From: Gemmatimonadota bacterium
GTDB lineage: Bacteria; Gemmatimonadota; Gemmatimonadetes; Longimicrobiales; Gaopeijiaceae
Assembly (NCBI GenBank): GCA_030827315.1
Contig: JAURER010000016.1
Location: forward strand, 1-64,000
Reading direction: 5' to 3'
Length of the DNA stretch: 64,000 nucleotides
This document shows, piece after piece, positions 1 through 64,000 of this stretch (position 1 is its first letter; each line of letters opens with the position of its first letter). The translations under genes were made by a program, and so were the position numbers. The notes under the pieces are model-generated. The model saw nothing but the letters and a program-made list of their open reading frames with translations. It was not told where the DNA came from and ran no database searches.

Positions 1-3000
1 CCGGTGGACCCGGCATCGCTGGACGGCGGAGAAGGGGTGGTCGCGACGTCCACGGTGGACGGTCGGACCTGGGTCTTCGTGCTGGGGGGAGACGACGAGG
101 GGCTCCTCGCCGCTGCGCGACTCCTGGCCGGGGTTCTCCCCCACACGCGAACGCTCTCCACGGCGAAGCTGGAATCCGTCCGCGAGGACCTCACCGGAGC
201 ACTCGAGGGGGCGGAGGTCACCGGCGCCGTGGTCCGCGTCGTACAGGCCCGCGCCCGGGCCGGATCCGACGGGATCGCGCGGGTGGTGGTCGAGGTGACG
301 GGCGACGACCCGGCTGCCACGGCCCGGGCCCTCGCCTGGATGACGACCGCCGACGGGCAGGCCCCGGCCGCCGCCCAACAAGCCGACACCGTGGGCCAAG
401 TGGCCGAGCCGGCCGACACGACGGGCGCGTCCGGCCGCGACGAACCGGCCGCCCCGGAGGCCGACGAGCGCGCGCGCGCCCCCCTCGCCTACCCGGGCCT
501 CGCCTCCGTGGAGGTGCGCGTCGCCGGCGGTCCGACGCTTCGTCTGCCCGGCCGCGCCCGACCCGACGCGCCAGGCCCCGTCGCCGGCCGTCCGGGCGCA
601 GGAGACAAGGACGACCTGGACCTCTCGAACGTCTACACTTCGGATGGTCTCCTGGGGGGCAGCCCGATCCCCAGCAGCGTGGACGCCATCGTGGTGCCGG
701 GGAATGCGGGCACGAACGGCCTCCCCGAGCTCGCCGGCCGGCTCGGGCTGGAATCCACGGGTCTCAACGTGCCGCTGGTGCACATCGCCTCGAGCATCGA
801 GCGCCCGGCGTCCCGGCCGACGATGGTGCTCGCCGGCGTCGACAACCGGCTCATCACGCAGCTGGCGGACAGCGGTGCGGTGGACGTCGCCTCTCTCCAG
901 CCCGGCGAGGGGCTCATCGAGCTGGTTCCCGACGCGTTCGGCTCCAAACCGGCGCTCGTTGTGACCGGGGCCAACGCGGCGGGTGCGGAGCGCGCCCTGC
1001 AACAGCTCGCGGTCACCTTCCCGCACCTCGACGCGCGCGGAAAGGACCGGCCGACGCTCGACGACGTCGAGCGCGGGCTGTGGGACGAACTGTCGGGCCA
1101 TGCGCCCGCCGGCCAGGCGGCCATCGGACTCTACAAGCTGGAACGCCTGGCCTCCGAGCTCGAGCGCGGGGCACTCCGCTCGGCCTCGGTGCTGATGTCG
1201 GTGGACAAGGCGGATCCGGGGCTGGAGGCGGTCGTCTCGGAGCGGGCGTCGGCACTGACGGGACTCGAGGATGTCCCGGTCACGATCGACGACCGAGACG
1301 TGCGCAACGCCGCCACGATCTTTCACGAGTCGGTGACGTTCCCCTCGGAGGTGGATCGCTTCTGGGACGCGCTGCGACAGCGGGTGCTCCCCTCCGCCCG
1401 CGGGGCGTCGGTTCGACTCGAGGCACATCTCTCGGAGCCTCCGGAGGTCCGGGCCCGCATCGCGGACGAAGCCCGCCGGGCACTCCTCGACGCCGGGGCG
1501 AGTGAAGCCGGCACCGAGGTCGTGGTCCTCTCCGCCTTCAAGCAGGGCTTCTCCTGGCTTTACGACTCGGTCCGCCCTCGCATCGAGGGCCGGAACCCGG
1601 CGCAGATCGTCATCCGTTTCCGCCGAAACGACCCGCCGCCCGAGTGGCCCCAGCAGGCCATCCAGACACCGGTGCGCTGGCTCCACGAGATCTTCCCCAT
1701 CGCCGAGGTCCTGGCCCGCGACCTGGAGCTTCCGCCGGAAGCGATCCACTTCGAGGAAGTCCGGGAAGGCCCGACGTACGAGGTGATCGTGGCCGACGCG
1801 ACCGGGGGCGAGATCCTGAGGGAGACCTTTGACCCCAGGGTCGTGGTCCGCCCCTACTTCGACCGCTTCCGGGACTACGAGCAGGTGCGGGTGACCACGG
1901 GCTGGCTTACCGCCACGGCGGGCTCGGCGACGCTGGCCGACGAGCGCATCGTGACGGATCCCGAAGCCTTCTGGGACTACTTCCAGGCGACCGTGCTTCC
2001 CGCCATGTACGACCATGTCATGGAGCTACACGACGGACTCCCGCGGGGCGGAAGCGAGGACGCGCCGTTCTTCGGCCAGCTCACGGTCGAGCTCGAGATG
2101 AGCGAGCCCGACTACCGTCTGGGCATCGACAACGAGATCCACGCTTCCATGGATGCGCTCCACGAGGAGATCTACTTCGGCACGATCGAGTTCTTCGACG
2201 TGCTGGGTCGGAACTCGCGGGGCCAGGGGATCACCTTTCCCGGTCGCATCGTGCCGGTCATGCGCCCGAAGGCCGACGGGGGGGCGCCGCGCGCGGAGGT
2301 GAAGGTCACGGGCTTCGCGACGTCGAGGCCCGCCGTCGTGCTGGCGTACGAGACCACCGACGGAACGGTCGACACGCTGCGCCTCGACATCCCGAAGACG
2401 AGCCTCGAGCGCCCCTCCGCCCGCCTCGCCCGGGTTCGGACGGGCGAACCGGGCCTCGCCCACCTCGCCCTCCGCGTCCGGGTCGACACCGATCGAGACA
2501 TGCGCGACAGCCTCGTCGCGACCACGAGCGAGCTGCAGGTGGACGAGCGCATGGTCTCGGCGGAGCAGGTCGTCGCCACCCTGCGCGAGCTGGAGGCGCT
2601 GCGCGCGGCGGGTCTGTACACGGAGTCGCTGGCGTGGCCGGGGCTCGGCTCTCTCGAGGTCTGGGCCGAGTGGACCCACGGGCAGGACGCCGAGAACCGC
2701 CGCGTCGGCACGCTGGCAGCCAACGGGACCCCGTCGCCTCTCCCCGACTGGCGGAGCCTCCTGCCCCGAGGGTGGCGTTACGACGGCTCGCGGATCGTCC
2801 AGTGGGATACGCCGATCCCTCCGCCGGAGGGGCACGAGATGCTGGCGAAGATGGTCGAGGCCTTCCCCGAGGCGACCATGTACCGCGTCGGCGGGAGCTA
2901 CCTCGGCAAGGACATCTGGGCGATGGATCTGATGCCTCCGCTCAGGGCCAGCCACTGGTCCCACGTCAAGGCGACCACGTTCAAGCCCACGGTGGTCTAC

Positions 3001-3954
3001 TCGGCGCGCCAGCATGCCAACGAGGTGTCGTCGACGAGCCATGTCCTGCGCCACGCAGAGCTCCTGCTCACCGACTCGCTCCAGCGCCGGAAGCTGGATC
3101 GGGTCAACGTCGTCGTGCACCCCTTCACCAACCCCGACGGCGCGCAGACGGCGTACGATCTGTACAGGATCACCCCCGACTACATTCTCCACGCCGGGTA
3201 CCTGGGCTCACTCGGCCAGGACGCGACCTCGGGCGGAAACGACACGCACCCCCTCTACCCCGAGTCGACGGTGCGCGACCGGCTGTGGCAGACCTGGCTT
3301 CCGGACATCTTCCTCAACCCGCATGGGTACCCGTCCCACCAGGTCGTCCAGCTCTTCTCCGAGTATACAGGCCTCGTTCGGCGCGGCCGGGTCACCGAAC
3401 GCAACTGGGGGTTCAACAAGGGCTGGTTCATGCCGGGTTTCGGCTACGTGGACAGCCCCGAGTACCCGCGCCACCGCGACGCTGCGTTCACCATCCGCGA
3501 CTACATCACGCGGGGGATCAACTCCAACCGGGACGTCTTCGAATTCAACCAGAAGATGTACGAGCGGTACGAGCGCTACGGCGCCCGCTGGGACGACGAC
3601 GTCTTCAACCTCCCCATGACCGACTCCGTCATGATCGAGATGCCACTCAAGGGTTCATCAGGCGGCGGCGGCGGCTACAACCCGCGGGTGACCATCTGGA
3701 GCGGGACGACGGAGGCACCCGACGAGACCGCGTACGGACCGTACATGGAACTCATGGGCAAGGCCGGGCTCTCCTGGGACCAGGCGCTCACCGATTACCT
3801 GTACGACGGCGACCACCGGGTGAACCGCTCGGGCTCGACCTTCTTCGGCGGCGTGACGCTGCGCATGAACCGCCCGAGGCCCCCGGAAACCAACGACGAT
3901 CCCGGGGCGAGCGCCGACCCGCCGCCCACCGCAGGCACGCCCGGTGCCCGATGA
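1..3954 (+). CDS. Large M14-family zinc carboxypeptidase, 5' end missing
   Basis: The reading frame is open from the first base of the window, so the true start lies upstream; 1316 codons are visible from a GTG at 4. The M14 catalytic domain is at the C-terminal end, about residues 940-1260 of the visible part. The zinc site is visible as HANE (H1004, E1007) and a later His in NPHGYPSH (H1107), with NPDG between them; E1212 in MIEMP is the likely catalytic Glu. M14 enzymes remove C-terminal residues from peptides or cleave cell-wall peptides. Typical M14 domains are about 300 residues, so roughly 900 residues upstream are unassigned; they look globular, with no clear repeats. The signal peptide, if any, is outside the window. 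Substrate is unknown. The next gene follows after 109 bases. Confidence 0.85.
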   Translation, partial: PVDPASLDGGEGVVATSTVDGRTWVFVLGGDDEGLLAAARLLAGVLPHTRTLSTAKLESVREDLTGALEGAEVTGAVVRVVQARARAGSDGIARVVVEVTGDDPAATARALAWMTTADGQAPAAAQQADTVGQVAEPADTTGASGRDEPAAPEADERARAPLAYPGLASVEVRVAGGPTLRLPGRARPDAPGPVAGRPGAGDKDDLDLSNVYTSDGLLGGSPIPSSVDAIVVPGNAGTNGLPELAGRLGLESTGLNVPLVHIASSIERPASRPTMVLAGVDNRLITQLADSGAVDVASLQPGEGLIELVPDAFGSKPALVVTGANAAGAERALQQLAVTFPHLDARGKDRPTLDDVERGLWDELSGHAPAGQAAIGLYKLERLASELERGALRSASVLMSVDKADPGLEAVVSERASALTGLEDVPVTIDDRDVRNAATIFHESVTFPSEVDRFWDALRQRVLPSARGASVRLEAHLSEPPEVRARIADEARRALLDAGASEAGTEVVVLSAFKQGFSWLYDSVRPRIEGRNPAQIVIRFRRNDPPPEWPQQAIQTPVRWLHEIFPIAEVLARDLELPPEAIHFEEVREGPTYEVIVADATGGEILRETFDPRVVVRPYFDRFRDYEQVRVTTGWLTATAGSATLADERIVTDPEAFWDYFQATVLPAMYDHVMELHDGLPRGGSEDAPFFGQLTVELEMSEPDYRLGIDNEIHASMDALHEEIYFGTIEFFDVLGRNSRGQGITFPGRIVPVMRPKADGGAPRAEVKVTGFATSRPAVVLAYETTDGTVDTLRLDIPKTSLERPSARLARVRTGEPGLAHLALRVRVDTDRDMRDSLVATTSELQVDERMVSAEQVVATLRELEALRAAGLYTESLAWPGLGSLEVWAEWTHGQDAENRRVGTLAANGTPSPLPDWRSLLPRGWRYDGSRIVQWDTPIPPPEGHEMLAKMVEAFPEATMYRVGGSYLGKDIWAMDLMPPLRASHWSHVKATTFKPTVVYSARQHANEVSSTSHVLRHAELLLTDSLQRRKLDRVNVVVHPFTNPDGAQTAYDLYRITPDYILHAGYLGSLGQDATSGGNDTHPLYPESTVRDRLWQTWLPDIFLNPHGYPSHQVVQLFSEYTGLVRRGRVTERNWGFNKGWFMPGFGYVDSPEYPRHRDAAFTIRDYITRGINSNRDVFEFNQKMYERYERYGARWDDDVFNLPMTDSVMIEMPLKGSSGGGGGYNPRVTIWSGTTEAPDETAYGPYMELMGKAGLSWDQALTDYLYDGDHRVNRSGSTFFGGVTLRMNRPRPPETNDDPGASADPPPTAGTPGAR

Positions 3955-4063
3955 CGCGGCGGAGCCGCGCGGGAACCCGCAGGACGATCGGGGGTTCGCA
4001 CCGATCGCAGAATTGCACCGTTCGGACCAGCCCGGACGGCAACCCGACCCTCCCGGAACGACC

Positions 4064-4525
4064 ATGAAGAAGACGCTCGCCGGCCTTCTCCTCCTGTTCG
4101 CCGTCGCCGCGTGCGGCGGGAGCGAGGCCGACACCGACACCGACGCCGCGACGACCAGCGAGAGCGCGGCGCCCGAAGTCTCGGGGACGGTGACCATCGT
4201 GACGCCCGCGAATGGCGCCCTCATCAACGGAAACCAGATCAGCGTGACGCTCTCGTCCACGGTCGAGATCGTCCCCGCGGGCACGATGACCGTGGGCACC
4301 GGCCACCATCACCTGTACCTGAATGCGGACCTGTCGCCGGCCGATCAGCCGGTTCCGACCGTGCCGGGCAGCATCATTCACATGGGTGACGCGTCCAGCA
4401 CCTACGTGTTCCAGGACGTTCCGGCCGGCGAGTACCGGCTGATCGCGGTCGTGGCCGATGGGCTCCACATCCCGCTGCAGCCTTGGGTCGTGGACACCGT
4501 AAGCTTCACGGTCCAGAACCAGTAG
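4064..4525 (+). CDS. DUF4399 lipoprotein
   Basis: A 153-residue protein that starts MKKTLAGLLLLFAVAACGG, a clear lipoprotein signal with the modified Cys near residue 17. I chose the ATG at 4064 because the signal peptide begins exactly there; the frame is open further upstream but that part overlaps the preceding gene. The body matches DUF4399, recognised by GTGHHHLYLN, a His cluster that could bind metal, and by the PxxV-type beta sandwich strands after it. DUF4399 proteins are small periplasmic or secreted domains of unknown role. An Asp/Thr/Ala-rich linker follows the lipid anchor. The gene is followed within 30 bases by a strong hairpin. Function unknown beyond the domain call. Confidence 0.8.
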   Translation: MKKTLAGLLLLFAVAACGGSEADTDTDAATTSESAAPEVSGTVTIVTPANGALINGNQISVTLSSTVEIVPAGTMTVGTGHHHLYLNADLSPADQPVPTVPGSIIHMGDASSTYVFQDVPAGEYRLIAVVADGLHIPLQPWVVDTVSFTVQNQ

Positions 4526-4550
4526 CACGACCCGGCGGACCGGCGAAGGG

Positions 4551-4592
4551 CCGGGGTGTTCCGGGGGCGTCAGAGCCCCCGGAACACCCCGG
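4551..4592 (+). terminator. 18-bp perfect hairpin after the DUF4399 gene
   Basis: Arms at 4551-4568 and 4575-4592 are exact reverse complements, with the 6-base loop GTCAGA. No T-run follows, so it would be a U-less (stem-only) terminator or an RNA 3'-end stabiliser. It lies 25 bases after the stop of the DUF4399 gene. Confidence 0.7.
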
Positions 4593-4711
4593 CCACCTCG
4601 GTCACGACGGAGAAGCCGTCGACGCTCGACGGCACGGCGGAAGCGCGGCGCGCCCCGGAGACACCGGGCTGAAGCGGCGGCCCGCACCGGCGCCGAGACG
4701 GGCGCGCCGCC

Positions 4712-5002
4712 TCAGAGTGCGACCGGCCGCCCCCCGTCCCGCGCCGACCGGTACAGCGCCTCGATGACACGCATGTTGGCGGCCGCCTCGGCCGCGGCGT
4801 ACCTCGGGGGACGATCGTGGAGGACGCAGTCGGCGAAGTGTTCGACCATTCGGACGTACTCGTCCGCACCCTCGACCCGATGGATCTCCCTCTCCCCGCG
4901 TCCCCGGACCTCCTCGACCTCGACGTCTGCGCCGGCTCGCGCCACCTCGGGACGCCGTGCCTCGGCCCCGCGAAGCGTACTGGCAGAGCGTAAGAGCCCT
5001 CT
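4712..5002 (-). pseudogene. C-terminal remnant of a Gfo/Idh/MocA-family oxidoreductase
   Basis: About 97 codons on the minus strand, closed upstream by a stop at 5003-5005. The peptide contains ADEYVRMVEHFADCVL and MRVIEALYRSARDG, the typical last helices of Gfo/Idh/MocA sugar or inositol dehydrogenases. The N-terminal Rossmann domain and catalytic EKP motif (about 250 residues) are absent, and no continuation is found in other frames upstream. The break falls at about 4980-5005, in a short AT-richer stretch just before the DUF1592 operon. This looks like a gene cut by deletion or by insertion of the neighbouring operon. A short GTG-started ORF (4945) exists, but a product is not expected to be a working enzyme. 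Confidence 0.65.
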
Positions 5003-5113
5003 TTATTCTATGGGGCGCATACGGCACGTCCGCCGCCCTCAGCTATTCCGGGCTCGCGGGTGTCGTAGTGGAAGTCGTGCGGTCTCCATCCAGCTGGATC
5101 ACCCGAGGTAGGA

Positions 5114-7570
5114 ATGAACGTTTCCTCCACCGTCATGCTCGTCGCGGGCCTGCTCCTCTTCGGCCTCGCGGGAAACGCGGGCGTCGAGACGCCGGACACG
5201 GCGCGCTCCTCGCATGCGGCCGCGCTCGCCGAAGCGGGCTCACTCGACTCGAACGACGTCATCGAGCAGTACTGCACCCGGTGTCACAGCGAGCAGCGCC
5301 AGCGCGGTGGCCTCGTACTGGAGGACTTCGACGTCGCGAGCGCCGCGGAGTATGCCGACATCTCGGAGCGCATGATCAAGAAGCTGCGCGCCGGCATGAT
5401 GCCGCCTGCAGGTGCACGGCGCCCGGAGGGCAACGAGCTGGAGCAGCTCATGCACGAACTCGAGCAGCGCATCGACGCGGCCTGGGAGAAGAACCCCGAG
5501 CCCGGCACCCGCGTCTTCCAGCGGCTCAACCGGGCCGAGTACGCGGCCGCCGTCGAGCACCTGCTGGGCATCCAGGTGGACGTCTCGTCGTTCCTGCCGC
5601 TGGACACCAAGAGCGCCAACTTCGACAACATCGCCGACGTGCAGATGCCGTCGACGACGGTGGTCGAAGGGTACCTGCGCGCAGCGGGCCAGATCGCGCG
5701 CGTCGCGCTCGGCGACCCCGAGGCCGAGGTCGGCAACGCCATCTACCGCATGCCGCGCGTCGCCTCGCAGAAGGACCAGGTCGAGGGCGCACCGTTCGGA
5801 ACGCGTGGCGGCCTCTCGGTGGTCCACACCTTCCCGGCGGACGGCAAGTACGTCTTCCACATCATGCCGTACAACGCCGTCGAAGGAGAGGTTTTCGGCC
5901 GCACCTGGGGCGAGGACCAGATCGAGATCTCGATCGATGGCGAGCGCGTTGCGCTGCTCGGGATCGATCGCTGGATGCACGAGTCCGAGCCGACGGGGCT
6001 GAACATCCGCACCGACTCGATTCAGGTCACCGCCGGCCCGCACCGCGTGACCGCCGCCTTCGTGAAGCAGTTCGAGGGTGACCTCGACGACCTGATCCGC
6101 CCCATCGACCACACGCTGGCGGACGGGCAGATCGGCATCGGCTACGGCGTCACCACGCAGCAGCACCTGCAGCGGATGACGATCCTCGGGCCCTTCGAGG
6201 TGACCGGCGTCTCCGACACTCCCACGCGCCGCTTCGTCTTCAGCTGCCGACCGACTGCTCCCTCCGAGGAGCGGCCCTGTGCAGAGAGCATCGTCCGCCG
6301 GCTCGCGACGCGCGCGTACCGCCGCGACGTCAACGATCAGGACGTCGAAGGTCTGATGCAGTTCTACGACCAGGGTGCGGAAATCCGCGGCTTCGAGGGC
6401 GGCGTCCGACTCGCCCTGCAGGCGATCATGGCCAGCCCGCACTTCATCTTCCGGATGGAGCAGGCGCCGGCCGACGTCCGGCCCGGCGAGATCTACGAGA
6501 TCGCCGACTCCGACCTCGCTTCGCGCCTCTCGTTCTTCCTCTGGGGTGCGCCCCCGGACGAGGAGCTGATCCGCGTGGCCCAGAAGGGGGACCTCTCGAA
6601 GGACCGCGAGCTCGAGAAGCAGGTCCGCCGGATGCTGGCGGACCCCCGCGCCGAGGCGCTCGCCTCGCGTTTCGCGGCCCAGTGGCTGCGTCTGCAGGAC
6701 CTCGACAACATCCGGCCGGACGCGCTGAGCTACCCCTACTACGACCAGACCCTCGCGGACGCGATGCACCGCGAGACCGAAATGCTCTTCGACCACATCC
6801 GGACCGAGAACCGTCCGATCACGGAGCTGCTCACGGCAGACTACACGTTCGTGAACGAACGCCTTGCCCGTCACTATGGCATGCCGGGCGTGCTCGGGAC
6901 GGACTTCCGCATGGTCGAGTACCCCAACGACGCCCGGCGCGGAATCCTCGGCCACGGCAGCATCCTCACGCTGACCTCGCACGCGAACCGCACGTCACCG
7001 GTGCTCCGGGGCAAGTGGGTCATGGAGGTCCTGCTCGGATCGCCGCCGCCACCGCCCCCGCCGAACGTGCCCGCGCTCGAGGAGACGGAGGGAGCAGAAG
7101 ACGGTCGTTTCCTTTCCGTCCGGGAGCGCATGGAGGTCCACCGGGCGAACCCCGCGTGCTCTTCCTGCCACAACGTCATCGACCCGATCGGGCTTTCTTT
7201 CGAAAACTTCGATGTCACGGGCGCCTGGCGTAACCGCGACGAAGGGAACCCGATCGACTCGCAGGGCGACCTGTACGATGGAACCCCGCTCTCCGGAGTG
7301 GCCGACATCCGTGCGGCGATCCTCAGCCGTCCCGAGGTCTTCTACCGCATCTTCACCGAGAACATGATGGCCTACGCGCTCGGCCGTCGCGTCGAGTACT
7401 ACGACATGCCCTCGGTTCGTGAGATCACGCGCGACGCGGCGAACGAGCAGTATCGCCTGTCCGCCTTCGTGTGGGGCGTGGTAAACAGCCCCGCCTTCCG
7501 CACCAGCCGCGCCGCAGCTCCCGTGGTTGCCGAACAGCAGCCCGTTTCGGAGCCCGGCTCCTTCAACTGA
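5114..7570 (+). CDS. DUF1587/DUF1592/DUF1588/DUF1585 protein with two CxxCH motifs
   Basis: An 818-residue exported protein. Residues 1-20 form a Sec-type signal. A cytochrome-c-like CTRCH (54-58) follows, in a region resembling planctomycete-type cytochrome domains. Next come DUF1587 (starting near RLNRAEYAAAV, about 137), a carbohydrate-binding-like middle part (DUF1595), DUF1592 (about 410-560), DUF1588 with CSSCHNVIDPIG (682-691) and C-terminal DUF1585 ending in LGRRVEYYDMP and VNSPAFR. This multi-DUF arrangement is common in Planctomycetes, Acidobacteria and Gemmatimonadota and has no established function; covalent haem at the CxxCH sites is an inference. It is the first gene of a four-gene run (gaps 32, 46 and 13 bases) with a DUF1552 protein directly downstream, the usual partner. 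AGGTAGGA just ahead supports the ATG at 5114. Confidence 0.88.
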   Translation: MNVSSTVMLVAGLLLFGLAGNAGVETPDTARSSHAAALAEAGSLDSNDVIEQYCTRCHSEQRQRGGLVLEDFDVASAAEYADISERMIKKLRAGMMPPAGARRPEGNELEQLMHELEQRIDAAWEKNPEPGTRVFQRLNRAEYAAAVEHLLGIQVDVSSFLPLDTKSANFDNIADVQMPSTTVVEGYLRAAGQIARVALGDPEAEVGNAIYRMPRVASQKDQVEGAPFGTRGGLSVVHTFPADGKYVFHIMPYNAVEGEVFGRTWGEDQIEISIDGERVALLGIDRWMHESEPTGLNIRTDSIQVTAGPHRVTAAFVKQFEGDLDDLIRPIDHTLADGQIGIGYGVTTQQHLQRMTILGPFEVTGVSDTPTRRFVFSCRPTAPSEERPCAESIVRRLATRAYRRDVNDQDVEGLMQFYDQGAEIRGFEGGVRLALQAIMASPHFIFRMEQAPADVRPGEIYEIADSDLASRLSFFLWGAPPDEELIRVAQKGDLSKDRELEKQVRRMLADPRAEALASRFAAQWLRLQDLDNIRPDALSYPYYDQTLADAMHRETEMLFDHIRTENRPITELLTADYTFVNERLARHYGMPGVLGTDFRMVEYPNDARRGILGHGSILTLTSHANRTSPVLRGKWVMEVLLGSPPPPPPPNVPALEETEGAEDGRFLSVRERMEVHRANPACSSCHNVIDPIGLSFENFDVTGAWRNRDEGNPIDSQGDLYDGTPLSGVADIRAAILSRPEVFYRIFTENMMAYALGRRVEYYDMPSVREITRDAANEQYRLSAFVWGVVNSPAFRTSRAAAPVVAEQQPVSEPGSFN

Positions 7571-7602
7571 CCGCATCACCAACCTCGACGAGGCTCACTA
7601 CG

Positions 7603-8991
7603 ATGGACTTCATCACCGGAAAGCACATTTCGCGGCGGGAGCTGCTCAAGGGCATGGGCGCCACCGTCGGACTTCCGCTTCTCGATGCCATGGTCCCGGC
7701 GGCCCGCCCGCTCGCGGCCACCGAGGCTGGGAAGGCGGCCGACAGCACGCGCCTCGTCTGCATCGAGAACGTGCACGGTGCCGCAGGGTGCAACGACCTC
7801 GGCGCGTCGCTCGGACTCTGGTCGCCGAAGGAAGAGGGCAAGGACTTCGATCTCTCCCTCAGCTCCATGAGCCCGCTCGAGCCGTACCGAAAGTACCTCA
7901 CGATCGTGAGCGACACGGACTCCCGCATGGCCGACGCCTTTTCGCCGGCCGAGATCGGTGGTGACCACTTCCGCACCGCGGCGGTGTTCCTGACACAGGC
8001 GCACCCGAAGCAGACGCAGGGCTCCGACGTCTATGCGGGCACGTCGTTCGACCAGATCTACGCCCAGCACATCGCGGGTGAGACGCCGATCCCGTCCATG
8101 CAGCTGACCATCGAGAACGTGGACCAGGCCGGCGGCTGCGCCTACGGCTACTCCTGCGTCTACACGGATACGATCAGCTGGGCCTCCCCCACGGCGCCCC
8201 TGCCGATGATCCGCGATCCGCGGGCCGTGTTCGAGCAGCTCTTCGGCGCGGGCGGCACGCCCGAGCAGCGCGCCGAGCGCCTGGCGACCGACCGCAGCAT
8301 CCTGGACTGGGTCATGGGCGAGATGTCCGGACTGCGCCGCCAGCTCGGCGCGGCGGACCGCCAGCGGCTCGACCTCTACACGACGAACATCCGCGAGCTC
8401 GAGCAGCGCATCCAGCGCATCGAGGCGCAGAACGCCTCCGGCGAGGAGCGCGAGATTCCCGAAGCGCCCGTGGGCGTGCCGGACGACTTCGCCGAGCACA
8501 TGCGCCTCATGTTCGACCTGCAGGTTCTCGCGTTCATGTCCGACTCGACGCGCGTCTTCTCGCTCAAGATGGGCCGCGACGCGTCGCCGCGGGTCTACCC
8601 CGGCTCGGGCTCTGACACCCCGTACCACGCCGCCTCGCACCACGGCGGCCGGGAGGACAGGGTTCGCGACTTCGCGAAGATCAACCAGTATCACGTGGCG
8701 ATGCTGCCGTACTTCCTCGACAAGCTGTCGTCGGTCTCCGAGGGCAACGGCACGCTGCTCGACAAGACGATGATCATGTACGGATCGGCGATGGCCGACT
8801 CGAACCTTCACAACCACATCCGCTGCCCGCTCTTCCTGGTCGGCGGATCGAACGGGCTGGTGGAAGGCGAGCGTCACCTCCGGGCGACGCCCGGCACGCC
8901 CATGGCGAACGTGATGCTGGGGCTGCTGCACAAGCTCGGCATCGACGACATCACGCAGTTCGGCAACAGCAACGGCACGTTCGCCATCTGA
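7603..8991 (+). CDS. DUF1552 protein with twin-arginine-like signal
   Basis: A 462-residue protein starting MDFITGKHISRRELLKGMG, a Tat-like leader (RRELLKG followed by a hydrophobic stretch). The start at 7603 is chosen because the leader starts there; the frame extends upstream only into the preceding gene. DUF1552 (Pfam07586) is recognised by the family hallmark HxxSHH, seen here as YHAASHHGGRE, near residue 342, and by MYGSAMADSNLHNH and PLFLVGG near the end. DUF1552 is related to the DUF1501 and alkaline-phosphatase/sulfatase-like superfamily, but no reaction is known. It is encoded directly after the DUF1592 protein in many genomes, which implies joint action outside the cytoplasm. If Tat-exported, it folds, and perhaps loads metal, before transport. 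Confidence 0.88.
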   Translation: MDFITGKHISRRELLKGMGATVGLPLLDAMVPAARPLAATEAGKAADSTRLVCIENVHGAAGCNDLGASLGLWSPKEEGKDFDLSLSSMSPLEPYRKYLTIVSDTDSRMADAFSPAEIGGDHFRTAAVFLTQAHPKQTQGSDVYAGTSFDQIYAQHIAGETPIPSMQLTIENVDQAGGCAYGYSCVYTDTISWASPTAPLPMIRDPRAVFEQLFGAGGTPEQRAERLATDRSILDWVMGEMSGLRRQLGAADRQRLDLYTTNIRELEQRIQRIEAQNASGEEREIPEAPVGVPDDFAEHMRLMFDLQVLAFMSDSTRVFSLKMGRDASPRVYPGSGSDTPYHAASHHGGREDRVRDFAKINQYHVAMLPYFLDKLSSVSEGNGTLLDKTMIMYGSAMADSNLHNHIRCPLFLVGGSNGLVEGERHLRATPGTPMANVMLGLLHKLGIDDITQFGNSNGTFAI

Positions 8992-9037
8992 CATGTACGA
9001 CACTTCGTCGGAGGCGCAGGCCTTCGGGAGAAAGACC

Positions 9038-10894
9038 ATGAGGAACACAGCCCTTCGCCTGGCCAGCGTCTTCGCGCTGAGCCTCCTGATGGTGGGTGCC
9101 GTCCCCGCGGAGTCGCCGGTGGCCGACGCCGCTCAGGCGAACGACGCGCAGCAGGTGCGGGCGCTTCTGCAGCAGGGCGCCGACGCGAACGGCGCGCAGG
9201 CGGACGGGCTCACCGCCCTCCATTGGGCAGCACTCAATGACAACCCCGAGGTCGTCGGTCTCCTGCTCTACGCAGGGGCGACCGTGCGACCGCTGACCCG
9301 GGTCGGTGGGTACACGCCGCTGCATCTCGCTGCCCGGTCGGGCCACGTCAACGTGGTGCGTGCGCTCCTCGACGCGGGGGCCGATCCGAACGAGTGGACG
9401 ACCACAGGGGTGACGGCCCTGCACTTCGCGGCGCAGGCCAACGACGGAGCGTCCGTCCGGGCCCTCGCAGCCGCCGGTGCCGACGTGAACGCGACGGACC
9501 GGTTCCAGAGCCGGACGCCGCTCGTCTTCGCTGCGGGCCGCAACGCGACGGACGCGATCTCCGCACTCCTCGAGACCGGGGCGGACCCGTCGATCACGAC
9601 GGAGCTCAAGGACTACACCGCCCGCAACCAGTTCGACGACGACGAGCGTGCCCGCCGGGCACGCATCCGCGCCGCCGAGGTCGGAGGCGAGCCGGTGAGT
9701 AACGACAACGCCGATCTGCTCGGGCAGCAGACGCGCGGCCGCACGCCACCGGACAGTGCTCAGGCCGCCGAAAGGCCCGAACGAGAGAAGCCCGCCGAGA
9801 CGGAAGAGAAGAAGGAAGAGGCCAAGCCCGCCGAGCCGCCGATCCGGGTGCTCAGCTCCACGGAGCAGATCGGCGTCCAGGGCGGCTTCACCGCGCTCCA
9901 CTACGCGGCGCGTGAAGGCAACGTCGAGGCGGCACGGCTCCTGCTCGACGGGGGCGCCGACATCGACCAGCTGTCGGGCGGCGATCAGTCGTCTCCGCTC
10001 CTGGTCGCGGTCATCAACGGCAACTACGACCTGGCCCTCATGCTGGTGGAGCGGGGTGCCGATCCGAACCTGGTCAGTGACGACGGAGCCGGTCCGCTCT
10101 TCGCCACCCTGAACATCGAGTGGTCACTCAGGACTTGGTACCCGCAGCCGCAGGCGTTCCGGACGCAGCAGAACTCCTACCTGGACCTCATGGAGGCGCT
10201 GCTTGAGGCGGGCGCCGACCCGAACCAGCAGGTTTCCACCCACATCTGGTACTCGGCGTACAACGCCGGCCGGATGGGCGTGGACTTCACGGGTGCCACG
10301 CCCTTCTGGCGCGCCGCGTACGCCACGGACGTGACCGCCATGAAGCTTCTGCACTCTTACGGGGCCGACCCGAACATGTCCACGACGAACCTCCCCGAGC
10401 GCCGTCGTTTCCGCGATCCGGGCAACCCCGGAGCGCAGACCGGTCCGGAGGACGAGGAAAAGCTCGATCCTTCCGGCCTTCCGCCCGTCCCGGTCGGCGG
10501 ACCCGCGGTCCATCCGATTCACGCGGCGTCCGGCGTCGGATTCGGAACGTCGCGCGTGGCCCAGCAGCACCGGAGTGTTCCCGATGGGTGGCTCCCGGCC
10601 ATGAAGTACTTCGTCGAGGAGCTCGGGGTCGATCCGAACCTCCGTGACATGGACGGCTTCACGCCCGTGCACCACTCCGCAGCGCGCGGGGACAACGAGA
10701 CGATCCTCTACCTGGTTTCGAAGGGGGCGGACGTGACGCTGGTCAGCCGCCGAGGTCAGACCACCGCCGACATGGCCAACAGCCCCGAGCAGCGGGCTCA
10801 GCCGCACCCGGCCACCATCGCCCTGCTCGAGAAGCTCGGATCCAAGAACAACCACAACTGCCAGTCCTGCGGTTCGGGCTCCGGCGGGAACTAA
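9038..10894 (+). CDS. Exported ankyrin-repeat protein
   Basis: A 618-residue protein. The ATG at 9038 is preferred over one at 8993 because GGGAG sits 7 bases ahead of it and MRNTALRLASVFALSLLMVG is a good signal peptide. At least eight ankyrin repeats are visible, with cores such as GLTALHWAALNDN, GYTPLHLAARSGH, GVTALHFAAQAND, GFTALHYAAREGN and GFTPVHHSAARGD. Two sets of repeats are split by a charged Pro/Glu/Lys linker (about residues 235-285). The tail ends NNHNCQSCGSGSGGN, with a CxxC pair that could bind metal or form a disulfide. Ankyrin repeats bind proteins, so it may scaffold the DUF1592/DUF1552 pair; similar three-gene sets occur in Acidobacteria and Gemmatimonadota (known context), but the role is not established. 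Confidence 0.87.
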   Translation: MRNTALRLASVFALSLLMVGAVPAESPVADAAQANDAQQVRALLQQGADANGAQADGLTALHWAALNDNPEVVGLLLYAGATVRPLTRVGGYTPLHLAARSGHVNVVRALLDAGADPNEWTTTGVTALHFAAQANDGASVRALAAAGADVNATDRFQSRTPLVFAAGRNATDAISALLETGADPSITTELKDYTARNQFDDDERARRARIRAAEVGGEPVSNDNADLLGQQTRGRTPPDSAQAAERPEREKPAETEEKKEEAKPAEPPIRVLSSTEQIGVQGGFTALHYAAREGNVEAARLLLDGGADIDQLSGGDQSSPLLVAVINGNYDLALMLVERGADPNLVSDDGAGPLFATLNIEWSLRTWYPQPQAFRTQQNSYLDLMEALLEAGADPNQQVSTHIWYSAYNAGRMGVDFTGATPFWRAAYATDVTAMKLLHSYGADPNMSTTNLPERRRFRDPGNPGAQTGPEDEEKLDPSGLPPVPVGGPAVHPIHAASGVGFGTSRVAQQHRSVPDGWLPAMKYFVEELGVDPNLRDMDGFTPVHHSAARGDNETILYLVSKGADVTLVSRRGQTTADMANSPEQRAQPHPATIALLEKLGSKNNHNCQSCGSGSGGN

Positions 10895-10907
10895 GCGGAG
10901 TCACGGG

Positions 10908-11441
10908 ATGAAGCGATCGGTGTTCCCCGGACTGGCGGTAGCGCTCCTGCTGCCGGCCCTCGCGGAAGGCCAGGACACGGAGTGGAACCGGTACACCCTC
11001 GAGGACCTCGGGGGTGTGCACGTTCGCTTCGAAATCGACGACGTGTGTCAGGGCGCCGGCATCACCGCGGCGCTCTATGAAGCCGATGCGTCGCTGAAGC
11101 TCATCGAGTCCGAGGTGGGCGTGCTGACCATGCAGGAAATGCTCGCCAACCCGGCCATGCCGGAGCTCCGCATCGACGTCGCCTGCGCCGAGGGGTCCGA
11201 AGGTGCGAGCGGGGCTATGGCGTGGTCGGTCGCGCTGCGTGTTCAGCAGTCGGCTCAGATGCTTCGTGACACGCAGATCACGCTTCCCGAAGCGGTCACC
11301 TGGTTCCACGGCGAGCTGGGCGCCACCTCGGCGGGCGGAGCGGCGGATGCGGTCGGAAGCGCCGTCATGCGGCAGATCGACCTGTTCGCCGCCGCGTGGG
11401 CCGCCGCGCACGCGACCGACGCGGGCGGCGCCGACCGGTAG
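10908..11441 (+). CDS. Small exported protein of unknown function
   Basis: A 177-residue protein with a signal peptide (MKRSVFPGLAVALLLPALAEG). No family recognised. It has two Cys (in DDVCQGAG and DVACAEG) that could form a disulfide, and a helical Ala-rich C-terminus (FAAAWAAAHATD). CGGAG lies 8 bases ahead of the ATG and the gap from the ankyrin gene is 13 bases, so it is very likely the last gene of the DUF1592 operon; a terminator follows. Its second half resembles the protein at 62983-63498 in layout (a VAC segment, then ALRVQ, then an AW-rich end), so the two may be distant paralogues; this is judged by eye only. Confidence 0.7.
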   Translation: MKRSVFPGLAVALLLPALAEGQDTEWNRYTLEDLGGVHVRFEIDDVCQGAGITAALYEADASLKLIESEVGVLTMQEMLANPAMPELRIDVACAEGSEGASGAMAWSVALRVQQSAQMLRDTQITLPEAVTWFHGELGATSAGGAADAVGSAVMRQIDLFAAAWAAAHATDAGGADR

Positions 11442-11471
11442 CGGTCCGGACCTGCCGAAGGCATCATATCG

Positions 11472-11501
11472 GGGCGGACGGGTCGGACGACCCGTCCGCC
11501 C
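11472..11501 (+). terminator. Intrinsic terminator of the DUF1592-DUF1552-ankyrin operon
   Basis: Arms 11472-11485 and 11488-11501 are perfectly complementary (13 bp can form around a GGAC loop), followed by TTCTTCGTT, a pyrimidine tract with several T. Lies 30 bases after the stop of the operon's last gene and just ahead of the DUF1028 gene. Confidence 0.8.
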
Positions 11502-11529
11502 TTCTTCGTTCCGGCTCCAAGGAGATGTG

Positions 11530-12372
11530 ATGCGCCGCTCGAACGCCGCCCGCCTGACGGGTGCCCTGCTCCTCGCGACGGCTCTCGCCGCCGCGCCGAA
11601 GCCCGCCGCCGCCACCTGGTCGGTCATCGCGGTCGATGCGCGCACGGGCCGCGTCGTCGTCGCCTCCGCGACGTGCGTCGCGCAGGCCCGGCTCGTGAGC
11701 TTCCCGGCCAAGGGCCTGATGGACATCCAGGCGATCGTGGTGCCCGGTGTCGGGGTCGCGGCCGCCCAGGCGGGTGTCGACCGGACCCGCGCCAATCAGA
11801 CGCTGATCTACGAGCAGCTGAAGGACGGCATGGACCCGAGGCTCATCCTCGACATGCTGAAGGACGACCCGGCCATCGAGCGCCGGCAATTCGGTATCCT
11901 GGACCTGCAGGGCCGCTCCATCGGTTTCAGCGGCGCCGAAAACGGCGCCGCGTCCCTCTCCCGGCAGGGGCGGGTCGCCGGCACCGAGATCTACTACTCC
12001 GTTCAGGGCAACATCCTCGCCTCCGACGCGGTCGTCCTGAACGCGGCACGGGCGCTGGAGCAGGCCCCGGGCGACATCACAGACAAGGTGATGGCGGCCA
12101 TGGAGGCCGCGGACGAGGCCGGTGGCGACAGCCGCTGCACCTGCGACACCGAGCCCGTGCCGGACGCGCCGTGCGACGGTCGCAACGCGCACGTGGCCTA
12201 CATCCTCGCCGCGGACCGGAACGACCCCGAGGGCGAATCGTTCAACGACGGTCGCTACGCGATGTTCATCGACGTCACCGACGAGAACATCCGGCCGACG
12301 GAGAACGGCAACCCCGTGATCACGCTCCGGATGCGCTACGACGCCTGGAAGGCGGAACGCCGGCAGGAGTAG
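11530..12372 (+). CDS. DUF1028 family exported protein (Ntn-hydrolase fold)
   Basis: A 280-residue protein. AAGGAG at 11519-11524, 5 bases from the ATG at 11530, fixes the start and gives a signal peptide ending near PAAA|TWSV. DUF1028 is recognised by TWSVIAVDARTGRVVVAS near the mature N-terminus, PGVGVAAAQAGVD, and FGILDLQGRSIGFSGAEN. The family has an N-terminal-nucleophile hydrolase-like fold and is often near peptidases; no reaction is proven. The exposed Thr after the predicted cleavage site would fit an Ntn nucleophile, which is an inference. Four Cys near residues 200-220 (CTC, then PCDG) are an extra feature that could be disulfides. A terminator on each side suggests a single-gene transcript. 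Confidence 0.85.
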   Translation: MRRSNAARLTGALLLATALAAAPKPAAATWSVIAVDARTGRVVVASATCVAQARLVSFPAKGLMDIQAIVVPGVGVAAAQAGVDRTRANQTLIYEQLKDGMDPRLILDMLKDDPAIERRQFGILDLQGRSIGFSGAENGAASLSRQGRVAGTEIYYSVQGNILASDAVVLNAARALEQAPGDITDKVMAAMEAADEAGGDSRCTCDTEPVPDAPCDGRNAHVAYILAADRNDPEGESFNDGRYAMFIDVTDENIRPTENGNPVITLRMRYDAWKAERRQE

Positions 12373-12374
12373 GG

Positions 12375-12401
12375 GGCCGCGGCCCGTTCCGGGCCGCGGC
12401 C
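12375..12401. terminator. Bidirectional terminator hairpin between convergent genes
   Basis: An 11-bp perfect stem, GGCCGCGGCCC at 12375-12385 and its complement at 12391-12401, around a GTTCC loop. It sits 2 bases after the DUF1028 stop and about 55 bases from the stop of the convergent creatininase-like gene. No T-run on the plus side. Confidence 0.6.
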
Positions 12402-12457
12402 GCGCCACCCTGCCCGCCTCCGCCCCGGCGGGCGCTGTCGCGGATGCGGCGAACGGG

Positions 12458-13297
12458 TCACATGCCCTTGGCCCGCCGGATCGCGGCCAGTGTGTGGTCC
12501 GTCCTCCACCTCATGAGTTCTTCGCCGACCGCGATGGTACGGCCGAGGGGAACGAGCGACACACCGTTGATCGTGGCGCGCCCCGTGCGGACCCGCTCCT
12601 CGTAGCGGACTGTCTGCGGATCCACCGCGGCCTGCATGGCGGTAAGCCAGTACGTGTCGTGCCAGCCTTCGCTCTCCTCGCGGATACCGAAGGTCTCTTC
12701 CATATGGCGCTGCACGCCAGCGTTGTCGTAGAACTCCGGAATGAAGAGCGCCTTCTTCGTTCCCCACTCCGCGTTGAGCCGGGCGGCCACGTTCTCCATG
12801 CCGGTCTGGTTGCCACCGCTGTCGCCGATGTAGACGATCCAGTCGAAGCCGTGCTGGTTCAGGCTGCGCCCGACGTCCTCGAGCATGGCCTCGAAGGTCT
12901 CCTGCCGCACGGTCAGCGTGCCCGAGTACCGCATGTGCCCCGTGGGCGGGCTGACGTCGCCCTCGGGGACCAGCTTGATGACGGGGGCGCAGAGTGCGTC
13001 GCCGAGAGCACGAGCGATGCGCTCGCACATCCCGTCCAGCACGTAGTTGTGCTTCCCCATCGCGACGTACGGGCCGTTCTGCTCGATTCCGCCGGTCGGA
13101 ACGATGGCGGTCCGCTTCCCTTCGGCCATCGCGTCCCGGATCTCGATCCAGGTCATCTCCTCGATCCAGATCGTGTTCAGCGCGGGGATGGGACGCTCCA
13201 TGGCGAGCTCCGCCGCCACGTCCTGCTGCCGCGCGGAGGCCGGCTGGACGAGGATGCACAGGCCCAGGGCCGTGACAATCGGACGGTACTTCCTCAT
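12458..13297 (-). CDS. Creatininase-family exported protein with altered metal ligands
   Basis: A 279-residue protein with a signal peptide (to about residue 23). AAGGAGG stands 8 bases ahead of the ATG at 13297. The creatininase/mycofactocin MftE-type amidohydrolase fold is recognised by VPTGGIEQNGPY (66-77), PPTGHMRYSGTLTV (117-130) and IGDSGGN (157-163). In the classic family these read E-x-H-G-P-H and G-H-G-G-N and bind two metals; here the His of the first is N74 and the His of the second is S160, while E72 stays and H83 and H121 could act as replacements. So it either binds metal differently or has lost amidohydrolase activity. Substrate unknown. Diverges from the MBL-fold gene across a 51-base gap. 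Confidence 0.82.
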   Translation of the reverse strand: MRKYRPIVTALGLCILVQPASARQQDVAAELAMERPIPALNTIWIEEMTWIEIRDAMAEGKRTAIVPTGGIEQNGPYVAMGKHNYVLDGMCERIARALGDALCAPVIKLVPEGDVSPPTGHMRYSGTLTVRQETFEAMLEDVGRSLNQHGFDWIVYIGDSGGNQTGMENVAARLNAEWGTKKALFIPEFYDNAGVQRHMEETFGIREESEGWHDTYWLTAMQAAVDPQTVRYEERVRTGRATINGVSLVPLGRTIAVGEELMRWRTDHTLAAIRRAKGM

Positions 13298-13348
13298 AGT
13301 GTGCCTCCTTCTGAGTGAATCCCGTCATTCTACCGCAGGACTCCGCAC

Positions 13349-14377
13349 ATGGCGATCCGTCCATCGCGCCGCGCTCGCATCCCCTCCTCGCTCTTCGTCA
13401 TGACCCTGGCGCTCGCCCTGGCGGGGTGCGGTGGGAGCGACGCCGCCGACACTCCCGTCGCCGAAGCCGCCCCGCAGATCCCCGCCGACCAGCTGATCCG
13501 TACCGGGGACCCCTATGCCCGAGGGTACAGCGACGACGACTTCCCTCGGGTCACGGAGCTCGCGACCGGCGTGTACGCCTACGAGCAGCTTCGATCGGCC
13601 GGCGACGAGAAGTTCACTACGGTCAGCATGTTCGTGGTGACGGACGCCGGAGTCCTCGTGGCCGACGGCCAGGGGAGCGTCGAGGAGACCCAGCGACTCG
13701 TCGACGCGATCGCCGGGATCACGGACAGGCCCATCACCACCGTCGTCGTCTGCTCCGACCACGGAGACCACACGGCCGGTAACTCGGTCTTCCCGGCAGA
13801 CGCCGAGTACATCGCGCACCCGACGTCCGCCGCGGCGCTCGAGGCGATGGCCGCGGGCGCGGGCGCGGAGGCGGCACCGGTGCGCCTGGCCACCCGGCTC
13901 GTCGAGGACCGCACCGTCCTGGACATGGGCGGGCGGTCCATCGAGGTCCTCTTTCTGGGCCGCGCGCACACGGGTGGAGACCTGGTCGTCTACCTCCCGG
14001 ACGAGAAGATCATGTTCATGAGCGAGACGTACCTGCACCGGATCTTCCCGGCCATGCGCTCGGCGTACCCGTCGGAGTGGGTCGACATGATCGAGGCTGC
14101 CCAGGCGATGGACGTGGACATCTACGTGCCCGGGCACGGGTTCGTGGACGACCCGTCGATTCTCGAAGCGGAGCTGGAGCTCTTCCAGGGCGCGATCCGC
14201 GTGGTGATCGACGAGGCGACGCGACTGCACGGGGAAGGCTACGATCTGGTCGACGCGCAGGCGCAGGTGTTGTTCGGCGACCTGGAGACCTGGACGCTCC
14301 GCTCGAGTCAGGGCGACCGCGCGCTCCAGCAGGTGTACGCCGAGATCAATGGTGAGCTCGGAGGCGTGTCCCGATGA
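13349..14377 (+). CDS. Metallo-beta-lactamase-fold lipoprotein
   Basis: A 342-residue protein whose leader ends in ALALAGC, a lipobox with Cys at residue 27. The MBL fold is shown by the motif SDHGDH (136-141) in place of HxHxDH, AHTGGD (H207) and VPGHG (H263). The first His of the first motif is Ser, and the usual bridging Asp is replaced in FMSETY, so one of the two zinc sites is probably weakened. Related exported MBL proteins act on varied esters, thioesters or beta-lactams; no specific substrate is suggested. It overlaps the next gene by 4 bases (ATGA), so the two are translationally coupled. Confidence 0.82.
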   Translation: MAIRPSRRARIPSSLFVMTLALALAGCGGSDAADTPVAEAAPQIPADQLIRTGDPYARGYSDDDFPRVTELATGVYAYEQLRSAGDEKFTTVSMFVVTDAGVLVADGQGSVEETQRLVDAIAGITDRPITTVVVCSDHGDHTAGNSVFPADAEYIAHPTSAAALEAMAAGAGAEAAPVRLATRLVEDRTVLDMGGRSIEVLFLGRAHTGGDLVVYLPDEKIMFMSETYLHRIFPAMRSAYPSEWVDMIEAAQAMDVDIYVPGHGFVDDPSILEAELELFQGAIRVVIDEATRLHGEGYDLVDAQAQVLFGDLETWTLRSSQGDRALQQVYAEINGELGGVSR

Positions 14378-15606
14378 CGGCTCCGTTCAGCTCGGTCGCC
14401 CCGGGCGTGCGCGACCGCACGGGCAACGACCCCATCTTCATCTGGAACGGTGAGGCGAGGAGCCGCGCGGCGGCCGGCGAGGATATCCTCAACGCGACCA
14501 TCGGCGCGCTCACCCAGGACGACGGCGTCCTCTGCACACTGCCGACGGTGCTCGAGACGATGAAGCGTCTCCAGGGCCCGAGGTCGGCGGGTTACGCCCC
14601 GATCTCCGGCGTACCGGCGTTTCGGGCGGCCGTGGTGCATGATCTCTTCGGTGACGGACCACTCAGCCGTCAGGCGGTCTCGGTCGCGACGCCGGGCGGG
14701 ACCGGCGCCGTGTACCAGGCGGTGCAGAACTTCCTCGAGCCCGGCCAGAAGATGCTCGTGCCGAGCTTCTTCTGGGGGCCCTACCGTGAGATCACAGGGC
14801 ATGGGGGACGAGGGCTCGACCCCTTCCCCATGTTCGACGACCGGGGAGAGTTCGACATCGACGGGATGGCGGCCGGTCTCGACCGGCACCTCGCCACCCA
14901 GGGGCGTGCGCTGGTGGTGCTCAACTTTCCCTGCCACAACCCGACCGGCTATACCCTGAGTGCCGGAGAGTGGGACCGCGTCATCGACGTGGTGGACGCC
15001 GCCGGTCAACGGGGCCCGGTCACGGTGTTCATCGACGCGGCCTACATGGAGTTCGGGGGCGGTTCGGCGCGTGGCTGGGTGGACGCCGTGCCCGGCCTCA
15101 TGCGCAACGCCACGGTGCTCGTTGGATGGACCGTGTCGAAGAGCATGGCGCAGTACGGCGCACGCATCGGAGCGATCGTCGCCCTCCACCGGGACCCGGC
15201 GGAGCTGGCGCAGATCGACAACGCCCTGGGGTACGCCTGTCGTGCAACGTGGTCGAACTGTCATCACCTCGGGCAGCTCGCCGCGGCCGAGCTCCTGACC
15301 GATCCGGAGCTCGTGGCCCGTGTCTCCGCGGAGCGGGCGGAGCTGTCCGCGCTGCTCCAGGGTCGAATCGACGCCTTCAACCAGCACGCCCGCATGGCGG
15401 GGCTGCGGACGCCCCGCTACGACGCCGGCTTCTTCGTCGCGGTCTTCACCCCGGACCAGGACGCGACCGCGGCCGCCATGCGCGACCGCGGCGTCTACAC
15501 GGTCCCGATTCCGGGCGCGGTGCGCGTCGCGCTCTGCTCGACGCCCGCGTCGACCATCCCCAGACTGGTGGAAGCGCTGGAGATCGGAGTTGCCGCCGCG
15601 AGCTGA
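14374..15606 (+). CDS. Class I/II PLP-dependent aminotransferase
   Basis: A 410-residue cytoplasmic fold-type I enzyme. Seen are NFPCHNPTGY (N189, PLP O3' contact), DAAYMEF (D221, binds the pyridine nitrogen; Y224) and TVSKSMAQYGAR with K256 as the Schiff-base Lys; a substrate-binding Arg is likely in GAVRVAL near residue 385. Overall it looks like the aromatic/aspartate aminotransferase subgroup that uses a short N-terminus. It starts inside the stop of the MBL-fold gene (ATGA), the only case here of a lipoprotein gene coupled to a cytoplasmic enzyme gene. Its stop is 3 bases from the stop of a convergent gene, so there is no room for a terminator between them. Amino-acid specificity cannot be read from sequence. 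Confidence 0.86.
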   Translation: MTAPFSSVAPGVRDRTGNDPIFIWNGEARSRAAAGEDILNATIGALTQDDGVLCTLPTVLETMKRLQGPRSAGYAPISGVPAFRAAVVHDLFGDGPLSRQAVSVATPGGTGAVYQAVQNFLEPGQKMLVPSFFWGPYREITGHGGRGLDPFPMFDDRGEFDIDGMAAGLDRHLATQGRALVVLNFPCHNPTGYTLSAGEWDRVIDVVDAAGQRGPVTVFIDAAYMEFGGGSARGWVDAVPGLMRNATVLVGWTVSKSMAQYGARIGAIVALHRDPAELAQIDNALGYACRATWSNCHHLGQLAAAELLTDPELVARVSAERAELSALLQGRIDAFNQHARMAGLRTPRYDAGFFVAVFTPDQDATAAAMRDRGVYTVPIPGAVRVALCSTPASTIPRLVEALEIGVAAAS

Positions 15607-15609
15607 CCG

Positions 15610-16566
15610 TCAGCGACCCGCGTGCGTCCGGCCGACCTCGATGTGTGCGTCGGCATCCGGACCGTTCATGAGCAGGCCGAGGAATCCCTCGTCGATGCGT
15701 CGCGCCACGTCGTCGGCGGTGGCCGTGATCATGTCCGGGAGCCCCACACGCTTCGCGTGCGAGAGGACCTCCATGTTGCCGCGCTCCCCGGCCTCGCGAT
15801 CTCCGAGCGCCTGCGACAGGCTTCCGATTCCGCAGGCCAGGACGCTGTAGCCGGGGACGTTCGCGATCTCGGCCACAGCGGCGAGCGCGCCCGGGTCCTC
15901 CACCATCAGCATGGCGATGACCGTGCCCCCGGGATTCGCAGGAGACCAAACGTCCGCACCGATCTCCTCGAAGAACGAGACCGCCTGACGCGCCTCCTCG
16001 GGGCTGCGCACGTGCGGCAGCACGATCCCGTCCGCGCCGGCGGCCAGCGCCTCCGCCACGCGCGCGCGCGCCGCATCCGGGCCGTCGGCCGAGATCGGAG
16101 GAATACGCACCAGGAGGGTCTTGTCGCCGGCCGCCGTCGAGGTCGCGAGCCCGTCCGCGATGGCCACCACCGCGGCGGCATCGTAGGTCCCCTCGAGGTT
16201 CAGAAAGACGTAGTCCAGGAGCGGATTCTCCGCCATGCGACGTCCGCCTTCGGCGGTGTACAGGGGGGGCAGACGCTCACCGTCCGGGCCGAGTGCGCCC
16301 CGCTCCCGTTCGCTGGGCACGAAAATGCCGAACGCCGGCGTGCCGGCCGCCCACAGGCGGATCAGTTCCGGCTGGGCCGAGGTGCCCGGTGCCGCCCCGA
16401 CGGAAGCGGAGCCACCCGCCGCGACGCCCGTGTCCTCGGCTTCCCCGCCACCGCAGGCGGCCACGAGCGTGAGCGTTGCAAACGCCACCACAGCGCGATG
16501 CAGCGCACGCCCCGGGCGAACCGGAGCGGCACCGCACGTCGCGGCCGGACTCACGATCTTCGTCAT
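15610..16566 (-). CDS. HpcH/HpaI aldolase-like lipoprotein
   Basis: A 318-residue protein starting at the ATG at 16566; the leader ends LTLVAACGG, a lipobox. The rest is an HpcH/HpaI (2-dehydro-3-deoxy-glucarate aldolase / citrate-lyase-like) TIM barrel: AAGTPAFGIFVP, LLVRIPP, GADGIVLPHVRSPEEA and MVEDPGAL are family landmarks. The usual metal-binding Asp in the GxxDLS motif is Ser here (CGIGSLSQALG), and the catalytic His after the first strand (normally D-x-E-H) is missing (LNLEGTY). So this is an exported and probably non-aldolase member. It follows its paralogue by 4 bases and is the last gene of a minus-strand run of four (S9 peptidase, DinB, aldolase-like, aldolase-like). Confidence 0.8.
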   Translation of the reverse strand: MTKIVSPAATCGAAPVRPGRALHRAVVAFATLTLVAACGGGEAEDTGVAAGGSASVGAAPGTSAQPELIRLWAAGTPAFGIFVPSERERGALGPDGERLPPLYTAEGGRRMAENPLLDYVFLNLEGTYDAAAVVAIADGLATSTAAGDKTLLVRIPPISADGPDAARARVAEALAAGADGIVLPHVRSPEEARQAVSFFEEIGADVWSPANPGGTVIAMLMVEDPGALAAVAEIANVPGYSVLACGIGSLSQALGDREAGERGNMEVLSHAKRVGLPDMITATADDVARRIDEGFLGLLMNGPDADAHIEVGRTHAGR

Positions 16567-16570
16567 TCCC

Positions 16571-17317
16571 TCAGTCCTCTCTGCCCGCGGCCGCCCTCCC
16601 GAGCGACGCCGCCCCGGGCCGAACCGCGATGATGAATCGGAATCCCTGCCCCAGCCTGACCTGCACGTCGTCCGTCCCGGCCGTGACGCCGCACGGTACA
16701 TCCGCTTCCATCCCCGCCGCCAGCACCGAGGCGACCGCCGTCTGGACCGCACCTTCGTCGCCGTACGCGTGCCGCAGGTCCTTCTGGCCCGGAAGCACGA
16801 CACCGACACCGGGCGTGGCCACGATCTGCCCCACGACGTCGACCGCATCACGACTCTCGATCTGGGCCACGATCAGCACGTCGCCGTCGGGACGGAGCGG
16901 CCAGAGTCGAGCGCCCACGACCTCCGCGACCGCGCGGACGTCGCGAGGCGACTCGACATGCGGGAGAATGAGCCCCCGTGCGCCGGCTGCGAGTCCCTCG
17001 GCGGCGCGTCTCGCCGCAGTCTCCCGGTCGTTCCGCACCGGCGGAATGCGCAGCAGGACGTCGGGCGGACCGGCCGTCCCGGCCGCCCCGGCCAGGGCCT
17101 CCGTGAATGCCCCGAGCGCCGCCATGTCCCACTCGGCCTCCTCGAGGTCATAGAAGACGAAATCGATGTCGGGGTCCGCGGCAGCCAGCCGCCCACCCTC
17201 CGCCGAGCGCTCCGGCGCGAACGCGCCGAAGGCGGGTGTGCCGGCCGCGAGCAGCTCGACCACCGACCGACGACGCCTCGACGTCACGGTCACGCTCCGA
17301 GCCCGCCGGCCTGCCAC
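16571..17317 (-). CDS. HpcH/HpaI aldolase-family protein (paralogue of the next gene)
   Basis: A 248-residue protein from a GTG at 17317, 19 bases after the DinB stop; the N-terminus is Arg-rich and carries no clear signal peptide, so it may be cytoplasmic, or the start may be wrong. It shares AAGTPAFGAF, LLRIPPVRN, LAAGARGLILPHVESP and QIESRDAVD with the lipoprotein downstream; unlike that one it keeps an Asp in LPGQKDLRHAYG and a Glu in IES, the two usual metal ligands. The base His is replaced (DLEEAEW). Such enzymes cleave or form C-C bonds of 2-oxo acids with pyruvate; whether this one does is uncertain. Tandem duplication with divergence of one copy to a lipoprotein is the simplest reading. 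Confidence 0.75.
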   Translation of the reverse strand: MAGRRARSVTVTSRRRRSVVELLAAGTPAFGAFAPERSAEGGRLAAADPDIDFVFYDLEEAEWDMAALGAFTEALAGAAGTAGPPDVLLRIPPVRNDRETAARRAAEGLAAGARGLILPHVESPRDVRAVAEVVGARLWPLRPDGDVLIVAQIESRDAVDVVGQIVATPGVGVVLPGQKDLRHAYGDEGAVQTAVASVLAAGMEADVPCGVTAGTDDVQVRLGQGFRFIIAVRPGAASLGRAAAGRED

Positions 17318-17336
17318 CCCGAGGGCGCTCTGCCCG

Positions 17337-17882
17337 TCACCTCGACCAGGGCGGCACGACGCCGTTCATGCGGGCGTACGCGATCGACTGACCGAGGTGC
17401 TCGTTCATGTGGGTGACCAGCTGGAGGAGCACCGCCCACTCGCCGACCTGCCGGCCGTAGAGCGTCCGCTCGACGTCCAGGTCCGAAGGCTTCGTGCCGC
17501 GCGCGATCCCGTAGACGTATTCCACCGACGCGTTCAGGAGGCGCACGACCTCCGCCTTGTCCGTGACCTCGTCCTCCCACCGCCCGTACTCCTCGGGCGT
17601 GAACGGCGAAGGGCGGCCCATGTTCTCGTGGGGATACATGTAGTTGTAGCGCGCGATATGCATGAAGACGGTGGCCACGGTGGCCACGCCCTCACCGGGG
17701 CTCCACCCGTAGACCTCCGCGGGCATCGCCTCGGCGAGCGCGACGATCTTGGAGCCCGAAGATCCGAACTGTCCCTCGAACTCCTCGATGAAGTTGCCCG
17801 GGGCGCCCTGCCCAGCGATCCCGCCGGGAACGGCCGCCAGCACCGCCGCCACCGACCACAGGCGCAGGCCCGCGCGCAGCAT
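17337..17882 (-). CDS. Exported DinB-family protein
   Basis: A 181-residue protein. The first 25 residues are a signal peptide (ending GGIAGQ). The DinB/YfiT four-helix bundle is recognised by three metal-binding His: H75 in VFMHIARYN, and H158 and H162 in THMNEHLGQ. DinB-fold proteins are metal-dependent thiol (bacillithiol, mycothiol) transferases or of unknown role, usually cytoplasmic; here it would act in the periplasm. The ATG overlaps the stop of the S9 peptidase by 1 base (TGATG), so translation is coupled. The start is set by this overlap and the signal peptide; a longer frame upstream lies inside the peptidase gene. Confidence 0.82.
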   Translation of the reverse strand: MLRAGLRLWSVAAVLAAVPGGIAGQGAPGNFIEEFEGQFGSSGSKIVALAEAMPAEVYGWSPGEGVATVATVFMHIARYNYMYPHENMGRPSPFTPEEYGRWEDEVTDKAEVVRLLNASVEYVYGIARGTKPSDLDVERTLYGRQVGEWAVLLQLVTHMNEHLGQSIAYARMNGVVPPWSR

Positions 17883-20137
17883 CACCGGTCTTCCGAGATC
17901 GTTCGGGGGGCCTCGGCCTTCTTTTCGAGCGTCTCGAGTACCTGCTCCCAGTGGAACGTCTCGCCGATCCCGCGCACGTAGTGGTCCATCCACGCCATCT
18001 CGCTCACCGACTTCACCAGGCGGTTGCGAGGGTCGGGGATGCCGTGGCTGCGGCCCGGGTACATGAAGAGCTCCGTGGGCACGTCGAGCTTCTTGAGTGC
18101 CATGTGGAGCTCCACGGACTGCGGGCTCGGCACGCGGGGGTCACCCTCGACGACGTGGATCATCGTGGGCGTCTTCGCGTTCATGATGTACTTGAGGGGG
18201 GACTGATCCCAGTACGTGTCGAAGTCCTCGTACAGGAAGCCATCGCCCACGTAGAACTGCCGGTTCCGCTGCACGTCGCTCTGCGCGTACATGCTGATCC
18301 AGTTCATCGTCCCCGCACCCGAGCTGATGGCCTTGAAGCGGTCCGTGTGCGTGAGGATCCAGTTGGACCAGTGCCCGCCCGCGCTCCAACCGAGGACCCC
18401 CATCCGGTTCTCGTCGACGATCCCCTCGGCGATGAGGTGATCGACGCCGGTCATGATGTCGTCGAAGCCGAGTGTGAAATAGTCTCCGACGATGTCCGTG
18501 CGGTGCGCGTTGCCGTAGTTCGTCGAGCCGCGGTAGTTGGGCTTCAGCACGGCGTACCCCGCGCCCGCGTAGACCTGGGCGCCGTACCCGCCGTTGAAGC
18601 GGAGCACGTCCGCCGAAGCCGGTCCGCCGTGGATGGCCACGATGAGCGGGTAGCGCGTCCCCTCCCGGTAGCCGACGGGGTAGACGAGGACGCCACCCAC
18701 CCGCTTGCCGTCGGTCGACGTCCATTCGACCTCCACTTCCTCCCCGAGCGCGATGTCGGCGACCTCGGGACTCACGTCGACGAGCTGCGTCCAACGGCTC
18801 CGGTCGTCGACGTCGTCGAGGCTCGCGACGGTGAAGACGGTGGCGGGGGTCCGGGGATCCTGGTAGTCGATGAGCACGACGCCGCTCTCGTCGTCGAGAC
18901 GTACCGACAGCGTCGCACGCTCGTCCGTGATCTGGCGAACCCGGTCACGCTCCACGTCGAGGGCGTGCAGCTGGACCGTGACCTTGACCCCCGCGTTGAA
19001 GTAGATCGTCTTCGAGTCCTCGGACCAGAAGTCCACTGAGAGGCTCTGGTCGAACGACGAGCCGAGCTTGCGGAACGCGCCACCCCGATCGTCCACGGCG
19101 CGCAGGTAGATCCGGTCCTCGGTCATCGTGTAGCGATCCATGTCGTCCGGCGCGGAGAACGCGATCCAGCGCGAGTCGGGGGAGAAGCTCGTGGCACTCT
19201 CACTGACCTCGTAGTTCTCCGTGAGCCGCTCGATCGAGCCGCTCGCGACGTCCATCAGGAACTGGTCCGCGTACAGGCGCGACGCCGTGATGTTGCGCTC
19301 GTAGCGCCCCGGAGAGCCGCCGGTGAACGAAATCCAGCGGCCGTCCGGGGAGATCACGAAACCCTCGACGCCGTAGGACGGATCGTCCGTGAGCCTGCGC
19401 TCGGTTCCCGAGCCCGCTTCCACCGACCACAGGCTGGACAGCGGCGTGACCTGGTTCTTTACGTCGACCGAGAAGCCCTCCTCGCGCCGACGGTGGTCGG
19501 CCTCGTCGAAGGAGTCGGGGCGCGTGAAGTAGATCGTGCTCCCGTTCGGCGCCCACTCCCAGTCGTCCACGCCTGCCTCGCCGTGCGTGATCTGTACCGG
19601 CTCGGCCGTGAAAAGACCCGCCACGGGCACCCTCCACAGCTGCTCCCGGCCCGACGCTCCGGCCCGGTAGGCGAGCCACGCGCCGTCTGCGCTGAAGGCA
19701 TAGTCCGAGACCCCGTCTTCGGCGTCCGTGACCTTGCGCGCCTCACCGCCGTCGTGGCGCATCAGGTACACCTGGTCATCGCCGTTGCGGGCGTCTCGAT
19801 CGGACAGGAACAGGAAGAACGACCCGTCCGAGGCCCACGCCGGATCGGTTTCGTTCCACTCGTCCGTGTACGTCAGCTGGCGGCTGGACGTGACACCGTC
19901 CGACAGTGATACGACGTGGATGTCGCTCTGCGATTCGTCCTCGGCCCAGTCGGGCGTACGGACGGTGTAGAGCATCCAGGCGCCGTCGGGGCTGGGCGCC
20001 CATGAACCGGCGCTCTTCATGACCTGCATGTCCAGGAAGTTCATGGGGCGCTGCTGCGCGGTGACGGCGGTCGCGGTCACGGCCATGAGTGCGGCCGGGA
20101 GGAGGCGTCGAAGCGAGCGGGGCTGGATGAAGCTCAT
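17882..20137 (-). CDS. S9-family prolyl oligopeptidase-type peptidase
   Basis: A 751-residue exported serine peptidase. A signal peptide ends near VTAQQ. Residues about 40-480 make a WD40-like/PD40 beta-propeller (repeated SPDGRW-type motifs), and about 490-751 an alpha/beta hydrolase. Catalytic residues visible: S585 in GWSAGGHW, D666 in EGDPRVP and H698 in GRSHGI; AIHGGP forms the oxyanion region. The family cuts short peptides, often after Pro or as di/tripeptides. First gene of a run with DinB and two aldolase-like genes; a 162-base gap separates it from the MutS-like gene upstream, with no clear terminator seen. Confidence 0.9.
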   Translation of the reverse strand: MSFIQPRSLRRLLPAALMAVTATAVTAQQRPMNFLDMQVMKSAGSWAPSPDGAWMLYTVRTPDWAEDESQSDIHVVSLSDGVTSSRQLTYTDEWNETDPAWASDGSFFLFLSDRDARNGDDQVYLMRHDGGEARKVTDAEDGVSDYAFSADGAWLAYRAGASGREQLWRVPVAGLFTAEPVQITHGEAGVDDWEWAPNGSTIYFTRPDSFDEADHRRREEGFSVDVKNQVTPLSSLWSVEAGSGTERRLTDDPSYGVEGFVISPDGRWISFTGGSPGRYERNITASRLYADQFLMDVASGSIERLTENYEVSESATSFSPDSRWIAFSAPDDMDRYTMTEDRIYLRAVDDRGGAFRKLGSSFDQSLSVDFWSEDSKTIYFNAGVKVTVQLHALDVERDRVRQITDERATLSVRLDDESGVVLIDYQDPRTPATVFTVASLDDVDDRSRWTQLVDVSPEVADIALGEEVEVEWTSTDGKRVGGVLVYPVGYREGTRYPLIVAIHGGPASADVLRFNGGYGAQVYAGAGYAVLKPNYRGSTNYGNAHRTDIVGDYFTLGFDDIMTGVDHLIAEGIVDENRMGVLGWSAGGHWSNWILTHTDRFKAISSGAGTMNWISMYAQSDVQRNRQFYVGDGFLYEDFDTYWDQSPLKYIMNAKTPTMIHVVEGDPRVPSPQSVELHMALKKLDVPTELFMYPGRSHGIPDPRNRLVKSVSEMAWMDHYVRGIGETFHWEQVLETLEKKAEAPRTISEDR

Positions 20138-20299
20138 CGCGGTTCAGAAGCGTTGGTGTGGACGATTCGGCGCGCGGGCGCCGGAGGTAAGGAGAGACAT
20201 TATGGGGCGGCCGGACCGATCTGGCATCGCCCCCCCCCGGCCACCGTCCCACGGGCACCGACCCTGTCGGAGGCGAACCGGTGCAGCGCCCGCAGCCCC

Positions 20300-22258
20300 C
20301 TAGGGCAACTCCCCTGCTTCGGGTTCACCGTCCTGCAGCCCCACGATGCGGAGGAGCCTCAGCGCGTTGCGGCTCGTGGCCAGGCCCGGGCGGAGCCGAT
20401 AGTCGAAGGAGAGTACCTGCTCCGCCGTGTCGTCCACGTCTTCCCGGAAATGGACCTTCGTCGACGCGGCATCGAGGGTGGGTTCCTCGTGGAGGGCCAG
20501 ATCGTGCGTGGTGACGGCGCCGATGGCGTGCGCTGCGAGGAGATGACGGAGGATCCGCCGCGCGGCGACACGACGCTCCTCCGAGTTGGTCCCCTGGAGC
20601 ACCTCGTCGACGAGCCAGAGCAGCGCCGGATCGCCCCGTTGCGCGTCCCCTGCGTCCGCGGCGTCCACGAGTGCCTTCAGCCGGAGAAGCTCCGCCATGA
20701 ACAGCGACACGCCGCCCGTGAGGGAGTCGTGGATGCGCATGGAGGTGAAGGTACGCAGCGGTGTCATCGAAGCCGCCCGCGCGCAGACCACCGATCCCGC
20801 CTGACCCAGCACGGCGCACAGGCCGAGGGAACGGAGGAGCGTACTCTTGCCCGACATGTTCGAACCGGTCACCAGAAGGAAGCGACCCGGGGGCTCGAGG
20901 CGCACGTCGCTCGTGCGGCGCAGCGCGTCGGAAATCAGCGGATGCCCGAGCGCCTCGGCCTCGAGGCCCGGCGTGCCTTCGCGCATCTGCGGAAAGCACC
21001 AGTCCGGGTGATCGTGCGAGAGCACGGCCAGGGCCGAGAGCGCTTCGAGCTCTCCCAGCGCGTCGAACCACCCTGCCACCCGCGCGCCCGAGCGAGCCCG
21101 CCACCCCTCCAGACCGACCGCAACGTGGACGTCCCACAGGAACACCACCGTCAGGACCTGGTGGACCATCGAGCCATGGGAGCCGGCGAGGTCGAGCCAC
21201 CGCTCGAGCACGCGGATCTCCCGCGAGGCTCGGGGCCCGGACTCGACGCCGAGCCTCGCCCGAAGCGCCCGAAGGCGTCCGTCGTCGGCGTCGTCGTGCG
21301 CCTCCCACGCGGCGAAGAGGGCGTGGTGGCGGCGGAGCCCCGGGCTCCGGGCACCCGCGGACTCGAAGTACTGGCTCAGCACCTTGCCCCAGCGGAACGC
21401 GAGCGCGCCCTGGATGCCCAGCGGCACCACCCAGACGAGGGCCGGTACGCCGACCGAAAAGGACCAGAATAGGAAGAGGCCGAGCGTCACCGGCGGCGCC
21501 GCCCGCGCGAAGCCGATCGACCACCCGGGAAGTCCGGCGCCGTGACCCCGCGCGAACGGAGACGCTCCGTTCGTCCAGCGCAGAAAGCCCTTCCACGCGG
21601 CACGGTCCACCGGGTCGACGAGGAGTGCCTCTACGGTGAGCGCCTCGCGTCCGTCGAAGTCCGCCGCGAGCGCGGCGACGGCCGCCTGCCGGCTCCGGAC
21701 CTCGTCCGCGGGCGCCGGATCGCGCAGCCACCGACGCAGCGTCTCGGTACCCGACGGAGTCGGGGCCGGGCCCAGGAGGGCCCGCACGGATCCGGGACCG
21801 AAGACGTCCAGGTCCACCACGTACGGATGCTCCTCCTCGCTCGAGGCGCCCGGGGCGAGTAGCGGATCGACGGCGCCGATCTCCTCGAGTTCGATGCGCA
21901 CGGCCTGCCAGTCGCGCTCCAGCCGCGCGAGGCCGAGCCGGGCAAGCGAAGCCGCGAGGCGGGCCCGCCGAAGCCTGGCCCTGAGGGAACGATGGCGGGA
22001 GACGAGGATGACGAAGGCGAGGCCCGCGAGCGCCGCGATCGGCACGGTGAGCGTCGCGGGCACGGGGAGGTCGTCGTGGAGGAGACCGACGACGGCACCG
22101 ACCAGGAACGTGACCAGCCTCGCCACCTCCACACGTCGGGTCCGAGCCTCCAGCGCCGACGCGACCGCGTCGTGCCGCCCGAGCGCGACCCGGTATGCCG
22201 ACGCCGGGTGGCTCCCCGCCTCCGGATGCACCAGACTATCGGACCGCTTCGGCTCCAA
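20300..22258 (-). CDS. Membrane-anchored MutS-like ATPase
   Basis: A 652-residue protein with two predicted membrane helices near the N-terminus (about 46-60 and 68-87) and probably one or two more around 262-295. The C-terminal third is a MutS ATPase domain: Walker A TGSNMSGKST (K471), LTGGVSLFMAELLRLK, Walker B LWLVDEVLQGTN and the THD switch. The DNA mismatch-reading domain and clamp of MutS1 are missing, so this is the uncharacterised MutS-like membrane group, not repair MutS. The start is a TTG at 22258, with AGGAGGG only 3 bases ahead (22262-22268); a GTG nine codons in lacks this site. Diverges from rsmD across 137 bases. Confidence 0.82.
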   Translation of the reverse strand: MEPKRSDSLVHPEAGSHPASAYRVALGRHDAVASALEARTRRVEVARLVTFLVGAVVGLLHDDLPVPATLTVPIAALAGLAFVILVSRHRSLRARLRRARLAASLARLGLARLERDWQAVRIELEEIGAVDPLLAPGASSEEEHPYVVDLDVFGPGSVRALLGPAPTPSGTETLRRWLRDPAPADEVRSRQAAVAALAADFDGREALTVEALLVDPVDRAAWKGFLRWTNGASPFARGHGAGLPGWSIGFARAAPPVTLGLFLFWSFSVGVPALVWVVPLGIQGALAFRWGKVLSQYFESAGARSPGLRRHHALFAAWEAHDDADDGRLRALRARLGVESGPRASREIRVLERWLDLAGSHGSMVHQVLTVVFLWDVHVAVGLEGWRARSGARVAGWFDALGELEALSALAVLSHDHPDWCFPQMREGTPGLEAEALGHPLISDALRRTSDVRLEPPGRFLLVTGSNMSGKSTLLRSLGLCAVLGQAGSVVCARAASMTPLRTFTSMRIHDSLTGGVSLFMAELLRLKALVDAADAGDAQRGDPALLWLVDEVLQGTNSEERRVAARRILRHLLAAHAIGAVTTHDLALHEEPTLDAASTKVHFREDVDDTAEQVLSFDYRLRPGLATSRNALRLLRIVGLQDGEPEAGELP

Positions 22259-22395
22259 CCGCCCTCCTGGATCGACCTCATGCCCCTCGTCGCCGACAAT
22301 GTATCTCTCTTCGCCGGACGTCGCCCCGGACGCGGCGTGCGCGACGCGCGTGTGGCCGCGTACGGAGCCGGCGTCCGAGCTGGAGGCCGGCGAGG

Positions 22396-22911
22396 GTGAG
22401 GATCATCGCGGGCCGGCACGCGGGCCGGCATCTCACCTCCCCCGGCGGCCGGGTGCGCCCGACGCCGGAGGAGGTGCGGGCACGCTGCCTCGACCTCGTG
22501 ACCGAGGAGCTGAAAGACGCCTCGGTCGTGGACCTCTTCGCCGGATCAGGAGCCGTGGGGCTGGAAGCTCTTTCGCGGGGCGCGGCCTCCGTGGACTTCG
22601 TCGAGAACGGCCCGGCGGCGCTCCATGCCCTGAAGGCGAACGTCGCAGCCCTGCGCGAGAGCGCGAGGACCAGGATCTTCAAGAAGGACGCGGTCGCGTG
22701 GATCGAGGGGCTGGAAGCGGGACGCTACGACATCGCCTTCGTGGACCCCCCGTACGGCTCGAAGAAGCTCGATCGGGTGGTGGACCGGTGGAGAGCCGTG
22801 CCCTTCGCACGGACGCTCATCCTGGAGCACGACCGGAGCCACGAGGTCAGGGCGAAGGGAAAGCAGCACGACTTCGAGGGGCAAACTCGAATCACGATCC
22901 TCCGCGCATGA
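22396..22911 (+). CDS. rsmD: 16S rRNA m2G966 methyltransferase RsmD
   Basis: A 171-residue SAM methyltransferase that modifies G966 of 16S rRNA in the 30S subunit. The GTG at 22396 gives the standard beginning MRIIAGRHAGRHL; an upstream open frame is non-coding. Landmarks are RPTPEEVRARCLD, the SAM motif VVDLFAGSGAVGLEALSRGA (45-64) and the catalytic DPPYGSKK (117-124). Slightly shorter than the usual 180-190 residues. The stop overlaps the next start (ATGA), which couples a ribosome-modification gene to a DUF579-like gene and, 3 bases later, a glycosyltransferase; the pairing looks unrelated in function and is not the usual rsmD-coaD arrangement. Confidence 0.88.
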   Translation: MRIIAGRHAGRHLTSPGGRVRPTPEEVRARCLDLVTEELKDASVVDLFAGSGAVGLEALSRGAASVDFVENGPAALHALKANVAALRESARTRIFKKDAVAWIEGLEAGRYDIAFVDPPYGSKKLDRVVDRWRAVPFARTLILEHDRSHEVRAKGKQHDFEGQTRITILRA

Positions 22912-23471
22912 GCGACGATCGCATCCGTGAGCTGGTCGCCGGAAACCCCGGACAGGCGACCGTCGCGGAGTACCAGCTCGTCCTCGATGCCGTGCACCGG
23001 CGGGCGCCCTGCCGCATGCTCGTCTTCGGCGTCGGCCGCGACTCGACGCTGTGGATCGACGGCAACGCAGGCGGGACCACGGTCTTCGTCGAGAGCATAC
23101 GGGAGTGGGCGGACTACGCGCGTGCCCACGTGCCAGGGATCACCGTCCACGAGGTTCGCTACCGTACCCTCCGGGGGCTGTGGCCCCTCTATCGCCGGAT
23201 CCCGACCCTGCTCGCGATGCGCGGCCTACCGGACTCGGTGACCCGGACCCCCTGGGACGTCGTGCTCGTCGACGCGCCGATGGGAACACGCTGGTACAAG
23301 CCCGGCCGCATGAAGAGCGTGTATACGGCCCGTGCGCTCGCCGCACCGGGTGCGGACGTCTTCGTCCACGACTGTCATCGCCCGGTGGAGCGAGAAGCCG
23401 GTGACGCCTTCCTCGGCCTCGAGCGCCTGGTGACCCAGGTCGACCGGATGCGCCATTACCGTCTGCCCTGA
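22908..23471 (+). CDS. DUF579-like protein (glucuronoxylan 4-O-methyltransferase-like)
   Basis: A 187-residue protein starting at the ATG inside the rsmD stop codon. The segment VVLVDAPMGTRWYKPGRMKS (118-137), then VYTARALA and VFVHDCHRPVEREAGDAFL (151-169), is the signature of DUF579, the family of plant xylan methyltransferases (GXM) and IRX15; LVFGVGRDSTLW (38-49) fits the SAM-binding start. In plants these enzymes act on cell-wall xylan in the Golgi. Bacterial members are less known; here the neighbour is a GT4 glycosyltransferase, so methylation of an envelope or exopolysaccharide sugar is a fair inference. No signal peptide, so it would act on a cytoplasmic precursor. Confidence 0.7.
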   Translation: MSDDRIRELVAGNPGQATVAEYQLVLDAVHRRAPCRMLVFGVGRDSTLWIDGNAGGTTVFVESIREWADYARAHVPGITVHEVRYRTLRGLWPLYRRIPTLLAMRGLPDSVTRTPWDVVLVDAPMGTRWYKPGRMKSVYTARALAAPGADVFVHDCHRPVEREAGDAFLGLERLVTQVDRMRHYRLP

Positions 23472-23474
23472 GCG

Positions 23475-24638
23475 ATGCGCATCGGAATCGACGTCCGCGT
23501 CGCCGACCCCGAGGAGCCGGGGCAGCAGCGCTACCTCTGGCGCCTCGGCGTGTGGCTCGCCGGCGAGGGGCACCACGTCCACTTTCTGACCGTCCGGCCT
23601 CAGCCGGAGACGATCGCGTGCCCCGAAGGCGTGACCCTGCACCGTCTCCACGACCTGTCCCGTGCGCGGCTCCGCGACGCGGTCCGGGGTCTTCACCTCG
23701 ACGTGCTCCTCCTCAACCCCGAGCGTTCGCGGCGCTATCGCGGCATCGGCGCCAACGTGCTCCGCTCGGCGTATGGCACGGAGCATTACCGGCAGAAGCT
23801 GCGCTCCTTCCGAAACCCCCTCGAGCGCGCCGTGCGTGCCTCGGTACGCCTCACGCCGTGGGAAGCCGCGGAGCGGAGGTGGGAGCGCGCCTTCTACGAA
23901 GGGACCTCGCCGGAACCGCACGTCGTCGCCCAGTCACGCTACATGCGCGGCGAGATCCTGGGCAGCTACGCCGTTCCCGAGGGCAACGTGCACGTAGTGC
24001 ACAACGCCGTGGACACAAACGAGTTCACCGTCTCGGCCCGTGAAGGCCTCCGTGACGAGATGCGCGCCCGCTGGCGCATCCCCGGAGAGGCGACCTGCCT
24101 CCTCTTCCTGGGGCACAACTACCGCCTCAAGGGCCTGTGGCAACTGCTCGACGTGCTGGCCGACTCCGACCCCTCGGTTCATCTCCTGGTCGTGGGCCGC
24201 GGCACCGGCTCGGGACAACGTCGAGAGGCACGGCGGCGCATCGAACGCCTGGGTCTCAGGGGACGGGTGACGATGGCCGGACCCGTCCGTCCGTCCCTGC
24301 ACGCCCTGGCGGCCGCGGACGCACTGATCCACCTGTCGTGGCACGACTCGTTCGGCTTCGTGGCGCTCGAGGCGATGGCGTGCGGGCTGCCCGTGATCAC
24401 CACGCCCTACGTGGGCGCGACCGAACTCATCGACGACGGGGTTTCGGGACTCGTCGTGGATCCGTCGGACGACCGCGGCATCGCCGCAGCCATCGACCGG
24501 ACGCGGGATGCGGCCTTCCGCCGCGCGATGGGCGCCGCGGCGGCGGCCGTCGGCCGAAGCCATGACGAGACGTCAAACTTCCGGCGCGTGCTCGAGGTCA
24601 TGCGCGCGGCAGCAGTGGCACGCGACGGACCCGTCTGA
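23475..24638 (+). CDS. GT4-family glycosyltransferase
   Basis: A 387-residue GT-B fold enzyme, WaaG-like. N-terminal Rossmann strand MRIGIDVRVA with a QRYLWRLGVWLA donor/acceptor-side helix; LFLGHNYRLKG (about 210), MAGPVRPSLHALAAADALIH, and the GT4 E-x7-E motif DSFGFVALEAMACGLPVIT with VGATELIDDG. The group transfers sugars from nucleotide donors to lipopolysaccharide core, exopolysaccharide or glycolipid. Starts 3 bases after the DUF579-like gene, so they are almost certainly co-expressed; a shared role in making a modified glycan is inferred. Its stop is 51 bases from the end of a convergent cytochrome gene. Confidence 0.88.
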   Translation: MRIGIDVRVADPEEPGQQRYLWRLGVWLAGEGHHVHFLTVRPQPETIACPEGVTLHRLHDLSRARLRDAVRGLHLDVLLLNPERSRRYRGIGANVLRSAYGTEHYRQKLRSFRNPLERAVRASVRLTPWEAAERRWERAFYEGTSPEPHVVAQSRYMRGEILGSYAVPEGNVHVVHNAVDTNEFTVSAREGLRDEMRARWRIPGEATCLLFLGHNYRLKGLWQLLDVLADSDPSVHLLVVGRGTGSGQRREARRRIERLGLRGRVTMAGPVRPSLHALAAADALIHLSWHDSFGFVALEAMACGLPVITTPYVGATELIDDGVSGLVVDPSDDRGIAAAIDRTRDAAFRRAMGAAAAAVGRSHDETSNFRRVLEVMRAAAVARDGPV

Positions 24639-24689
24639 CGGCGGACCGCGCGCACCCGGGCGCGCTCGCTCTGCCCGTCCGTGCGCCGG

Positions 24690-25151
24690 TCAGTGCGCGG
24701 GCGACCAGCGAATCCAGTAGTCGTCGATGGTGTCGTCGTCCGTACCCAGCTCCACGTCACCCGCGGGCAGATCGTTGAGCTGGAGGATATACGTCAGGAC
24801 GTCCGTGACCTGCTGCCGATCCAGGCTCCACGGGTCGTCGTAGGGCATCCGGTCGTTGATGTAATACCAGAGCTGGAAGACCGACTCGTCTTCCCACCGC
24901 CCGCGGAAGCCCGGCTCGGTCCAGTCGGCCGTGTCGTGACACTCCGAGCAGGTGGAGAGGAAGAGTTCCGCGCCCCGCCCGGCCTGGGCCAGCGTGAAGA
25001 TGCCGTCGGCCGTGGTCGGCTCGGCGCGCGTTTCGGGGGCCGGGGCCGTCGAGGGCGAGGGGGCCGGAGCGGAAGCCGTGCCGCCGGCGGAGCAGGCCGC
25101 GGCGAGGACGAAGACGGACGAGCCCGCGAGGGCACGAACGGATCGCAGCAT
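24690..25151 (-). CDS. c-type cytochrome lipoprotein
   Basis: A 153-residue lipoprotein (lipobox near LAAACSAG, Cys about 20) with a Pro/Ala/Ser-rich linker of some 35 residues, then a single mono-haem cytochrome c domain: CSECH (haem attachment) near residue 68 and likely axial Met in NDRMPYDDP. Class I cytochrome c of this sort transfers electrons at the periplasmic face. The start at 25151 is chosen for the lipoprotein leader; the frame is open about 70 codons more without a plausible leader. It diverges from the monooxygenase gene across 193 bases. Confidence 0.85.
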   Translation of the reverse strand: MLRSVRALAGSSVFVLAAACSAGGTASAPAPSPSTAPAPETRAEPTTADGIFTLAQAGRGAELFLSTCSECHDTADWTEPGFRGRWEDESVFQLWYYINDRMPYDDPWSLDRQQVTDVLTYILQLNDLPAGDVELGTDDDTIDDYWIRWSPAH

Positions 25152-25344
25152 GGAGTGACTCGGGGGAGGGTCTGCGGGAAGGGGCGATGGTGTGCTGCAG
25201 TACCCCGAGCGTTCCGGGGCTTTCCACGAGGACCCGACTCGCGCCCGAAGCGTTGAGGTCGCGCGCCGGAGGCAGGAACTTCCACCGAGTGCCTGCCCCC
25301 GCCGTGGCCCTTCGCACGCCGCCCGGATGCCATAGCTTGGGGGC

Positions 25345-26409
25345 ATGGAAATCGGCATCTACTCGTTCGTCGAGACGGCGCTCGACCCCGCGACCGGAGG
25401 GCAGTCCGATGCCCGCGGTCGGATCGCGCGACTGCTCGAGGAGATCGAGCTCGCGGACCAGGTCGGCCTCGACGTCTTCGGCATCGGCGAGCACCATCGC
25501 CCCGACTACGTGTCCTCGTCCCCCGCGGTCATCCTGGCCGCGGCGGCGGCCCGCACGAAGCGCATCCGCCTCACCAGCACGGTGACGGTCCTCAGCTCCG
25601 ACGATCCGGTACGCGTCTTCCAGGACTTCGCGACCATCGATCTGATCTCCGGCGGCCGGGCCGAAATCATGGCGGGCCGGGGGTCGTTCACGGAGTCGTT
25701 CCCCCTCTTCGGCCAGGATCTCGCCGACTACGACGAGCTGTTCGCGGAGAAGCTCGAGCTCCTCCTCAGGCTGCGGGAGGAGGAGCGGGTGACATGGCAC
25801 GGGAAGCACCGCCCGTCCATCGACGGCCGGGGCGTCTGGCCGCGGCCGGTCCAGGACCCGATTCCGGTCTGGATCGCCGTGGGAGGCAACCCGCCCTCCG
25901 CGGTACGGGCGGCGTCCCTGGGGCTGCCCATGGCGCTCGCGATCATCGGCGGGATGCCCGAGCGATTTCGGCCCTTCGTCGACCTTTACCGCGAAGCGGC
26001 CCGACGCACGGGACACGACCCCGAGACGCTCCCGGTGAGCATCAACGCCCACGGCTTCGTCGCCGACGATCCGGAGGAAGCGGCAGAGCTCGCGTACCCG
26101 CCTTTCGCCGAGACCATGGGGCGCATCGGACGCGAGCGCGGCTGGCCACCGCCCACGCGGGCCCAGTTCGACGGGGAGGCCCACCTGCGTGGCGCGCTCT
26201 TCCTCGGTGGTCCGCAGCAGATCATAGACAAGCTCCTGTTCCACTGGGACGTATTCCACCACGATCGCTGCCTGATCCAGCTGACCGTGGGACCGATGCC
26301 GCACGACCGTGTGCTGCGGGCCATCGAGATCCTGGGCACCGAGGTGGCGCCGGTGGTCAGGGAGGAGATCGCGAAACGGAAAGCGGCGGGCGCGTCCGGC
26401 CTCAGATAA
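25345..26409 (+). CDS. LLM-class flavin-dependent oxidoreductase
   Basis: A 354-residue luciferase-like monooxygenase (TIM barrel, uses FMNH2 or F420). [10 protein letters not shown] start, [11 protein letters not shown] (active-site His region, about 50-60), [39 protein letters not shown] and [12 protein letters not shown] are family landmarks. No signal peptide. Substrate unknown; the group oxidises aldehydes, alkanesulfonates or other carbon chains. The last 8 bases overlap the 3' end of the opposing batE gene, so neither can have a terminator between them. Confidence 0.87.
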
Positions 26410-27178
26410 CTTCGAGCGACGCCACGGGAATCCACCCCACCTTCCCGTCGTCGAGCACGACCTCCACCCATCCCCCCGTCCGCTGATCGATGCGGACCCG
26501 GGTGCCCTCGTGGACCTCGAAGAGCGTGAGGTCGTCGTCCTCGGCCGGAGCCGAGCGCACGGGCACGGCCTCCACCAGGACGATGCCGTGCTCCGCACTC
26601 CCGATCCCGGCCTCGCGCACGACGAGGTTCGTCCCGAGGAGCACGACGATCACGGCGCCGGTCACCGCGACCCAGAAACCGAGCCGCGCGACGAGGTCCC
26701 GGCGGGAGAGGATGCGCGCAGCCGCACCGCCGGTGAGCGCGAGCCACCCGGCGCCGACCAGCACGAGGAGCCACCCGCGGGGAACGAGATCGACCCACCA
26801 CGACACGGCGGCGAAGAGCCAGAAGGTGGGAAGAGGCTCGACGGCGTCCGCGGTGAGCGAACGGGCCAGCGCGAGATTCGCTTCGGCGTCCGGGTCGCCC
26901 GGTTCGAGGAGGAGCGCCCGTTCCCAGTGCAGGATGGCGCGGCCGAGACTGCCGGACTTGAACCAGGCGTTCCCGAGATTGTACTCGAGGCCGGCGCTGG
27001 TGAAGCCCGCCTCGCGCACGGCCTGGTACGCCTCGATGGCCGACGCCCAGTCACCCTCCTGATACGCCTGGTTGGCGCGGGCCACGATCTCGTCCTGAGC
27101 ACCCGCGGGCGCGGCGAGAAGGAGGAGGGCCGACACGGCGGCCGCGACGACTCCCCGTCGGCTGCGTGCGCGCATCAT
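26402..27178 (-). CDS. batE: BatE-like TPR and SH3 protein
   Basis: A 258-residue exported membrane protein: signal peptide to about residue 28, two to three TPR-like helices pairs ([31 protein letters not shown]), two membrane helices (about 120-145 and 165-190), and a C-terminal SH3-like domain ([12 protein letters not shown] to [10 protein letters not shown]). This is the usual BatE plan. Its ATG overlaps the stop of batD by 4 bases (27175-27178). Bat proteins form a membrane complex linked in Bacteroides and spirochaetes to aerotolerance or stress, a link that is disputed. It is the last gene of the operon. Confidence 0.82.
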
Positions 27179-29031
27179 CGCACCCCCCGATCGAGCCGCG
27201 TCATCAGGTCCGCGGCGCGTTCGAGGAACCGCTCCTTCTCTTCCGGATCGTCGCCGGGCGGCGCGAAGCGCTGCCGGTCGCAGTGCTCGAGATACCGCCG
27301 CACCTCCTCGCGGATGGAGGCGTCGACCCCACGTTCGGCGAGCAGTCGATCCACATCGTCCGTCTGGAGCCCGGCCTCGGCGAGGTTGAGCCGGTCCGCC
27401 AAAAGACCACGGAGGGCGCGGGCCATCTCCGCGTAGAAGGCCCGGGGATCGCCGCCCGCCGAGAGCCGCCGTGCCTCCGCGAGCCGCTTCCTCGCGAGCC
27501 GCCCGGCCCGGCGCCCGCGGGCGAAGGCCACGTCTCCCAGCAGACGGTCCTGATGCCGGCGCACGGCCAGCGCGCCCCCGACGCCCGCCATGGGGAGGAG
27601 CAGGAAGAGCCAGAAGCCGACTCCTCCGAAGACCGACCCGCCGGAGACGCGTCTGAGCTGGAGGGAGCCGAGACGAATGAAACGGATGTCTTCCCGGAGC
27701 TGGGCCACGCCGCCACGCGTGATCGCGGCCGGCCCCTCCAGCACCGTCCCCGACACGGTGAGCGGAAGAGACGCACTCTCCGCCGTGCGGTACGCGCCTG
27801 CGGACCGGTCGAAGTATCCGTACCGCACGGACGGGATCTCGCGGCGCCCCGGAGCCCGAGGGATCAGGACGTACTCGAAGACGCGGGCGCCGGTGAGTCC
27901 GTCGCTCGTGACGGACACGTTCTCGCTGACTTCTGGCGGAAAGACCTCGAAGTCCGCCGGAAGGTCGAGAACGGGCTCCGGGATGACCCGGACGTTGCCG
28001 TCCCCGACGGCGCGGACGGTGAGGGTGACGGCCTCGTTGGCGTTCACGGAGTCGCGGTCGAGCGTCGCCTCCACGCGGAGCGTCCCGACCATGCCGCTGA
28101 ACGGCTCCGGGCGACCGGGCGGGAGCGGCTGGACCTCGATGGCGAGCTCGTCGGAGGACACGGTCACGGGCACGGATGCCGCACCGAAGAGCGAGCTGCG
28201 ACCGAAGAAGTCCTCGAACGGGTCGCGGCCCCGGCGCACGCGGACCTGCGCCTCGATGCCAACCGGCTCGATGGTCCGCATCCCCGGGCCGGTGGGTACG
28301 AGCGCGACGCGGCGGACGAGCGCGGTGGCATACTGGGCCCCGTTCCTCGTCCGTTGCTCGACGTCCGGCTGCCCACCGGGCGTGAGGTCCTCGACCCAGA
28401 AGCCCTCCGGCTCGGGAACACGCGTGACGCCGAAGTTAATGACGTCCACCCGGGTCCAGATACGATACTCCACGACGAACGGCTGGCCCTCCCGCACGGT
28501 CCGGGTCGAGGCTTCCGCGGTGATGAAGAGGTCGTCCGATCCGACCCCGGTCGACGGGTCGGGCCCGCCCCCCGCGGGCGCGCTGGAGACGGTGATCGTC
28601 ATGGGCTGCGTCGTGAAGGCCCTGCCGCCGGCCCGGACCTCGAAGGCCGGGATCACATGTACCCCCTCCCGTACGGACTGATACCGGTACTGGATCGTCA
28701 GCGCGACGGTCGTCCGGCCGTTCACCATGCTCACCGACGACTGGGTGCTGCTGCCGAGGAACTGCGCGAAGGCGGACAGGTCGGGGAGCGCCGGGTCCCG
28801 ATCCACGGCCTGGGTGCCCGAGATCTCGACGTTGAGCACGAAGGGGCGCCCGGCGGCAACCTCCGTCCCCGGTGACAGGTACGCTCGCACCGACGGCTCC
28901 TGGGCGACTCCGGCCGACGACGAGAAGGCCAGAGCGGCCACCGCGAGGGGCGCGACGAGGTTGCGGGGCACGCGCCACGCGGGGCACCCGCCCGGCGTGG
29001 CACGTCGGGTCCGCGCACGAAGCGGCGTCAC
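27175..29031 (-). CDS. batD: BatD-like protein (oxygen tolerance family)
   Basis: A 618-residue protein. The GTG at 29031 overlaps the stop of the TPR gene by 4 bases (GTGA) and gives a signal peptide ending near AGVAQ; the longer frame upstream is the TPR gene read in another frame. The N-terminal two-thirds are Ig-like/beta-sandwich repeats of the BatD family (PFVLNVEISGTQ, PFVVEYRIWTRVD, AVTLTVRAVGDGN). A membrane helix near 440-465 (FGGVGFWLFLLLPMAGVGGA) is followed by a cytoplasmic helical domain ending KERFLERAADLMTRLD. BatD is thought to bridge partner Bat proteins at the membrane. Confidence 0.85.
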   Translation of the reverse strand: MTPLRARTRRATPGGCPAWRVPRNLVAPLAVAALAFSSSAGVAQEPSVRAYLSPGTEVAAGRPFVLNVEISGTQAVDRDPALPDLSAFAQFLGSSTQSSVSMVNGRTTVALTIQYRYQSVREGVHVIPAFEVRAGGRAFTTQPMTITVSSAPAGGGPDPSTGVGSDDLFITAEASTRTVREGQPFVVEYRIWTRVDVINFGVTRVPEPEGFWVEDLTPGGQPDVEQRTRNGAQYATALVRRVALVPTGPGMRTIEPVGIEAQVRVRRGRDPFEDFFGRSSLFGAASVPVTVSSDELAIEVQPLPPGRPEPFSGMVGTLRVEATLDRDSVNANEAVTLTVRAVGDGNVRVIPEPVLDLPADFEVFPPEVSENVSVTSDGLTGARVFEYVLIPRAPGRREIPSVRYGYFDRSAGAYRTAESASLPLTVSGTVLEGPAAITRGGVAQLREDIRFIRLGSLQLRRVSGGSVFGGVGFWLFLLLPMAGVGGALAVRRHQDRLLGDVAFARGRRAGRLARKRLAEARRLSAGGDPRAFYAEMARALRGLLADRLNLAEAGLQTDDVDRLLAERGVDASIREEVRRYLEHCDRQRFAPPGDDPEEKERFLERAADLMTRLDRGVR

Positions 29032-29825
29032 CACGGCTTCTTCGGCCTCCGGCCGCGCGCCGTGACCGGCTTCCGGTTCACGTCGCCGGGATCTTCGTCG
29101 AGGGCGTCGAGCAGACGCTCGGCCTCCTCCGGAGACATCTGACCGGGCTGGGGTTCCGGCTGACCCTGCGCCTCCTCGTCCGGCTGCTCCTCCTGATTCT
29201 GCTGGCCCTGCTGGTCCTGCTGGTCCTGGTCTTCGCCGGACGCCTGACGATCCTGCTGCTGCTCTTCCTGCGGCTCCTCCTCGCCCTCGTCCTGATCGGA
29301 GTCGCCCTGCTGCTGCTCCTCCTCCTGCTGCTGCATCTGCTCGAGCACCCACTCGAGGTTGTGCTTGGCGTCGGCGTCGGCCGGGTCGAGGCGCAGCGCC
29401 TGCTTGTACGCCTCGAGCGCCGGCTCGAGCTGCTGCTGTCGGTAGAGCGCGTTGCCGAGGTTGTACCACGCCGCCGCGGCGAGGGCCGGATCCCCCGTCT
29501 CGATGGCCCGCTGATAGGCCTCCATGGCGCGGTCGTAATCCAGCTTCTGGTAGAGCGCGTTGCCGTCGTTGAACGGGATGACCGGCCTGTCGGGCGCTTC
29601 GGCCATCGCTTCGAGGTACTTCTGGTGCGCCTCGTCGAAGAGGCCGTCCCGGTACAGCCGGTTCCCCTCCTCCACCCGGGCCCGACCCGCCTGGCCCGAG
29701 GCCAGACCCGGAGCGGCCGCCAGGACGACCGCCACGCATGCCAGGAGGGCGGCGTGCGCCGGGCGCCCGCGATCTCGGCGCACCGCGCCGCGCGCGCGCG
29801 CCCCCGCTCGGGTCCTGATCGTCAC
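29028..29825 (-). CDS. batC: TPR protein with Gln/Glu-rich tail (BatC-like)
   Basis: A 265-residue exported protein. Start chosen as the GTG at 29825 because it forms a 4-base overlap (GTGA) with the batB stop, as at the next junction; an ATG at 29843 is the alternative. Signal peptide to about residue 45, then about four TPR units (EGNRLYRDGLFDEAHQKY, NDGNALYQKLDYDRAMEAY, YNLGNALYRQQQLEPALEAY). The last 100 residues are very low in complexity, nearly all Q, E, D, G and P (for example EEEQQQGDSDQDEGEEEP), an acidic disordered tail, ended by MSPEEAERLLDALDEDP. Such tails are typical of BatC/BatB-TPR proteins. TPRs suggest a protein-binding role in the Bat complex. Confidence 0.85.
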   Translation of the reverse strand: MTIRTRAGARARGAVRRDRGRPAHAALLACVAVVLAAAPGLASGQAGRARVEEGNRLYRDGLFDEAHQKYLEAMAEAPDRPVIPFNDGNALYQKLDYDRAMEAYQRAIETGDPALAAAAWYNLGNALYRQQQLEPALEAYKQALRLDPADADAKHNLEWVLEQMQQQEEEQQQGDSDQDEGEEEPQEEQQQDRQASGEDQDQQDQQGQQNQEEQPDEEAQGQPEPQPGQMSPEEAERLLDALDEDPGDVNRKPVTARGRRPKKPW

Positions 29826-30862
29826 TCGAACCTCCCGGCCCACTCGTGCTCCGTCCTGCGCCGTTCGGGGAGGAACACGTCGACAAGAAGCAGAAGAAGC
29901 GCGAACCCGAGGAAGATCTGGTACTGCTCCTCGAATCGCGTCACCTGCATGGCGTCGATCTCCTCACCTTCGCCCCGCGCGATCTCCTCCATGAAGTCGT
30001 CCAGCGTCGAGCCGCCCGTTCCGCCGGGGCCGACCCGCACGATTCCCGCGCCGGCGTCCCGCGCCAGCGCGGAGAGCGTCTCGTCGCCCACCCGCGTCGT
30101 CACCACGGCGCCCTCGTCGTCGCGAAGAAAGCCCTGCTGCGCGCCCGCCTCGTCGAAGACCGGGATCGGCTCCCCTTCGCTGGACCCGATCGCGACCACC
30201 CAGAGCGCCACGCCCATCTCCCGCATGCGGGCGAGCTCCTGCGAATACGCCGCCTCGTGGTCTTCCGCGTCGGTCACGAGGATCAGGACGCGTGCGTCGC
30301 GGCCACCCTCTTCGAGCGCATCGAGAGATACGCGCAGCGCGGCGCCGAGATCCGTCCCCTGCACCGGCATCAGGTCTGGGTGCATGGCCCCGAGGAACAT
30401 CCCCGCGGCGGAGTAGTCGACGGTGAGCGGGCTCTGAACGAAGGCGTCCGCGGCGAACGCGACCAGCCCGATCCGGTCTCCGTCGAGCCGCTCCATCAAT
30501 CGCAGAATCGAGAGGCGCGCGCGGTCGAGCCGGCTGGGCACCACGTCCTGGGCCAGCATGGAGCGCGAGAGGTCGACGGCGACGACGATGTCCTGTCCCC
30601 GGCTGCGGACCGTCTCGACCCGGCTGCCGAACTGAGGACGGGCGAGCGCCACTGCGAGGAGCGCGACGGCCGCGAGCTGCAGCCCCGACTTCCAGCGCCG
30701 CGCGACCACGTGCACGGACTCGGTCAGCTTGCGGGCCAGCTCGGTGTCGGCGAAGTCGGAGAGCGCCAGGCGGCGGCGGCGCGCGGAGGCCCACAGAAGA
30801 CCCGCCATGACCGGCACGAGAAGGAGCGCCCATGTCCACGCCGGGTCGTTGAAGCGGAACAT
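29822..30862 (-). CDS. batB: Von Willebrand factor A membrane protein BatB
   Basis: A 346-residue protein with two N-terminal membrane helices (about 8-27 and 60-76), a periplasmic VWA domain and a C-terminal helix (QIFLGFALLLLLVDVFLP). The MIDAS metal motif DLSRS (D97, S99, S101) is intact, with TDLGAAL and VTDAEDHEA as the later ligand positions. VWA domains bind protein partners through a metal ion; in Bat operons two such proteins act together. ATG overlaps the batA stop by 1 base (TGATG), and the stop overlaps the next GTG. Paralogue of the gene upstream (30862-31848). Confidence 0.88.
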   Translation of the reverse strand: MFRFNDPAWTWALLLVPVMAGLLWASARRRRLALSDFADTELARKLTESVHVVARRWKSGLQLAAVALLAVALARPQFGSRVETVRSRGQDIVVAVDLSRSMLAQDVVPSRLDRARLSILRLMERLDGDRIGLVAFAADAFVQSPLTVDYSAAGMFLGAMHPDLMPVQGTDLGAALRVSLDALEEGGRDARVLILVTDAEDHEAAYSQELARMREMGVALWVVAIGSSEGEPIPVFDEAGAQQGFLRDDEGAVVTTRVGDETLSALARDAGAGIVRVGPGGTGGSTLDDFMEEIARGEGEEIDAMQVTRFEEQYQIFLGFALLLLLVDVFLPERRRTEHEWAGRFE

Positions 30863-31848
30863 CAGGGCAGCCTCCTGAGGACCGTCCCCGAAAGGCCCAG
30901 CTCCGCCACGAGGAGGAGGAAGCCGAGCGCGAGCGGCACCGGGAACTCCTCCCCGTACTGCGTGAAGTTCTCGACCTCGATCTCGGTTCGCTCCAGCTCG
31001 TCGATCTCGGCGTAGATCGCGGCGAGACTCTCGTTGTCCGTGGCACGGAAGTAGCGCCCACCGGTCAGTTCCGCGATCTCGCGCAGCGTCGCCTCGTCGA
31101 TCTCCACGCGCATCGACGCGTACTGGGTCCCTCCGAAGCCGTCGGGGACGGGCACCCGGGCGGTGCCCTGCGACCCCGCGCCGATGGTGTACACGCGGAC
31201 GCCCAGCGCCTGCGCCATCCGGGCCGCCGTGACCGGTCCGATCTCACCGCGGTTGCTGCTCCCGTCGGTCAGCAGCACGACCACCTTCGATTCGGCGGGA
31301 GACGCCTGGAGTCGCTTGACCGCCGTGGCCAGCCCCATGCCGACGGCCGTCCCGTCCTCGATCATCCCGGCCTGCAGCTCCGCGGTGAGCGACTCGACGA
31401 CGCCGTGGTCGAACGTCAGGGGCGCCTGGGTGAACGCCTGCCCCGCGAAGGCGACCAGTCCGATGCGGTCGTTGCGCCGACCGGCCACGAAGTCCGCGGC
31501 CACGGCCTTGGCCGCCTCGAGCCGGTTCGGCTCGAGATCCTCGGCGAGCATCGAGGTGGAGACGTCGAGCACGAGCACGATGTCGATCCCGTCGGTCAGC
31601 ACATTCTCGGTCGTGATGCCCGTCTGCGGCCGGGCCAAGGCGATCACGAACGCGGCGAGCGCGAACGCACGCAGGATCCTCGGCACGAGGACGGCGGCGC
31701 GGCCCTGTCCGGCCCCTGTCGCCATCACGTCGTCGACCGACGAGTACCGGATCGCGGCCGAGGTCCTTCCGCGCCGGTACCGGAGCCAGAACGCCAGCGG
31801 GAGCGCCAGCAGCAGGGCGAGCACCCACGGATCCTCGAAGCGGAACAT
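30862..31848 (-). CDS. batA: Von Willebrand factor A membrane protein BatA
   Basis: A 328-residue protein beginning MFRFEDPWVLALLLALPLAF; the ATG at 31848 overlaps the upstream stop by 1 base. Membrane helices at about 7-22 and 56-72, the VWA domain with MIDAS DVSTS (D95, S97, S99), DGTAVGMGL and LLTDGSSNRGEIG, and a last helix PLALGFLLLVAELGLSG. It shares the MFRF start and order of elements with BatB. Longer frame upstream is the preceding gene in a different frame. Expected at the inner membrane with the VWA domain outside. Confidence 0.88.
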   Translation of the reverse strand: MFRFEDPWVLALLLALPLAFWLRYRRGRTSAAIRYSSVDDVMATGAGQGRAAVLVPRILRAFALAAFVIALARPQTGITTENVLTDGIDIVLVLDVSTSMLAEDLEPNRLEAAKAVAADFVAGRRNDRIGLVAFAGQAFTQAPLTFDHGVVESLTAELQAGMIEDGTAVGMGLATAVKRLQASPAESKVVVLLTDGSSNRGEIGPVTAARMAQALGVRVYTIGAGSQGTARVPVPDGFGGTQYASMRVEIDEATLREIAELTGGRYFRATDNESLAAIYAEIDELERTEIEVENFTQYGEEFPVPLALGFLLLVAELGLSGTVLRRLP

Positions 31849-32888
31849 CAGACGTCGTCCCCCCCGGCGCGGGCCGGGGCGGCCTCGGCCCCGGCGCCCT
31901 CCCCGGCCGGCCGCGCGCCTCCCGGGGCGACCGGAACCGACGCGACCACGAAGGCGCGTCCCAGGGCGACGACGGCCCGCGAACCGTCGGCCAGCGGCCG
32001 GACCTTCGCGAACTTGACCATGTCGCACGGGTCGAGGAAGTCCCGGAGCGCCCGCCGGTGTCCCGCGTCCACGCCGGCCCGCTCCAGACCGTCGAGCACC
32101 TCCCAGGTGGTCATCTCCAGCGCGGGCACGCGATACCGTACCTCCACGTAGCGTCGCACGATCTCCGAAGCCTCGATGTGGTACTCCTTCACCCTGCCCT
32201 GCTCGAGCATGGACGAAACCTCGAGCCGGTTCAATGCCTCGAGCGCCACCTCGTGGGCGGGTCTCGGCGGCGGCCCCGGCGTGGGTCGCTCTTCGGGCCG
32301 GTGCCGCTCACGCCACTTCCGCCACGCGACGAGGAGCGCGGCGCCCAGGAGCATGAAGAGCAGGCCCCAGAGCGCGACGCGCGCCGCGCTCACCGGGATC
32401 GACAGGGGGCCCCGGATCTCGTGGATGTCGCCCGACTGCTCCGTGCCGACCGACACGACCTCGACGCCAAAGCGGTCCGTCTCAGCCTCCTCGCGGGTCC
32501 CGTCGGGACGCAGAACGGCGATTCCGAACGACGGGATCTCCAGCGCGCCGAGCTCGAACGCGGTGAGTGAGAAGACGGCACCCGAGACCGCCCGGTCTCC
32601 CTCCGCCCGCATCGGCTCGAGCCTCGCGGCCAGAACCTCGAAGGGCGACAGGTCCAGCGAATCCGGCCAGGCGATCGTCTCGTCCGCTCCGTGCTCGACC
32701 CGCACCGTCAGCGTCACGCGATCGCCCACCGTCACGAGCGTCGTATCCACTTCGGTGACGACGCGCAGCTGCGCCGACGCGGCCGAGGGCCAGGCCAGTG
32801 CGACCGCCAGAAATCCGGCCACGAGCGGTAGCCCGCGCGTCATGCCCGAGGTCGGGCGGCCCGGGGGATGAAGCGACGGCCCGCTCAC
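31848..32888 (-). CDS. BatD-N-terminal-like / DUF4381-like membrane protein
   Basis: A 346-residue protein between DUF58 and BatA, the usual place of DUF4381-type proteins. From a GTG at 32888 that overlaps the DUF58 stop by 4 bases; an ATG 15 codons in (32843) gives a cleaner signal peptide (MTRGLPLVAGFLAVALAW) and could be the true start. After the signal comes a beta-sandwich like the BatD N-terminus (VTVGDRVTLTVRVEHG), a membrane helix (about 170-189) and a cytoplasmic helical part (HEVALEALNRLE, YHIEASEIVRRYVEVRY, DFLDPCDMVKFAKV). The C-terminus is an Ala/Gly/Pro-rich tail. Probably a partner of the VWA proteins; exact role unknown. Confidence 0.75.
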   Translation of the reverse strand: MSGPSLHPPGRPTSGMTRGLPLVAGFLAVALAWPSAASAQLRVVTEVDTTLVTVGDRVTLTVRVEHGADETIAWPDSLDLSPFEVLAARLEPMRAEGDRAVSGAVFSLTAFELGALEIPSFGIAVLRPDGTREEAETDRFGVEVVSVGTEQSGDIHEIRGPLSIPVSAARVALWGLLFMLLGAALLVAWRKWRERHRPEERPTPGPPPRPAHEVALEALNRLEVSSMLEQGRVKEYHIEASEIVRRYVEVRYRVPALEMTTWEVLDGLERAGVDAGHRRALRDFLDPCDMVKFAKVRPLADGSRAVVALGRAFVVASVPVAPGGARPAGEGAGAEAAPARAGGDDV

Positions 32889-33760
32889 TGGCGGCTCGCC
32901 CGTTCCTGAAAGAAGCGCATGAGCGGCCGGACGTACGGTTCGCCCGTCTCGATGTCGATGACGTCGACCTTGCTGCGCCGCAGCGCACGGTCGATCTCCC
33001 CGCGCCGGCGCGCGACGCGCTCGCGGAACGCCTTCCGGAAGTCCTCGCTCGACGTGTTCACGACCACACGACGTCCGGTCTCGGGATCCTCCAGCTCCAG
33101 GTGCCCGAGCGCGGGAAGCTCCCGCTCGCGCCGGTCCCCCAGGCGCACGGCGATGACGTCGTGCCGGCGCCCCGCCACCGCGAGGGCGCGGTCGAAGCCG
33201 TCGTCACGGAAGTCCGACACCAGGAAGGTGACGGCCTTCTTCCGCTGTACGTGGGTGAGGTACTCGAGCGCCGCGGTGATGTCCGTGCCCCGCCCCTCCG
33301 GGCGGTGGTACAGCAGCTCCCGCAGAACGCGCAGCACGTGGCGCCGGCCCTTTCGTGGCGGCACGAACTTCTCGATCCGGTCGGAGAAGATGACGAGGCC
33401 CACCTTGTCGTTGTTCTTGATGGCGCTGAAGGCGAGCAGCGCGCAGATCTCGACCGCGACCTCACCCTTCATCCGCTCGCGCGTGCCGAAGTCGCCCGAG
33501 GCGCTCACGTCCACGACGAGCATGACCGTGAGCTCGCGCTCCTCCTCGAAGATCTTCACGAACGGGGCACCGGACCGCGCGGTGACGTTCCAGTCGATGC
33601 TCCGGATGTCGTCGCCGTACTGGTACTCGCGGACCTCGGCGAAATTCATGCCGCGGCCCTTGAACACCGAGTGGTACTCGCCCGAGAAGACCTCGTTGAC
33701 GAGGCCCCGGGTCGAGATCTCGATGCGACGGACCTGCCGGAGGATCTCGCGCGGGATCAT
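32885..33760 (-). CDS. DUF58 protein (VWA-like, MoxR-associated)
   Basis: A 291-residue cytoplasmic protein without signal or membrane helix. The DUF58 signature is RGMNFAEVREYQYGDDIRSI then DWNVTARSG (about 36-65), followed by a VWA-like domain with a partial MIDAS (VVDVSASGDFG). DUF58 proteins nearly always sit after MoxR and are thought to link the ATPase to the membrane VWA proteins. It starts 9 bases after the moxR stop and its stop overlaps the next gene by 4 bases. Confidence 0.9.
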   Translation of the reverse strand: MIPREILRQVRRIEISTRGLVNEVFSGEYHSVFKGRGMNFAEVREYQYGDDIRSIDWNVTARSGAPFVKIFEEERELTVMLVVDVSASGDFGTRERMKGEVAVEICALLAFSAIKNNDKVGLVIFSDRIEKFVPPRKGRRHVLRVLRELLYHRPEGRGTDITAALEYLTHVQRKKAVTFLVSDFRDDGFDRALAVAGRRHDVIAVRLGDRRERELPALGHLELEDPETGRRVVVNTSSEDFRKAFRERVARRRGEIDRALRRSKVDVIDIETGEPYVRPLMRFFQERASRQ

Positions 33761-33769
33761 GCCGAGCCC

Positions 33770-34777
33770 CTACGGCACCTCGACGCGGTCGAGGATGCGG
33801 CGCACGACATCCTCGGGCGTGACCTCCTCGGCCTCGGCCTCGTAGGTGACGAGCACCCGGTGACGCAGCACGTCCATGCCCATGGCTCGCACGTCGTCCG
33901 GAGTCACGAAGCCACGGCGCTGCAGGAAGGCGTGCGCCCGCGCCGTCTTCGCCAGGCAGATCGTGGCGCGGGGCGACGCGCCGAAGGACACGAGGTCCAC
34001 CAGGTCGTCGAGCCCGTACGCCGCGGGATCGCGCGTGGCGAGCACGAGATCGACGATGTACCGCTCGACCTGCTGGTCCATGTAGATCATCTCGGTCGCC
34101 CTGCGCGCCCGCATGATCTCCTCGGGGGTGACGACGGGCTTCACCTCGGCGACCCCGCCGGCCGCCATCCGCCGCATGATCTGCAGCTCCTCGTCCGCCG
34201 TCGGATACTGAACGGCCAGCTTGAGCATGAAGCGGTCGACCTGCGCCTCCGGCAGGGGATACGTCCCTTCCTGCTCGATCGGGTTCTGCGTGGCGAGCAC
34301 GAGGAAGGGCGACGGGAGCGGAAAGCTGTGCTCGCCGATCGTCACCGTGTGCTCCTGCATCGCCTCCAGCAGGGCCGACTGCACCTTCGCCGGGGAGCGA
34401 TTGATCTCGTCGGCCAGGATGATGTTCGCGAAGATCGGGCCACGCTTCGTCTTGAACTCCTGGTCCTTCGGATCGTAGATCAGCGTTCCGATCAGATCCG
34501 CGGGCAGCAGGTCCGGCGTGAACTGCAGGCGTCGGAACGTCGTGTCGATGGCCTGGGCGAGCGTCCTGACCGTGAGCGTCTTGGCCAGCCCCGGCACGCC
34601 CTCCATGAGCACGTGCCCGTCGGCGAGGAGGCCGATGAGGAGCCGCTGGACCATCGTCTTCTGGCCGACGATGACGCGGCCGACCTCGGCCAGGAGGCGG
34701 TCCACGAACGCGCTCTCCTGGTGGATCTTCTGCTGGATGACCTCGATGTCGAGGCCGCGGGTCTCGGTGTCTTCCAA
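33770..34777 (-). CDS. moxR: MoxR-family AAA+ ATPase
   Basis: A 335-residue AAA+ ATPase, the first gene of the operon. Walker A GVPGLAKT (60-67), Walker B LADEIN (121-126), sensor-1 ATQNPIEQEGTYPLPEAQ, arginine finger region DRF and the C-terminal lid FGASPRATICLAKTARA. MoxR proteins act as chaperones that insert metal or assemble VWA-containing complexes. The start is a TTG at 34777, with GGAAGGGGA just ahead (34781-34789); the only in-frame ATG is at 34933, would add 52 residues of unlikely sequence (for example YRGQEIRHATHGSQDG), and normal MoxR lengths of about 330 support the TTG. Confidence 0.88.
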   Translation of the reverse strand: MEDTETRGLDIEVIQQKIHQESAFVDRLLAEVGRVIVGQKTMVQRLLIGLLADGHVLMEGVPGLAKTLTVRTLAQAIDTTFRRLQFTPDLLPADLIGTLIYDPKDQEFKTKRGPIFANIILADEINRSPAKVQSALLEAMQEHTVTIGEHSFPLPSPFLVLATQNPIEQEGTYPLPEAQVDRFMLKLAVQYPTADEELQIMRRMAAGGVAEVKPVVTPEEIMRARRATEMIYMDQQVERYIVDLVLATRDPAAYGLDDLVDLVSFGASPRATICLAKTARAHAFLQRRGFVTPDDVRAMGMDVLRHRVLVTYEAEAEEVTPEDVVRRILDRVEVP

Positions 34778-34988
34778 GGGTCCCCTTCCGTCTTGTGAAC
34801 CGTGGGTCGCGTGGCGGATTTCCTGACCGCGGTATGGTAATGGATGCTCGACACCAGGGAAGGGTTGGCTGGCGTGCAGGGCCGCCCTCCGGGATGCGCG
34901 CAAGTGTCCCCTCCCGAGGACAGGCCCAGCCATGGCCGGTCGCCCTCAAGTCGTTGTCATCAATCCTCTTGCGATCATCGGCACCGTC

Positions 34989-35004
34989 TGGCACGCCCGC
35001 TGCA
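34989..35004 (+). promoter_or_regulatory. Near-consensus sigma-54 (-24/-12) promoter
   Basis: TGGCACGCCCGCTGCA matches the sigma-54 consensus TGGCACGN4TTGCA at all but one fixed position (C for the first T of TTGCA), with the invariant GG and GC exactly 10 bases apart. It points to the gene at 35118, with a start site expected near 35016. The 34778-35117 gap (340 bases) otherwise holds no gene I can support. Confidence 0.5.
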
Positions 35005-35117
35005 ACCGAAACGTCATGGGTGGACGACCGGCGCCGCGCCGGCGGGCAGCAGGAGGGAGCTTCCCTCCGCCCCCACCCGGACAACGGGCCGGGGCCCGTT
35101 CAGGACAGGGAGGGATC

Positions 35118-35690
35118 ATGAGACGTGCACTGTGGACCCTGGTGATCGGAGCCTCGGTCGCCTTCGCCGCCGACGCCGACGCCCAGCGCGCCCGGGCCCG
35201 CAACGGCGGGACCGAACGCCCACGTGACAGCCGGGTCGAGCGCCTCGAGCCCGTCCACGCCCCCGGCCGGGTGGTCCGGCCGGTGGAGCGGACCCCGCAG
35301 AGGGACCACCGCGCGCGCGTCGTGTACTCGAGCGGCGTCCGGTACCCCGGGTACGCTTCGGGATACGCCTGGGTGAGGGTCGACTGGGCCCGGGTCCGCT
35401 ACACACCGCTCCCGGCACGCCACCGCCGCGCGTTCCTGAACCAGGGCGAGCTTCGGCGCCTGCTCGGACACGACTCGGTGGTGATGGTCCGCGAAGCCGG
35501 CCGCCGGGCGGGGCTGCGAGGTTCACTCCGCGGCCACTGGGTCGCCGACGGGCCGCGCACCCTGGTGCTGGTGGTCTCGATGGACGGGTTCGACGTCGCG
35601 GAGTTCGTGGACTTCGAGGGTGACGGCTTCATCGACGACGTCTTCCTCGTCGGACCCGCGGGTGGACGCCGGGCACGGTACGGGTGGTGA
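35118..35690 (+). CDS. Small exported basic protein of unknown function
   Basis: A 190-residue protein. AGGGAGGG just ahead of the ATG at 35118 and a signal peptide (MRRALWTLVIGASVAFAADADAQ) set the start. The body is Arg/Val-rich with a Pro/Arg linker (about 25-65), a YAWVRVDWARVRYTPLP strand pair, and ends with an Asp-rich FDVAEFVDFEGDGFIDDVF turn that could bind calcium (D-x-D-G type). No family recognised. The upstream sigma-54-type promoter suggests that expression depends on an activator and a signal (inference). A terminator hairpin follows. Confidence 0.72.
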   Translation: MRRALWTLVIGASVAFAADADAQRARARNGGTERPRDSRVERLEPVHAPGRVVRPVERTPQRDHRARVVYSSGVRYPGYASGYAWVRVDWARVRYTPLPARHRRAFLNQGELRRLLGHDSVVMVREAGRRAGLRGSLRGHWVADGPRTLVLVVSMDGFDVAEFVDFEGDGFIDDVFLVGPAGGRRARYGW

Positions 35691-35716
35691 GGCACATCGC
35701 ACCGCCCGGCGGACAC

Positions 35717-35748
35717 GAGCCCCGCAGACCTCCGGGTCTGCGGGGCTC
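35717..35748. terminator. Bidirectional terminator hairpin
   Basis: A 14-bp perfect stem (35717-35730 with 35735-35748) around the loop TCCG. It lies between two convergent genes, 26 bases after one stop and 20 bases from the other. The plus-side tail CTCGTCGG has few T. Confidence 0.7.
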
Positions 35749-35768
35749 CTCGTCGGTGCGGGTGGCGG

Positions 35769-36992
35769 TCAGAAGCTCGCCCGGAAGACCTCCAGCCGGA
35801 GCCCGGGCCGCATCTGCGTGCGCCCGTTGACGTCGTCGATGGGCAGGAGCGTCGGCGTCGGCAGGGGCGGGCGCAGGCTCAGCCGCCCATCGCGCCAGCC
35901 CAGCAGCGAGGCGCCGAAATCCCCGTCGGCATCGGGAGCCTCCGGCGCTCGTGGATCGTCCCCGGTGGCGGCCGCGGCGAGGACCAGCCCGCCGATGCTC
36001 GTGACCAGCGGAATCGCGAGCGCGACGTCGCCGTCCGCGGAGACGAGGAGGTCGATCCCCAGCCCACCCAGCCCACCCACGATCGCGCCGAGATTGATCA
36101 TCCGGATGCGCGGCCGGGTGAGGTCGTACTTCCGGGCGAGCGCCGCACCGCCGATGAGCCCCGCGTTGCCCCCGATCAGGGCCGCGACCAGGACCCCGTC
36201 GCCTCCGTCGTCACCGCCCAGCAGCTCGGCGATCGTGGCCCCGTAGATGGTGCCCCACGTCGACCCGCCCTGCGCGGCGCTCGACGTCCCCGAGCCGACG
36301 GGCCCGCGTGCGATGATCGCCCCGGTGGTGATCCCCGCCAGGCCGCCGAGAATCATCCCGCCCAGGAGCTCCTCCCCGTTGTCCTCCTCGTAGCACATGT
36401 CGAAGGCGCAGACCTTCTCCACCCCCACGCCCAGCACCTCGGTCCACCCGAATCCCTGCCAGGTGCCGAACGTCCCCCCCCAGCTGATGGCCCGCACCTG
36501 GCCCTCGCTGTAGCCTCGTGAACGCTGGGCCGCACGGGCCGTGAACAGACCGGCCGGCCCTCCCACGAGCAGGCCCGCCCCGTAGGCTTCTCCGCTGTCG
36601 GCACCGAACGCCGCCGGCACCGCCACTCCGAGCCAGAGGCCGTACAGCGCTCCGAACACCGGCAGTTCGACGCGGCTGAGCCCTCCGGGCCTCCCCGCCG
36701 CCGGCGCCCGGAGCCAGGCGTTCGCCGCTTCCGCGGCCGAAGTCCCCGAGAAGCGATCCGCGACGTAGCGATAGAGGGCCTCGGCGGAGTGATCGTCCCC
36801 TTCCCGCTCGAAGTCGCCGGCGGCGCGCACGAGAACCGCCGCGGAGTCGGCCCGCGTCATGACCTGTGCCTCGAGCGCCGGTGCGAAGGCCGCGAGCCAG
36901 AGCCCGGCCGCGACCGCGAGCAGGGCGCACCGGGCCTGTCGGCCGACCGACCGAGCCGGCGAAAGTGGAACGATCATCGAAGACCCGCGCAT
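35769..36992 (-). CDS. Glycine-rich membrane protein of unknown function
   Basis: A 407-residue protein. AGGAG 8 bases ahead of the ATG at 36992 sets the start; the frame runs 19 codons further up without a site. Signal peptide (to about 42, ALEAQ), then a helical repeat-like stretch (AAVLVRAAGDFEREGDDHSAEALYRYVADRF) resembling one TPR pair, and about 230 residues of Gly/Ala-rich hydrophobic segments (GAGLLVGGPAGLFTARAAQ, GGMILGGLAGITTGAIIA, LGAIVGGLGGLGIDLLVSAD) that look like several membrane helices or glycine-zipper motifs. A CAFDMCYEED pair of Cys could form a disulfide. The end (LSLRPPLPTPTLLPIDD...LEVFRASF) resembles beta strands of an outer-membrane protein. No family recognised. Confidence 0.65.
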   Translation of the reverse strand: MRGSSMIVPLSPARSVGRQARCALLAVAAGLWLAAFAPALEAQVMTRADSAAVLVRAAGDFEREGDDHSAEALYRYVADRFSGTSAAEAANAWLRAPAAGRPGGLSRVELPVFGALYGLWLGVAVPAAFGADSGEAYGAGLLVGGPAGLFTARAAQRSRGYSEGQVRAISWGGTFGTWQGFGWTEVLGVGVEKVCAFDMCYEEDNGEELLGGMILGGLAGITTGAIIARGPVGSGTSSAAQGGSTWGTIYGATIAELLGGDDGGDGVLVAALIGGNAGLIGGAALARKYDLTRPRIRMINLGAIVGGLGGLGIDLLVSADGDVALAIPLVTSIGGLVLAAAATGDDPRAPEAPDADGDFGASLLGWRDGRLSLRPPLPTPTLLPIDDVNGRTQMRPGLRLEVFRASF

Positions 36993-37121
36993 GGATGGCT
37001 CCTGGAAGACACGGCCGCGAGGGCGGAAGCGCCCTCCTGCGTATCTCATACGTCGACATCACGACCGTCGTTTCGTAACGTGCATCGCCCACCCTCCCCG
37101 CGACAGAGCGCCGCCCCCCCC

Positions 37122-38261
37122 GTGCCCCACACCCCCGACGTCGTCGTGATCGGCTCCGGCATCAACGGCGCCTCCTGTGCATTCCAGCTCGCGTCCCGCG
37201 GCCTCGACGTCGCGGTCCTGGAACGGGACGTCGCCCCCGCCATGGGGTCCACGGGCAAGAGTGCCGCGGGCGTCCGCGTCCAGTTCACGACCGAGGCGAA
37301 CATCCGCCTGTCTCTCTACTCGCTCCCGGTATTTCGCGAATTCGAGTCGCGGTACGGTCGCGACATCGGCTACCGTCCCATCGGCTATCTCCTCCTGGTA
37401 CCGGAGGACCGCTGGGAGCGACACCTCGAGTCCGTGGCGCTCCAGAAGAGGCTCGGAGCTCCCGTCGAGGTACTCGATCCGCACGAGGCGCAGCGCTACG
37501 TGAGCTTCGAGCCCACGGGCCTGGCCGGCGCGACCTTCGGCCCGTGGGACGGCGTCATCGATCCGCACATGGCCTGCCTCGCGTGGGTGGAGATGGCCCG
37601 GGAGCTCGGAGTCCACTTCCGGATGCGTACGCCGGTCACGGCGATCCGCCGCCTGGGTGACGGCTGGCTCGTCTCGAGTGGGAACGAGTCGTGGTCGTGC
37701 GGCCACGTCGTGAACGTGGCCGGAGCCTGGTCGGGACAGGTCGGCAGGCTCGCGGGCCTCGACGTTCCGGTGGGGCCCAAGCGGATCCAGATCTTCCTCA
37801 GCGCTCCGCACGCGGATCCGCGCACGTACCCCCTCACTATCGACCTCTCCACCGGCGTCTACCTGCGCAGCGAAGGCGACCGCGTCCTCTTCGGTCTCGA
37901 CAACCTGCAGCAGCCGTTCGGCTTCACCGAAGGCGTGGACCAGGAGTGGCTTGAGCACGTGCTCCTGACCGGCGTCGATCGATACCCGTGGTGGGAGGAG
38001 ATGGCAGTCGATCTCCGCGGAAGCTGGTGGGGCTACTACGGCGTGAGCCCCGACAACAGTCCGCTCATCGGATTCCACCCCGACGCGGAGCACTGGATCG
38101 ACGCGTGCGGCTTTTCGGGCCACGGGATCATGCACAGCCCCGCGTGCGGCGTGGCCGTCGCCGAGCTCGTCGCGGACGGACGGACGTCGACGGTGAACGT
38201 CGACCACTTCTCCCACGACCGCTTTGACAAGGGCGTCGCGGTCGAAGCCAACATCTTCTGA
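37122..38261 (+). CDS. FAD-dependent amino-acid oxidoreductase (DAO family)
   Basis: A 379-residue enzyme in the D-amino-acid oxidase/glycine-sarcosine oxidase family. The dinucleotide motif VVVIGSGINGASCAFQLASR with VLERD binds FAD; STGKSAAGVRVQF and GAWSGQVGRLAG are typical; the end YYGVSPDNSPLIGFHP and GFSGHGIMHSPACGVAVAELV completes the FAD site. Start is uncertain: the GTG at 37122 places the FAD motif close to the N-terminus as usual, while a GTG at 37080 would add a Pro-rich stretch; neither has a good ribosome site. Substrate could be sarcosine, glycine betaine derivatives or D-amino acids. Followed after 14 bases by a sterol-desaturase-type gene. Confidence 0.83.
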   Translation: MPHTPDVVVIGSGINGASCAFQLASRGLDVAVLERDVAPAMGSTGKSAAGVRVQFTTEANIRLSLYSLPVFREFESRYGRDIGYRPIGYLLLVPEDRWERHLESVALQKRLGAPVEVLDPHEAQRYVSFEPTGLAGATFGPWDGVIDPHMACLAWVEMARELGVHFRMRTPVTAIRRLGDGWLVSSGNESWSCGHVVNVAGAWSGQVGRLAGLDVPVGPKRIQIFLSAPHADPRTYPLTIDLSTGVYLRSEGDRVLFGLDNLQQPFGFTEGVDQEWLEHVLLTGVDRYPWWEEMAVDLRGSWWGYYGVSPDNSPLIGFHPDAEHWIDACGFSGHGIMHSPACGVAVAELVADGRTSTVNVDHFSHDRFDKGVAVEANIF

Positions 38262-38275
38262 CCACGGGCACGGGC

Positions 38276-39133
38276 ATGGACGCATTCCTCCTCTTCTTCG
38301 AGCAGATGCCCACCTGGCAGAAGCTCGCCTGGGTGATGATCTGCCTGGGGCTCAGCTGGATCCTCGAGGGAAGCCTCCCCCTGGTTCAGCTGCGCTACCG
38401 GAAGTGGCGCCACGCCGGCGCCAACTTCGCCTTCCTCGCCACGACCCTCGTCATCAACGCGGCCTTCGGCATCCTGTCCGTGGCCGCCGCCGCATGGACG
38501 TCGTCAACGGGCTTCGGGCTTCTCCACCTCGTCGTCCTGCCGGTGCTCGCCGAGCTGCTCGTCGCGGTCGTGATCCTGGATCTCACGGCGCAGTACTTCG
38601 CCCACTGGCTCCTGCACCGTGTGAGATGGATGTGGCGCTTCCACGTGGTGCACCACAGCGACACGAAGGTCGACGCCACGACCGGAACGCGGCTCCACCC
38701 GGGGGATTTCGCCCTGCGCGAAGTCGTCGCCCTCGCCGCCCTGGTCCTCACGGGCGCGCCGCTCGCCTTCTACGTCGTGTACCGCGTGACGACGATCTTC
38801 TTCACCTTCCTCACGCACGCGAACATCGCGCCCCCGGACTGGCTGGACGCGACGCTGAGCCTGGTCTTCGTGACGCCCAACATGCACAAGTTCCACCACC
38901 ACTTCGAGCGGCCGTGGACGGACACGAACTACGGCGGAATCCTCTCGGTCTGGGACCGGATGTTCGGGACGTTCGTCTACGGAGATCCCCGGGACGTCGT
39001 ATACGGCGTGGACGTCGCCGACCCCGCACGGGACGAGGACGTGGCGCACCAGTTCGTTCTGCCGTTCACGAAGGGCGGGGAGCTGGACCGGGAGCCCCGC
39101 GGTCCCCGACGCGACGGAGAGCGGGTCCCCTAG
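38276..39133 (+). CDS. Sterol desaturase / fatty acid hydroxylase-family protein
   Basis: A 285-residue membrane di-iron enzyme. Four hydrophobic segments (about 15-33, 48-70, 84-104 and around 150-180). The three His boxes of the family are present: HWLLH (110-114), HVVHH (123-127) and HKFHH in MHKFHHHFERPW. Such enzymes hydroxylate or desaturate sterols, fatty acids or carotenoids, or cut ether lipids. It begins 14 bases after the oxidoreductase gene, so the pair is likely one transcript; a functional link is not obvious. Convergent with the ketopantoate-reductase-family gene. Confidence 0.86.
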   Translation: MDAFLLFFEQMPTWQKLAWVMICLGLSWILEGSLPLVQLRYRKWRHAGANFAFLATTLVINAAFGILSVAAAAWTSSTGFGLLHLVVLPVLAELLVAVVILDLTAQYFAHWLLHRVRWMWRFHVVHHSDTKVDATTGTRLHPGDFALREVVALAALVLTGAPLAFYVVYRVTTIFFTFLTHANIAPPDWLDATLSLVFVTPNMHKFHHHFERPWTDTNYGGILSVWDRMFGTFVYGDPRDVVYGVDVADPARDEDVAHQFVLPFTKGGELDREPRGPRRDGERVP

Positions 39134-39185
39134 ACCGGCTCGTTCGCCGACGGGTCGAACTCGGGCAGGACCGTCGATCCGCCCC

Positions 39186-40124
39186 TCATCGCCCGCCGCG
39201 CCGCGCTTCCGTTTCGCGCCCCGACGAGGCGCGCTCGGCCAGCTGAACGACGAGCGTCCCGGCGGCGTGCAGCGGTGCCGACACGCCGGCCTCGCGACCC
39301 AGCCGGACGATCGCACCTCCCAGGTCGTCCATCTCCGTCCGGCGTCCGAGGTTCAGATCGTGGATGACGCTCGGAAAGAAGTCGTCGGGGAATTCGTCGA
39401 GGCGGGCGTCGATGCGCGCCTCGGCATCGGGGGGAATCGGTACGCCGTGGGCACGCCCCACGGCGAACACCTCTGCCACGGCCTGGCGCTGCAACTCCGG
39501 CCCGAAGGGATGCCCGCGGACCGAGCCCATGTTCCGTTCCCCCATCGCGCAAAGCACCGAAAGTACGCACACGACGGCCATCTTCTCCCAGAGCTCCACG
39601 CGGACGTCGTCCACGAACTCGACGCCCACGATGGTCCCGGCGAAGGCAGCCTTCACGACGTCGGCCATCCGGCCCACCACGATCCGCTGGTGTGCGGCCT
39701 TCCGCTCCACCACGCCCGGCTCGACGCGAAACGACGTCATGTACGCCACGCCGTCGGCCAGCCGCTCGGCCGGGATGCCGTGCGCCGCCAGCCGCTCCAC
39801 GGCGTCCACGCCGTTGAGCAGCGAGACGATGCCGGCTCCTCGCCCGGCCAGGTGCGCGAGCTGCGGTGCCACCTCCTCGAGGGAGTAGGTCTTCGTGACC
39901 AGGAACGCGACGTCGGCCTCGTCCACCTCGAGCGCCGAGCCCGCGCAGCGGGGCCGGGCGACGAAGTCGCCGGCGTGGCTACGCACGGTCAGCCCGCGCG
40001 TCTCGATGGCGTCCCGGTGCGCGCCCCGGGTCACGAGGGTCACGTCGTGTCCGGCCTGCTCCAGCACGGCCCCGATGTAGCTCCCGAGCCCTCCCGCTCC
40101 CACCACGACGACCTTCACCCCCAC
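39186..40124 (-). CDS. Ketopantoate reductase (PanE/ApbA) family protein
   Basis: A 312-residue enzyme from a GTG at 40124. The NADPH motif is VVVVGAGGLGSYIGAVLEQA; LLNGVDAVE replaces the common LQNG; ELWEKMAVVC holds the catalytic Lys; and GRRTEMDDLGGAIVRLGRE is the substrate-domain Glu region. PanE reduces 2-dehydropantoate to pantoate for coenzyme A. The gene lies 19 bases after ilvD, whose product (2-oxoisovalerate) feeds ketopantoate synthesis, so this reading fits; but families of this type include many 2-oxoacid reductases, so I do not give the gene name. The C-terminus is Arg/Gly-rich. Confidence 0.82.
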   Translation of the reverse strand: MGVKVVVVGAGGLGSYIGAVLEQAGHDVTLVTRGAHRDAIETRGLTVRSHAGDFVARPRCAGSALEVDEADVAFLVTKTYSLEEVAPQLAHLAGRGAGIVSLLNGVDAVERLAAHGIPAERLADGVAYMTSFRVEPGVVERKAAHQRIVVGRMADVVKAAFAGTIVGVEFVDDVRVELWEKMAVVCVLSVLCAMGERNMGSVRGHPFGPELQRQAVAEVFAVGRAHGVPIPPDAEARIDARLDEFPDDFFPSVIHDLNLGRRTEMDDLGGAIVRLGREAGVSAPLHAAGTLVVQLAERASSGRETEARRGGR

Positions 40125-40143
40125 GGCCTCCCGAGAACAGGCA

Positions 40144-41832
40144 TCAGGCGTCCGTCACGCAGCCGCGCGACGCCGACGAGACCGAGCGGACGTATCGGAG
40201 CAGGACGCCGCGTTCGACGGGAAGCGGCGGCGGTGCCCACTCCGCCCGTCGGGCCCGCGCCTCCTCCTCCTCGACCTCCCACTCGATCCGGTTGGATTCG
40301 GCGTCGATCGAGATCGTGTCACCGTCACGCACCAGCGCGAGCGGGCCGCCCTCCTGGGCCTCGGGCGTCACGTGCCCGATCACGAAGCCGTGGCTCCCGC
40401 CCGAGAAGCGTCCGTCGGTCACCAGCGCCACCGCCGAACCCAGCCCCGCTCCGACGATCGCCGAGGTGATGGTGAGCATCTCCGGCATCCCCGGTCCGCC
40501 CTTCGGTCCTTCATAGCGGATCACCACGACGTCACCCGCGACGACCTGCCCCCGCTCGAGCGCTTCGAGCGCCGACTCCTCGCGGTCGAAGACCCGCGCC
40601 GGGCCGGAGAAGCGGAGGCCTTCCTTGCCGGTGATCTTGGCGACGGCGCCCTCGGGGGCGAGGCTGCCCCGGAGGATGCGGATGTGCCCCGTCGCCTTGA
40701 GGGGGTCGGTGACCGGCCGGACCACGTCCTGCCCGTCGGCGAGCCCGGCCGCGTCGTCCAGGTTCTCCGCCAGCGTCCGTCCCGTGACCGTCATGCACGT
40801 GCCGTCGAGCCGCCCTTCGGCCAGCAGGAGCTTCATGACGGCGGGCACGCCGCCGGCGCCGTGGAGGTCCTCCATCAGGTAGCGCCCGCTCGGCCGCAGA
40901 TCCGCCAGGTACGGCGTGCGATCGCTCACCGCCTGGAAGTCGTCGAGCGTCAGCCCCACTCCTGCCGAATGCGCGATGGCCAGAAGGTGGAGGACGGCGT
41001 TGGTCGACCCACCGAGCGCGGTGACCACGACCATCGCGTTGTCGAACGCCGCGCGGGTCATGATGTCGCGCGGGCGGAGGTCGCGCTCGAGCAGGACCCG
41101 GACGGCCGCACCGACGTGCGCGCACTCGCGGCCCTTCTCCGCCGACGCGGCCGGCGACGAGGAGCTGTAGGGAAGCGTCATTCCGAGCGCCTCGGCCGCG
41201 GCCGCCATGGTGTTGGCCGTGTACATGCCACCGCACGCGCCCGGCCCGGGGCACGCGCGCTCCACCACGGCCTCGAAGCGCTCCTCGTCGATGCGGCCCG
41301 TGATCAGCTGACCGTACGCCTCGAACGCACTCACGATGTCGAGCTTCTCCTCACCGAGGCGGCCCGGCGCGATGGTGCCGCCGTAGACCATGAGCCCGGG
41401 GCGGTTCAGTCGGCCGAGCGCCATGAGCGAACCCGGCATGTTCTTGTCGCACCCGGGAATCGTGACGACGGCGTCGTACCACTGCGCGCTCACGACCGTC
41501 TCGATGGAGTCGGCGATGAGATCGCGGGAGGGGAGCGAGTAGCTCATCCCATCGGTGCCCATCGAGATCCCGTCACTCACGCCGATCGTGTTGAACCGCA
41601 TCGAGACGAGCCCGGCCCCGCGCACCCCGCCCGCCACCGCGCCCGCGAGCTCGAGCAGGTGCATGTTGCACGGGTTGCCCTCCCACCACATGGAGGCGAT
41701 CCCGACCTGGGGCTTCCGCATGTCCTCGCGGGAGAGGCCCGTGGCGTGCAGCATGGCCCGGGCACTCGCCTGCGCCGGCTCCTCGGTGATGCGCGCGCTG
41801 TGGCGGTTCAGCGTCGGGAGCTTCTTCGTCAC
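40144..41832 (-). CDS. ilvD: Dihydroxy-acid dehydratase
   Basis: A 562-residue enzyme that makes 2-oxoisovalerate and 2-oxo-3-methylvalerate for valine, isoleucine, leucine and pantothenate. The three Cys ligands of the Fe-S cluster are C55 (EGNPCNMHL), C128 (PGCDKNMPG, with the carbamylated K129) and C200 ([14 protein letters not shown]); presence of all three points to the [2Fe-2S] type. DGRFSGG and SHGFVIGH are C-terminal landmarks. Full family length. It starts from a GTG at 41832, 22 bases after the upstream IPT/DUF5818 gene, and is followed by the ketopantoate-reductase-family gene. Confidence 0.95.
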
Positions 41833-41854
41833 GGCCCGTCGCGGTCGGGACGGC

Positions 41855-42469
41855 TCATCCGGCCGGTGGCGGGACGACCTGGACCACGTCGAGCGTCGTG
41901 CCCTGCATGCACGTGCTCATCTCGACGTAGCGAGCCTCGATCACCACGGACTGGCCGGCGGCCAGTCCCCCGGTATTTCCGACGAGCGTGTACAGGAAAC
42001 CGTCGGTATCACGCATGGCAAGGCACTCGACGCCCTCGTCGGTGATCCGGCCCGTCCGCTGCAGAATCCCATCGGGCCGCGTCACGTGGAACGGCTCGGA
42101 CAGCCCGATGGGGGCGAAGATCGCGTCGAAGGCGACGAGCAGGACGGCCCGGTCCCAGGGCGCGGTCTCGGGGATCGTGATCGTGCCCGACACTTCTCCC
42201 CACATCCCCTGCTCCGCCTCGATCAGTGCCTCGAAGCCGGTACGCGTGGCACCCACGCCGAGATGGACCCGGGCCTGCAGCGGGAGGTTCTCCGTGAAGA
42301 TCGTCACCTCGGTGCCCGGAGGCCCGTACATCGGCTCGACCTCCTGAATCTGACGGAGGGAATCGGGGGCGACGCGGCGCTGGGCTTCGGCCTGGCCCGC
42401 CATGAGGCCGAACGCGAGCGCGAGGAGCGCGTGGAACACCAGTACGCGGGTGAGTCGTCTCTCGATCAT
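41855..42469 (-). CDS. Exported protein with IPT-like and DUF5818-like domains
   Basis: A 204-residue protein with a signal peptide to about residue 30 ([11 protein letters not shown]); the ATG at 42469 starts that leader. Residues about 40-130 look like an IPT/TIG Ig-like fold ([19 protein letters not shown]), and 135-200 resemble DUF5818, a small beta barrel: [21 protein letters not shown] and [16 protein letters not shown], with two Cys likely disulfide-linked. Role unknown; likely adhesion or surface binding in the periplasm. It is encoded just ahead of ilvD on the same strand (22-base gap), but no link in function is apparent. Divergent from an aminotransferase across 140 bases. Confidence 0.7.
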
Positions 42470-42609
42470 CGGACGGTGAGCTGAAGGTTCAGGCGGTGCC
42501 CCGACGAATTCTGGAGGAGGGCGCGCACCCACGCAAACGTTGACGTCCGCGAACGACCCCGGTACATGATGCGAGCGATTCGCCTCCACCTCCGTTCGTA
42601 CCTCGAATC

Positions 42610-43866
42610 ATGCCCGCACCGCCCGTCGCCCGCCGCCTGCGAGAAGGCCAGCTCAAGAAGTCGCCCATCCGCGAGATCATGAAGCTCGCCGACCGGCGCA
42701 ACATCGTCGCCATGGGACTCGACCCCGACGACGTGATCTCCTTCGCCGGCGGGTGGGTCAACCATCGCGCACCCGAGGGGCTCCGCGAGGCGTACGCGCG
42801 GGTCATGGAGGACGAGAAGCTCTTCCACGAGCTCGGTGCCTATTCGCCGACGCGTGGACTGCCTCGCCTCAAGGATGCGCTCCTGGCCGTCGACCGGGCG
42901 TTGTACGACACGGAGGGGCTGTCGGACGAGAACATCCTCGTAGGCGGAAGCTCCACGCAGCTCACGCACACGCTGTTCACGACGCTCCTCGACCCCGGCG
43001 ACTGCGTCGTCCTCTTCGATCCCTCCTACGCGAACTACGGCCCTCAGCTCGATCTCGGTCCGGAGGGCGTGGAGATCGTCTGGCTCCCCGTCTTCGATGC
43101 CGCGTCGTGGACGTACATGCCCGATGCGGGCGCGGTCCTCGACGGCTTCGCGAAGGTGCTCGACGAGCACGCGCCCCGGCTCGTCCTCTTCTCTTCTCCG
43201 GACAACCCGACCAGCAGGCTCATCCGCGACGACGTCTTCTTCGACCTGCTGGAAATGGCGGCGCGGGCCGACTGCTTCGTGGCCGTCGACTTCGCCTACC
43301 GGGCGCAGTGCTTCGCGGAACCGGTGCCCCGGCACTTCTCGGCGAGTCCGGCCGAGCACCCGAACCTGATCCGTCTGCATTCGAACTCGAAGTGGTGCCG
43401 GGGGCTCGGTCGGCGGCTCGGATGGATCGAAGCCGCGCCCAACGTGATCGACGGGCTCGAAGTCGTGCAGCAGAGTACGGCGCTCTGCCCGGACACCGTG
43501 CACCAATACGCCCTCGCGGTCTACCTCGAGCAGGCGCTCGCCGAGGGTTCGCTCGCCAGCTACATGGCCGAGACGAACGAGTTGTACCGTCGCGCCGCGG
43601 AACACACGGTGGCCTGTGTCCATCGCCACCTCGGCATGCGCTGCCTGGAGCCGCAGGGAGGCCTCTACACGGTCGTGGACGTCGGCCGCGACGGCGATGC
43701 GTTCGTGCGCGAGGTGCTGCCGGTCACCGGTGTCATCTTCGTGCCCGGGGGCGGATTCGGGCCGTCGCTGAAGAACGGGATCCGGGTCTCGTACGGACCC
43801 CTGGTGCACGACCTCGACCGGATCGAGGAGGGTTTTCGTCGGGTGGGGGCGTTCCTGGGGCGCTGA
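42610..43866 (+). CDS. Class I/II aminotransferase (MocR/2-aminoadipate-like)
   Basis: A 418-residue PLP enzyme. SFAGGWVNHRAPEGLREAY, ELGAYSPTRGLPRLKDAL and ILVGGSSTQLTHTLF resemble the 2-aminoadipate/kynurenine aminotransferase group. PLP residues: N199 (SSPDNPTS), D227 and Y230 (AVDFAYRAQ) and K261 (SNSKWCRGLGRRLG). The C-terminal substrate Arg is in IRVSYG. No signal peptide. The sequence differs greatly from the other class I/II enzyme at 14374-15606, so the two are not recent paralogues. Stands alone between divergent and convergent neighbours. Confidence 0.86.
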   Translation: MPAPPVARRLREGQLKKSPIREIMKLADRRNIVAMGLDPDDVISFAGGWVNHRAPEGLREAYARVMEDEKLFHELGAYSPTRGLPRLKDALLAVDRALYDTEGLSDENILVGGSSTQLTHTLFTTLLDPGDCVVLFDPSYANYGPQLDLGPEGVEIVWLPVFDAASWTYMPDAGAVLDGFAKVLDEHAPRLVLFSSPDNPTSRLIRDDVFFDLLEMAARADCFVAVDFAYRAQCFAEPVPRHFSASPAEHPNLIRLHSNSKWCRGLGRRLGWIEAAPNVIDGLEVVQQSTALCPDTVHQYALAVYLEQALAEGSLASYMAETNELYRRAAEHTVACVHRHLGMRCLEPQGGLYTVVDVGRDGDAFVREVLPVTGVIFVPGGGFGPSLKNGIRVSYGPLVHDLDRIEEGFRRVGAFLGR

Positions 43867-43874
43867 CGCGCGAC

Positions 43875-43901
43875 GGGGCGGACCCCGATCGGGCCCGCCC
43901 C
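43875..43901. terminator. Possible terminator hairpin, imperfect
   Basis: GGGGCGG (43875-43881) pairs with CCGCCCC (43895-43901), and CCCGA with TCGGG inside it, leaving a small bulge and a tight centre. Lies 9 bases after the aminotransferase stop and 26 bases from the end of the convergent Asp-box gene. No T-run. Confidence 0.4.
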
Positions 43902-43926
43902 CCCGGCACCTCGCTTCCCGCAGTCC

Positions 43927-46900
43927 CTACGAGATCGGCCGTCGAGGCCTCGGCGGCGCGATGATCACGCTGAAGCCCGCCTCGGCCGCGAGCCGGTTGA
44001 ACGCGTCCAGCCGCGGCCCCAGCAGTTCGTCGTTCGTGGCCTGGTGCACCGTCCAGCGCGCCCGCAGGTCGCCCAGCACGTCGCGCGAGCCCATGCTCAC
44101 GCCAGCCTCCGCGCCGTCCGCGTTGCCGTGCAGGAAGACGTACTGGAACTTGAGTCGCGACGGAAAGTTGATGACGGTCTGGCCGTCCACGACACGCCTC
44201 TGGTAGAGCGAGTCCGCGACCGTCTCGAGGTCGCCCGACAGCACCTCGCCCGCCTCCGTGACCTCGAAGGCCGCCTCCTCGCCCGCGATGCGCTCGAGGA
44301 GCGATTCGATCTGGCCGCGCACCTCATTGTTGCGCCTGACGGCGTCGTGGATGGCGGTCAGCTCGGCCGCGACCCCCGCGACGAAGGCGTCCTGCTCGAG
44401 GTAGTCGGCCATGGTCGCATCCACCCGCGGGTCCATACGAACGTCCAGGCGACGGTCCATCATCCAGTCGCCGACCACCAGCCGGACGTCGTACGTGCCC
44501 GGCACCACCCGTCGGCCCGCGAGCGAGCCGAACACGTACGCGCCGGGAATGTTCGGAATCGATTCGTGCCGGAGGTCCCAGGTGATGCGGTTGTGGCCGG
44601 GGCGCACCTGGAGCGGCCGCGCGGCGGGGCTGACGTCCTCGTCCGGCTCCGTCGAGAGGGTGCGCACCAGGTCGCCCGCCTCCGTGCGGACCTCCACGCG
44701 CACCTCCTGTCCCTCCTCGATCTCCCCGAGCACGAAGTCGAGGATCGCACCGGGCGGCGGGTTCTGCCCCCCGCCTCCTCCGCCGAACCCGCCTCCGCCC
44801 GCGAGACGGTAGGCGTGCCGGGGCTGGAAGAGAGCGTGCTCGCTCCCGGTCCGGCCGGCCGCGACGTCCCTCGCCTGCTGCAGCGGGGACAGGTCGTCGA
44901 GGATCCAGAACGAGCGGCCCGACGTCGCGGCGATCAGGTCGTTCTCACGTTCGTGGACCATCAGGTCGTTGATGGGCGTGTTCGGCAGGTTGAGCTGGAG
45001 AGACTGCCAGCTGTCGCCCGCGTCGAAGGAGACGTACACCCCAGTCTCGGTACCCGCATACAGGAGCCCGGGCGTCCTGGGATCCTCGCGCACCACATGC
45101 ACCCAGGCGTCGTCACCGAGGCCGTCGATGATCTCCGTCCAGCTCCGCCCGAAGTCGCGGGTCACGTACGCCATGGGCGTGAAGTCGTTGAACTTGTAGC
45201 GGCTCACCGCCGCGTAGGCCGTGGCGGGGTCGTGGGGCGAGACAGTGATCTCGTTGACCATCACCTCGCCGAGGCCGTCGGGCGTGACGTTCTCCCAGGT
45301 TGCTCCGTCGTCCCGGGTGAGGTGGATCAGGCCGTCGTCGCTGCCCGTCCAGATGGTCCCCGCGGCGTGGGGCGACTCCGTGAACGCGTAGATGGTCCCG
45401 TAGATCTCCCCTCCGGCGCCCTCGTTGGTGATGGGGCCGCCTCCGTATCCCTGCTTCGCGTCGTCGTCGCGCGTGAGGTCCGGGCTGATCTCGTCCCACG
45501 ACATGCCGCGGTCGCGCGAGCGTACCACGTGGTTCGAAGCGTGGTAGATGACGCTCGGATCATGGGCCGAGACGATGATCGGCGCGCTCCAGTTGTAGCG
45601 GTACCTCATCTCGCGGCCCTGCAGCGCCGCCGGCATGACCGGATACGCCGCCACGTCGCGGGACGACCCCGTCCGGTGGTCGTATTCGCTGATGATGCCC
45701 ATGTAGCAGCCGGCGTACACGAAGCGCGGGTCGTCCGGATCGAATGCCGGGCGCGCGCTCTCGCACCCCCCGATCGCGTACCAGTCCTTCCAGGTCACGC
45801 CACCCTGCCCCATGCTCGCGATGGCCACCGAGGAGTTGTCCTGCTGACCCCCGTAGACGTGGTAGGGGAAGCGGTTGTCCGCGTTGACGCGGTAGAACTG
45901 GGCGGTCGGCTGGTTGTCGAGGGTCGACCAGGTGGTCCCGCCGTTGAACGAGACGTGAGCCCCGCCGTCGTTGGCGTTGATCATGACGTCGTTGTCGTCG
46001 GGGTTGATCCAGAGGTCGTGGGTATCGCCGTGGAGCACCGGCACGCTGGTGAACGTCCGACCGCCGTCGATCGACTTCATCATCGGAGCGTTCAGGACGT
46101 AGACCGTCTCCTCGTCCATCGGGTCGGCGAAGACCTCGATGTAGTACCAGGCGCGGGCCCGGATCGTCCAGTCCTCACTGACCAGGCGCCACGAGCGCCC
46201 AGCGTCATCGGAGCGAAAGAGCCCTCCTCCGGGATCGGCCTCGACCATCGCGAAGAGGCGGTCCGGGTTGGCCCGGGACACGTCGATGGCGGTCTTGCCC
46301 ATGAGCTCGGGAAGGCCCGTGTTGATCTCGGACCAGCTGTCACCGCCGTCGGTGGACTTCCAGAAGCCGCTTCCGGGACCTCCGCTCACAACCTGCCAGG
46401 GCAGCCGGCGGTGGTCCCAGAACGAGGCGTAGAGGATGCGCGGGTTCGTCATGTCCATGGCGAGGTCCGACGCACCGGAGTCCTCGTCCACGTGGAGGAT
46501 CAGCTCCCACGACGCGCCTCCGTCCTCCGAGCGGTAGATGCCGCGCTCGGGGTTCGCGCCGTACGGAGCGCCCTGCGCGGCCACGTACACGATGTCCGGG
46601 TCCTGGGGGTGGATGCGGATACGGGAGATGGAGCGCGTGCGCTCGAGCCCCAGGTGCGACCACGTCCGCCCGGCGTCCGTCGACCGGTACACGCCGTCTC
46701 CGTGCGACGTCATCACACCGCGGATCGGGTGCTCGCCCATGCCCACGTACACGACGTTCGGATCCGACTCCGAGACGGCGATCGCACCGACCGACGACGT
46801 CCCGAGCTGCCCGTCGCTAACGTTACTCCACGTGGTACCCGCGTCGGTGGTCTTCCAGACACCGCCACCGACGGTACCCATGTAGTAGGTGAGCGGGTCA

Positions 46901-47091
46901 CCCACGACCCCCGTCGACGCGACCGAGCGGCCGCCCCGGAAGGGGCCGATACTCCGCCACTGCATGGACGAGAAGAGAGCGGCATCCGCGGGACCGGTTT
47001 GACCGGCGAGGGGCAACGGAACCCCGCCCAGGGCCGCGAGAAGAAGGAATGCGGGAACGAGGCGCGGACGGCACGGTCGGTGAGGGGACAT
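43927..47091 (-). CDS. Exported Asp-box beta-propeller protein (sortilin/VPS10-like)
   Basis: A 1054-residue secreted protein with a signal peptide to about residue 31 (LPLAGQ). About ten Asp-box (BNR-type) motifs, S/T-x-D-x-G-x-T-W, are seen over residues 75-760: TTDAGTTW, STDAGRTW, SEDGGASW, STDGGDSW, SDDAGRSW, SIDGGRTF, SRDRGMSW, TRDDGATW, TRDFGRSW and SFDAGDSW, which would form two seven-blade beta-propellers. A Gly-rich linker (GGGGFGGGGGGQNPP, around 810) precedes a C-terminal beta-sandwich (VRPGHNRITWDLRHE, PGTYDVRLVVGDW) and a helical end. Proteins of this kind are often labelled glycosyl hydrolase or sortilin-like, but no catalytic acid pair is evident; binding or secretion roles are as likely. 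Confidence 0.87.
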   Translation of the reverse strand: MSPHRPCRPRLVPAFLLLAALGGVPLPLAGQTGPADAALFSSMQWRSIGPFRGGRSVASTGVVGDPLTYYMGTVGGGVWKTTDAGTTWSNVSDGQLGTSSVGAIAVSESDPNVVYVGMGEHPIRGVMTSHGDGVYRSTDAGRTWSHLGLERTRSISRIRIHPQDPDIVYVAAQGAPYGANPERGIYRSEDGGASWELILHVDEDSGASDLAMDMTNPRILYASFWDHRRLPWQVVSGGPGSGFWKSTDGGDSWSEINTGLPELMGKTAIDVSRANPDRLFAMVEADPGGGLFRSDDAGRSWRLVSEDWTIRARAWYYIEVFADPMDEETVYVLNAPMMKSIDGGRTFTSVPVLHGDTHDLWINPDDNDVMINANDGGAHVSFNGGTTWSTLDNQPTAQFYRVNADNRFPYHVYGGQQDNSSVAIASMGQGGVTWKDWYAIGGCESARPAFDPDDPRFVYAGCYMGIISEYDHRTGSSRDVAAYPVMPAALQGREMRYRYNWSAPIIVSAHDPSVIYHASNHVVRSRDRGMSWDEISPDLTRDDDAKQGYGGGPITNEGAGGEIYGTIYAFTESPHAAGTIWTGSDDGLIHLTRDDGATWENVTPDGLGEVMVNEITVSPHDPATAYAAVSRYKFNDFTPMAYVTRDFGRSWTEIIDGLGDDAWVHVVREDPRTPGLLYAGTETGVYVSFDAGDSWQSLQLNLPNTPINDLMVHERENDLIAATSGRSFWILDDLSPLQQARDVAAGRTGSEHALFQPRHAYRLAGGGGFGGGGGGQNPPPGAILDFVLGEIEEGQEVRVEVRTEAGDLVRTLSTEPDEDVSPAARPLQVRPGHNRITWDLRHESIPNIPGAYVFGSLAGRRVVPGTYDVRLVVGDWMMDRRLDVRMDPRVDATMADYLEQDAFVAGVAAELTAIHDAVRRNNEVRGQIESLLERIAGEEAAFEVTEAGEVLSGDLETVADSLYQRRVVDGQTVINFPSRLKFQYVFLHGNADGAEAGVSMGSRDVLGDLRARWTVHQATNDELLGPRLDAFNRLAAEAGFSVIIAPPRPRRPIS

Positions 47092-47183
47092 GCTGCTTTC
47101 CCGGATCGAGGAAGGGGATCGTAACATCCCCGCCCCTCGCCCCTCGCCGCAAGACCGGTTGGCGGTCGGTCCCGGCCCCGGAC

Positions 47184-48203
47184 CTAGGAGGCGCTCGGCT
47201 CTCGCGCCAGCGGCTCCCCGGACCGGGCCCGCGGGACGACAACGAAACCGGCCTCTTCGAGTGCCCGCTTCAGGTACGCCCCCTCTTCGGGGCCCTCGTA
47301 GGAACCGGCGCACACCCGCACCGCGCCGTCTCCCCGAGGTGATGCCACGCCGAGCGCGAACGTCTCGATGCCGAGCTCGCGTGCCCGCTCCATGGTGGCG
47401 CGCGCGTCTTCGAGCGAGCCCGACTCGGAAACACAGAAGGTCAGACCCGCTTCCCGCGGCAGCCACGCCCCGGAATCCTCACCCAGCGCCGTCCGCAGCG
47501 GTTCGACGCTCCGTTCCAGCTCGGGCAGGTCGGCGCTCATGCCCACCAGTACGCGGTAGAACACAGTACCCTTCACCTCCACCGGTGCGATCGTCGTCCA
47601 GACCTCCGGCGCGCGCGCGGCCACGTCGCCGACGAGCGCCCGGGCGCGGCGGAGGTCACGGAAGGAGCCGATCGCCATGGAGAAGCGTGCGACAGGCACC
47701 ACCGTGCCGACCGCTGACGTCGCGCCCGCTGCCTCCGCAGCCGGGCTCGGCACCAGCGTCTCACGGGCTGACGATGCCGCTTCGCGCTCCGCCACCGACA
47801 GGGCCACGCCGACGCCCACCACCGTGACGACGGACGCGGCGATCAGGGCGGCCCCCACCCGCCACGAGGGGCGGCCCGGAGCGACGTACCGGCCGCGGGT
47901 CTTCTCCGGCGTCGGCTCGGTCAGATGGAGCGGTGAGCGAGCCACGCCGTACGGATCGAGTCCAGAAGCGGGGCATGGCGGCGGGGCATCCGCGTCGGTC
48001 GCACCGACCCCCCGCTCGCTCAGAACGCGGAAGGCCTCGATGAGCCGCCGGGTACGCGCCGTGGCGGCCTCGTGGAGCTGCGAGCCCTCCTGGAAACGAT
48101 CAGGATGCCAGACACGAAGCATCGACCGATACGCGTTCTGGAGCTCAAGCTCCGACGCGAGCGGGCTCAGCTCGAGAAGACTGCGCGCTTCGTCCGGACT
48201 CAT
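47184..48203 (-). CDS. J-domain and SPOR-like single-pass membrane protein
   Basis: A 339-residue protein starting at the ATG at 48203; the frame is open 34 codons upstream, but the J-domain begins here. Residues 3-62 are a J-domain with HPD at 33-35 (MLRVWHPDRFQEG), able to stimulate a DnaK partner. A membrane helix (about 116-136, AALIAASVVTVVGVGVAL) follows a basic linker, so the J-domain would be cytoplasmic and the rest outside. The outer part holds two SPOR-like repeats: FSMAIGSFRDLRRARALVGD to VFYRVLVGM (about 175-238) and TFCVSESGSLEDARATMERA to AVRVCAGSYEG (about 255-315). SPOR domains bind denuded septal peptidoglycan. The combination is unusual; see findings. Confidence 0.72.
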   Translation of the reverse strand: MSPDEARSLLELSPLASELELQNAYRSMLRVWHPDRFQEGSQLHEAATARTRRLIEAFRVLSERGVGATDADAPPPCPASGLDPYGVARSPLHLTEPTPEKTRGRYVAPGRPSWRVGAALIAASVVTVVGVGVALSVAEREAASSARETLVPSPAAEAAGATSAVGTVVPVARFSMAIGSFRDLRRARALVGDVAARAPEVWTTIAPVEVKGTVFYRVLVGMSADLPELERSVEPLRTALGEDSGAWLPREAGLTFCVSESGSLEDARATMERARELGIETFALGVASPRGDGAVRVCAGSYEGPEEGAYLKRALEEAGFVVVPRARSGEPLAREPSAS

Positions 48204-48347
48204 GGACTCGACCTCGATTCGGCGCCGCGGGTCGTGGCAGCGACCTGGCCCAGCGCGAAACGCGCACGGCAGAAGTAAGAAAGGAACGCGAACATTAGTT
48301 TCCAACGACCATCCCGCCAGCTTCTTGTTCGGTCGGTCGCCCCGGAC

Positions 48348-50141
48348 CTACCCCTCCCCGTCCTCCATCCTCGGACGCGCGGGGCGGCCCGTCCGCTGCC
48401 GCTCCAGGACGATCCCGGGCAGCTCGTCGGTCGGCCGAGCCTCGTCGACCACGAACCGGCCGTTGACCAGCACCCAGTTCATGCCCTCCTGGAAGACGTA
48501 GGGGTCGAGGTAGGTGGCGTCGCTGCGCACCGTCTCCGGGTCGAACACGACGACGTCAGCCTTCTGGCCCACCGCGATACGCCCGCGATCCTGGAGCCCG
48601 AGGATCTGCGCCGGCAGGCCGGTCATCGACCGGATGGCGTGGGGAAGCGTGATCGTTCCCCGCTCGAACACGAACTCGCGAAGCAGGCGTCCCGATGTTC
48701 CATACTGCCCGGGGTGCGTCGACTTGCTGGTGCGCTGGCCATCGTCCGACATCCGGTCGAGCGCCACGGCCGTGTAGTCCTGACGCATCCACTCCTCGAT
48801 GTCCACCATGCCGACGGCCATCGCCATCCAGAGCACGCCCCCGGGCTGGGGCAGACCGGTCATCTGGAGCCAGATGATGGTGTCGAACACGTCCTCCCCC
48901 CGCTCTTCGGCCACCTGCGCCAGCGTCTTTCCGACATACGCCTGGTCGGTGAAGTCGACGATGAGGAGGTTCTCCGCTCCACCCTGCCGGATCGTCTCGT
49001 ATTCCGCGTCGATGCGAATCTTCTCCCGGGTCGCAGGGTCGCGCAGGCGCTCGCGAAGGTTGTCCAGCATGCCCGTGTAGTCCACCGGCGGGAAGTCGTC
49101 CGCGGCGCTCTGGCCGGGCACCTCGCCCCGGATGAGCGCCCATCGGGGGACCAGGGTGATGTAGGCCGAATACCCGTCGTAGGAGTGCATGTTGAGATAC
49201 ACCTGGTGCCCGTCGTCCCACGCCTGGTCGATCATCTCCGTCGTCGCCTTGCTGACGCCCCACTCCCGCGGCCCCTTCGGGTGGATGTGGTCGATCATGA
49301 CGGGGATGTCCGCCACCTTCGCCACGTCGACGATCTCGACGATGGCGTCGATCCAGTCCACGTGGGTCTGGGTCGGGTGGTCCATGTGCGTGGGGAGAAG
49401 CCACTTGGAGTAGCGCCCCTGGCTGCGCATGTGGGCCTGGAAGAAGCCGCCGTAGGGCGCCAACTCCTTCGCCAGCTCCTGCACCTCGCGCATGGAGCTG
49501 TAGCGCATGGGCGTGTACTCGAGGCCGGTGCTCATGCCGAAGGCGCCGTCCTCCATGCCCCGCCGCACCAGCGCGCGCATCTCCTCGAGCTCGGCTTCCG
49601 TGGCGTGGCGCATGACTTCCTCAGGCTTCGTCCCCATGACCATCTCGCGGACCGCTCCGTGGCCCACCATCGGAACCACGTTGAGCGAGTGCCCCACCTT
49701 CTCCAGCGAGTCGCGCTGGGCGGTGAGCGGCCAGACGCCGGGGAAGCCGTCGGAGTTGATGACCGCGGTCGTGAAGCCCTGGGTCGTGTAGTTGGTGACG
49801 TAGTTGTGCCCGTTCAGGATGCCAGGCCCGAAGGAGCCATCGATGTGCTCGTGCAGGCCGATGAAGCCGGGCGTGACGTACTGCCCTTCGGCGTCGAGGG
49901 AGCGCGCCGCGCTGGCTCCGGACAGATCGCCGACCGCGACGATCTCGTCGCCCCGGATGCCGACGTCGGCGTAGAAGTAGGGGTTTCCCGACCCATCGAG
50001 CACCCGGCCGTTTCGAATGATCACGTCGAAGGACTGAGCGGCGACCGGGACCGCCAGGGCGAGGAGCGCGACCCCCGCCGCGCAGACGGCGAAGGACGAA
50101 GGGAGGAGCGAGGGGCGTGCGGAGCTTGTTGCGAGCGTCAT
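48348..50141 (-). CDS. Exported N-acyl-D-amino-acid deacylase family amidohydrolase
   Basis: A 597-residue amidohydrolase with a signal peptide to about residue 36 (VPVAAQ). IIRNGRVLDGSGNPYFYADV is the typical first strand; GLHEHIDG (H97, H99) binds zinc; ITDH-type metal sites appear as HMRSQGRYS and MIDHIHPKGP; and the C-terminal domain contains GRIAVGQKADVVVFDP. These enzymes free D-amino acids from N-acyl-D-amino acids. The gene follows the CocE-type gene by 13 bases and is the last of a three-gene minus-strand run with a DmpA-type peptidase, so a joint role in breaking unusual peptides is likely. Confidence 0.87.
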   Translation of the reverse strand: MTLATSSARPSLLPSSFAVCAAGVALLALAVPVAAQSFDVIIRNGRVLDGSGNPYFYADVGIRGDEIVAVGDLSGASAARSLDAEGQYVTPGFIGLHEHIDGSFGPGILNGHNYVTNYTTQGFTTAVINSDGFPGVWPLTAQRDSLEKVGHSLNVVPMVGHGAVREMVMGTKPEEVMRHATEAELEEMRALVRRGMEDGAFGMSTGLEYTPMRYSSMREVQELAKELAPYGGFFQAHMRSQGRYSKWLLPTHMDHPTQTHVDWIDAIVEIVDVAKVADIPVMIDHIHPKGPREWGVSKATTEMIDQAWDDGHQVYLNMHSYDGYSAYITLVPRWALIRGEVPGQSAADDFPPVDYTGMLDNLRERLRDPATREKIRIDAEYETIRQGGAENLLIVDFTDQAYVGKTLAQVAEERGEDVFDTIIWLQMTGLPQPGGVLWMAMAVGMVDIEEWMRQDYTAVALDRMSDDGQRTSKSTHPGQYGTSGRLLREFVFERGTITLPHAIRSMTGLPAQILGLQDRGRIAVGQKADVVVFDPETVRSDATYLDPYVFQEGMNWVLVNGRFVVDEARPTDELPGIVLERQRTGRPARPRMEDGEG

Positions 50142-50154
50142 GGCTTCACTTCCT

Positions 50155-52002
50155 TCAGGATCCCGGTACCACGGGAAGCAGGACGTACGACGCGCGTTCG
50201 GCGTCGTGGTGGATGGTCTGACGGGCCGTGCGCACCTCGGCGCCCGTGCCGAAGGGCTCGCCCGTGTTCGGATTGCGGTCGAAGCGCGGAAAGTTGCTGC
50301 TGGAGATCTCGATGCGGATGCGATGCCCGGGAAGAAACACGTTGCTGGTCGCCAACAGGTCGATGCGCAGCTCGGCGGGCTCGCCCGGAGTGAGCAGCTC
50401 GGGGCGCTCGAAGCCGTTTCGGTACCGGGCCCGCACGATCCCGTCCGTGAGCGTGCGCGCGGTGCCGTCCGGCGCGACGTCGATGAGCTTGCCGGTGAAG
50501 TCCGTGTCCGGCGCCGAGGACGAGGCCACGAGCACGAGCTCCACATACCCGGTGACCTCGAGCGGCTCGGTGAGGGGCTCGCTCGTGTAGACGGCCACGT
50601 CGGGCCGCGACTCGATGGAGGTCGGGTCGGCGGGCGACCGGGAGTATCCGCTCATGGCCCCGGTGGGCACCGGATCGTTCGGGTCGTAGACGTAGCTGTC
50701 CGCCGGCTCCGCTCCCGGCCGGAGCGGGTCGAGACGCCCTCCATCCATCGACGATGCCGCCGTACCGTCCGAATGGAGGTAGAACGGCGTCGGAACGGCG
50801 CGTGACAGGGGCCACTCCTGCTCGTCGCGCCACGCGTTGACGCCCATGACGAAGAGACGGACGGGGGCTCCGCCCATCACGCCGTTCTGCGCGCCACGCA
50901 GCCAGTGATCGTACCAGTCCAGTAGCAGGCGCTCGTACTCGAACCCGGCCTGGGGGCCGTACTCGACGCCGTCGATGCTCGTGCTCCGCAGAGTCGGCCT
51001 CGAGTGCGTCCACGGACCCACGATGAGACGCTGACCGTCCCGAGCGTCCGGGGTGACCGCGCGGGCGCGAATGCCACGGAAGTTCTCGAGCGTCCCCTTG
51101 AGCAGGGTGTCGTACCAGCCCGTGGTGTGGAGCGCCGGGACCTCGAAGCGGTCGTGTCGCCGCCCGATGTCGTAGGTAATCCAGAAGTCGTCGTAGCTCG
51201 GATGCTCGAGCATCCAGAAGTACCCGGGCGCCAGCTCGCGGATGTCCAGGGCGTCGATGGAGGCGAGAGGGAGGTGCCAGAGCCATTCCTCCCGCATCCG
51301 GGTCCGCTCCTCGTCGGTGAGCCCGACAGGGCCGTCACGTTCCTCGAAGGTGGCCCCGTCGCGTCGCCGACGGACGTCCGCCGCCTGCCCGAGGTTCCAG
51401 CCCAGGCCGTCGGACAGGTAGAACGCCCCGCCCTGAAAGACCATGTCGTAGCGGCTCGTGTACGAGGAGCTCGGCGCGATGGCCACCAGGTGGGGCGGTG
51501 CCAGGGACGCCGCCGTCAGCTGCGTGGTGGCGAGGTAGCTCCCGCCCCACATCCCTACGCGGCCGTCCACGTACGGAAGGCTCGCGACCCACTCCACGGT
51601 ATCGTACCCGTCGTGCGATTCGTCGTGAGGGATCGCCTCCCCGTCGGAGGCGTAACGCCCTCGGGTGTCCTGGACCACGACCACGTACCCGTGCGATGCG
51701 ATGCGGCGAAAGGTCTCCGGCGAGGTGCTGGCGTACTTGGAGTAGGGCGTGCGCTGCAGCAGCGCCGGGAACGTTCCCTCCGCATCGGGCCGGTACACGT
51801 CTGCGCGGAGCACCACGCCGTCGCGCATCGCGGCGGGCACGTTCTTGTCCAGCACCACCTCGTGCGGGCCCGACGGCGACCCCGCATCCGCCGGAGCCTT
51901 CGCCTCGCCACCCGTCTTGGGGGATCCACACGCGGCGACCGCTCCCGCGACCAGGGCGGCGCAGAGGGCGGCGCGCACGGCCGCCGATGTCGATCGCCTC
52001 AT
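50155..52002 (-). CDS. CocE/NonD-family hydrolase lipoprotein
   Basis: A 615-residue lipoprotein (lipobox AVAAC, Cys 25). The X-prolyl dipeptidyl peptidase/cocaine esterase S15-like fold is recognised by RPDAEGTFPALLQRTPYSKY, VVVQDTRGRYASDGE and MWGGSYLATTQ with nucleophile S155; the acid is in HTTGWYDTLLKG and the His in VGPWTHSRP. The C-terminal galactose-binding-like jelly roll (FLPGHRIRIEISSSNFPRFD) is normal for the family. It acts on acyl esters or on X-Pro peptides outside the cytoplasm. The ATG overlaps the stop of the P1 peptidase by 4 bases. Confidence 0.88.
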   Translation of the reverse strand: MRRSTSAAVRAALCAALVAGAVAACGSPKTGGEAKAPADAGSPSGPHEVVLDKNVPAAMRDGVVLRADVYRPDAEGTFPALLQRTPYSKYASTSPETFRRIASHGYVVVVQDTRGRYASDGEAIPHDESHDGYDTVEWVASLPYVDGRVGMWGGSYLATTQLTAASLAPPHLVAIAPSSSYTSRYDMVFQGGAFYLSDGLGWNLGQAADVRRRRDGATFEERDGPVGLTDEERTRMREEWLWHLPLASIDALDIRELAPGYFWMLEHPSYDDFWITYDIGRRHDRFEVPALHTTGWYDTLLKGTLENFRGIRARAVTPDARDGQRLIVGPWTHSRPTLRSTSIDGVEYGPQAGFEYERLLLDWYDHWLRGAQNGVMGGAPVRLFVMGVNAWRDEQEWPLSRAVPTPFYLHSDGTAASSMDGGRLDPLRPGAEPADSYVYDPNDPVPTGAMSGYSRSPADPTSIESRPDVAVYTSEPLTEPLEVTGYVELVLVASSSAPDTDFTGKLIDVAPDGTARTLTDGIVRARYRNGFERPELLTPGEPAELRIDLLATSNVFLPGHRIRIEISSSNFPRFDRNPNTGEPFGTGAEVRTARQTIHHDAERASYVLLPVVPGS

Positions 52003-53249
52003 CCCGAAAGCCTTCCGTAACGGCGCAGGATCTCGCGGAGACGGTCGTGCGGGAGCGCGTAAACGGTCACGTCGTCGGCCCCGGTCATCGTCTCCGCCGC
52101 CACCAGCGCGTTGACGATCGCCTCCTCGGTGGCCTCCACCGTCGCCCCGAACACCGGATTGAGATGGTCGTTGGCGAGGAGCTCGAGGCGCGTGACCGGA
52201 GTGAGTCCCGCGGCGGCGTCCCTGTTGGCCGTCGAGAAGGCGATGAAGATGTCGCCGGAGCCGTTCCCCGACGTGCTCCCCTGTCGTCCGAGCCCGAGCG
52301 ACACCCGCCGGGCGACCCGCTTGAGCTGGTGCGGAAGCAGGGGGGCGTCGGTCGCGACCACGACGATGATGGAGCCCTCGCGATCCGCTCCGTCGTCCGC
52401 GGGCTCGGGCGCGCCCCCCTCGCCCGGGCGCGCCGGCATCAGATCGGGGATCTCCTGGCCCACCGGAACGCCGGCGATCCTGAGCTGCTCCCGGCTTCCG
52501 TAGTTGCACTGGACGAGGACGCCCACCGTGTACCGGGCGCCCTCGACCGCGACCGTCCTCGAAGACGTCCCGATCCCACCCTTGAAGCGATGACAGATCA
52601 TCCCGGTGCCGCCGCCCACGTTGCCCTCGACCACCGGTCCGGACGCTGCCGCCTCCATGGCGCCGAACGCGTCCTCCGTGGTCACGTGCAGCCCGAAGAT
52701 GTCGTTGAGCGTTCCGTCCCAGGTCTCGGCGACGACGGGAAGCGATGCGGCCCAGGCAGGATAGTCGCCATCGTACTGTTCGAGGCTGCGTCGCGCCTCC
52801 CACCGAACGACGGCGTCGTGCACGACGCCCACCCCGAGCGTGTTCGTGATCATGACCGGTCCCTCGAGCAGCCCGGAGTCCTCGACCCATGTCGTGCCGG
52901 TCATCTCTCCGTCGCCGTTGAGGGAGAACCACGCCGCGAAGGCGGGCTCACGCATGTCCTTGCCGCGCGGCCACACCGCGGTCACGCCCGTACGCACCGG
53001 CCCCTGCCCCATGACCTTGTCGCCGCTCCCACGAACGAGCGTGGTGTGACCCACCGTGACGCCGGAGACGTCCGTAATGGCGTTCAACGGACCCGTCGTC
53101 CCGTCGAAGGGGACTCCCAGGTCTCGGGCGCGCGGGCTCTGGGCCCACGAGGGCGTGGCCGCGTGGGCGAGAAGGACCGAGCAGGCAACGAGAGACGACA
53201 GCAGTGGGGTAAGGCGCCCGGCAGGCGCGCACGAGGGCATGCAGATCAC
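51999..53249 (-). CDS. P1-family (DmpA-like) aminopeptidase
   Basis: A 416-residue member of the DmpA/BapA family (Ntn-hydrolase-like, self-cleaving). The start is a GTG at 53249: AGGAG stands 6 bases ahead, better than the ATG three codons in (53240), and the signal peptide LLSSLVACSVLLAHA fits. RDLGVPFDGTTGPLNAITDV and VTVGHTTLV are family landmarks; the self-cleavage nucleophile is the Ser of NGSGDIFIAFST (about S331), cleaved on its N-terminal side. Family members remove N-terminal D-amino acids or beta-amino acids from peptides. It is first in an operon with the CocE-type and D-aminoacylase genes. Confidence 0.85.
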   Translation of the reverse strand: MICMPSCAPAGRLTPLLSSLVACSVLLAHAATPSWAQSPRARDLGVPFDGTTGPLNAITDVSGVTVGHTTLVRGSGDKVMGQGPVRTGVTAVWPRGKDMREPAFAAWFSLNGDGEMTGTTWVEDSGLLEGPVMITNTLGVGVVHDAVVRWEARRSLEQYDGDYPAWAASLPVVAETWDGTLNDIFGLHVTTEDAFGAMEAAASGPVVEGNVGGGTGMICHRFKGGIGTSSRTVAVEGARYTVGVLVQCNYGSREQLRIAGVPVGQEIPDLMPARPGEGGAPEPADDGADREGSIIVVVATDAPLLPHQLKRVARRVSLGLGRQGSTSGNGSGDIFIAFSTANRDAAAGLTPVTRLELLANDHLNPVFGATVEATEEAIVNALVAAETMTGADDVTVYALPHDRLREILRRYGRLSG

Positions 53250-53470
53250 CGGGATCTCCTGGTCGGGGCGATGGCGCATCGTGGCAACCGACCGCTCCAG
53301 GGCGCCGGTCGCAAGGGTGGGCGGTGAGCGCGGAAGTCGGGCTGTCGGCCCAGAGCGGCACATCGCACCCCGCGTGGGCCGCGCGCGCAAGATCGGGCAT
53401 GACAGGAACTTGCTGCTCGGGCATCCTCCGCCCATGGTGCGGCACCCGTGATCCGTCGATGCCCGTCCGC

Positions 53471-54853
53471 ATGGAGAGACCCGAATTGAGCACATCGTCC
53501 GATGTCGCCGTCGCGGCGCAGGAGCGCGGCTACCCGCGCATCGTCGTGGAGCCGCCGGGGCCGCGCGCCCGGGCGATCGTCGATCGCGAGTCGACCCTCG
53601 CCAGCGCCTGCTACATCAAGGCCTATCCGCTCGTGGTGGCCCGGGGCGAGGGACCCATGGTGGAGGACGTCGACGGGAACCGGTTCATCGACTTCATGGC
53701 GGGGATCGGTGTTGCGTCGACGGGCCACGCGCATCCGGCGGTGGTCGGGGCCATCCAGCGTGCCGCCGGGGACTTCTTGCACGTCTGCGGCACGGACTTC
53801 TACTACCCCGCCATGACCGAGCTCATGGACCGGCTGGCTCGACTCGCACCCGGTCCCACGCCCAAGCGCGTCTTCCTGACGAACTCGGGCACGGAGGCCG
53901 TCGACGGTGCGATCAAGCTGGCTCGACGGGCCACGGGGCGCACCCAGATCGTCGCCTTCGACGGAGCGTTCCACGGCCGGAGCTACGGCGCCATGAGCCT
54001 CACGTCGTCGAAGGCTCTCCAGCGGAAGGGCTTCGGACCGATGCTCCCCGGCGTCCACCACGTACCCTACGGCTACTGCTTCCGGTGCGCGTACGGGAAG
54101 AGCTGGCCCTCGTGCGAACTGGCGTGTGTCTCGGCCATCGAGCGGAACCTCTTCGCCCGGCGGGTGGACCCTTCCGACGTGGCGGCCATCGTCGTCGAAC
54201 CCATCCAGGGGGAAGGCGGATACGTGGTCCCGCCGGCCGACTACCTTCCGGCCCTCCGGAGTCTGTGCGACCGCCACGGCATTCTTCTCGTGGCCGACGA
54301 GATCCAGTCCGGCGTCGGCCGCACCGGTCGTATGTTCGCCTGCGAGCACGCCGGCGTGGAGCCCGACATCCTCCTCACGGCCAAGGGCCTCGCGTCGGGC
54401 ATGCCCATCGGGGCCATCGTGGTTCGGGAGACGGTGGACCTCTGGGAGAGCGGGGCGCACGGCTCGACGTTCGGCGGCAATCCCGTATGCTGCGCGGCCG
54501 CGAACGCGACGCTGGAGCTCGTCGAGAACGGCCTGGTGGACCAGGCGGCCAGGGTCGGCCGGCACCTCCTCGCCCGGGCGGCGGACGTCGCGTCTCGACA
54601 CGAGGTGGTCGGCGACGTGCGGGGACTGGGCCTGATGGTCGGCCTCGAACTCTGTGATCCGGCCAGGGGCGGAGCCCCGGCGAAGAAGCTGGCCGAGGCC
54701 GTGGTCCAGACGGCCTTCCGAAAGGGTCTGCTGGTGCTCGACGCGGGTGAGAGCGTGGTACGGCTGCTGCCTCCGCTCGTGGCCGACGAGGTCGATGTGG
54801 ACCTCGCGTTGGGCATTCTGGACGAAACGCTCGCCGAGGTCTCGGGCGCATAG
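53471..54853 (+). CDS. Class III PLP-dependent aminotransferase (4-aminobutyrate/ornithine type)
   Basis: A 460-residue fold-type I enzyme. K305 in LLTAKGLASGMP binds PLP; NSGTEAVDGAIKLARRATGR, DGAFHGRSYGAM, VVEPIQGEGG and VADEIQSGVGRTG are class III landmarks. A four-Cys set, C203 and C206 (CFRC) with C215 and C219 (PSCELAC), occurs in a subgroup with 4-aminobutyrate aminotransferase-like and archaeal amino-acid racemase-like members, and may hold zinc. The start is uncertain: ATG 53471 chosen; TTG at 53486 has GGAGAG ahead at good spacing, and ATG 53459 is also possible. Diverges from the P1/CocE/D-aminoacylase operon. Confidence 0.85.
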   Translation: MERPELSTSSDVAVAAQERGYPRIVVEPPGPRARAIVDRESTLASACYIKAYPLVVARGEGPMVEDVDGNRFIDFMAGIGVASTGHAHPAVVGAIQRAAGDFLHVCGTDFYYPAMTELMDRLARLAPGPTPKRVFLTNSGTEAVDGAIKLARRATGRTQIVAFDGAFHGRSYGAMSLTSSKALQRKGFGPMLPGVHHVPYGYCFRCAYGKSWPSCELACVSAIERNLFARRVDPSDVAAIVVEPIQGEGGYVVPPADYLPALRSLCDRHGILLVADEIQSGVGRTGRMFACEHAGVEPDILLTAKGLASGMPIGAIVVRETVDLWESGAHGSTFGGNPVCCAAANATLELVENGLVDQAARVGRHLLARAADVASRHEVVGDVRGLGLMVGLELCDPARGGAPAKKLAEAVVQTAFRKGLLVLDAGESVVRLLPPLVADEVDVDLALGILDETLAEVSGA

Positions 54854-54924
54854 CACAAAGGTTGTGGGCGATTCGCCGGCACCGTAGCCTGAGCGGACCC
54901 ACAGGCCCCCAGGGAGCCGGACCG

Positions 54925-56571
54925 ATGCGCCTGAACGCCTCTTCCCCTCTGATCGCCACAGCGCTGCTGGCGATGGCATCGTGTGCACCGTCGCCTCCCT
55001 CCGCGGAAGCCGACGCGGGCCCGCCGAACATCCTGCTTATCATCGCCGACGACCTGGCCTACGCGGACCTGGGCAGCTACGGCGGGGACGTCTCCACGCC
55101 GAACATCGACGCATTGGCCGCCCGGGGTGTCCGCTTCACCCAGTTCCACACGGCCCCCATGTGCGCGCCCACCCGGGCCATGCTCCTCAGCGGCAACGAC
55201 AACCACGTCGCCGGTATGGGCATGCAGGGCGGCGCCCCGCCTCCGCTGGACGCGGAGCCGGGGTACGAGGGATACCTGTCCGATCGGGTCGTCCCCTTCC
55301 CGAAGCTCCTCCAGGACGTCGGGTACCAGACCTATTCGGTGGGGAAGTGGCACCTGGGCACCCGACCGGAGCACACGCCGACGGCTGCGGGCTTCGATCG
55401 CTCCTTCCAGCTGCTCCAGGGCGCAGGAGACCATTTCAGCGACATCGCGCTCTCCGGCCGGGACAGCGTCTCCAGGTACTGGGACGACGGCGCGTATGGA
55501 AGCTGGCCCGAGGGCGGCTATTCGACGGAGGTGTACACGGATCGACTCCTGGGCTTCATCCGGGACGGGCTCCCGGAGGCGCGCCCCTTCTTCGCCTGGG
55601 TGGCCTACACGTCACCGCACTGGCCCCTCCAGGTCCCGGACGAATACCTCGATCGGTATCGGGGACGATACGACATGGGGTACGACCGCCTCCGTGAACT
55701 CCGCTTCGAGTCCCTCCAGCGCGCGGGCATCGTGCCGCGCGACCGGACGCTTCCACCTCGTCGTGAAGAAATCACGCCATGGGAGCAGCTGTCCGCGGAA
55801 GAGCAGCGTATCGAGTCGAGGAAGATGGAGCTCTACGCCGCGATGGTGGAGAACCTCGACCACCATGTCGGTCGGCTCCTGGACGCCCTTTCCGACGAGG
55901 GCGTCCTGGACAACACGCTGGTCGTCTTCCTGTCGGACAACGGAGCTGCAGCGGAGGACTTCTACCGAAGCGGCAGCTACTCGGATTGGCTGCAACGCAA
56001 CTACGACAACCGCTACGAGAACATGGGCACGCGCACGTCGTACGTGTCGTACGGCCCCCAGTGGGCGGAAGCCGGCTCGGCACCGTTCCGTGGCCACAAG
56101 GGATGGGCCCACGAGGGCGGCATCGTCGCGCCGATGATCGTCGCCGGACCGGGCGTGGCCGGAGCCGGCTCCATCCAGCAGGCCTACGCCGGCGTGTCGG
56201 ACCTGGCGCCGACCCTCCTGGAGGTCGCGGGTGCGGAGTACCCCGGACCGTTCGGCACGGCCAGGACCCGCCCCATGTCAGGCTCGAGTCTGCTGCCCCT
56301 GCTTCGCGGCGACGCGGACCGCGTTCACGCTCCCTCCGAGCTCCTCGCCCTCTCGCACGCAGGTCAGGCGTATGTCCGGCTGAACCAGTGGAAGCTGGTA
56401 TCCGAAGACCAGTTCACCGGACTCGAAACATTCGCGCTCTACGACCTCGACAGCGATCCTGGGGAAACGACGGATCTGTCGGGGCGCTTTCCGGACAAAC
56501 GGGCCGAGCTCCTGGATTCCCTGACCGCCTTTCGCGCGCGGGTGGGCGTCGTGACGCCCGAGCCGCGCTGA
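54925..56571 (+). CDS. Sulfatase lipoprotein
   Basis: A 548-residue type I sulfatase. The ATG at 54925 begins a lipoprotein leader (LLAMASC, Cys 20). CAPTR at 80-84 is the C-x-P-x-R motif whose Cys is turned into formylglycine by a separate enzyme; NILLIIADDLAYADLGSYGG (metal Asp 42-43), GKWHLG and LSDNGA are the other active-site landmarks; PFRGHKGWAHEGGIVAPMI closes the site. It would remove sulfate esters from polysaccharides or small aryl compounds outside the cytoplasm, typical of marine bacteria. No sulfatase-maturing gene is nearby. GGGAG lies ahead of the ATG. Confidence 0.9.
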   Translation: MRLNASSPLIATALLAMASCAPSPPSAEADAGPPNILLIIADDLAYADLGSYGGDVSTPNIDALAARGVRFTQFHTAPMCAPTRAMLLSGNDNHVAGMGMQGGAPPPLDAEPGYEGYLSDRVVPFPKLLQDVGYQTYSVGKWHLGTRPEHTPTAAGFDRSFQLLQGAGDHFSDIALSGRDSVSRYWDDGAYGSWPEGGYSTEVYTDRLLGFIRDGLPEARPFFAWVAYTSPHWPLQVPDEYLDRYRGRYDMGYDRLRELRFESLQRAGIVPRDRTLPPRREEITPWEQLSAEEQRIESRKMELYAAMVENLDHHVGRLLDALSDEGVLDNTLVVFLSDNGAAAEDFYRSGSYSDWLQRNYDNRYENMGTRTSYVSYGPQWAEAGSAPFRGHKGWAHEGGIVAPMIVAGPGVAGAGSIQQAYAGVSDLAPTLLEVAGAEYPGPFGTARTRPMSGSSLLPLLRGDADRVHAPSELLALSHAGQAYVRLNQWKLVSEDQFTGLETFALYDLDSDPGETTDLSGRFPDKRAELLDSLTAFRARVGVVTPEPR

Positions 56572-56595
56572 GCCGGCATCCCGTCTGGCGGCGGT

Positions 56596-57309
56596 TCAGC
56601 CCGCCCGCAGGCCGACGGACACGCCCAGCCGGAAGGTCCAGAGATTCGTTTCGCTGCGCCGCGGACGGATCACCACGCTCCCGTCGGGAAGGTCCTGGAT
56701 GTCGCCCTTCCTGAGGTACTCCGCTTCCCCGTTCTCGTGGTAGCGCGCGCCGAAGTCGATGTCGACGGGATGGCGCCCTGAGGAGACCCGGATCTGGACG
56801 CCGACTCCCCCCATCCAGGCGAACGTCGCGTCGTCGAAATTCGTCGATGACGCGAACGGAACACCGTCGTCGTTGGCACCGTCGACGGACGACGTGGTCG
56901 CGAAGTAGGCGAACCCGGCGCTGAAGTTTCCGTACATGCGCACGGGCCCGCCCACCACCCCGAGCTCGGGTCCCAACCCCGCGAAGATGATGTTGTTCTC
57001 GGTGGTGAGATCACCGGTCACCCGGCAGGGCAGTGTGATGCAGATGCGGATGGTCTCCCGCCCGTACTGCAGGAAGCCGAGGTCGCCACGCAGACTGAGG
57101 ACGCCCGCCTCATCAAGGGCGTACCGGCCAAAAAACCCCAGGCCGAAGCCCGTACCCACGTTCTCGGCGAAGGCTCCGGTGGGCTTCGCGACCAGGACCT
57201 CACCCCCGACGTACCCCCGGGGCGCCGGGGTCGACTCCTGCGCCGCCGTACGAGAGAAGGCGAGCGCGATGGCCACACCCAGGAACGAAGCGTATGTAAG
57301 AGTGCGCAT
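56596..57309 (-). CDS. Outer-membrane beta-barrel protein, porin-like
   Basis: A 237-residue protein with a signal peptide ending near SRTAAQ. The rest alternates hydrophobic and polar residues in beta-strand style (GYVGGEVLVAKPTGAF, GFGLGFFGRYALDEAG, GGVGVQIRVSSGRHPVDIDFGARY, NLWTFRLGVSVGLRAG), as in OmpA-like or OmpW-like barrels of 8 strands. Two Cys in the CITLPC loop are likely a disulfide. No family name recognised with confidence. Convergent with the sulfatase gene with a 24-base gap, so the two share the 3' region. Confidence 0.65.
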   Translation of the reverse strand: MRTLTYASFLGVAIALAFSRTAAQESTPAPRGYVGGEVLVAKPTGAFAENVGTGFGLGFFGRYALDEAGVLSLRGDLGFLQYGRETIRICITLPCRVTGDLTTENNIIFAGLGPELGVVGGPVRMYGNFSAGFAYFATTSSVDGANDDGVPFASSTNFDDATFAWMGGVGVQIRVSSGRHPVDIDFGARYHENGEAEYLRKGDIQDLPDGSVVIRPRRSETNLWTFRLGVSVGLRAG

Positions 57310-57732
57310 GAAGGGGTTCGGTCGTCGGTCAGCGTGATCTCGGTGCGGTCACTCCCCGCACCCACCGTGTGTCGTGAAGCGGGATCGTCGGTGCGGCTTC
57401 GCCCGTTCCACGCAGCTTCGGCCAGCCGGGGCGGCGCCGAGCGCAAGCCCGTCGCGGTCGTGCCAGCCAACATCGCGCGGGCGCGCCCCGGGGAGCAAGC
57501 GGGGCCATGCCTCGCGACGCCTCGGGTCCTTTCGCCTCTTTCACCCATGATGGACGAGTCCGAACGTGTGAGCCCGGCCGACGCGACGCACCACCGGCTC
57601 GAGGGGGGCGCCCGCCAGGGAGCGGAAGCGCTCGCCCTCGCCTAGGGGCCCGCCTCGACATCGTGCCGACGTTGAGCCGGGAACACGCGCTACGTTTCGA
57701 TCGGCATCAGCTCCGAAAGAGCCAGCCCCGCA
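57310..57732. other. Non-coding gap, nothing recognised
   Basis: A 423-base stretch between two minus-strand genes. An open frame of about 100 codons on the plus strand (57334-57645) has no ribosome site, no recognisable product and poor codon pattern. I see no hairpin or repeat worth naming. It probably holds the promoter of the beta-barrel gene at its left side. Confidence 0.5.
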
Positions 57733-59016
57733 CTAGGCGTCCTCTCGCGATGGCTCGACGGTGGCCGGCAGGGCATCCGGTACCACCGCGAGACCGGCCG
57801 AGTCGCCGAACTTGTCGGCCCAGACGACCCCGAGTCCTCTCCGTTCCGCGCGGGACGCTCGGCCCGCCAGGAGAACGGCGCATCCCTTGAGGCCGAGCGG
57901 CGTGAAGAGGTTGAGCAGAAACGCGGTGAAGATCACCACCGAGAACACGGGAGGCTCGATGGCGCCCTGCGCGAGGGCCAGTGAGGCCAGGATGAACGCA
58001 AGCTCGGCGCGTCCGCACATGCCGATGCCCACGGTGAGCGCCTCGCGGGGTGACAGCCCCATCCGCAGGGCCATACCGCCGGCACTCACGATCTGACTAA
58101 CCAGGACGGCAAAGGTGAGGGCCGCGAGCAGGCCGAGACCGGTCGCGCTGATGTCGAAGGTGATCGAGAAGCCCAGAGAGATGAAGAAGATCGGACCGAG
58201 GAAGGAGTAGGCGATCCCGTAGGAGCGGTCGGCGACCACGCGCACGAGGTTCGGGTGAGCGACCCTCTCCTCGAAGAAGAGCCCGGCGAGGTAGGCCCCC
58301 AGGATCATGTGCAACCCGATCGCCTCCGCCACCAGTCCGGCCCCGATCGCGAGTATGAGTACGAAGGTGAAGCCCTTTCCGCCCTCCGAGCGGAAGGGAA
58401 TGGTGAGCCTCGGATAGACGTAGCGTCCGAGCAGGAAAGCGAGCGCGAAGAACGCGACCACCTTGGCGAGGGTGAGCGCGACATCCACCGCTCCGAAGGA
58501 GTCACCCGACAGGACACCCAGGATCAGCCCGAAGAAGATCAGCGTGAGCAGGTCGTCGATGACGCAACTCGCTACGATGACCCGTGCGACCCGGGTATCC
58601 GTGAGCCCGAGGTCCCGGAGCGTCTTCAGTGTGATGACCACCGCCGTGGCGGTCATCGTGAGGCCGACGAAGGTCGCCCCGACGAGGTCCAGCCCGAACG
58701 CCGAAGCCACCGAGAAGCTCACGGCGAACGGTACGAGCGCGCCCACGATCGCCACGCCGAGCGAACGCTTGAGCGCATCGAAGAACTGCCGCGGCTGGGT
58801 CTCGACACCGGCGTGGAACATCAGGAAGAAGATGCCGATCTCGGCCAGCAGCGTGATCGCTTCGGAGGGCTGGATCCAGCCCAGGACCGCCGGACCGACC
58901 AGAACGCCGACGATCAGCTCGCCCATGATGGTCGGCAGCCCGAGAGGGCGAAGCGTCACGGCCACCAGCCAGATCGCGGCCAGCAGAATCAGCAGGTCGA
59001 CGGCGATGTCGTGCAT
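57733..59016 (-). CDS. CPA2-family cation:proton antiporter
   Basis: A 427-residue membrane protein with about 12-13 helices, KefB/KefC-like. GELIVGVLVGPAVLG (helix 2), MFHAGVET, and the ion-site pair D154-D155 in ASCVIDDLLTLI are landmarks of Na+(K+)/H+ exchangers. The C-terminus ends soon after the last helix, so the RCK/TrkA-N domain of KefC is missing; control must be different or the protein acts without nucleotide. Likely role is pH or ion balance. Diverges from the PhoX-like gene across 162 bases. Confidence 0.9.
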   Translation of the reverse strand: MHDIAVDLLILLAAIWLVAVTLRPLGLPTIMGELIVGVLVGPAVLGWIQPSEAITLLAEIGIFFLMFHAGVETQPRQFFDALKRSLGVAIVGALVPFAVSFSVASAFGLDLVGATFVGLTMTATAVVITLKTLRDLGLTDTRVARVIVASCVIDDLLTLIFFGLILGVLSGDSFGAVDVALTLAKVVAFFALAFLLGRYVYPRLTIPFRSEGGKGFTFVLILAIGAGLVAEAIGLHMILGAYLAGLFFEERVAHPNLVRVVADRSYGIAYSFLGPIFFISLGFSITFDISATGLGLLAALTFAVLVSQIVSAGGMALRMGLSPREALTVGIGMCGRAELAFILASLALAQGAIEPPVFSVVIFTAFLLNLFTPLGLKGCAVLLAGRASRAERRGLGVVWADKFGDSAGLAVVPDALPATVEPSREDA

Positions 59017-59178
59017 GCCTCAAAGCTAACCCGGGAGGCCTGGCCGGCGTGACTCGGCCTGCGCCGGAAGAGGCCAGCCCTTCTCCGGCGCCATGTCACG
59101 GTCGTTTCGCAGGCACGAGCGGCATTGCGCGAACGGCGGCCCGGGCTCACGATTGTCGGCCCCCTTCCGGCCCTCGCC

Positions 59179-60573
59179 ATGACCATCTCGCGACGTCGCT
59201 TCATCGGAACCGCCGCGGCGATTCCCCTTGGCTTCACCGGCCTGCGCTATGCGCGCCCGGACGTTTCTGCCCCGTCCATCCCCTCGGACGTCGGCTTCGG
59301 CCCGCTGCGGGACGACCCGGACGGCATCATCGCCCTGCCCGAGGGCTTCAGCTACCGGATCGTGTCACGACGCGGCGAACGGATGAGCGACGGCTTCTTC
59401 GTCCCGACGCGGCACGACGGCATGGGTGCCTTTCCGGGCCCGGACGGGATGACGCTGCTCGTCCGCAACCACGAGCTCACGCCCGACGCTCCTCCTGAGG
59501 ACGGAGCCTTCGGGGCGGATCTCGGATTGCTCTCGCGCCTCGATGGGCACCAGATCTACGACCCTGGTCGCACGGGCGTGCCCGCGTTCGGCGGAACGAC
59601 CACGCTCCTGTACGACACCGTCAACCAGCGGCTGGTGTCGCACCACCTGAGCCTCGCCGGCACCGTGGTCAACTGCGCCGGGGGGGTCACACCCTGGGGG
59701 TCGTGGATCACGTGCGAGGAGACCGTCGCGCGCTCGGGTGACCGCTTCGGGCGCGACCACGGGTACAACTTCGAGGTCCCGGCCACGGTCTCGGGCGGGG
59801 TCGTCCGTGCGGAACCCCTCCGCGACATGGGCCGCTTCGTGCACGAGGCGATCGCCGTCCATCCCTCGAGCGGGATCGTCTACGAGACGGAGGACCTGAG
59901 CGACGGCCTCCTCTATCGCTTCATCCCTCACGTGCCCGGCGCACTCGCGCAGGGCGGTCGCCTCCAGGCACTCGCGATACGCGGACGACCGAGCCTGGAC
60001 CTCCGCAACTTCGACGGTCGCGACATCGAACCCGGTCTTGCCATGGATGTCGAGTGGATCGACATGGAAGACGTCGAGTCCCCGGACGACGACCTCCGGT
60101 ACCGGGGCTTCGAGGCGGGCGCCGCGCGCTTCGCGCGCGGGGAGGGGATCTTCTACGGCGAGCGCGACGGCACGGGCGAAGTGTACATCGCGTGCACGAA
60201 TGGCGGAGAGGCGAGGAAGGGGCAGATCTGGCGGTACGTGCCGAGCGTGGACGAAGGAGGCCCCGGCGAACGGCATGCCCCCGGGCGGCTCGAGCTCTTC
60301 GTGGAACCCAACGACGGCACGATCATCGAGAACGCCGACAACCTCTGCATCGCTCCGTGGGGAGACCTGATCGTCTGCGAGGATGGCACCGGCGACGACT
60401 GGCTGATTGGCATCACGCCCCGCGGCGAGTTCTACAAGTTTGCCCAGAACCTGAACGGACAGGGCGAGTTCGCCGGGGCGTGCTTCTCGCCGGACGGCAG
60501 CACCTTCTTCGTGAACATGCAGGTGGACGGCTGGACCCTGGCGATCACCGGTCCGTGGGGCAGTCGGATCTGA
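59179..60573 (+). CDS. PhoX-like (DUF839) Tat-exported protein
   Basis: A 464-residue protein. The ATG at 59179 starts the Tat signal MTISRRRFIGTAAAIPLGF; the frame extends 18 codons upstream without a leader. DUF839/PhoX landmarks: TPWGSWITCEETVARSG (the Glu pair binds calcium in PhoX), HEAIAVHPSSGIVYETEDL, YIACTNGGE, and DNLCIAPWGDLIVCEDG. PhoX phosphatases use calcium and iron and act in the periplasm on organic phosphate; this member may be one or a relative with other activity. I see no Pho box in the 162-base upstream gap, though I did not search with a matrix. Confidence 0.85.
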   Translation: MTISRRRFIGTAAAIPLGFTGLRYARPDVSAPSIPSDVGFGPLRDDPDGIIALPEGFSYRIVSRRGERMSDGFFVPTRHDGMGAFPGPDGMTLLVRNHELTPDAPPEDGAFGADLGLLSRLDGHQIYDPGRTGVPAFGGTTTLLYDTVNQRLVSHHLSLAGTVVNCAGGVTPWGSWITCEETVARSGDRFGRDHGYNFEVPATVSGGVVRAEPLRDMGRFVHEAIAVHPSSGIVYETEDLSDGLLYRFIPHVPGALAQGGRLQALAIRGRPSLDLRNFDGRDIEPGLAMDVEWIDMEDVESPDDDLRYRGFEAGAARFARGEGIFYGERDGTGEVYIACTNGGEARKGQIWRYVPSVDEGGPGERHAPGRLELFVEPNDGTIIENADNLCIAPWGDLIVCEDGTGDDWLIGITPRGEFYKFAQNLNGQGEFAGACFSPDGSTFFVNMQVDGWTLAITGPWGSRI

Positions 60574-60720
60574 GCGCGCCGTCCGGCGGCTTGCCCGCTG
60601 CGGCGTGGCGTCGCGATCCAGCCCTCGGGACGTGTTTCGGTTGGATCAACCGATGCGCTGCGTGAGATCGAAGCATCGGGCAACTCACCGCACCCGGCGC
60701 ACCGCGCGCCGGCTCGCGGG

Positions 60721-61728
60721 TCAGCGCGGGGACGATTCCGTCCGGTCGTCGGCGAGGTGCGGGCACGGCGCGAGCGCGGTACGCCAGCCCTGGGTGCAGG
60801 CCACCCGGACAGCGGTCTGCCGAATCCACCCCTGGATCGCGGGGTGCGGGAGCAGCCCGTCACCGGGCGCGTACGAGAGTCCTTCCAGGACTTCTGCGTA
60901 AGGGCCGAACCCGCTTAAGCGCATGGGGAGCACCAGGACGCGGCGGCCCTCGGCGGCCTCCGCGGCGACCCAGGTACGGATCTGCCCCTCGGCCTCGGCA
61001 CGCTTTTCGTCCCAGTCCTCCCTGAGCGTGGCTGCGCGGACGCGCGTGAACCCCTCGTGCTCAAGGGAGCCGGCGATGGCGCTCATGACGGCCAGGACCT
61101 CGTCGTTCTCACCCTCGTCGCCCATGCCGTGGGCCAGCAGGAGGACGCTCTCCGCTGCCGGCGCCCGGCTGATCTCGGCGGCACGAGCGCGCATGATCTG
61201 TGCCGCCTCGTCGGACTCCAGCATCCCGTAGGCGTGGGTGGCGAGGGTCAGGCCGTGCTCGATGGGCGCGGGGGAGGCGCCGCCGTGCGCTGCGTGCCCC
61301 GCGGCGCCGGCCCCGCCGTGCGCACCTTCGGCGTGGTCCATGAGGAGGAAGCTCGCGGGGGGCTGGTCGGAGAGCCCCAGGAAATACTCGGTCTGGTCGA
61401 GGAAGGAGCGGCCCGAGAGGAACATCCGGACCACCGCGACGTGGGTGACGCCGTCCTGGCGGAGGGAGTCGAGGGCGGCCTGTAGAGTCCGCGGGGACGC
61501 CATTCCGTATGCCAGACGCGTCGGGACCTCGCCGCGGAGCGGCGCAACGGCCTCGGCCACGCTCCGGTCCCACTCGGGGCCGCCACCGTGGGCCATCACC
61601 AGGACGCCGAACCCGCTGGAGGCCGGGGCCTGGACATCCCGGGCCGGGTGCACGGTTGCTTCGGGTGACGGTCCGGGCGCCGCGCAGGCGGCGAGGGCGA
61701 GCACCCCGAGGAGAATGGAAGTTCGCAT
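60721..61728 (-). CDS. His-rich lipoprotein with two CbiX-like domains
   Basis: A 335-residue lipoprotein (lipobox LAAC, Cys 15) with two CbiX/SirB-like chelatase domains, about 38-130 and 190-315. Each has the family His: H47 in VLVMAHGGG and H200 in LLLAHGMGD. The cytoplasmic chelatases insert cobalt, nickel or iron into tetrapyrroles; this one would be periplasmic, so a metal-binding or trafficking role is more likely. Between the domains is a His-rich stretch (H132, H137, H145, H148; DHAEGAHGGAGAAGHAAHGG). A Fur-type palindrome overlaps its promoter (61746-61762), which supports control by iron or another metal. Confidence 0.78.
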   Translation of the reverse strand: MRTSILLGVLALAACAAPGPSPEATVHPARDVQAPASSGFGVLVMAHGGGPEWDRSVAEAVAPLRGEVPTRLAYGMASPRTLQAALDSLRQDGVTHVAVVRMFLSGRSFLDQTEYFLGLSDQPPASFLLMDHAEGAHGGAGAAGHAAHGGASPAPIEHGLTLATHAYGMLESDEAAQIMRARAAEISRAPAAESVLLLAHGMGDEGENDEVLAVMSAIAGSLEHEGFTRVRAATLREDWDEKRAEAEGQIRTWVAAEAAEGRRVLVLPMRLSGFGPYAEVLEGLSYAPGDGLLPHPAIQGWIRQTAVRVACTQGWRTALAPCPHLADDRTESSPR

Positions 61729-61745
61729 CGCAATATCGCCAGAGA

Positions 61746-61762
61746 TTGAGAATCGTTCTCAA
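61746..61762. promoter_or_regulatory. Fur-type operator
   Basis: TTGAGAATCGTTCTCAA is a perfect inverted repeat of 7 bases on each side of TCG and resembles Fur boxes of the GAGAATCATTCTC type. It lies 18 bases ahead of the ATG of the CbiX-like gene, just after the likely transcription start, so a bound repressor would block it. Confidence 0.6.
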
Positions 61763-61772
61763 GTTGTAAGAG

Positions 61773-61799
61773 CTTATCTCACGTGGTCGCGAGCGTCAA
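61773..61799 (-). promoter_or_regulatory. Sigma-70-type promoter of the CbiX-like gene
   Basis: On the minus strand, TTGACG (61794-61799, 5 of 6 to consensus) and GATAAG (61773-61778, 4 of 6) are 15 bases apart; a slightly different -10 window (TAAGCT) gives 17. The region is markedly AT-richer than its surroundings. Start site expected near 61765, next to the Fur-type palindrome. Confidence 0.5.
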
Positions 61800-61963
61800 C
61801 TTGACCCGTGGCCGGTCATCCCGGACGACGTCTAAATCGCCGTCGCAGTCACGCATCCGGATGCGATCGCAGCTCGCACTCCGTCCAAGGGTGGCCCCGT
61901 CCCCGGCCGCGACCTAAGCTTTCCGGGTCTCAAGGTCATTGCCCGAAGGAGCCGGAGGCCCGC

Positions 61964-62986
61964 ATGCGCACACGCCGGGAATTCATCGTCGACGCGTCGC
62001 GCGGAGCCGCGGGCATGGGTCTGGCCGCGTCGCTGCCGAGCTCCTTGCTCGACGCCGCCGGGCGCCCGCGGAGGGCGGAGGGCACCGGGCTCTACTACGA
62101 CCCGCGATGCCTGGAGCACGTGGTCCCCCCATCCAGGAGCGGCGCCCCGCGACCGGAGATCAAGGAGCGGGTCATCCGCGTGATGGAAGTACTGGGTGAG
62201 CGTGGGCTCGTCGACGCGATGCGCCCGGTCTCGGCGCATCCGGACCCGATGCCGTTCATCTCGGCTCACCACACGCCGGAGCACGTCGCCGCGATCCGTC
62301 GGATCCCCGTCACCGGCCCCCTGGCCGAGCTCGCGGTCGCCGGTGCACTCGGGTCCGTCGACGCCGTCGCGCGCGGAGACGTGCGGAACGCGTTCACCTG
62401 CATCCGGCCTCCAGGACACCACGCGAACAACACCGGCGCAGAGGAAGGCTTCTGCTACTACAGCAATGCGGCCATCACCGCGCGATACATCCAGTCCCTG
62501 GGGTACGAGAAGATCCTGATCATCGACTGGGACTACCACCATGGGAACGCGACCCAGAACGCCTTCTACGACGATCCCACCGTCCTGTTCTACTCCACGC
62601 ACAACTGGATGGACTACCCGGAGACGGGCGACCCCTCGCTGATGGGTGAGGGCGACGGACACGGCACCAACATCAACGTTCACCTCGAGTGCGCGAGTAC
62701 GGACCTCGACATGCTGCGTGCCTGGGACGGCAGGCTGGAGCCTGCCGTCATGGACTTCGATCCGGACTTCGTCGTGGTGTCGGCCGGCTTCGACAGCCGT
62801 CAGGATGACCTCCTCGGCTGCTTCGACGTCACGGACGACGCGTTTCGGCGCATGACCCGTGCGGCCATGGACTTCGCCGACTCGTGCTGTGAAGGGCGAC
62901 TCGTCTCGCTCCTCGAGGGCGGGTACAACGTCGATGGGCTCGCGCTCGCCGCCGCGACCCACGTCGAGACGCTGATCGGCGCATGA
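61964..62986 (+). CDS. Histone-deacetylase-fold enzyme with Tat-like leader
   Basis: A 340-residue protein beginning MRTRREFIVDASRGAAGMGL, a Tat-like leader (RREFI, then a weakly hydrophobic segment); the ATG at 61964 is chosen for it. The HDAC/acetylpolyamine amidohydrolase fold is intact: H152-H153 (PPGHHANN), zinc ligands D190 and H192 (IDWDYHHGNA), D281 (GFDSRQDDLLG) and Y321 (LEGGYN), plus DGHGTNINVHL. Class II-like members release acetate from acetyl-lysine, acetylpolyamines or similar small amides. Export would exclude proteins in the cytoplasm as substrate and suggest use of N-acetylated compounds from outside. Coupled (ATGA) to the next gene. The leader is less hydrophobic than most, so export is not certain. 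Confidence 0.83.
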   Translation: MRTRREFIVDASRGAAGMGLAASLPSSLLDAAGRPRRAEGTGLYYDPRCLEHVVPPSRSGAPRPEIKERVIRVMEVLGERGLVDAMRPVSAHPDPMPFISAHHTPEHVAAIRRIPVTGPLAELAVAGALGSVDAVARGDVRNAFTCIRPPGHHANNTGAEEGFCYYSNAAITARYIQSLGYEKILIIDWDYHHGNATQNAFYDDPTVLFYSTHNWMDYPETGDPSLMGEGDGHGTNINVHLECASTDLDMLRAWDGRLEPAVMDFDPDFVVVSAGFDSRQDDLLGCFDVTDDAFRRMTRAAMDFADSCCEGRLVSLLEGGYNVDGLALAAATHVETLIGA

Positions 62987-63498
62987 CGACTCCGTCCTGC
63001 TGCCGCGCGACCGGCCTCCGGCGCTTCGGCGCCGTCCTGTGCGCGCTCGGCCTGAGCGTGGCTGCGCGCGCGCCGCTCGCCGGTCAGTCGCTCGAAGACG
63101 CCTCGCGTCTGGCCGGGCTCGGGACCGTCGGCGTGCGCGCCGAGGCCGCCTGGGACGAACTCATCACGATGGAAGCCGGAGGCGCCACCTCCGACCAGTT
63201 CCTGCAGGCGCTTGAAGCGACGTTCGGCGACGCGATCGGCAACGCGGATGCCGGGCCCGAGGTCGGGAACGGCGGCACCGCGAGCGTCGCGTGCCATGTC
63301 GACACCTTCTACGAGACCGGGCTCATCGTCTACGCGCTGCGCGTCCAGGTCGAACGGCCCGGAGACGACGGCCGTCCCGTGATCGTCTGGATCCGAAGCT
63401 GGGTCGGCAGCTTCACCGTGCAGCAGCTTCACCTCATGTTCTCGCTCGGCGAGCAGTGCGCCGAAGCGTTTCTCGAGGCGTGGCGCTCCGCCAACTGA
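62983..63498 (+). CDS. Small exported protein of unknown function
   Basis: A 171-residue protein whose ATG overlaps the stop of the deacetylase gene by 4 bases, so the two are co-translated. A signal peptide of about 35 residues (AVLCALGLSVAARAPLAGQ). One mature Cys pair (SVACHVDTF and LGEQCAEAF) might form a disulfide. Mixed alpha/beta composition; no family recognised. Its C-terminal half has the same order of features as the exported protein at 10908-11441 (VAC, then ALRVQ, then a helical AF/AW end), so a distant relation is possible. Confidence 0.7.
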   Translation: MTTPSCCRATGLRRFGAVLCALGLSVAARAPLAGQSLEDASRLAGLGTVGVRAEAAWDELITMEAGGATSDQFLQALEATFGDAIGNADAGPEVGNGGTASVACHVDTFYETGLIVYALRVQVERPGDDGRPVIVWIRSWVGSFTVQQLHLMFSLGEQCAEAFLEAWRSAN

Positions 63499-63505
63499 CG
63501 CCGCG

Positions 63506-63523
63506 CCCGGCCGCGCGGCCGGG
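63506..63523 (+). terminator. Short palindromic hairpin
   Basis: CCCGGCC-GCGC-GGCCGGG is a perfect 18-base palindrome that can form a 7-bp stem, 8 bases after the stop of the exported-protein gene. No T-run, so termination is uncertain. Confidence 0.45.
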
Positions 63524-63630
63524 TCCCCACCCAGCCCTTCCTGCGATTCGACGCTCCGCGATGATGTCGTGCATGGCTTCCCCGGCCACGTCCGTCAGGC
63601 GGAAGTCACGACTGCTGTAGCTGTAGCTCA

Positions 63631-63658
63631 GCGGGCCCGGCCAACAAGCCGGACCCGC
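63631..63658. terminator. Hairpin ahead of the aldo/keto reductase 3' end
   Basis: Arms 63631-63641 and 63648-63658 pair over 11 positions with a single C-A mismatch, around the loop CAACAA. It lies 48 bases past the end of the convergent aldo/keto reductase gene and may serve both strands. Confidence 0.5.
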
Positions 63659-63706
63659 GTCGAATCGTCAGGCACCGCTCGGTCGGAGGACTCGACCGTG
63701 GGCCCC

Positions 63707-64000
63707 TCAGCCGCGTCGCGCGGGTGCGTCCGGAAGCGCCTCGACGACCTCGACCATGCGCGCGAGCTCATCCTCGTTCGGCATCCGACCCACGCCGCCG
63801 CCGAGGTTGTCGATCATGTGCTCGGCGCGGCTCGTCGCCGGCGTCACGCACGTCACGGCCGGGTGCGCCGCCGCGAACTTGAGCATGAAGCGCGCCCACG
63901 TGTCGGCTCCGAAGTCGGCCGCCCACTCTGGAACGGGACGATCGCCGATACGGCTCCACATGCGCGAGCGTCCGAACGGCGCGTACACGAGGACGCCGAT
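63707..64000 (-). CDS. Aldo/keto reductase family protein, N-terminal part missing
   Basis: The last 97 codons of a gene whose 5' end lies beyond 64000; the frame is open to the edge (IGVLVYAPFGRS). WAADFGADTWARFMLKFAAA, then VTCVTPATSRAEHMIDNLGG matches the C-terminal NADPH-binding helices of aldo/keto reductases (the TSR-x-EH motif). The PxPxxR-type catalytic Tyr, Lys and His are in the missing part. NADPH-linked reduction of a carbonyl or sugar is the family's role; the substrate is unknown. Confidence 0.8.
   Translation of the reverse strand: MGVLVYAPFGRSRMWSRIGDRPVPEWAADFGADTWARFMLKFAAAHPAVTCVTPATSRAEHMIDNLGGGVGRMPNEDELARMVEVVEALPDAPARRG

Follow-up and report, generated by a model that had tools for sequence, protein, structure and literature searches.

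A cytochrome-DUF1552-ankyrin gene set in Gemmatimonadota and its possible role in envelope electron transfer

The operon described here contains a core of three genes that recur together within Gemmatimonadota and in other bacterial phyla. These genes encode a PSD/PSCyt protein of the DUF1592 family with two haem-binding motifs (hereafter the cytochrome), a DUF1552 protein with a twin-arginine leader, and an exported ankyrin-repeat protein. We propose, with a probability of roughly 45%, that the trio forms a sugar-oxidising electron-transfer complex of the cell envelope, in which the ankyrin protein would serve as a scaffold or as a helper of the haem enzyme. The redox part of this proposal is better supported than the carbohydrate substrate. 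Planctomycetes, Verrucomicrobia, Acidobacteriota and Gemmatimonadota carry numerous copies of PSD/PSCyt and DUF1552 genes. For these families, a testable redox hypothesis now follows from a third partner that is constantly present, the predicted fold, candidate ligands that do not vary, and fusions with domains that bind or oxidise sugars.

Gene layout and conservation of the trio

The window, which is the whole stretch of 64,000 nucleotides that was analysed (positions 1 to 64,000 of contig JAURER010000016.1), comes from a 3.07 Mb draft genome (GCA_030827315.1) that is 98% complete. Within it, four genes run in a single direction with intergenic gaps of 32, 46 and 13 bases, and recomputing the gene calls, direction and gaps of the original prediction gave an exact match. 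The features discussed below are as follows.

5114 to 7570, + strand: dihaem-motif PSD/PSCyt protein (DUF1592 family, Pfam), 818 aa, Sec-type leader
5273 to 5287, + strand: haem motif 1, CTRCH, C54-H58, conserved in 47/47 sequences
5726 to 6199, + strand: predicted beta-sandwich like CBM6/CBM35/CBM36, residues 205-362 (AlphaFold2 model, pLDDT 82)
7157 to 7171, + strand: haem motif 2, CSSCH, C682-H686, within PSCyt3/DUF1588, conserved in 47/47 sequences
7603 to 8991, + strand: DUF1552/HXXSHH protein, 462 aa, twin-arginine leader ISRRELLK (Pfam 3e-86, 290 bits)
8626 to 8643, + strand: HAASHH motif, H342-H347, in 50/50 sequences, with H347 in 49/50
9038 to 10894, + strand: exported ankyrin-repeat protein, reading frame open from 8993 (Pfam Ank, 196 bits)
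10859 to 10870, + strand: C-terminal CxxC (NNHNCQSCG) of the ankyrin protein, common among partners
10908 to 11441, + strand: small exported protein, 177 aa, conserved C47 and C93, no Pfam family
11471 to 11502, + strand: hairpin, plausible intrinsic terminator (-32 kcal/mol, z -5.0)

Sec or Tat leaders had been recognised on three of the proteins, and these hold; judged by eye, however, all four proteins carry a leader. We place the start of the ankyrin protein at the ATG at 9038, which is preceded by GGGAGAAAG and at which a Sec-type leader begins. The operon had also been said to end in a clear terminator. The hairpin is indeed strong, but the T-rich tail behind it has interruptions, and a consensus scan found terminator-like sites no more frequently than in shuffled sequences. 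Thus, it is a plausible terminator that is not proven to be one. A consensus scan for sigma-70-like promoters found none. The operon is flanked upstream by a DUF4399 gene (3944 to 4525) and, straight after the hairpin, by a DUF1028 gene (11530 to 12372) that the orthologous operon keeps in several genomes of the genus.

The host genome carries six cytochrome-DUF1552 pairs, including the one at this locus. Five of the six run on into an ankyrin gene, and the sixth reaches a contig end right after DUF1552. Among 49 genomes comprising the host and its relatives, DUF1552 is present in 26 and the ankyrin family in 27, at neighbouring positions, and genomes that lack DUF1552 also lack the ankyrin family with one exception, which is a fragmented assembly. 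The Gemmatimonadota loci that we fetched, part of which were selected with their ankyrin matches already known, hold 76 DUF1552 genes. An ankyrin gene lies directly downstream of 68 of these genes. Four others open a tandem doublet of cytochrome-DUF1552 pairs that closes with a single ankyrin gene, three have a divergent ankyrin gene upstream of the cytochrome, and one lies at a contig end. Regions of the phylum selected on PF07586 alone include the ankyrin gene in 20/20 cases.

The original prediction had proposed a survey of gene neighbourhoods, with absence of the ankyrin gene from relatives as the outcome that would speak against it. Instead, the gene was found for 75/75 assessable DUF1552 genes in Gemmatimonadota and at 74 of the 80 loci of a wider scan. 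The titles of these loci include Acidobacteria, Gammaproteobacteria and Gemmatimonadetes; the query was built from ankyrin-bearing copies and covers only part of DUF1552 diversity. Two of the six ankyrin-less loci stop close to DUF1552. The ankyrin gene is therefore a true partner of the DUF1552 gene, as had been supposed. Trio order varies across phyla and includes divergent and convergent placement of the ankyrin gene, and one alphaproteobacterial case was found; a Novosphingobium strain carries all three genes. In a mirror-tree comparison of 57 trios, the correlation of pairwise distances among the three proteins is r 0.90-0.92 (permutations reach at most 0.35), although part of this correlation arises because the operons share ancestry. 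Judged from these sequence distances, the three proteins appear to co-evolve.

Several genomes carry tandem arrays (L096, L097, L121 and L127) in which a cytochrome-DUF1552 pair without its own ankyrin gene is followed by a complete trio. Near several trio loci there is also a gene for a cytochrome-like protein followed by one for a secreted protein without a Pfam family (for example, L193 11583-12998 and L191 10821-12338).

The small fourth protein, which had been taken as part of the defined system, is an accessory to one orthologous copy of the operon. Its gene occurs as a single copy in 17/49 genomes, adjoins the orthologous ankyrin copy wherever both places are listed, and has no paralogue that we could find in the other trio operons of the host genome. 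The core therefore consists of three genes, not four: those for the cytochrome, the DUF1552 protein and the ankyrin protein.

Haem motifs of the cytochrome and redox contexts of its relatives

The Pfam domains of the cytochrome are arranged in the order PSCyt1-PSD3-PSD5-PSD4(DUF1592)-PSCyt3-PSD2, of which the series from PSD3 to PSD2 scores above Pfam cut-offs. Both of the CxxCH motifs predicted for this protein are present, at residues 54-58 and 682-686, and are invariant. Residues M96, C378 and C389 are likewise invariant among the 47 sequences, and M96, which lies downstream of haem motif 1, is a candidate distal ligand. The host genome encodes two cytochrome-c assembly (PF01578) proteins. 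PDB sequence searches with the cytochrome, and with its haem domain alone, returned nothing reliable.

A fold search with the predicted structure, which effectively covers residues 203-364 and barely probes the rest of the chain, shows that the beta-sandwich resembles CBM36, CBM6 and CBM35 modules with Z up to 10.2. This value belongs to the CBM36 part of XynJ (VIA Z 10.2, rmsd 2.6, 104 aligned). The sandwich has no Pfam CBM match. Sandwiches of the CBM type are common and a Z of 10 is moderate, which calls for caution in reading this predicted domain as a carbohydrate binder.

Relatives without an ankyrin gene point to redox work on carbohydrates. In Pseudoalteromonas, a single chain of 2157 residues (L270 778-7251) unites three CBM26 domains, a glucose/sorbosone dehydrogenase, a cytochrome c and the PSD block, and the DUF1552 gene follows 16 bases downstream of this fusion. 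In Planctomyces SH-PL62, the gene order is DUF1592-DUF1552-3-keto-disaccharide hydrolase. In Sphingobium the loci lie on plasmids, PSCyt1 is missing from the PSD block, and the neighbours of this block are DUF1552, cytochrome c' and cytochrome b561; at one of these loci b561 is annotated and the slot of c' is an unannotated gap. All of these informative fusions and operons come from divergent, ankyrin-less relatives.

The operon had been described as being of unknown function, and we consider the invariant haem motifs and the contexts of these relatives to narrow that description to a redox role with a lean towards carbohydrates. Specifically, the cytochrome would be of the c type, carry two haems in covalent linkage and be placed on a glycan or glycoside by its CBM-like domain. 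Electrons from the oxidation of a sugar, or something similar, would enter one haem, pass through the other, and move on to the respiratory chain, carried either by a cytochrome b in the membrane or by a cytochrome c in solution. The substrate might be oxidised by a separate sugar dehydrogenase, or else by the Tat-exported DUF1552 protein, which has a predicted phosphatase fold and whose invariant histidines could coordinate a metal. For the ankyrin protein we envisage binding to the cytochrome or to the DUF1552 protein, either as a scaffold or to help assembly, in the way that ankyrin proteins assist haem catalases.

No dehydrogenase gene was found as a fixed neighbour of the trio in Gemmatimonadota. 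A glucose/sorbosone dehydrogenase query had matches at two other loci only, and this enzyme is thus not a fixed neighbour. PQQ dehydrogenase genes lie near 25 loci, yet the genomic background is high, with at least 11 to 48 matches per genome in 14 other genomes and five in the host genome. Since their presence near the loci matches this background, they show no linkage to the trio.

The trio could instead be a periplasmic oxidase or dehydrogenase that acts on aromatics, steroids or other small molecules, or that defends against oxidative stress, with the ankyrin protein as a helper. Sphingobium copies have monooxygenase, Rieske or acyl-CoA dehydrogenase genes in their vicinity, and the best-known ankyrin partners are those of catalases (PMC7567364), both of which are in line with such a role. 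We nevertheless regard it as unlikely, though worth keeping in mind, given that the CBM26 and sugar dehydrogenase fusion, the neighbouring 3-keto-disaccharide hydrolase and the CBM-like domain favour carbohydrates.

Predicted fold of the DUF1552 protein and the possible role of the ankyrin partner

The DUF1552 protein contains both a PF07586 match and the HxxSHH motif. Across 50 sequences, the twin arginine of the leader (R11 and R12) is invariant, as are six histidines (122, 299, 342, 346, 403 and 425) and S345. A PDB sequence search returned nothing reliable, and none of the phage records searched encodes DUF1552. The AlphaFold2 model (pLDDT 83) folds like members of the alkaline phosphatase/sulfatase superfamily: its best structural match is a carrageenan sulfatase (Z 15.8, 268 aligned), and the matches listed belong to this superfamily.

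This predicted fold suggests that the DUF1552 protein might be a catalytic hydrolase of glycan sulfate or phosphate esters, to which the cytochrome and the ankyrin protein would contribute auxiliary binding parts. However, the sulfatase C/S-x-P/A-S/T-R signature occurs in 4/50 DUF1552 sequences, at scattered positions expected of chance matches, and the DNG motif in 2/50, whereas both sulfatases of the host genome carry the signature and the DNG motif. Where conserved metal-binding residues are concerned, hhalign sets the sulfatase SDN(G) against SAMA of DUF1552 in a weak alignment. A profile comparison of DUF1552 with sulfatase gave a probability of 1.7%. Despite the superfamily-like fold, classical sulfatase chemistry is unsupported for DUF1552. 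A hydrolase also gives no account of the two invariant haem motifs, and we judge this explanation quite improbable. One of the only two sulfatase genes (PF00884) of the host genome lies in the window at 54862 to 56571 and has an intact CAPTR signature.

A bolder version of the sugar-oxidising complex is that DUF1552 is a phosphatase-fold protein whose active site has been turned into a histidine-bound metal centre for glycan oxidation, coupled through the dihaem cytochrome, with the CxxC of the ankyrin protein taking part in a redox relay or in haem insertion. Such a system would represent a new class of envelope oxidoreductase, a prospect we rate as similarly improbable. The CxxC (NNHNCxSC) stands at the extreme C-terminus of 60/67 typical ankyrin partners, and divergent clades lack this tail. 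Similarity of the ankyrin protein to Legionella effectors (AnkY, AnkH and others; NCBIfam) reflects the repeats and falls far under the model cut-offs, and such an identity was rejected. At another locus of the host genome (L019, C20), there is a lone and weakly similar ankyrin match without DUF1552.

The cytochrome might also donate electrons to lytic polysaccharide monooxygenases (LPMOs), as Cbp2D of Cellvibrio does. The architectures are similar, each with a CxxCH domain, DUF1587 and a large second CxxCH domain, and the X183 domain of Cbp2D reduces LPMOs (PMC8981238). We searched for an AA10 LPMO partner (PF03067) and found none in the 98% complete host genome, which makes this role very unlikely. 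Finally, it is most improbable that the ankyrin gene is merely carried along by synteny with no joint function: although ankyrin-less DUF1592-DUF1552 pairs exist, the adjacency holds outside Gemmatimonadota and under differing gene orders, divergent and convergent ones included, and absence of DUF1552 goes with absence of the ankyrin family in all genomes except the fragmented one.

Comparison with known systems

The component families are already known, and the trio appears to be undescribed in the literature that we searched, a body that leaves most subscription papers outside it. There, PSD/PSCyt and DUF1552 receive passing mention only, and no paper mentions DUF1552 alongside either ankyrin or DUF1592. 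Among the closest precedents are the planctomycete-specific cytochrome (PSCyt/PSD) proteins surveyed in Verrucomicrobia, which share the Pfam domains of the present cytochrome and also occur in many copies per genome; PSCyt3 genes there usually adjoin a family of unknown genes (PMC5615132). In the available part of that survey, an ankyrin partner is not noted, whereas in the present system an ankyrin gene regularly makes up the third member.

In Cbp2D of Cellvibrio japonicus, the LPMO-reducing c-type X183 domain is accompanied by DUF1587 and a CxxCH X132 domain (PMC8981238), and a Cellvibrio DUF1592 protein with CBM2 has also been listed (PMC6004670). The present cytochrome resembles Cbp2D and TERTU_3803/TERTU_2913 of Teredinibacter turnerae, proteins with X183 and X132 domains, in being secreted and in combining two CxxCH domains, the second of them large, with a small DUF domain (PMC8981238, PMC10916295, PMC12542752); its own link to carbohydrate binding is a predicted one. 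However, Cbp2D and TERTU_3803 have true CBMs and their hosts degrade plant polysaccharides, whereas the cytochrome has a predicted fold like CBM6/35/36. In addition, a PDB sequence search with its N-terminal haem domain gave no match to X183, and the genome offers no AA10 LPMO as acceptor.

The DUF1552 protein shares its predicted overall fold with the alkaline phosphatase/sulfatase superfamily, but it is histidine-rich and does not conserve the sulfatase nucleophile and DNG motifs. For the ankyrin protein, the parallel is with partners of haem catalases, such as the AnkB-KatB, Cj1386-KatA and Leptospira ank-katE pairs (PMC7567364, PMC3349705), in which the ankyrin protein is required for catalase activity, probably by enabling haem binding (PMC7567364). 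In both settings an ankyrin protein is tied to a haem enzyme or a candidate for one, and in Leptospira the two genes form one operon. In contrast to the catalase partners, the ankyrin gene described here stands beside a DUF1552 gene and one for a protein with two invariant haem motifs, and its product ends in a CxxC.
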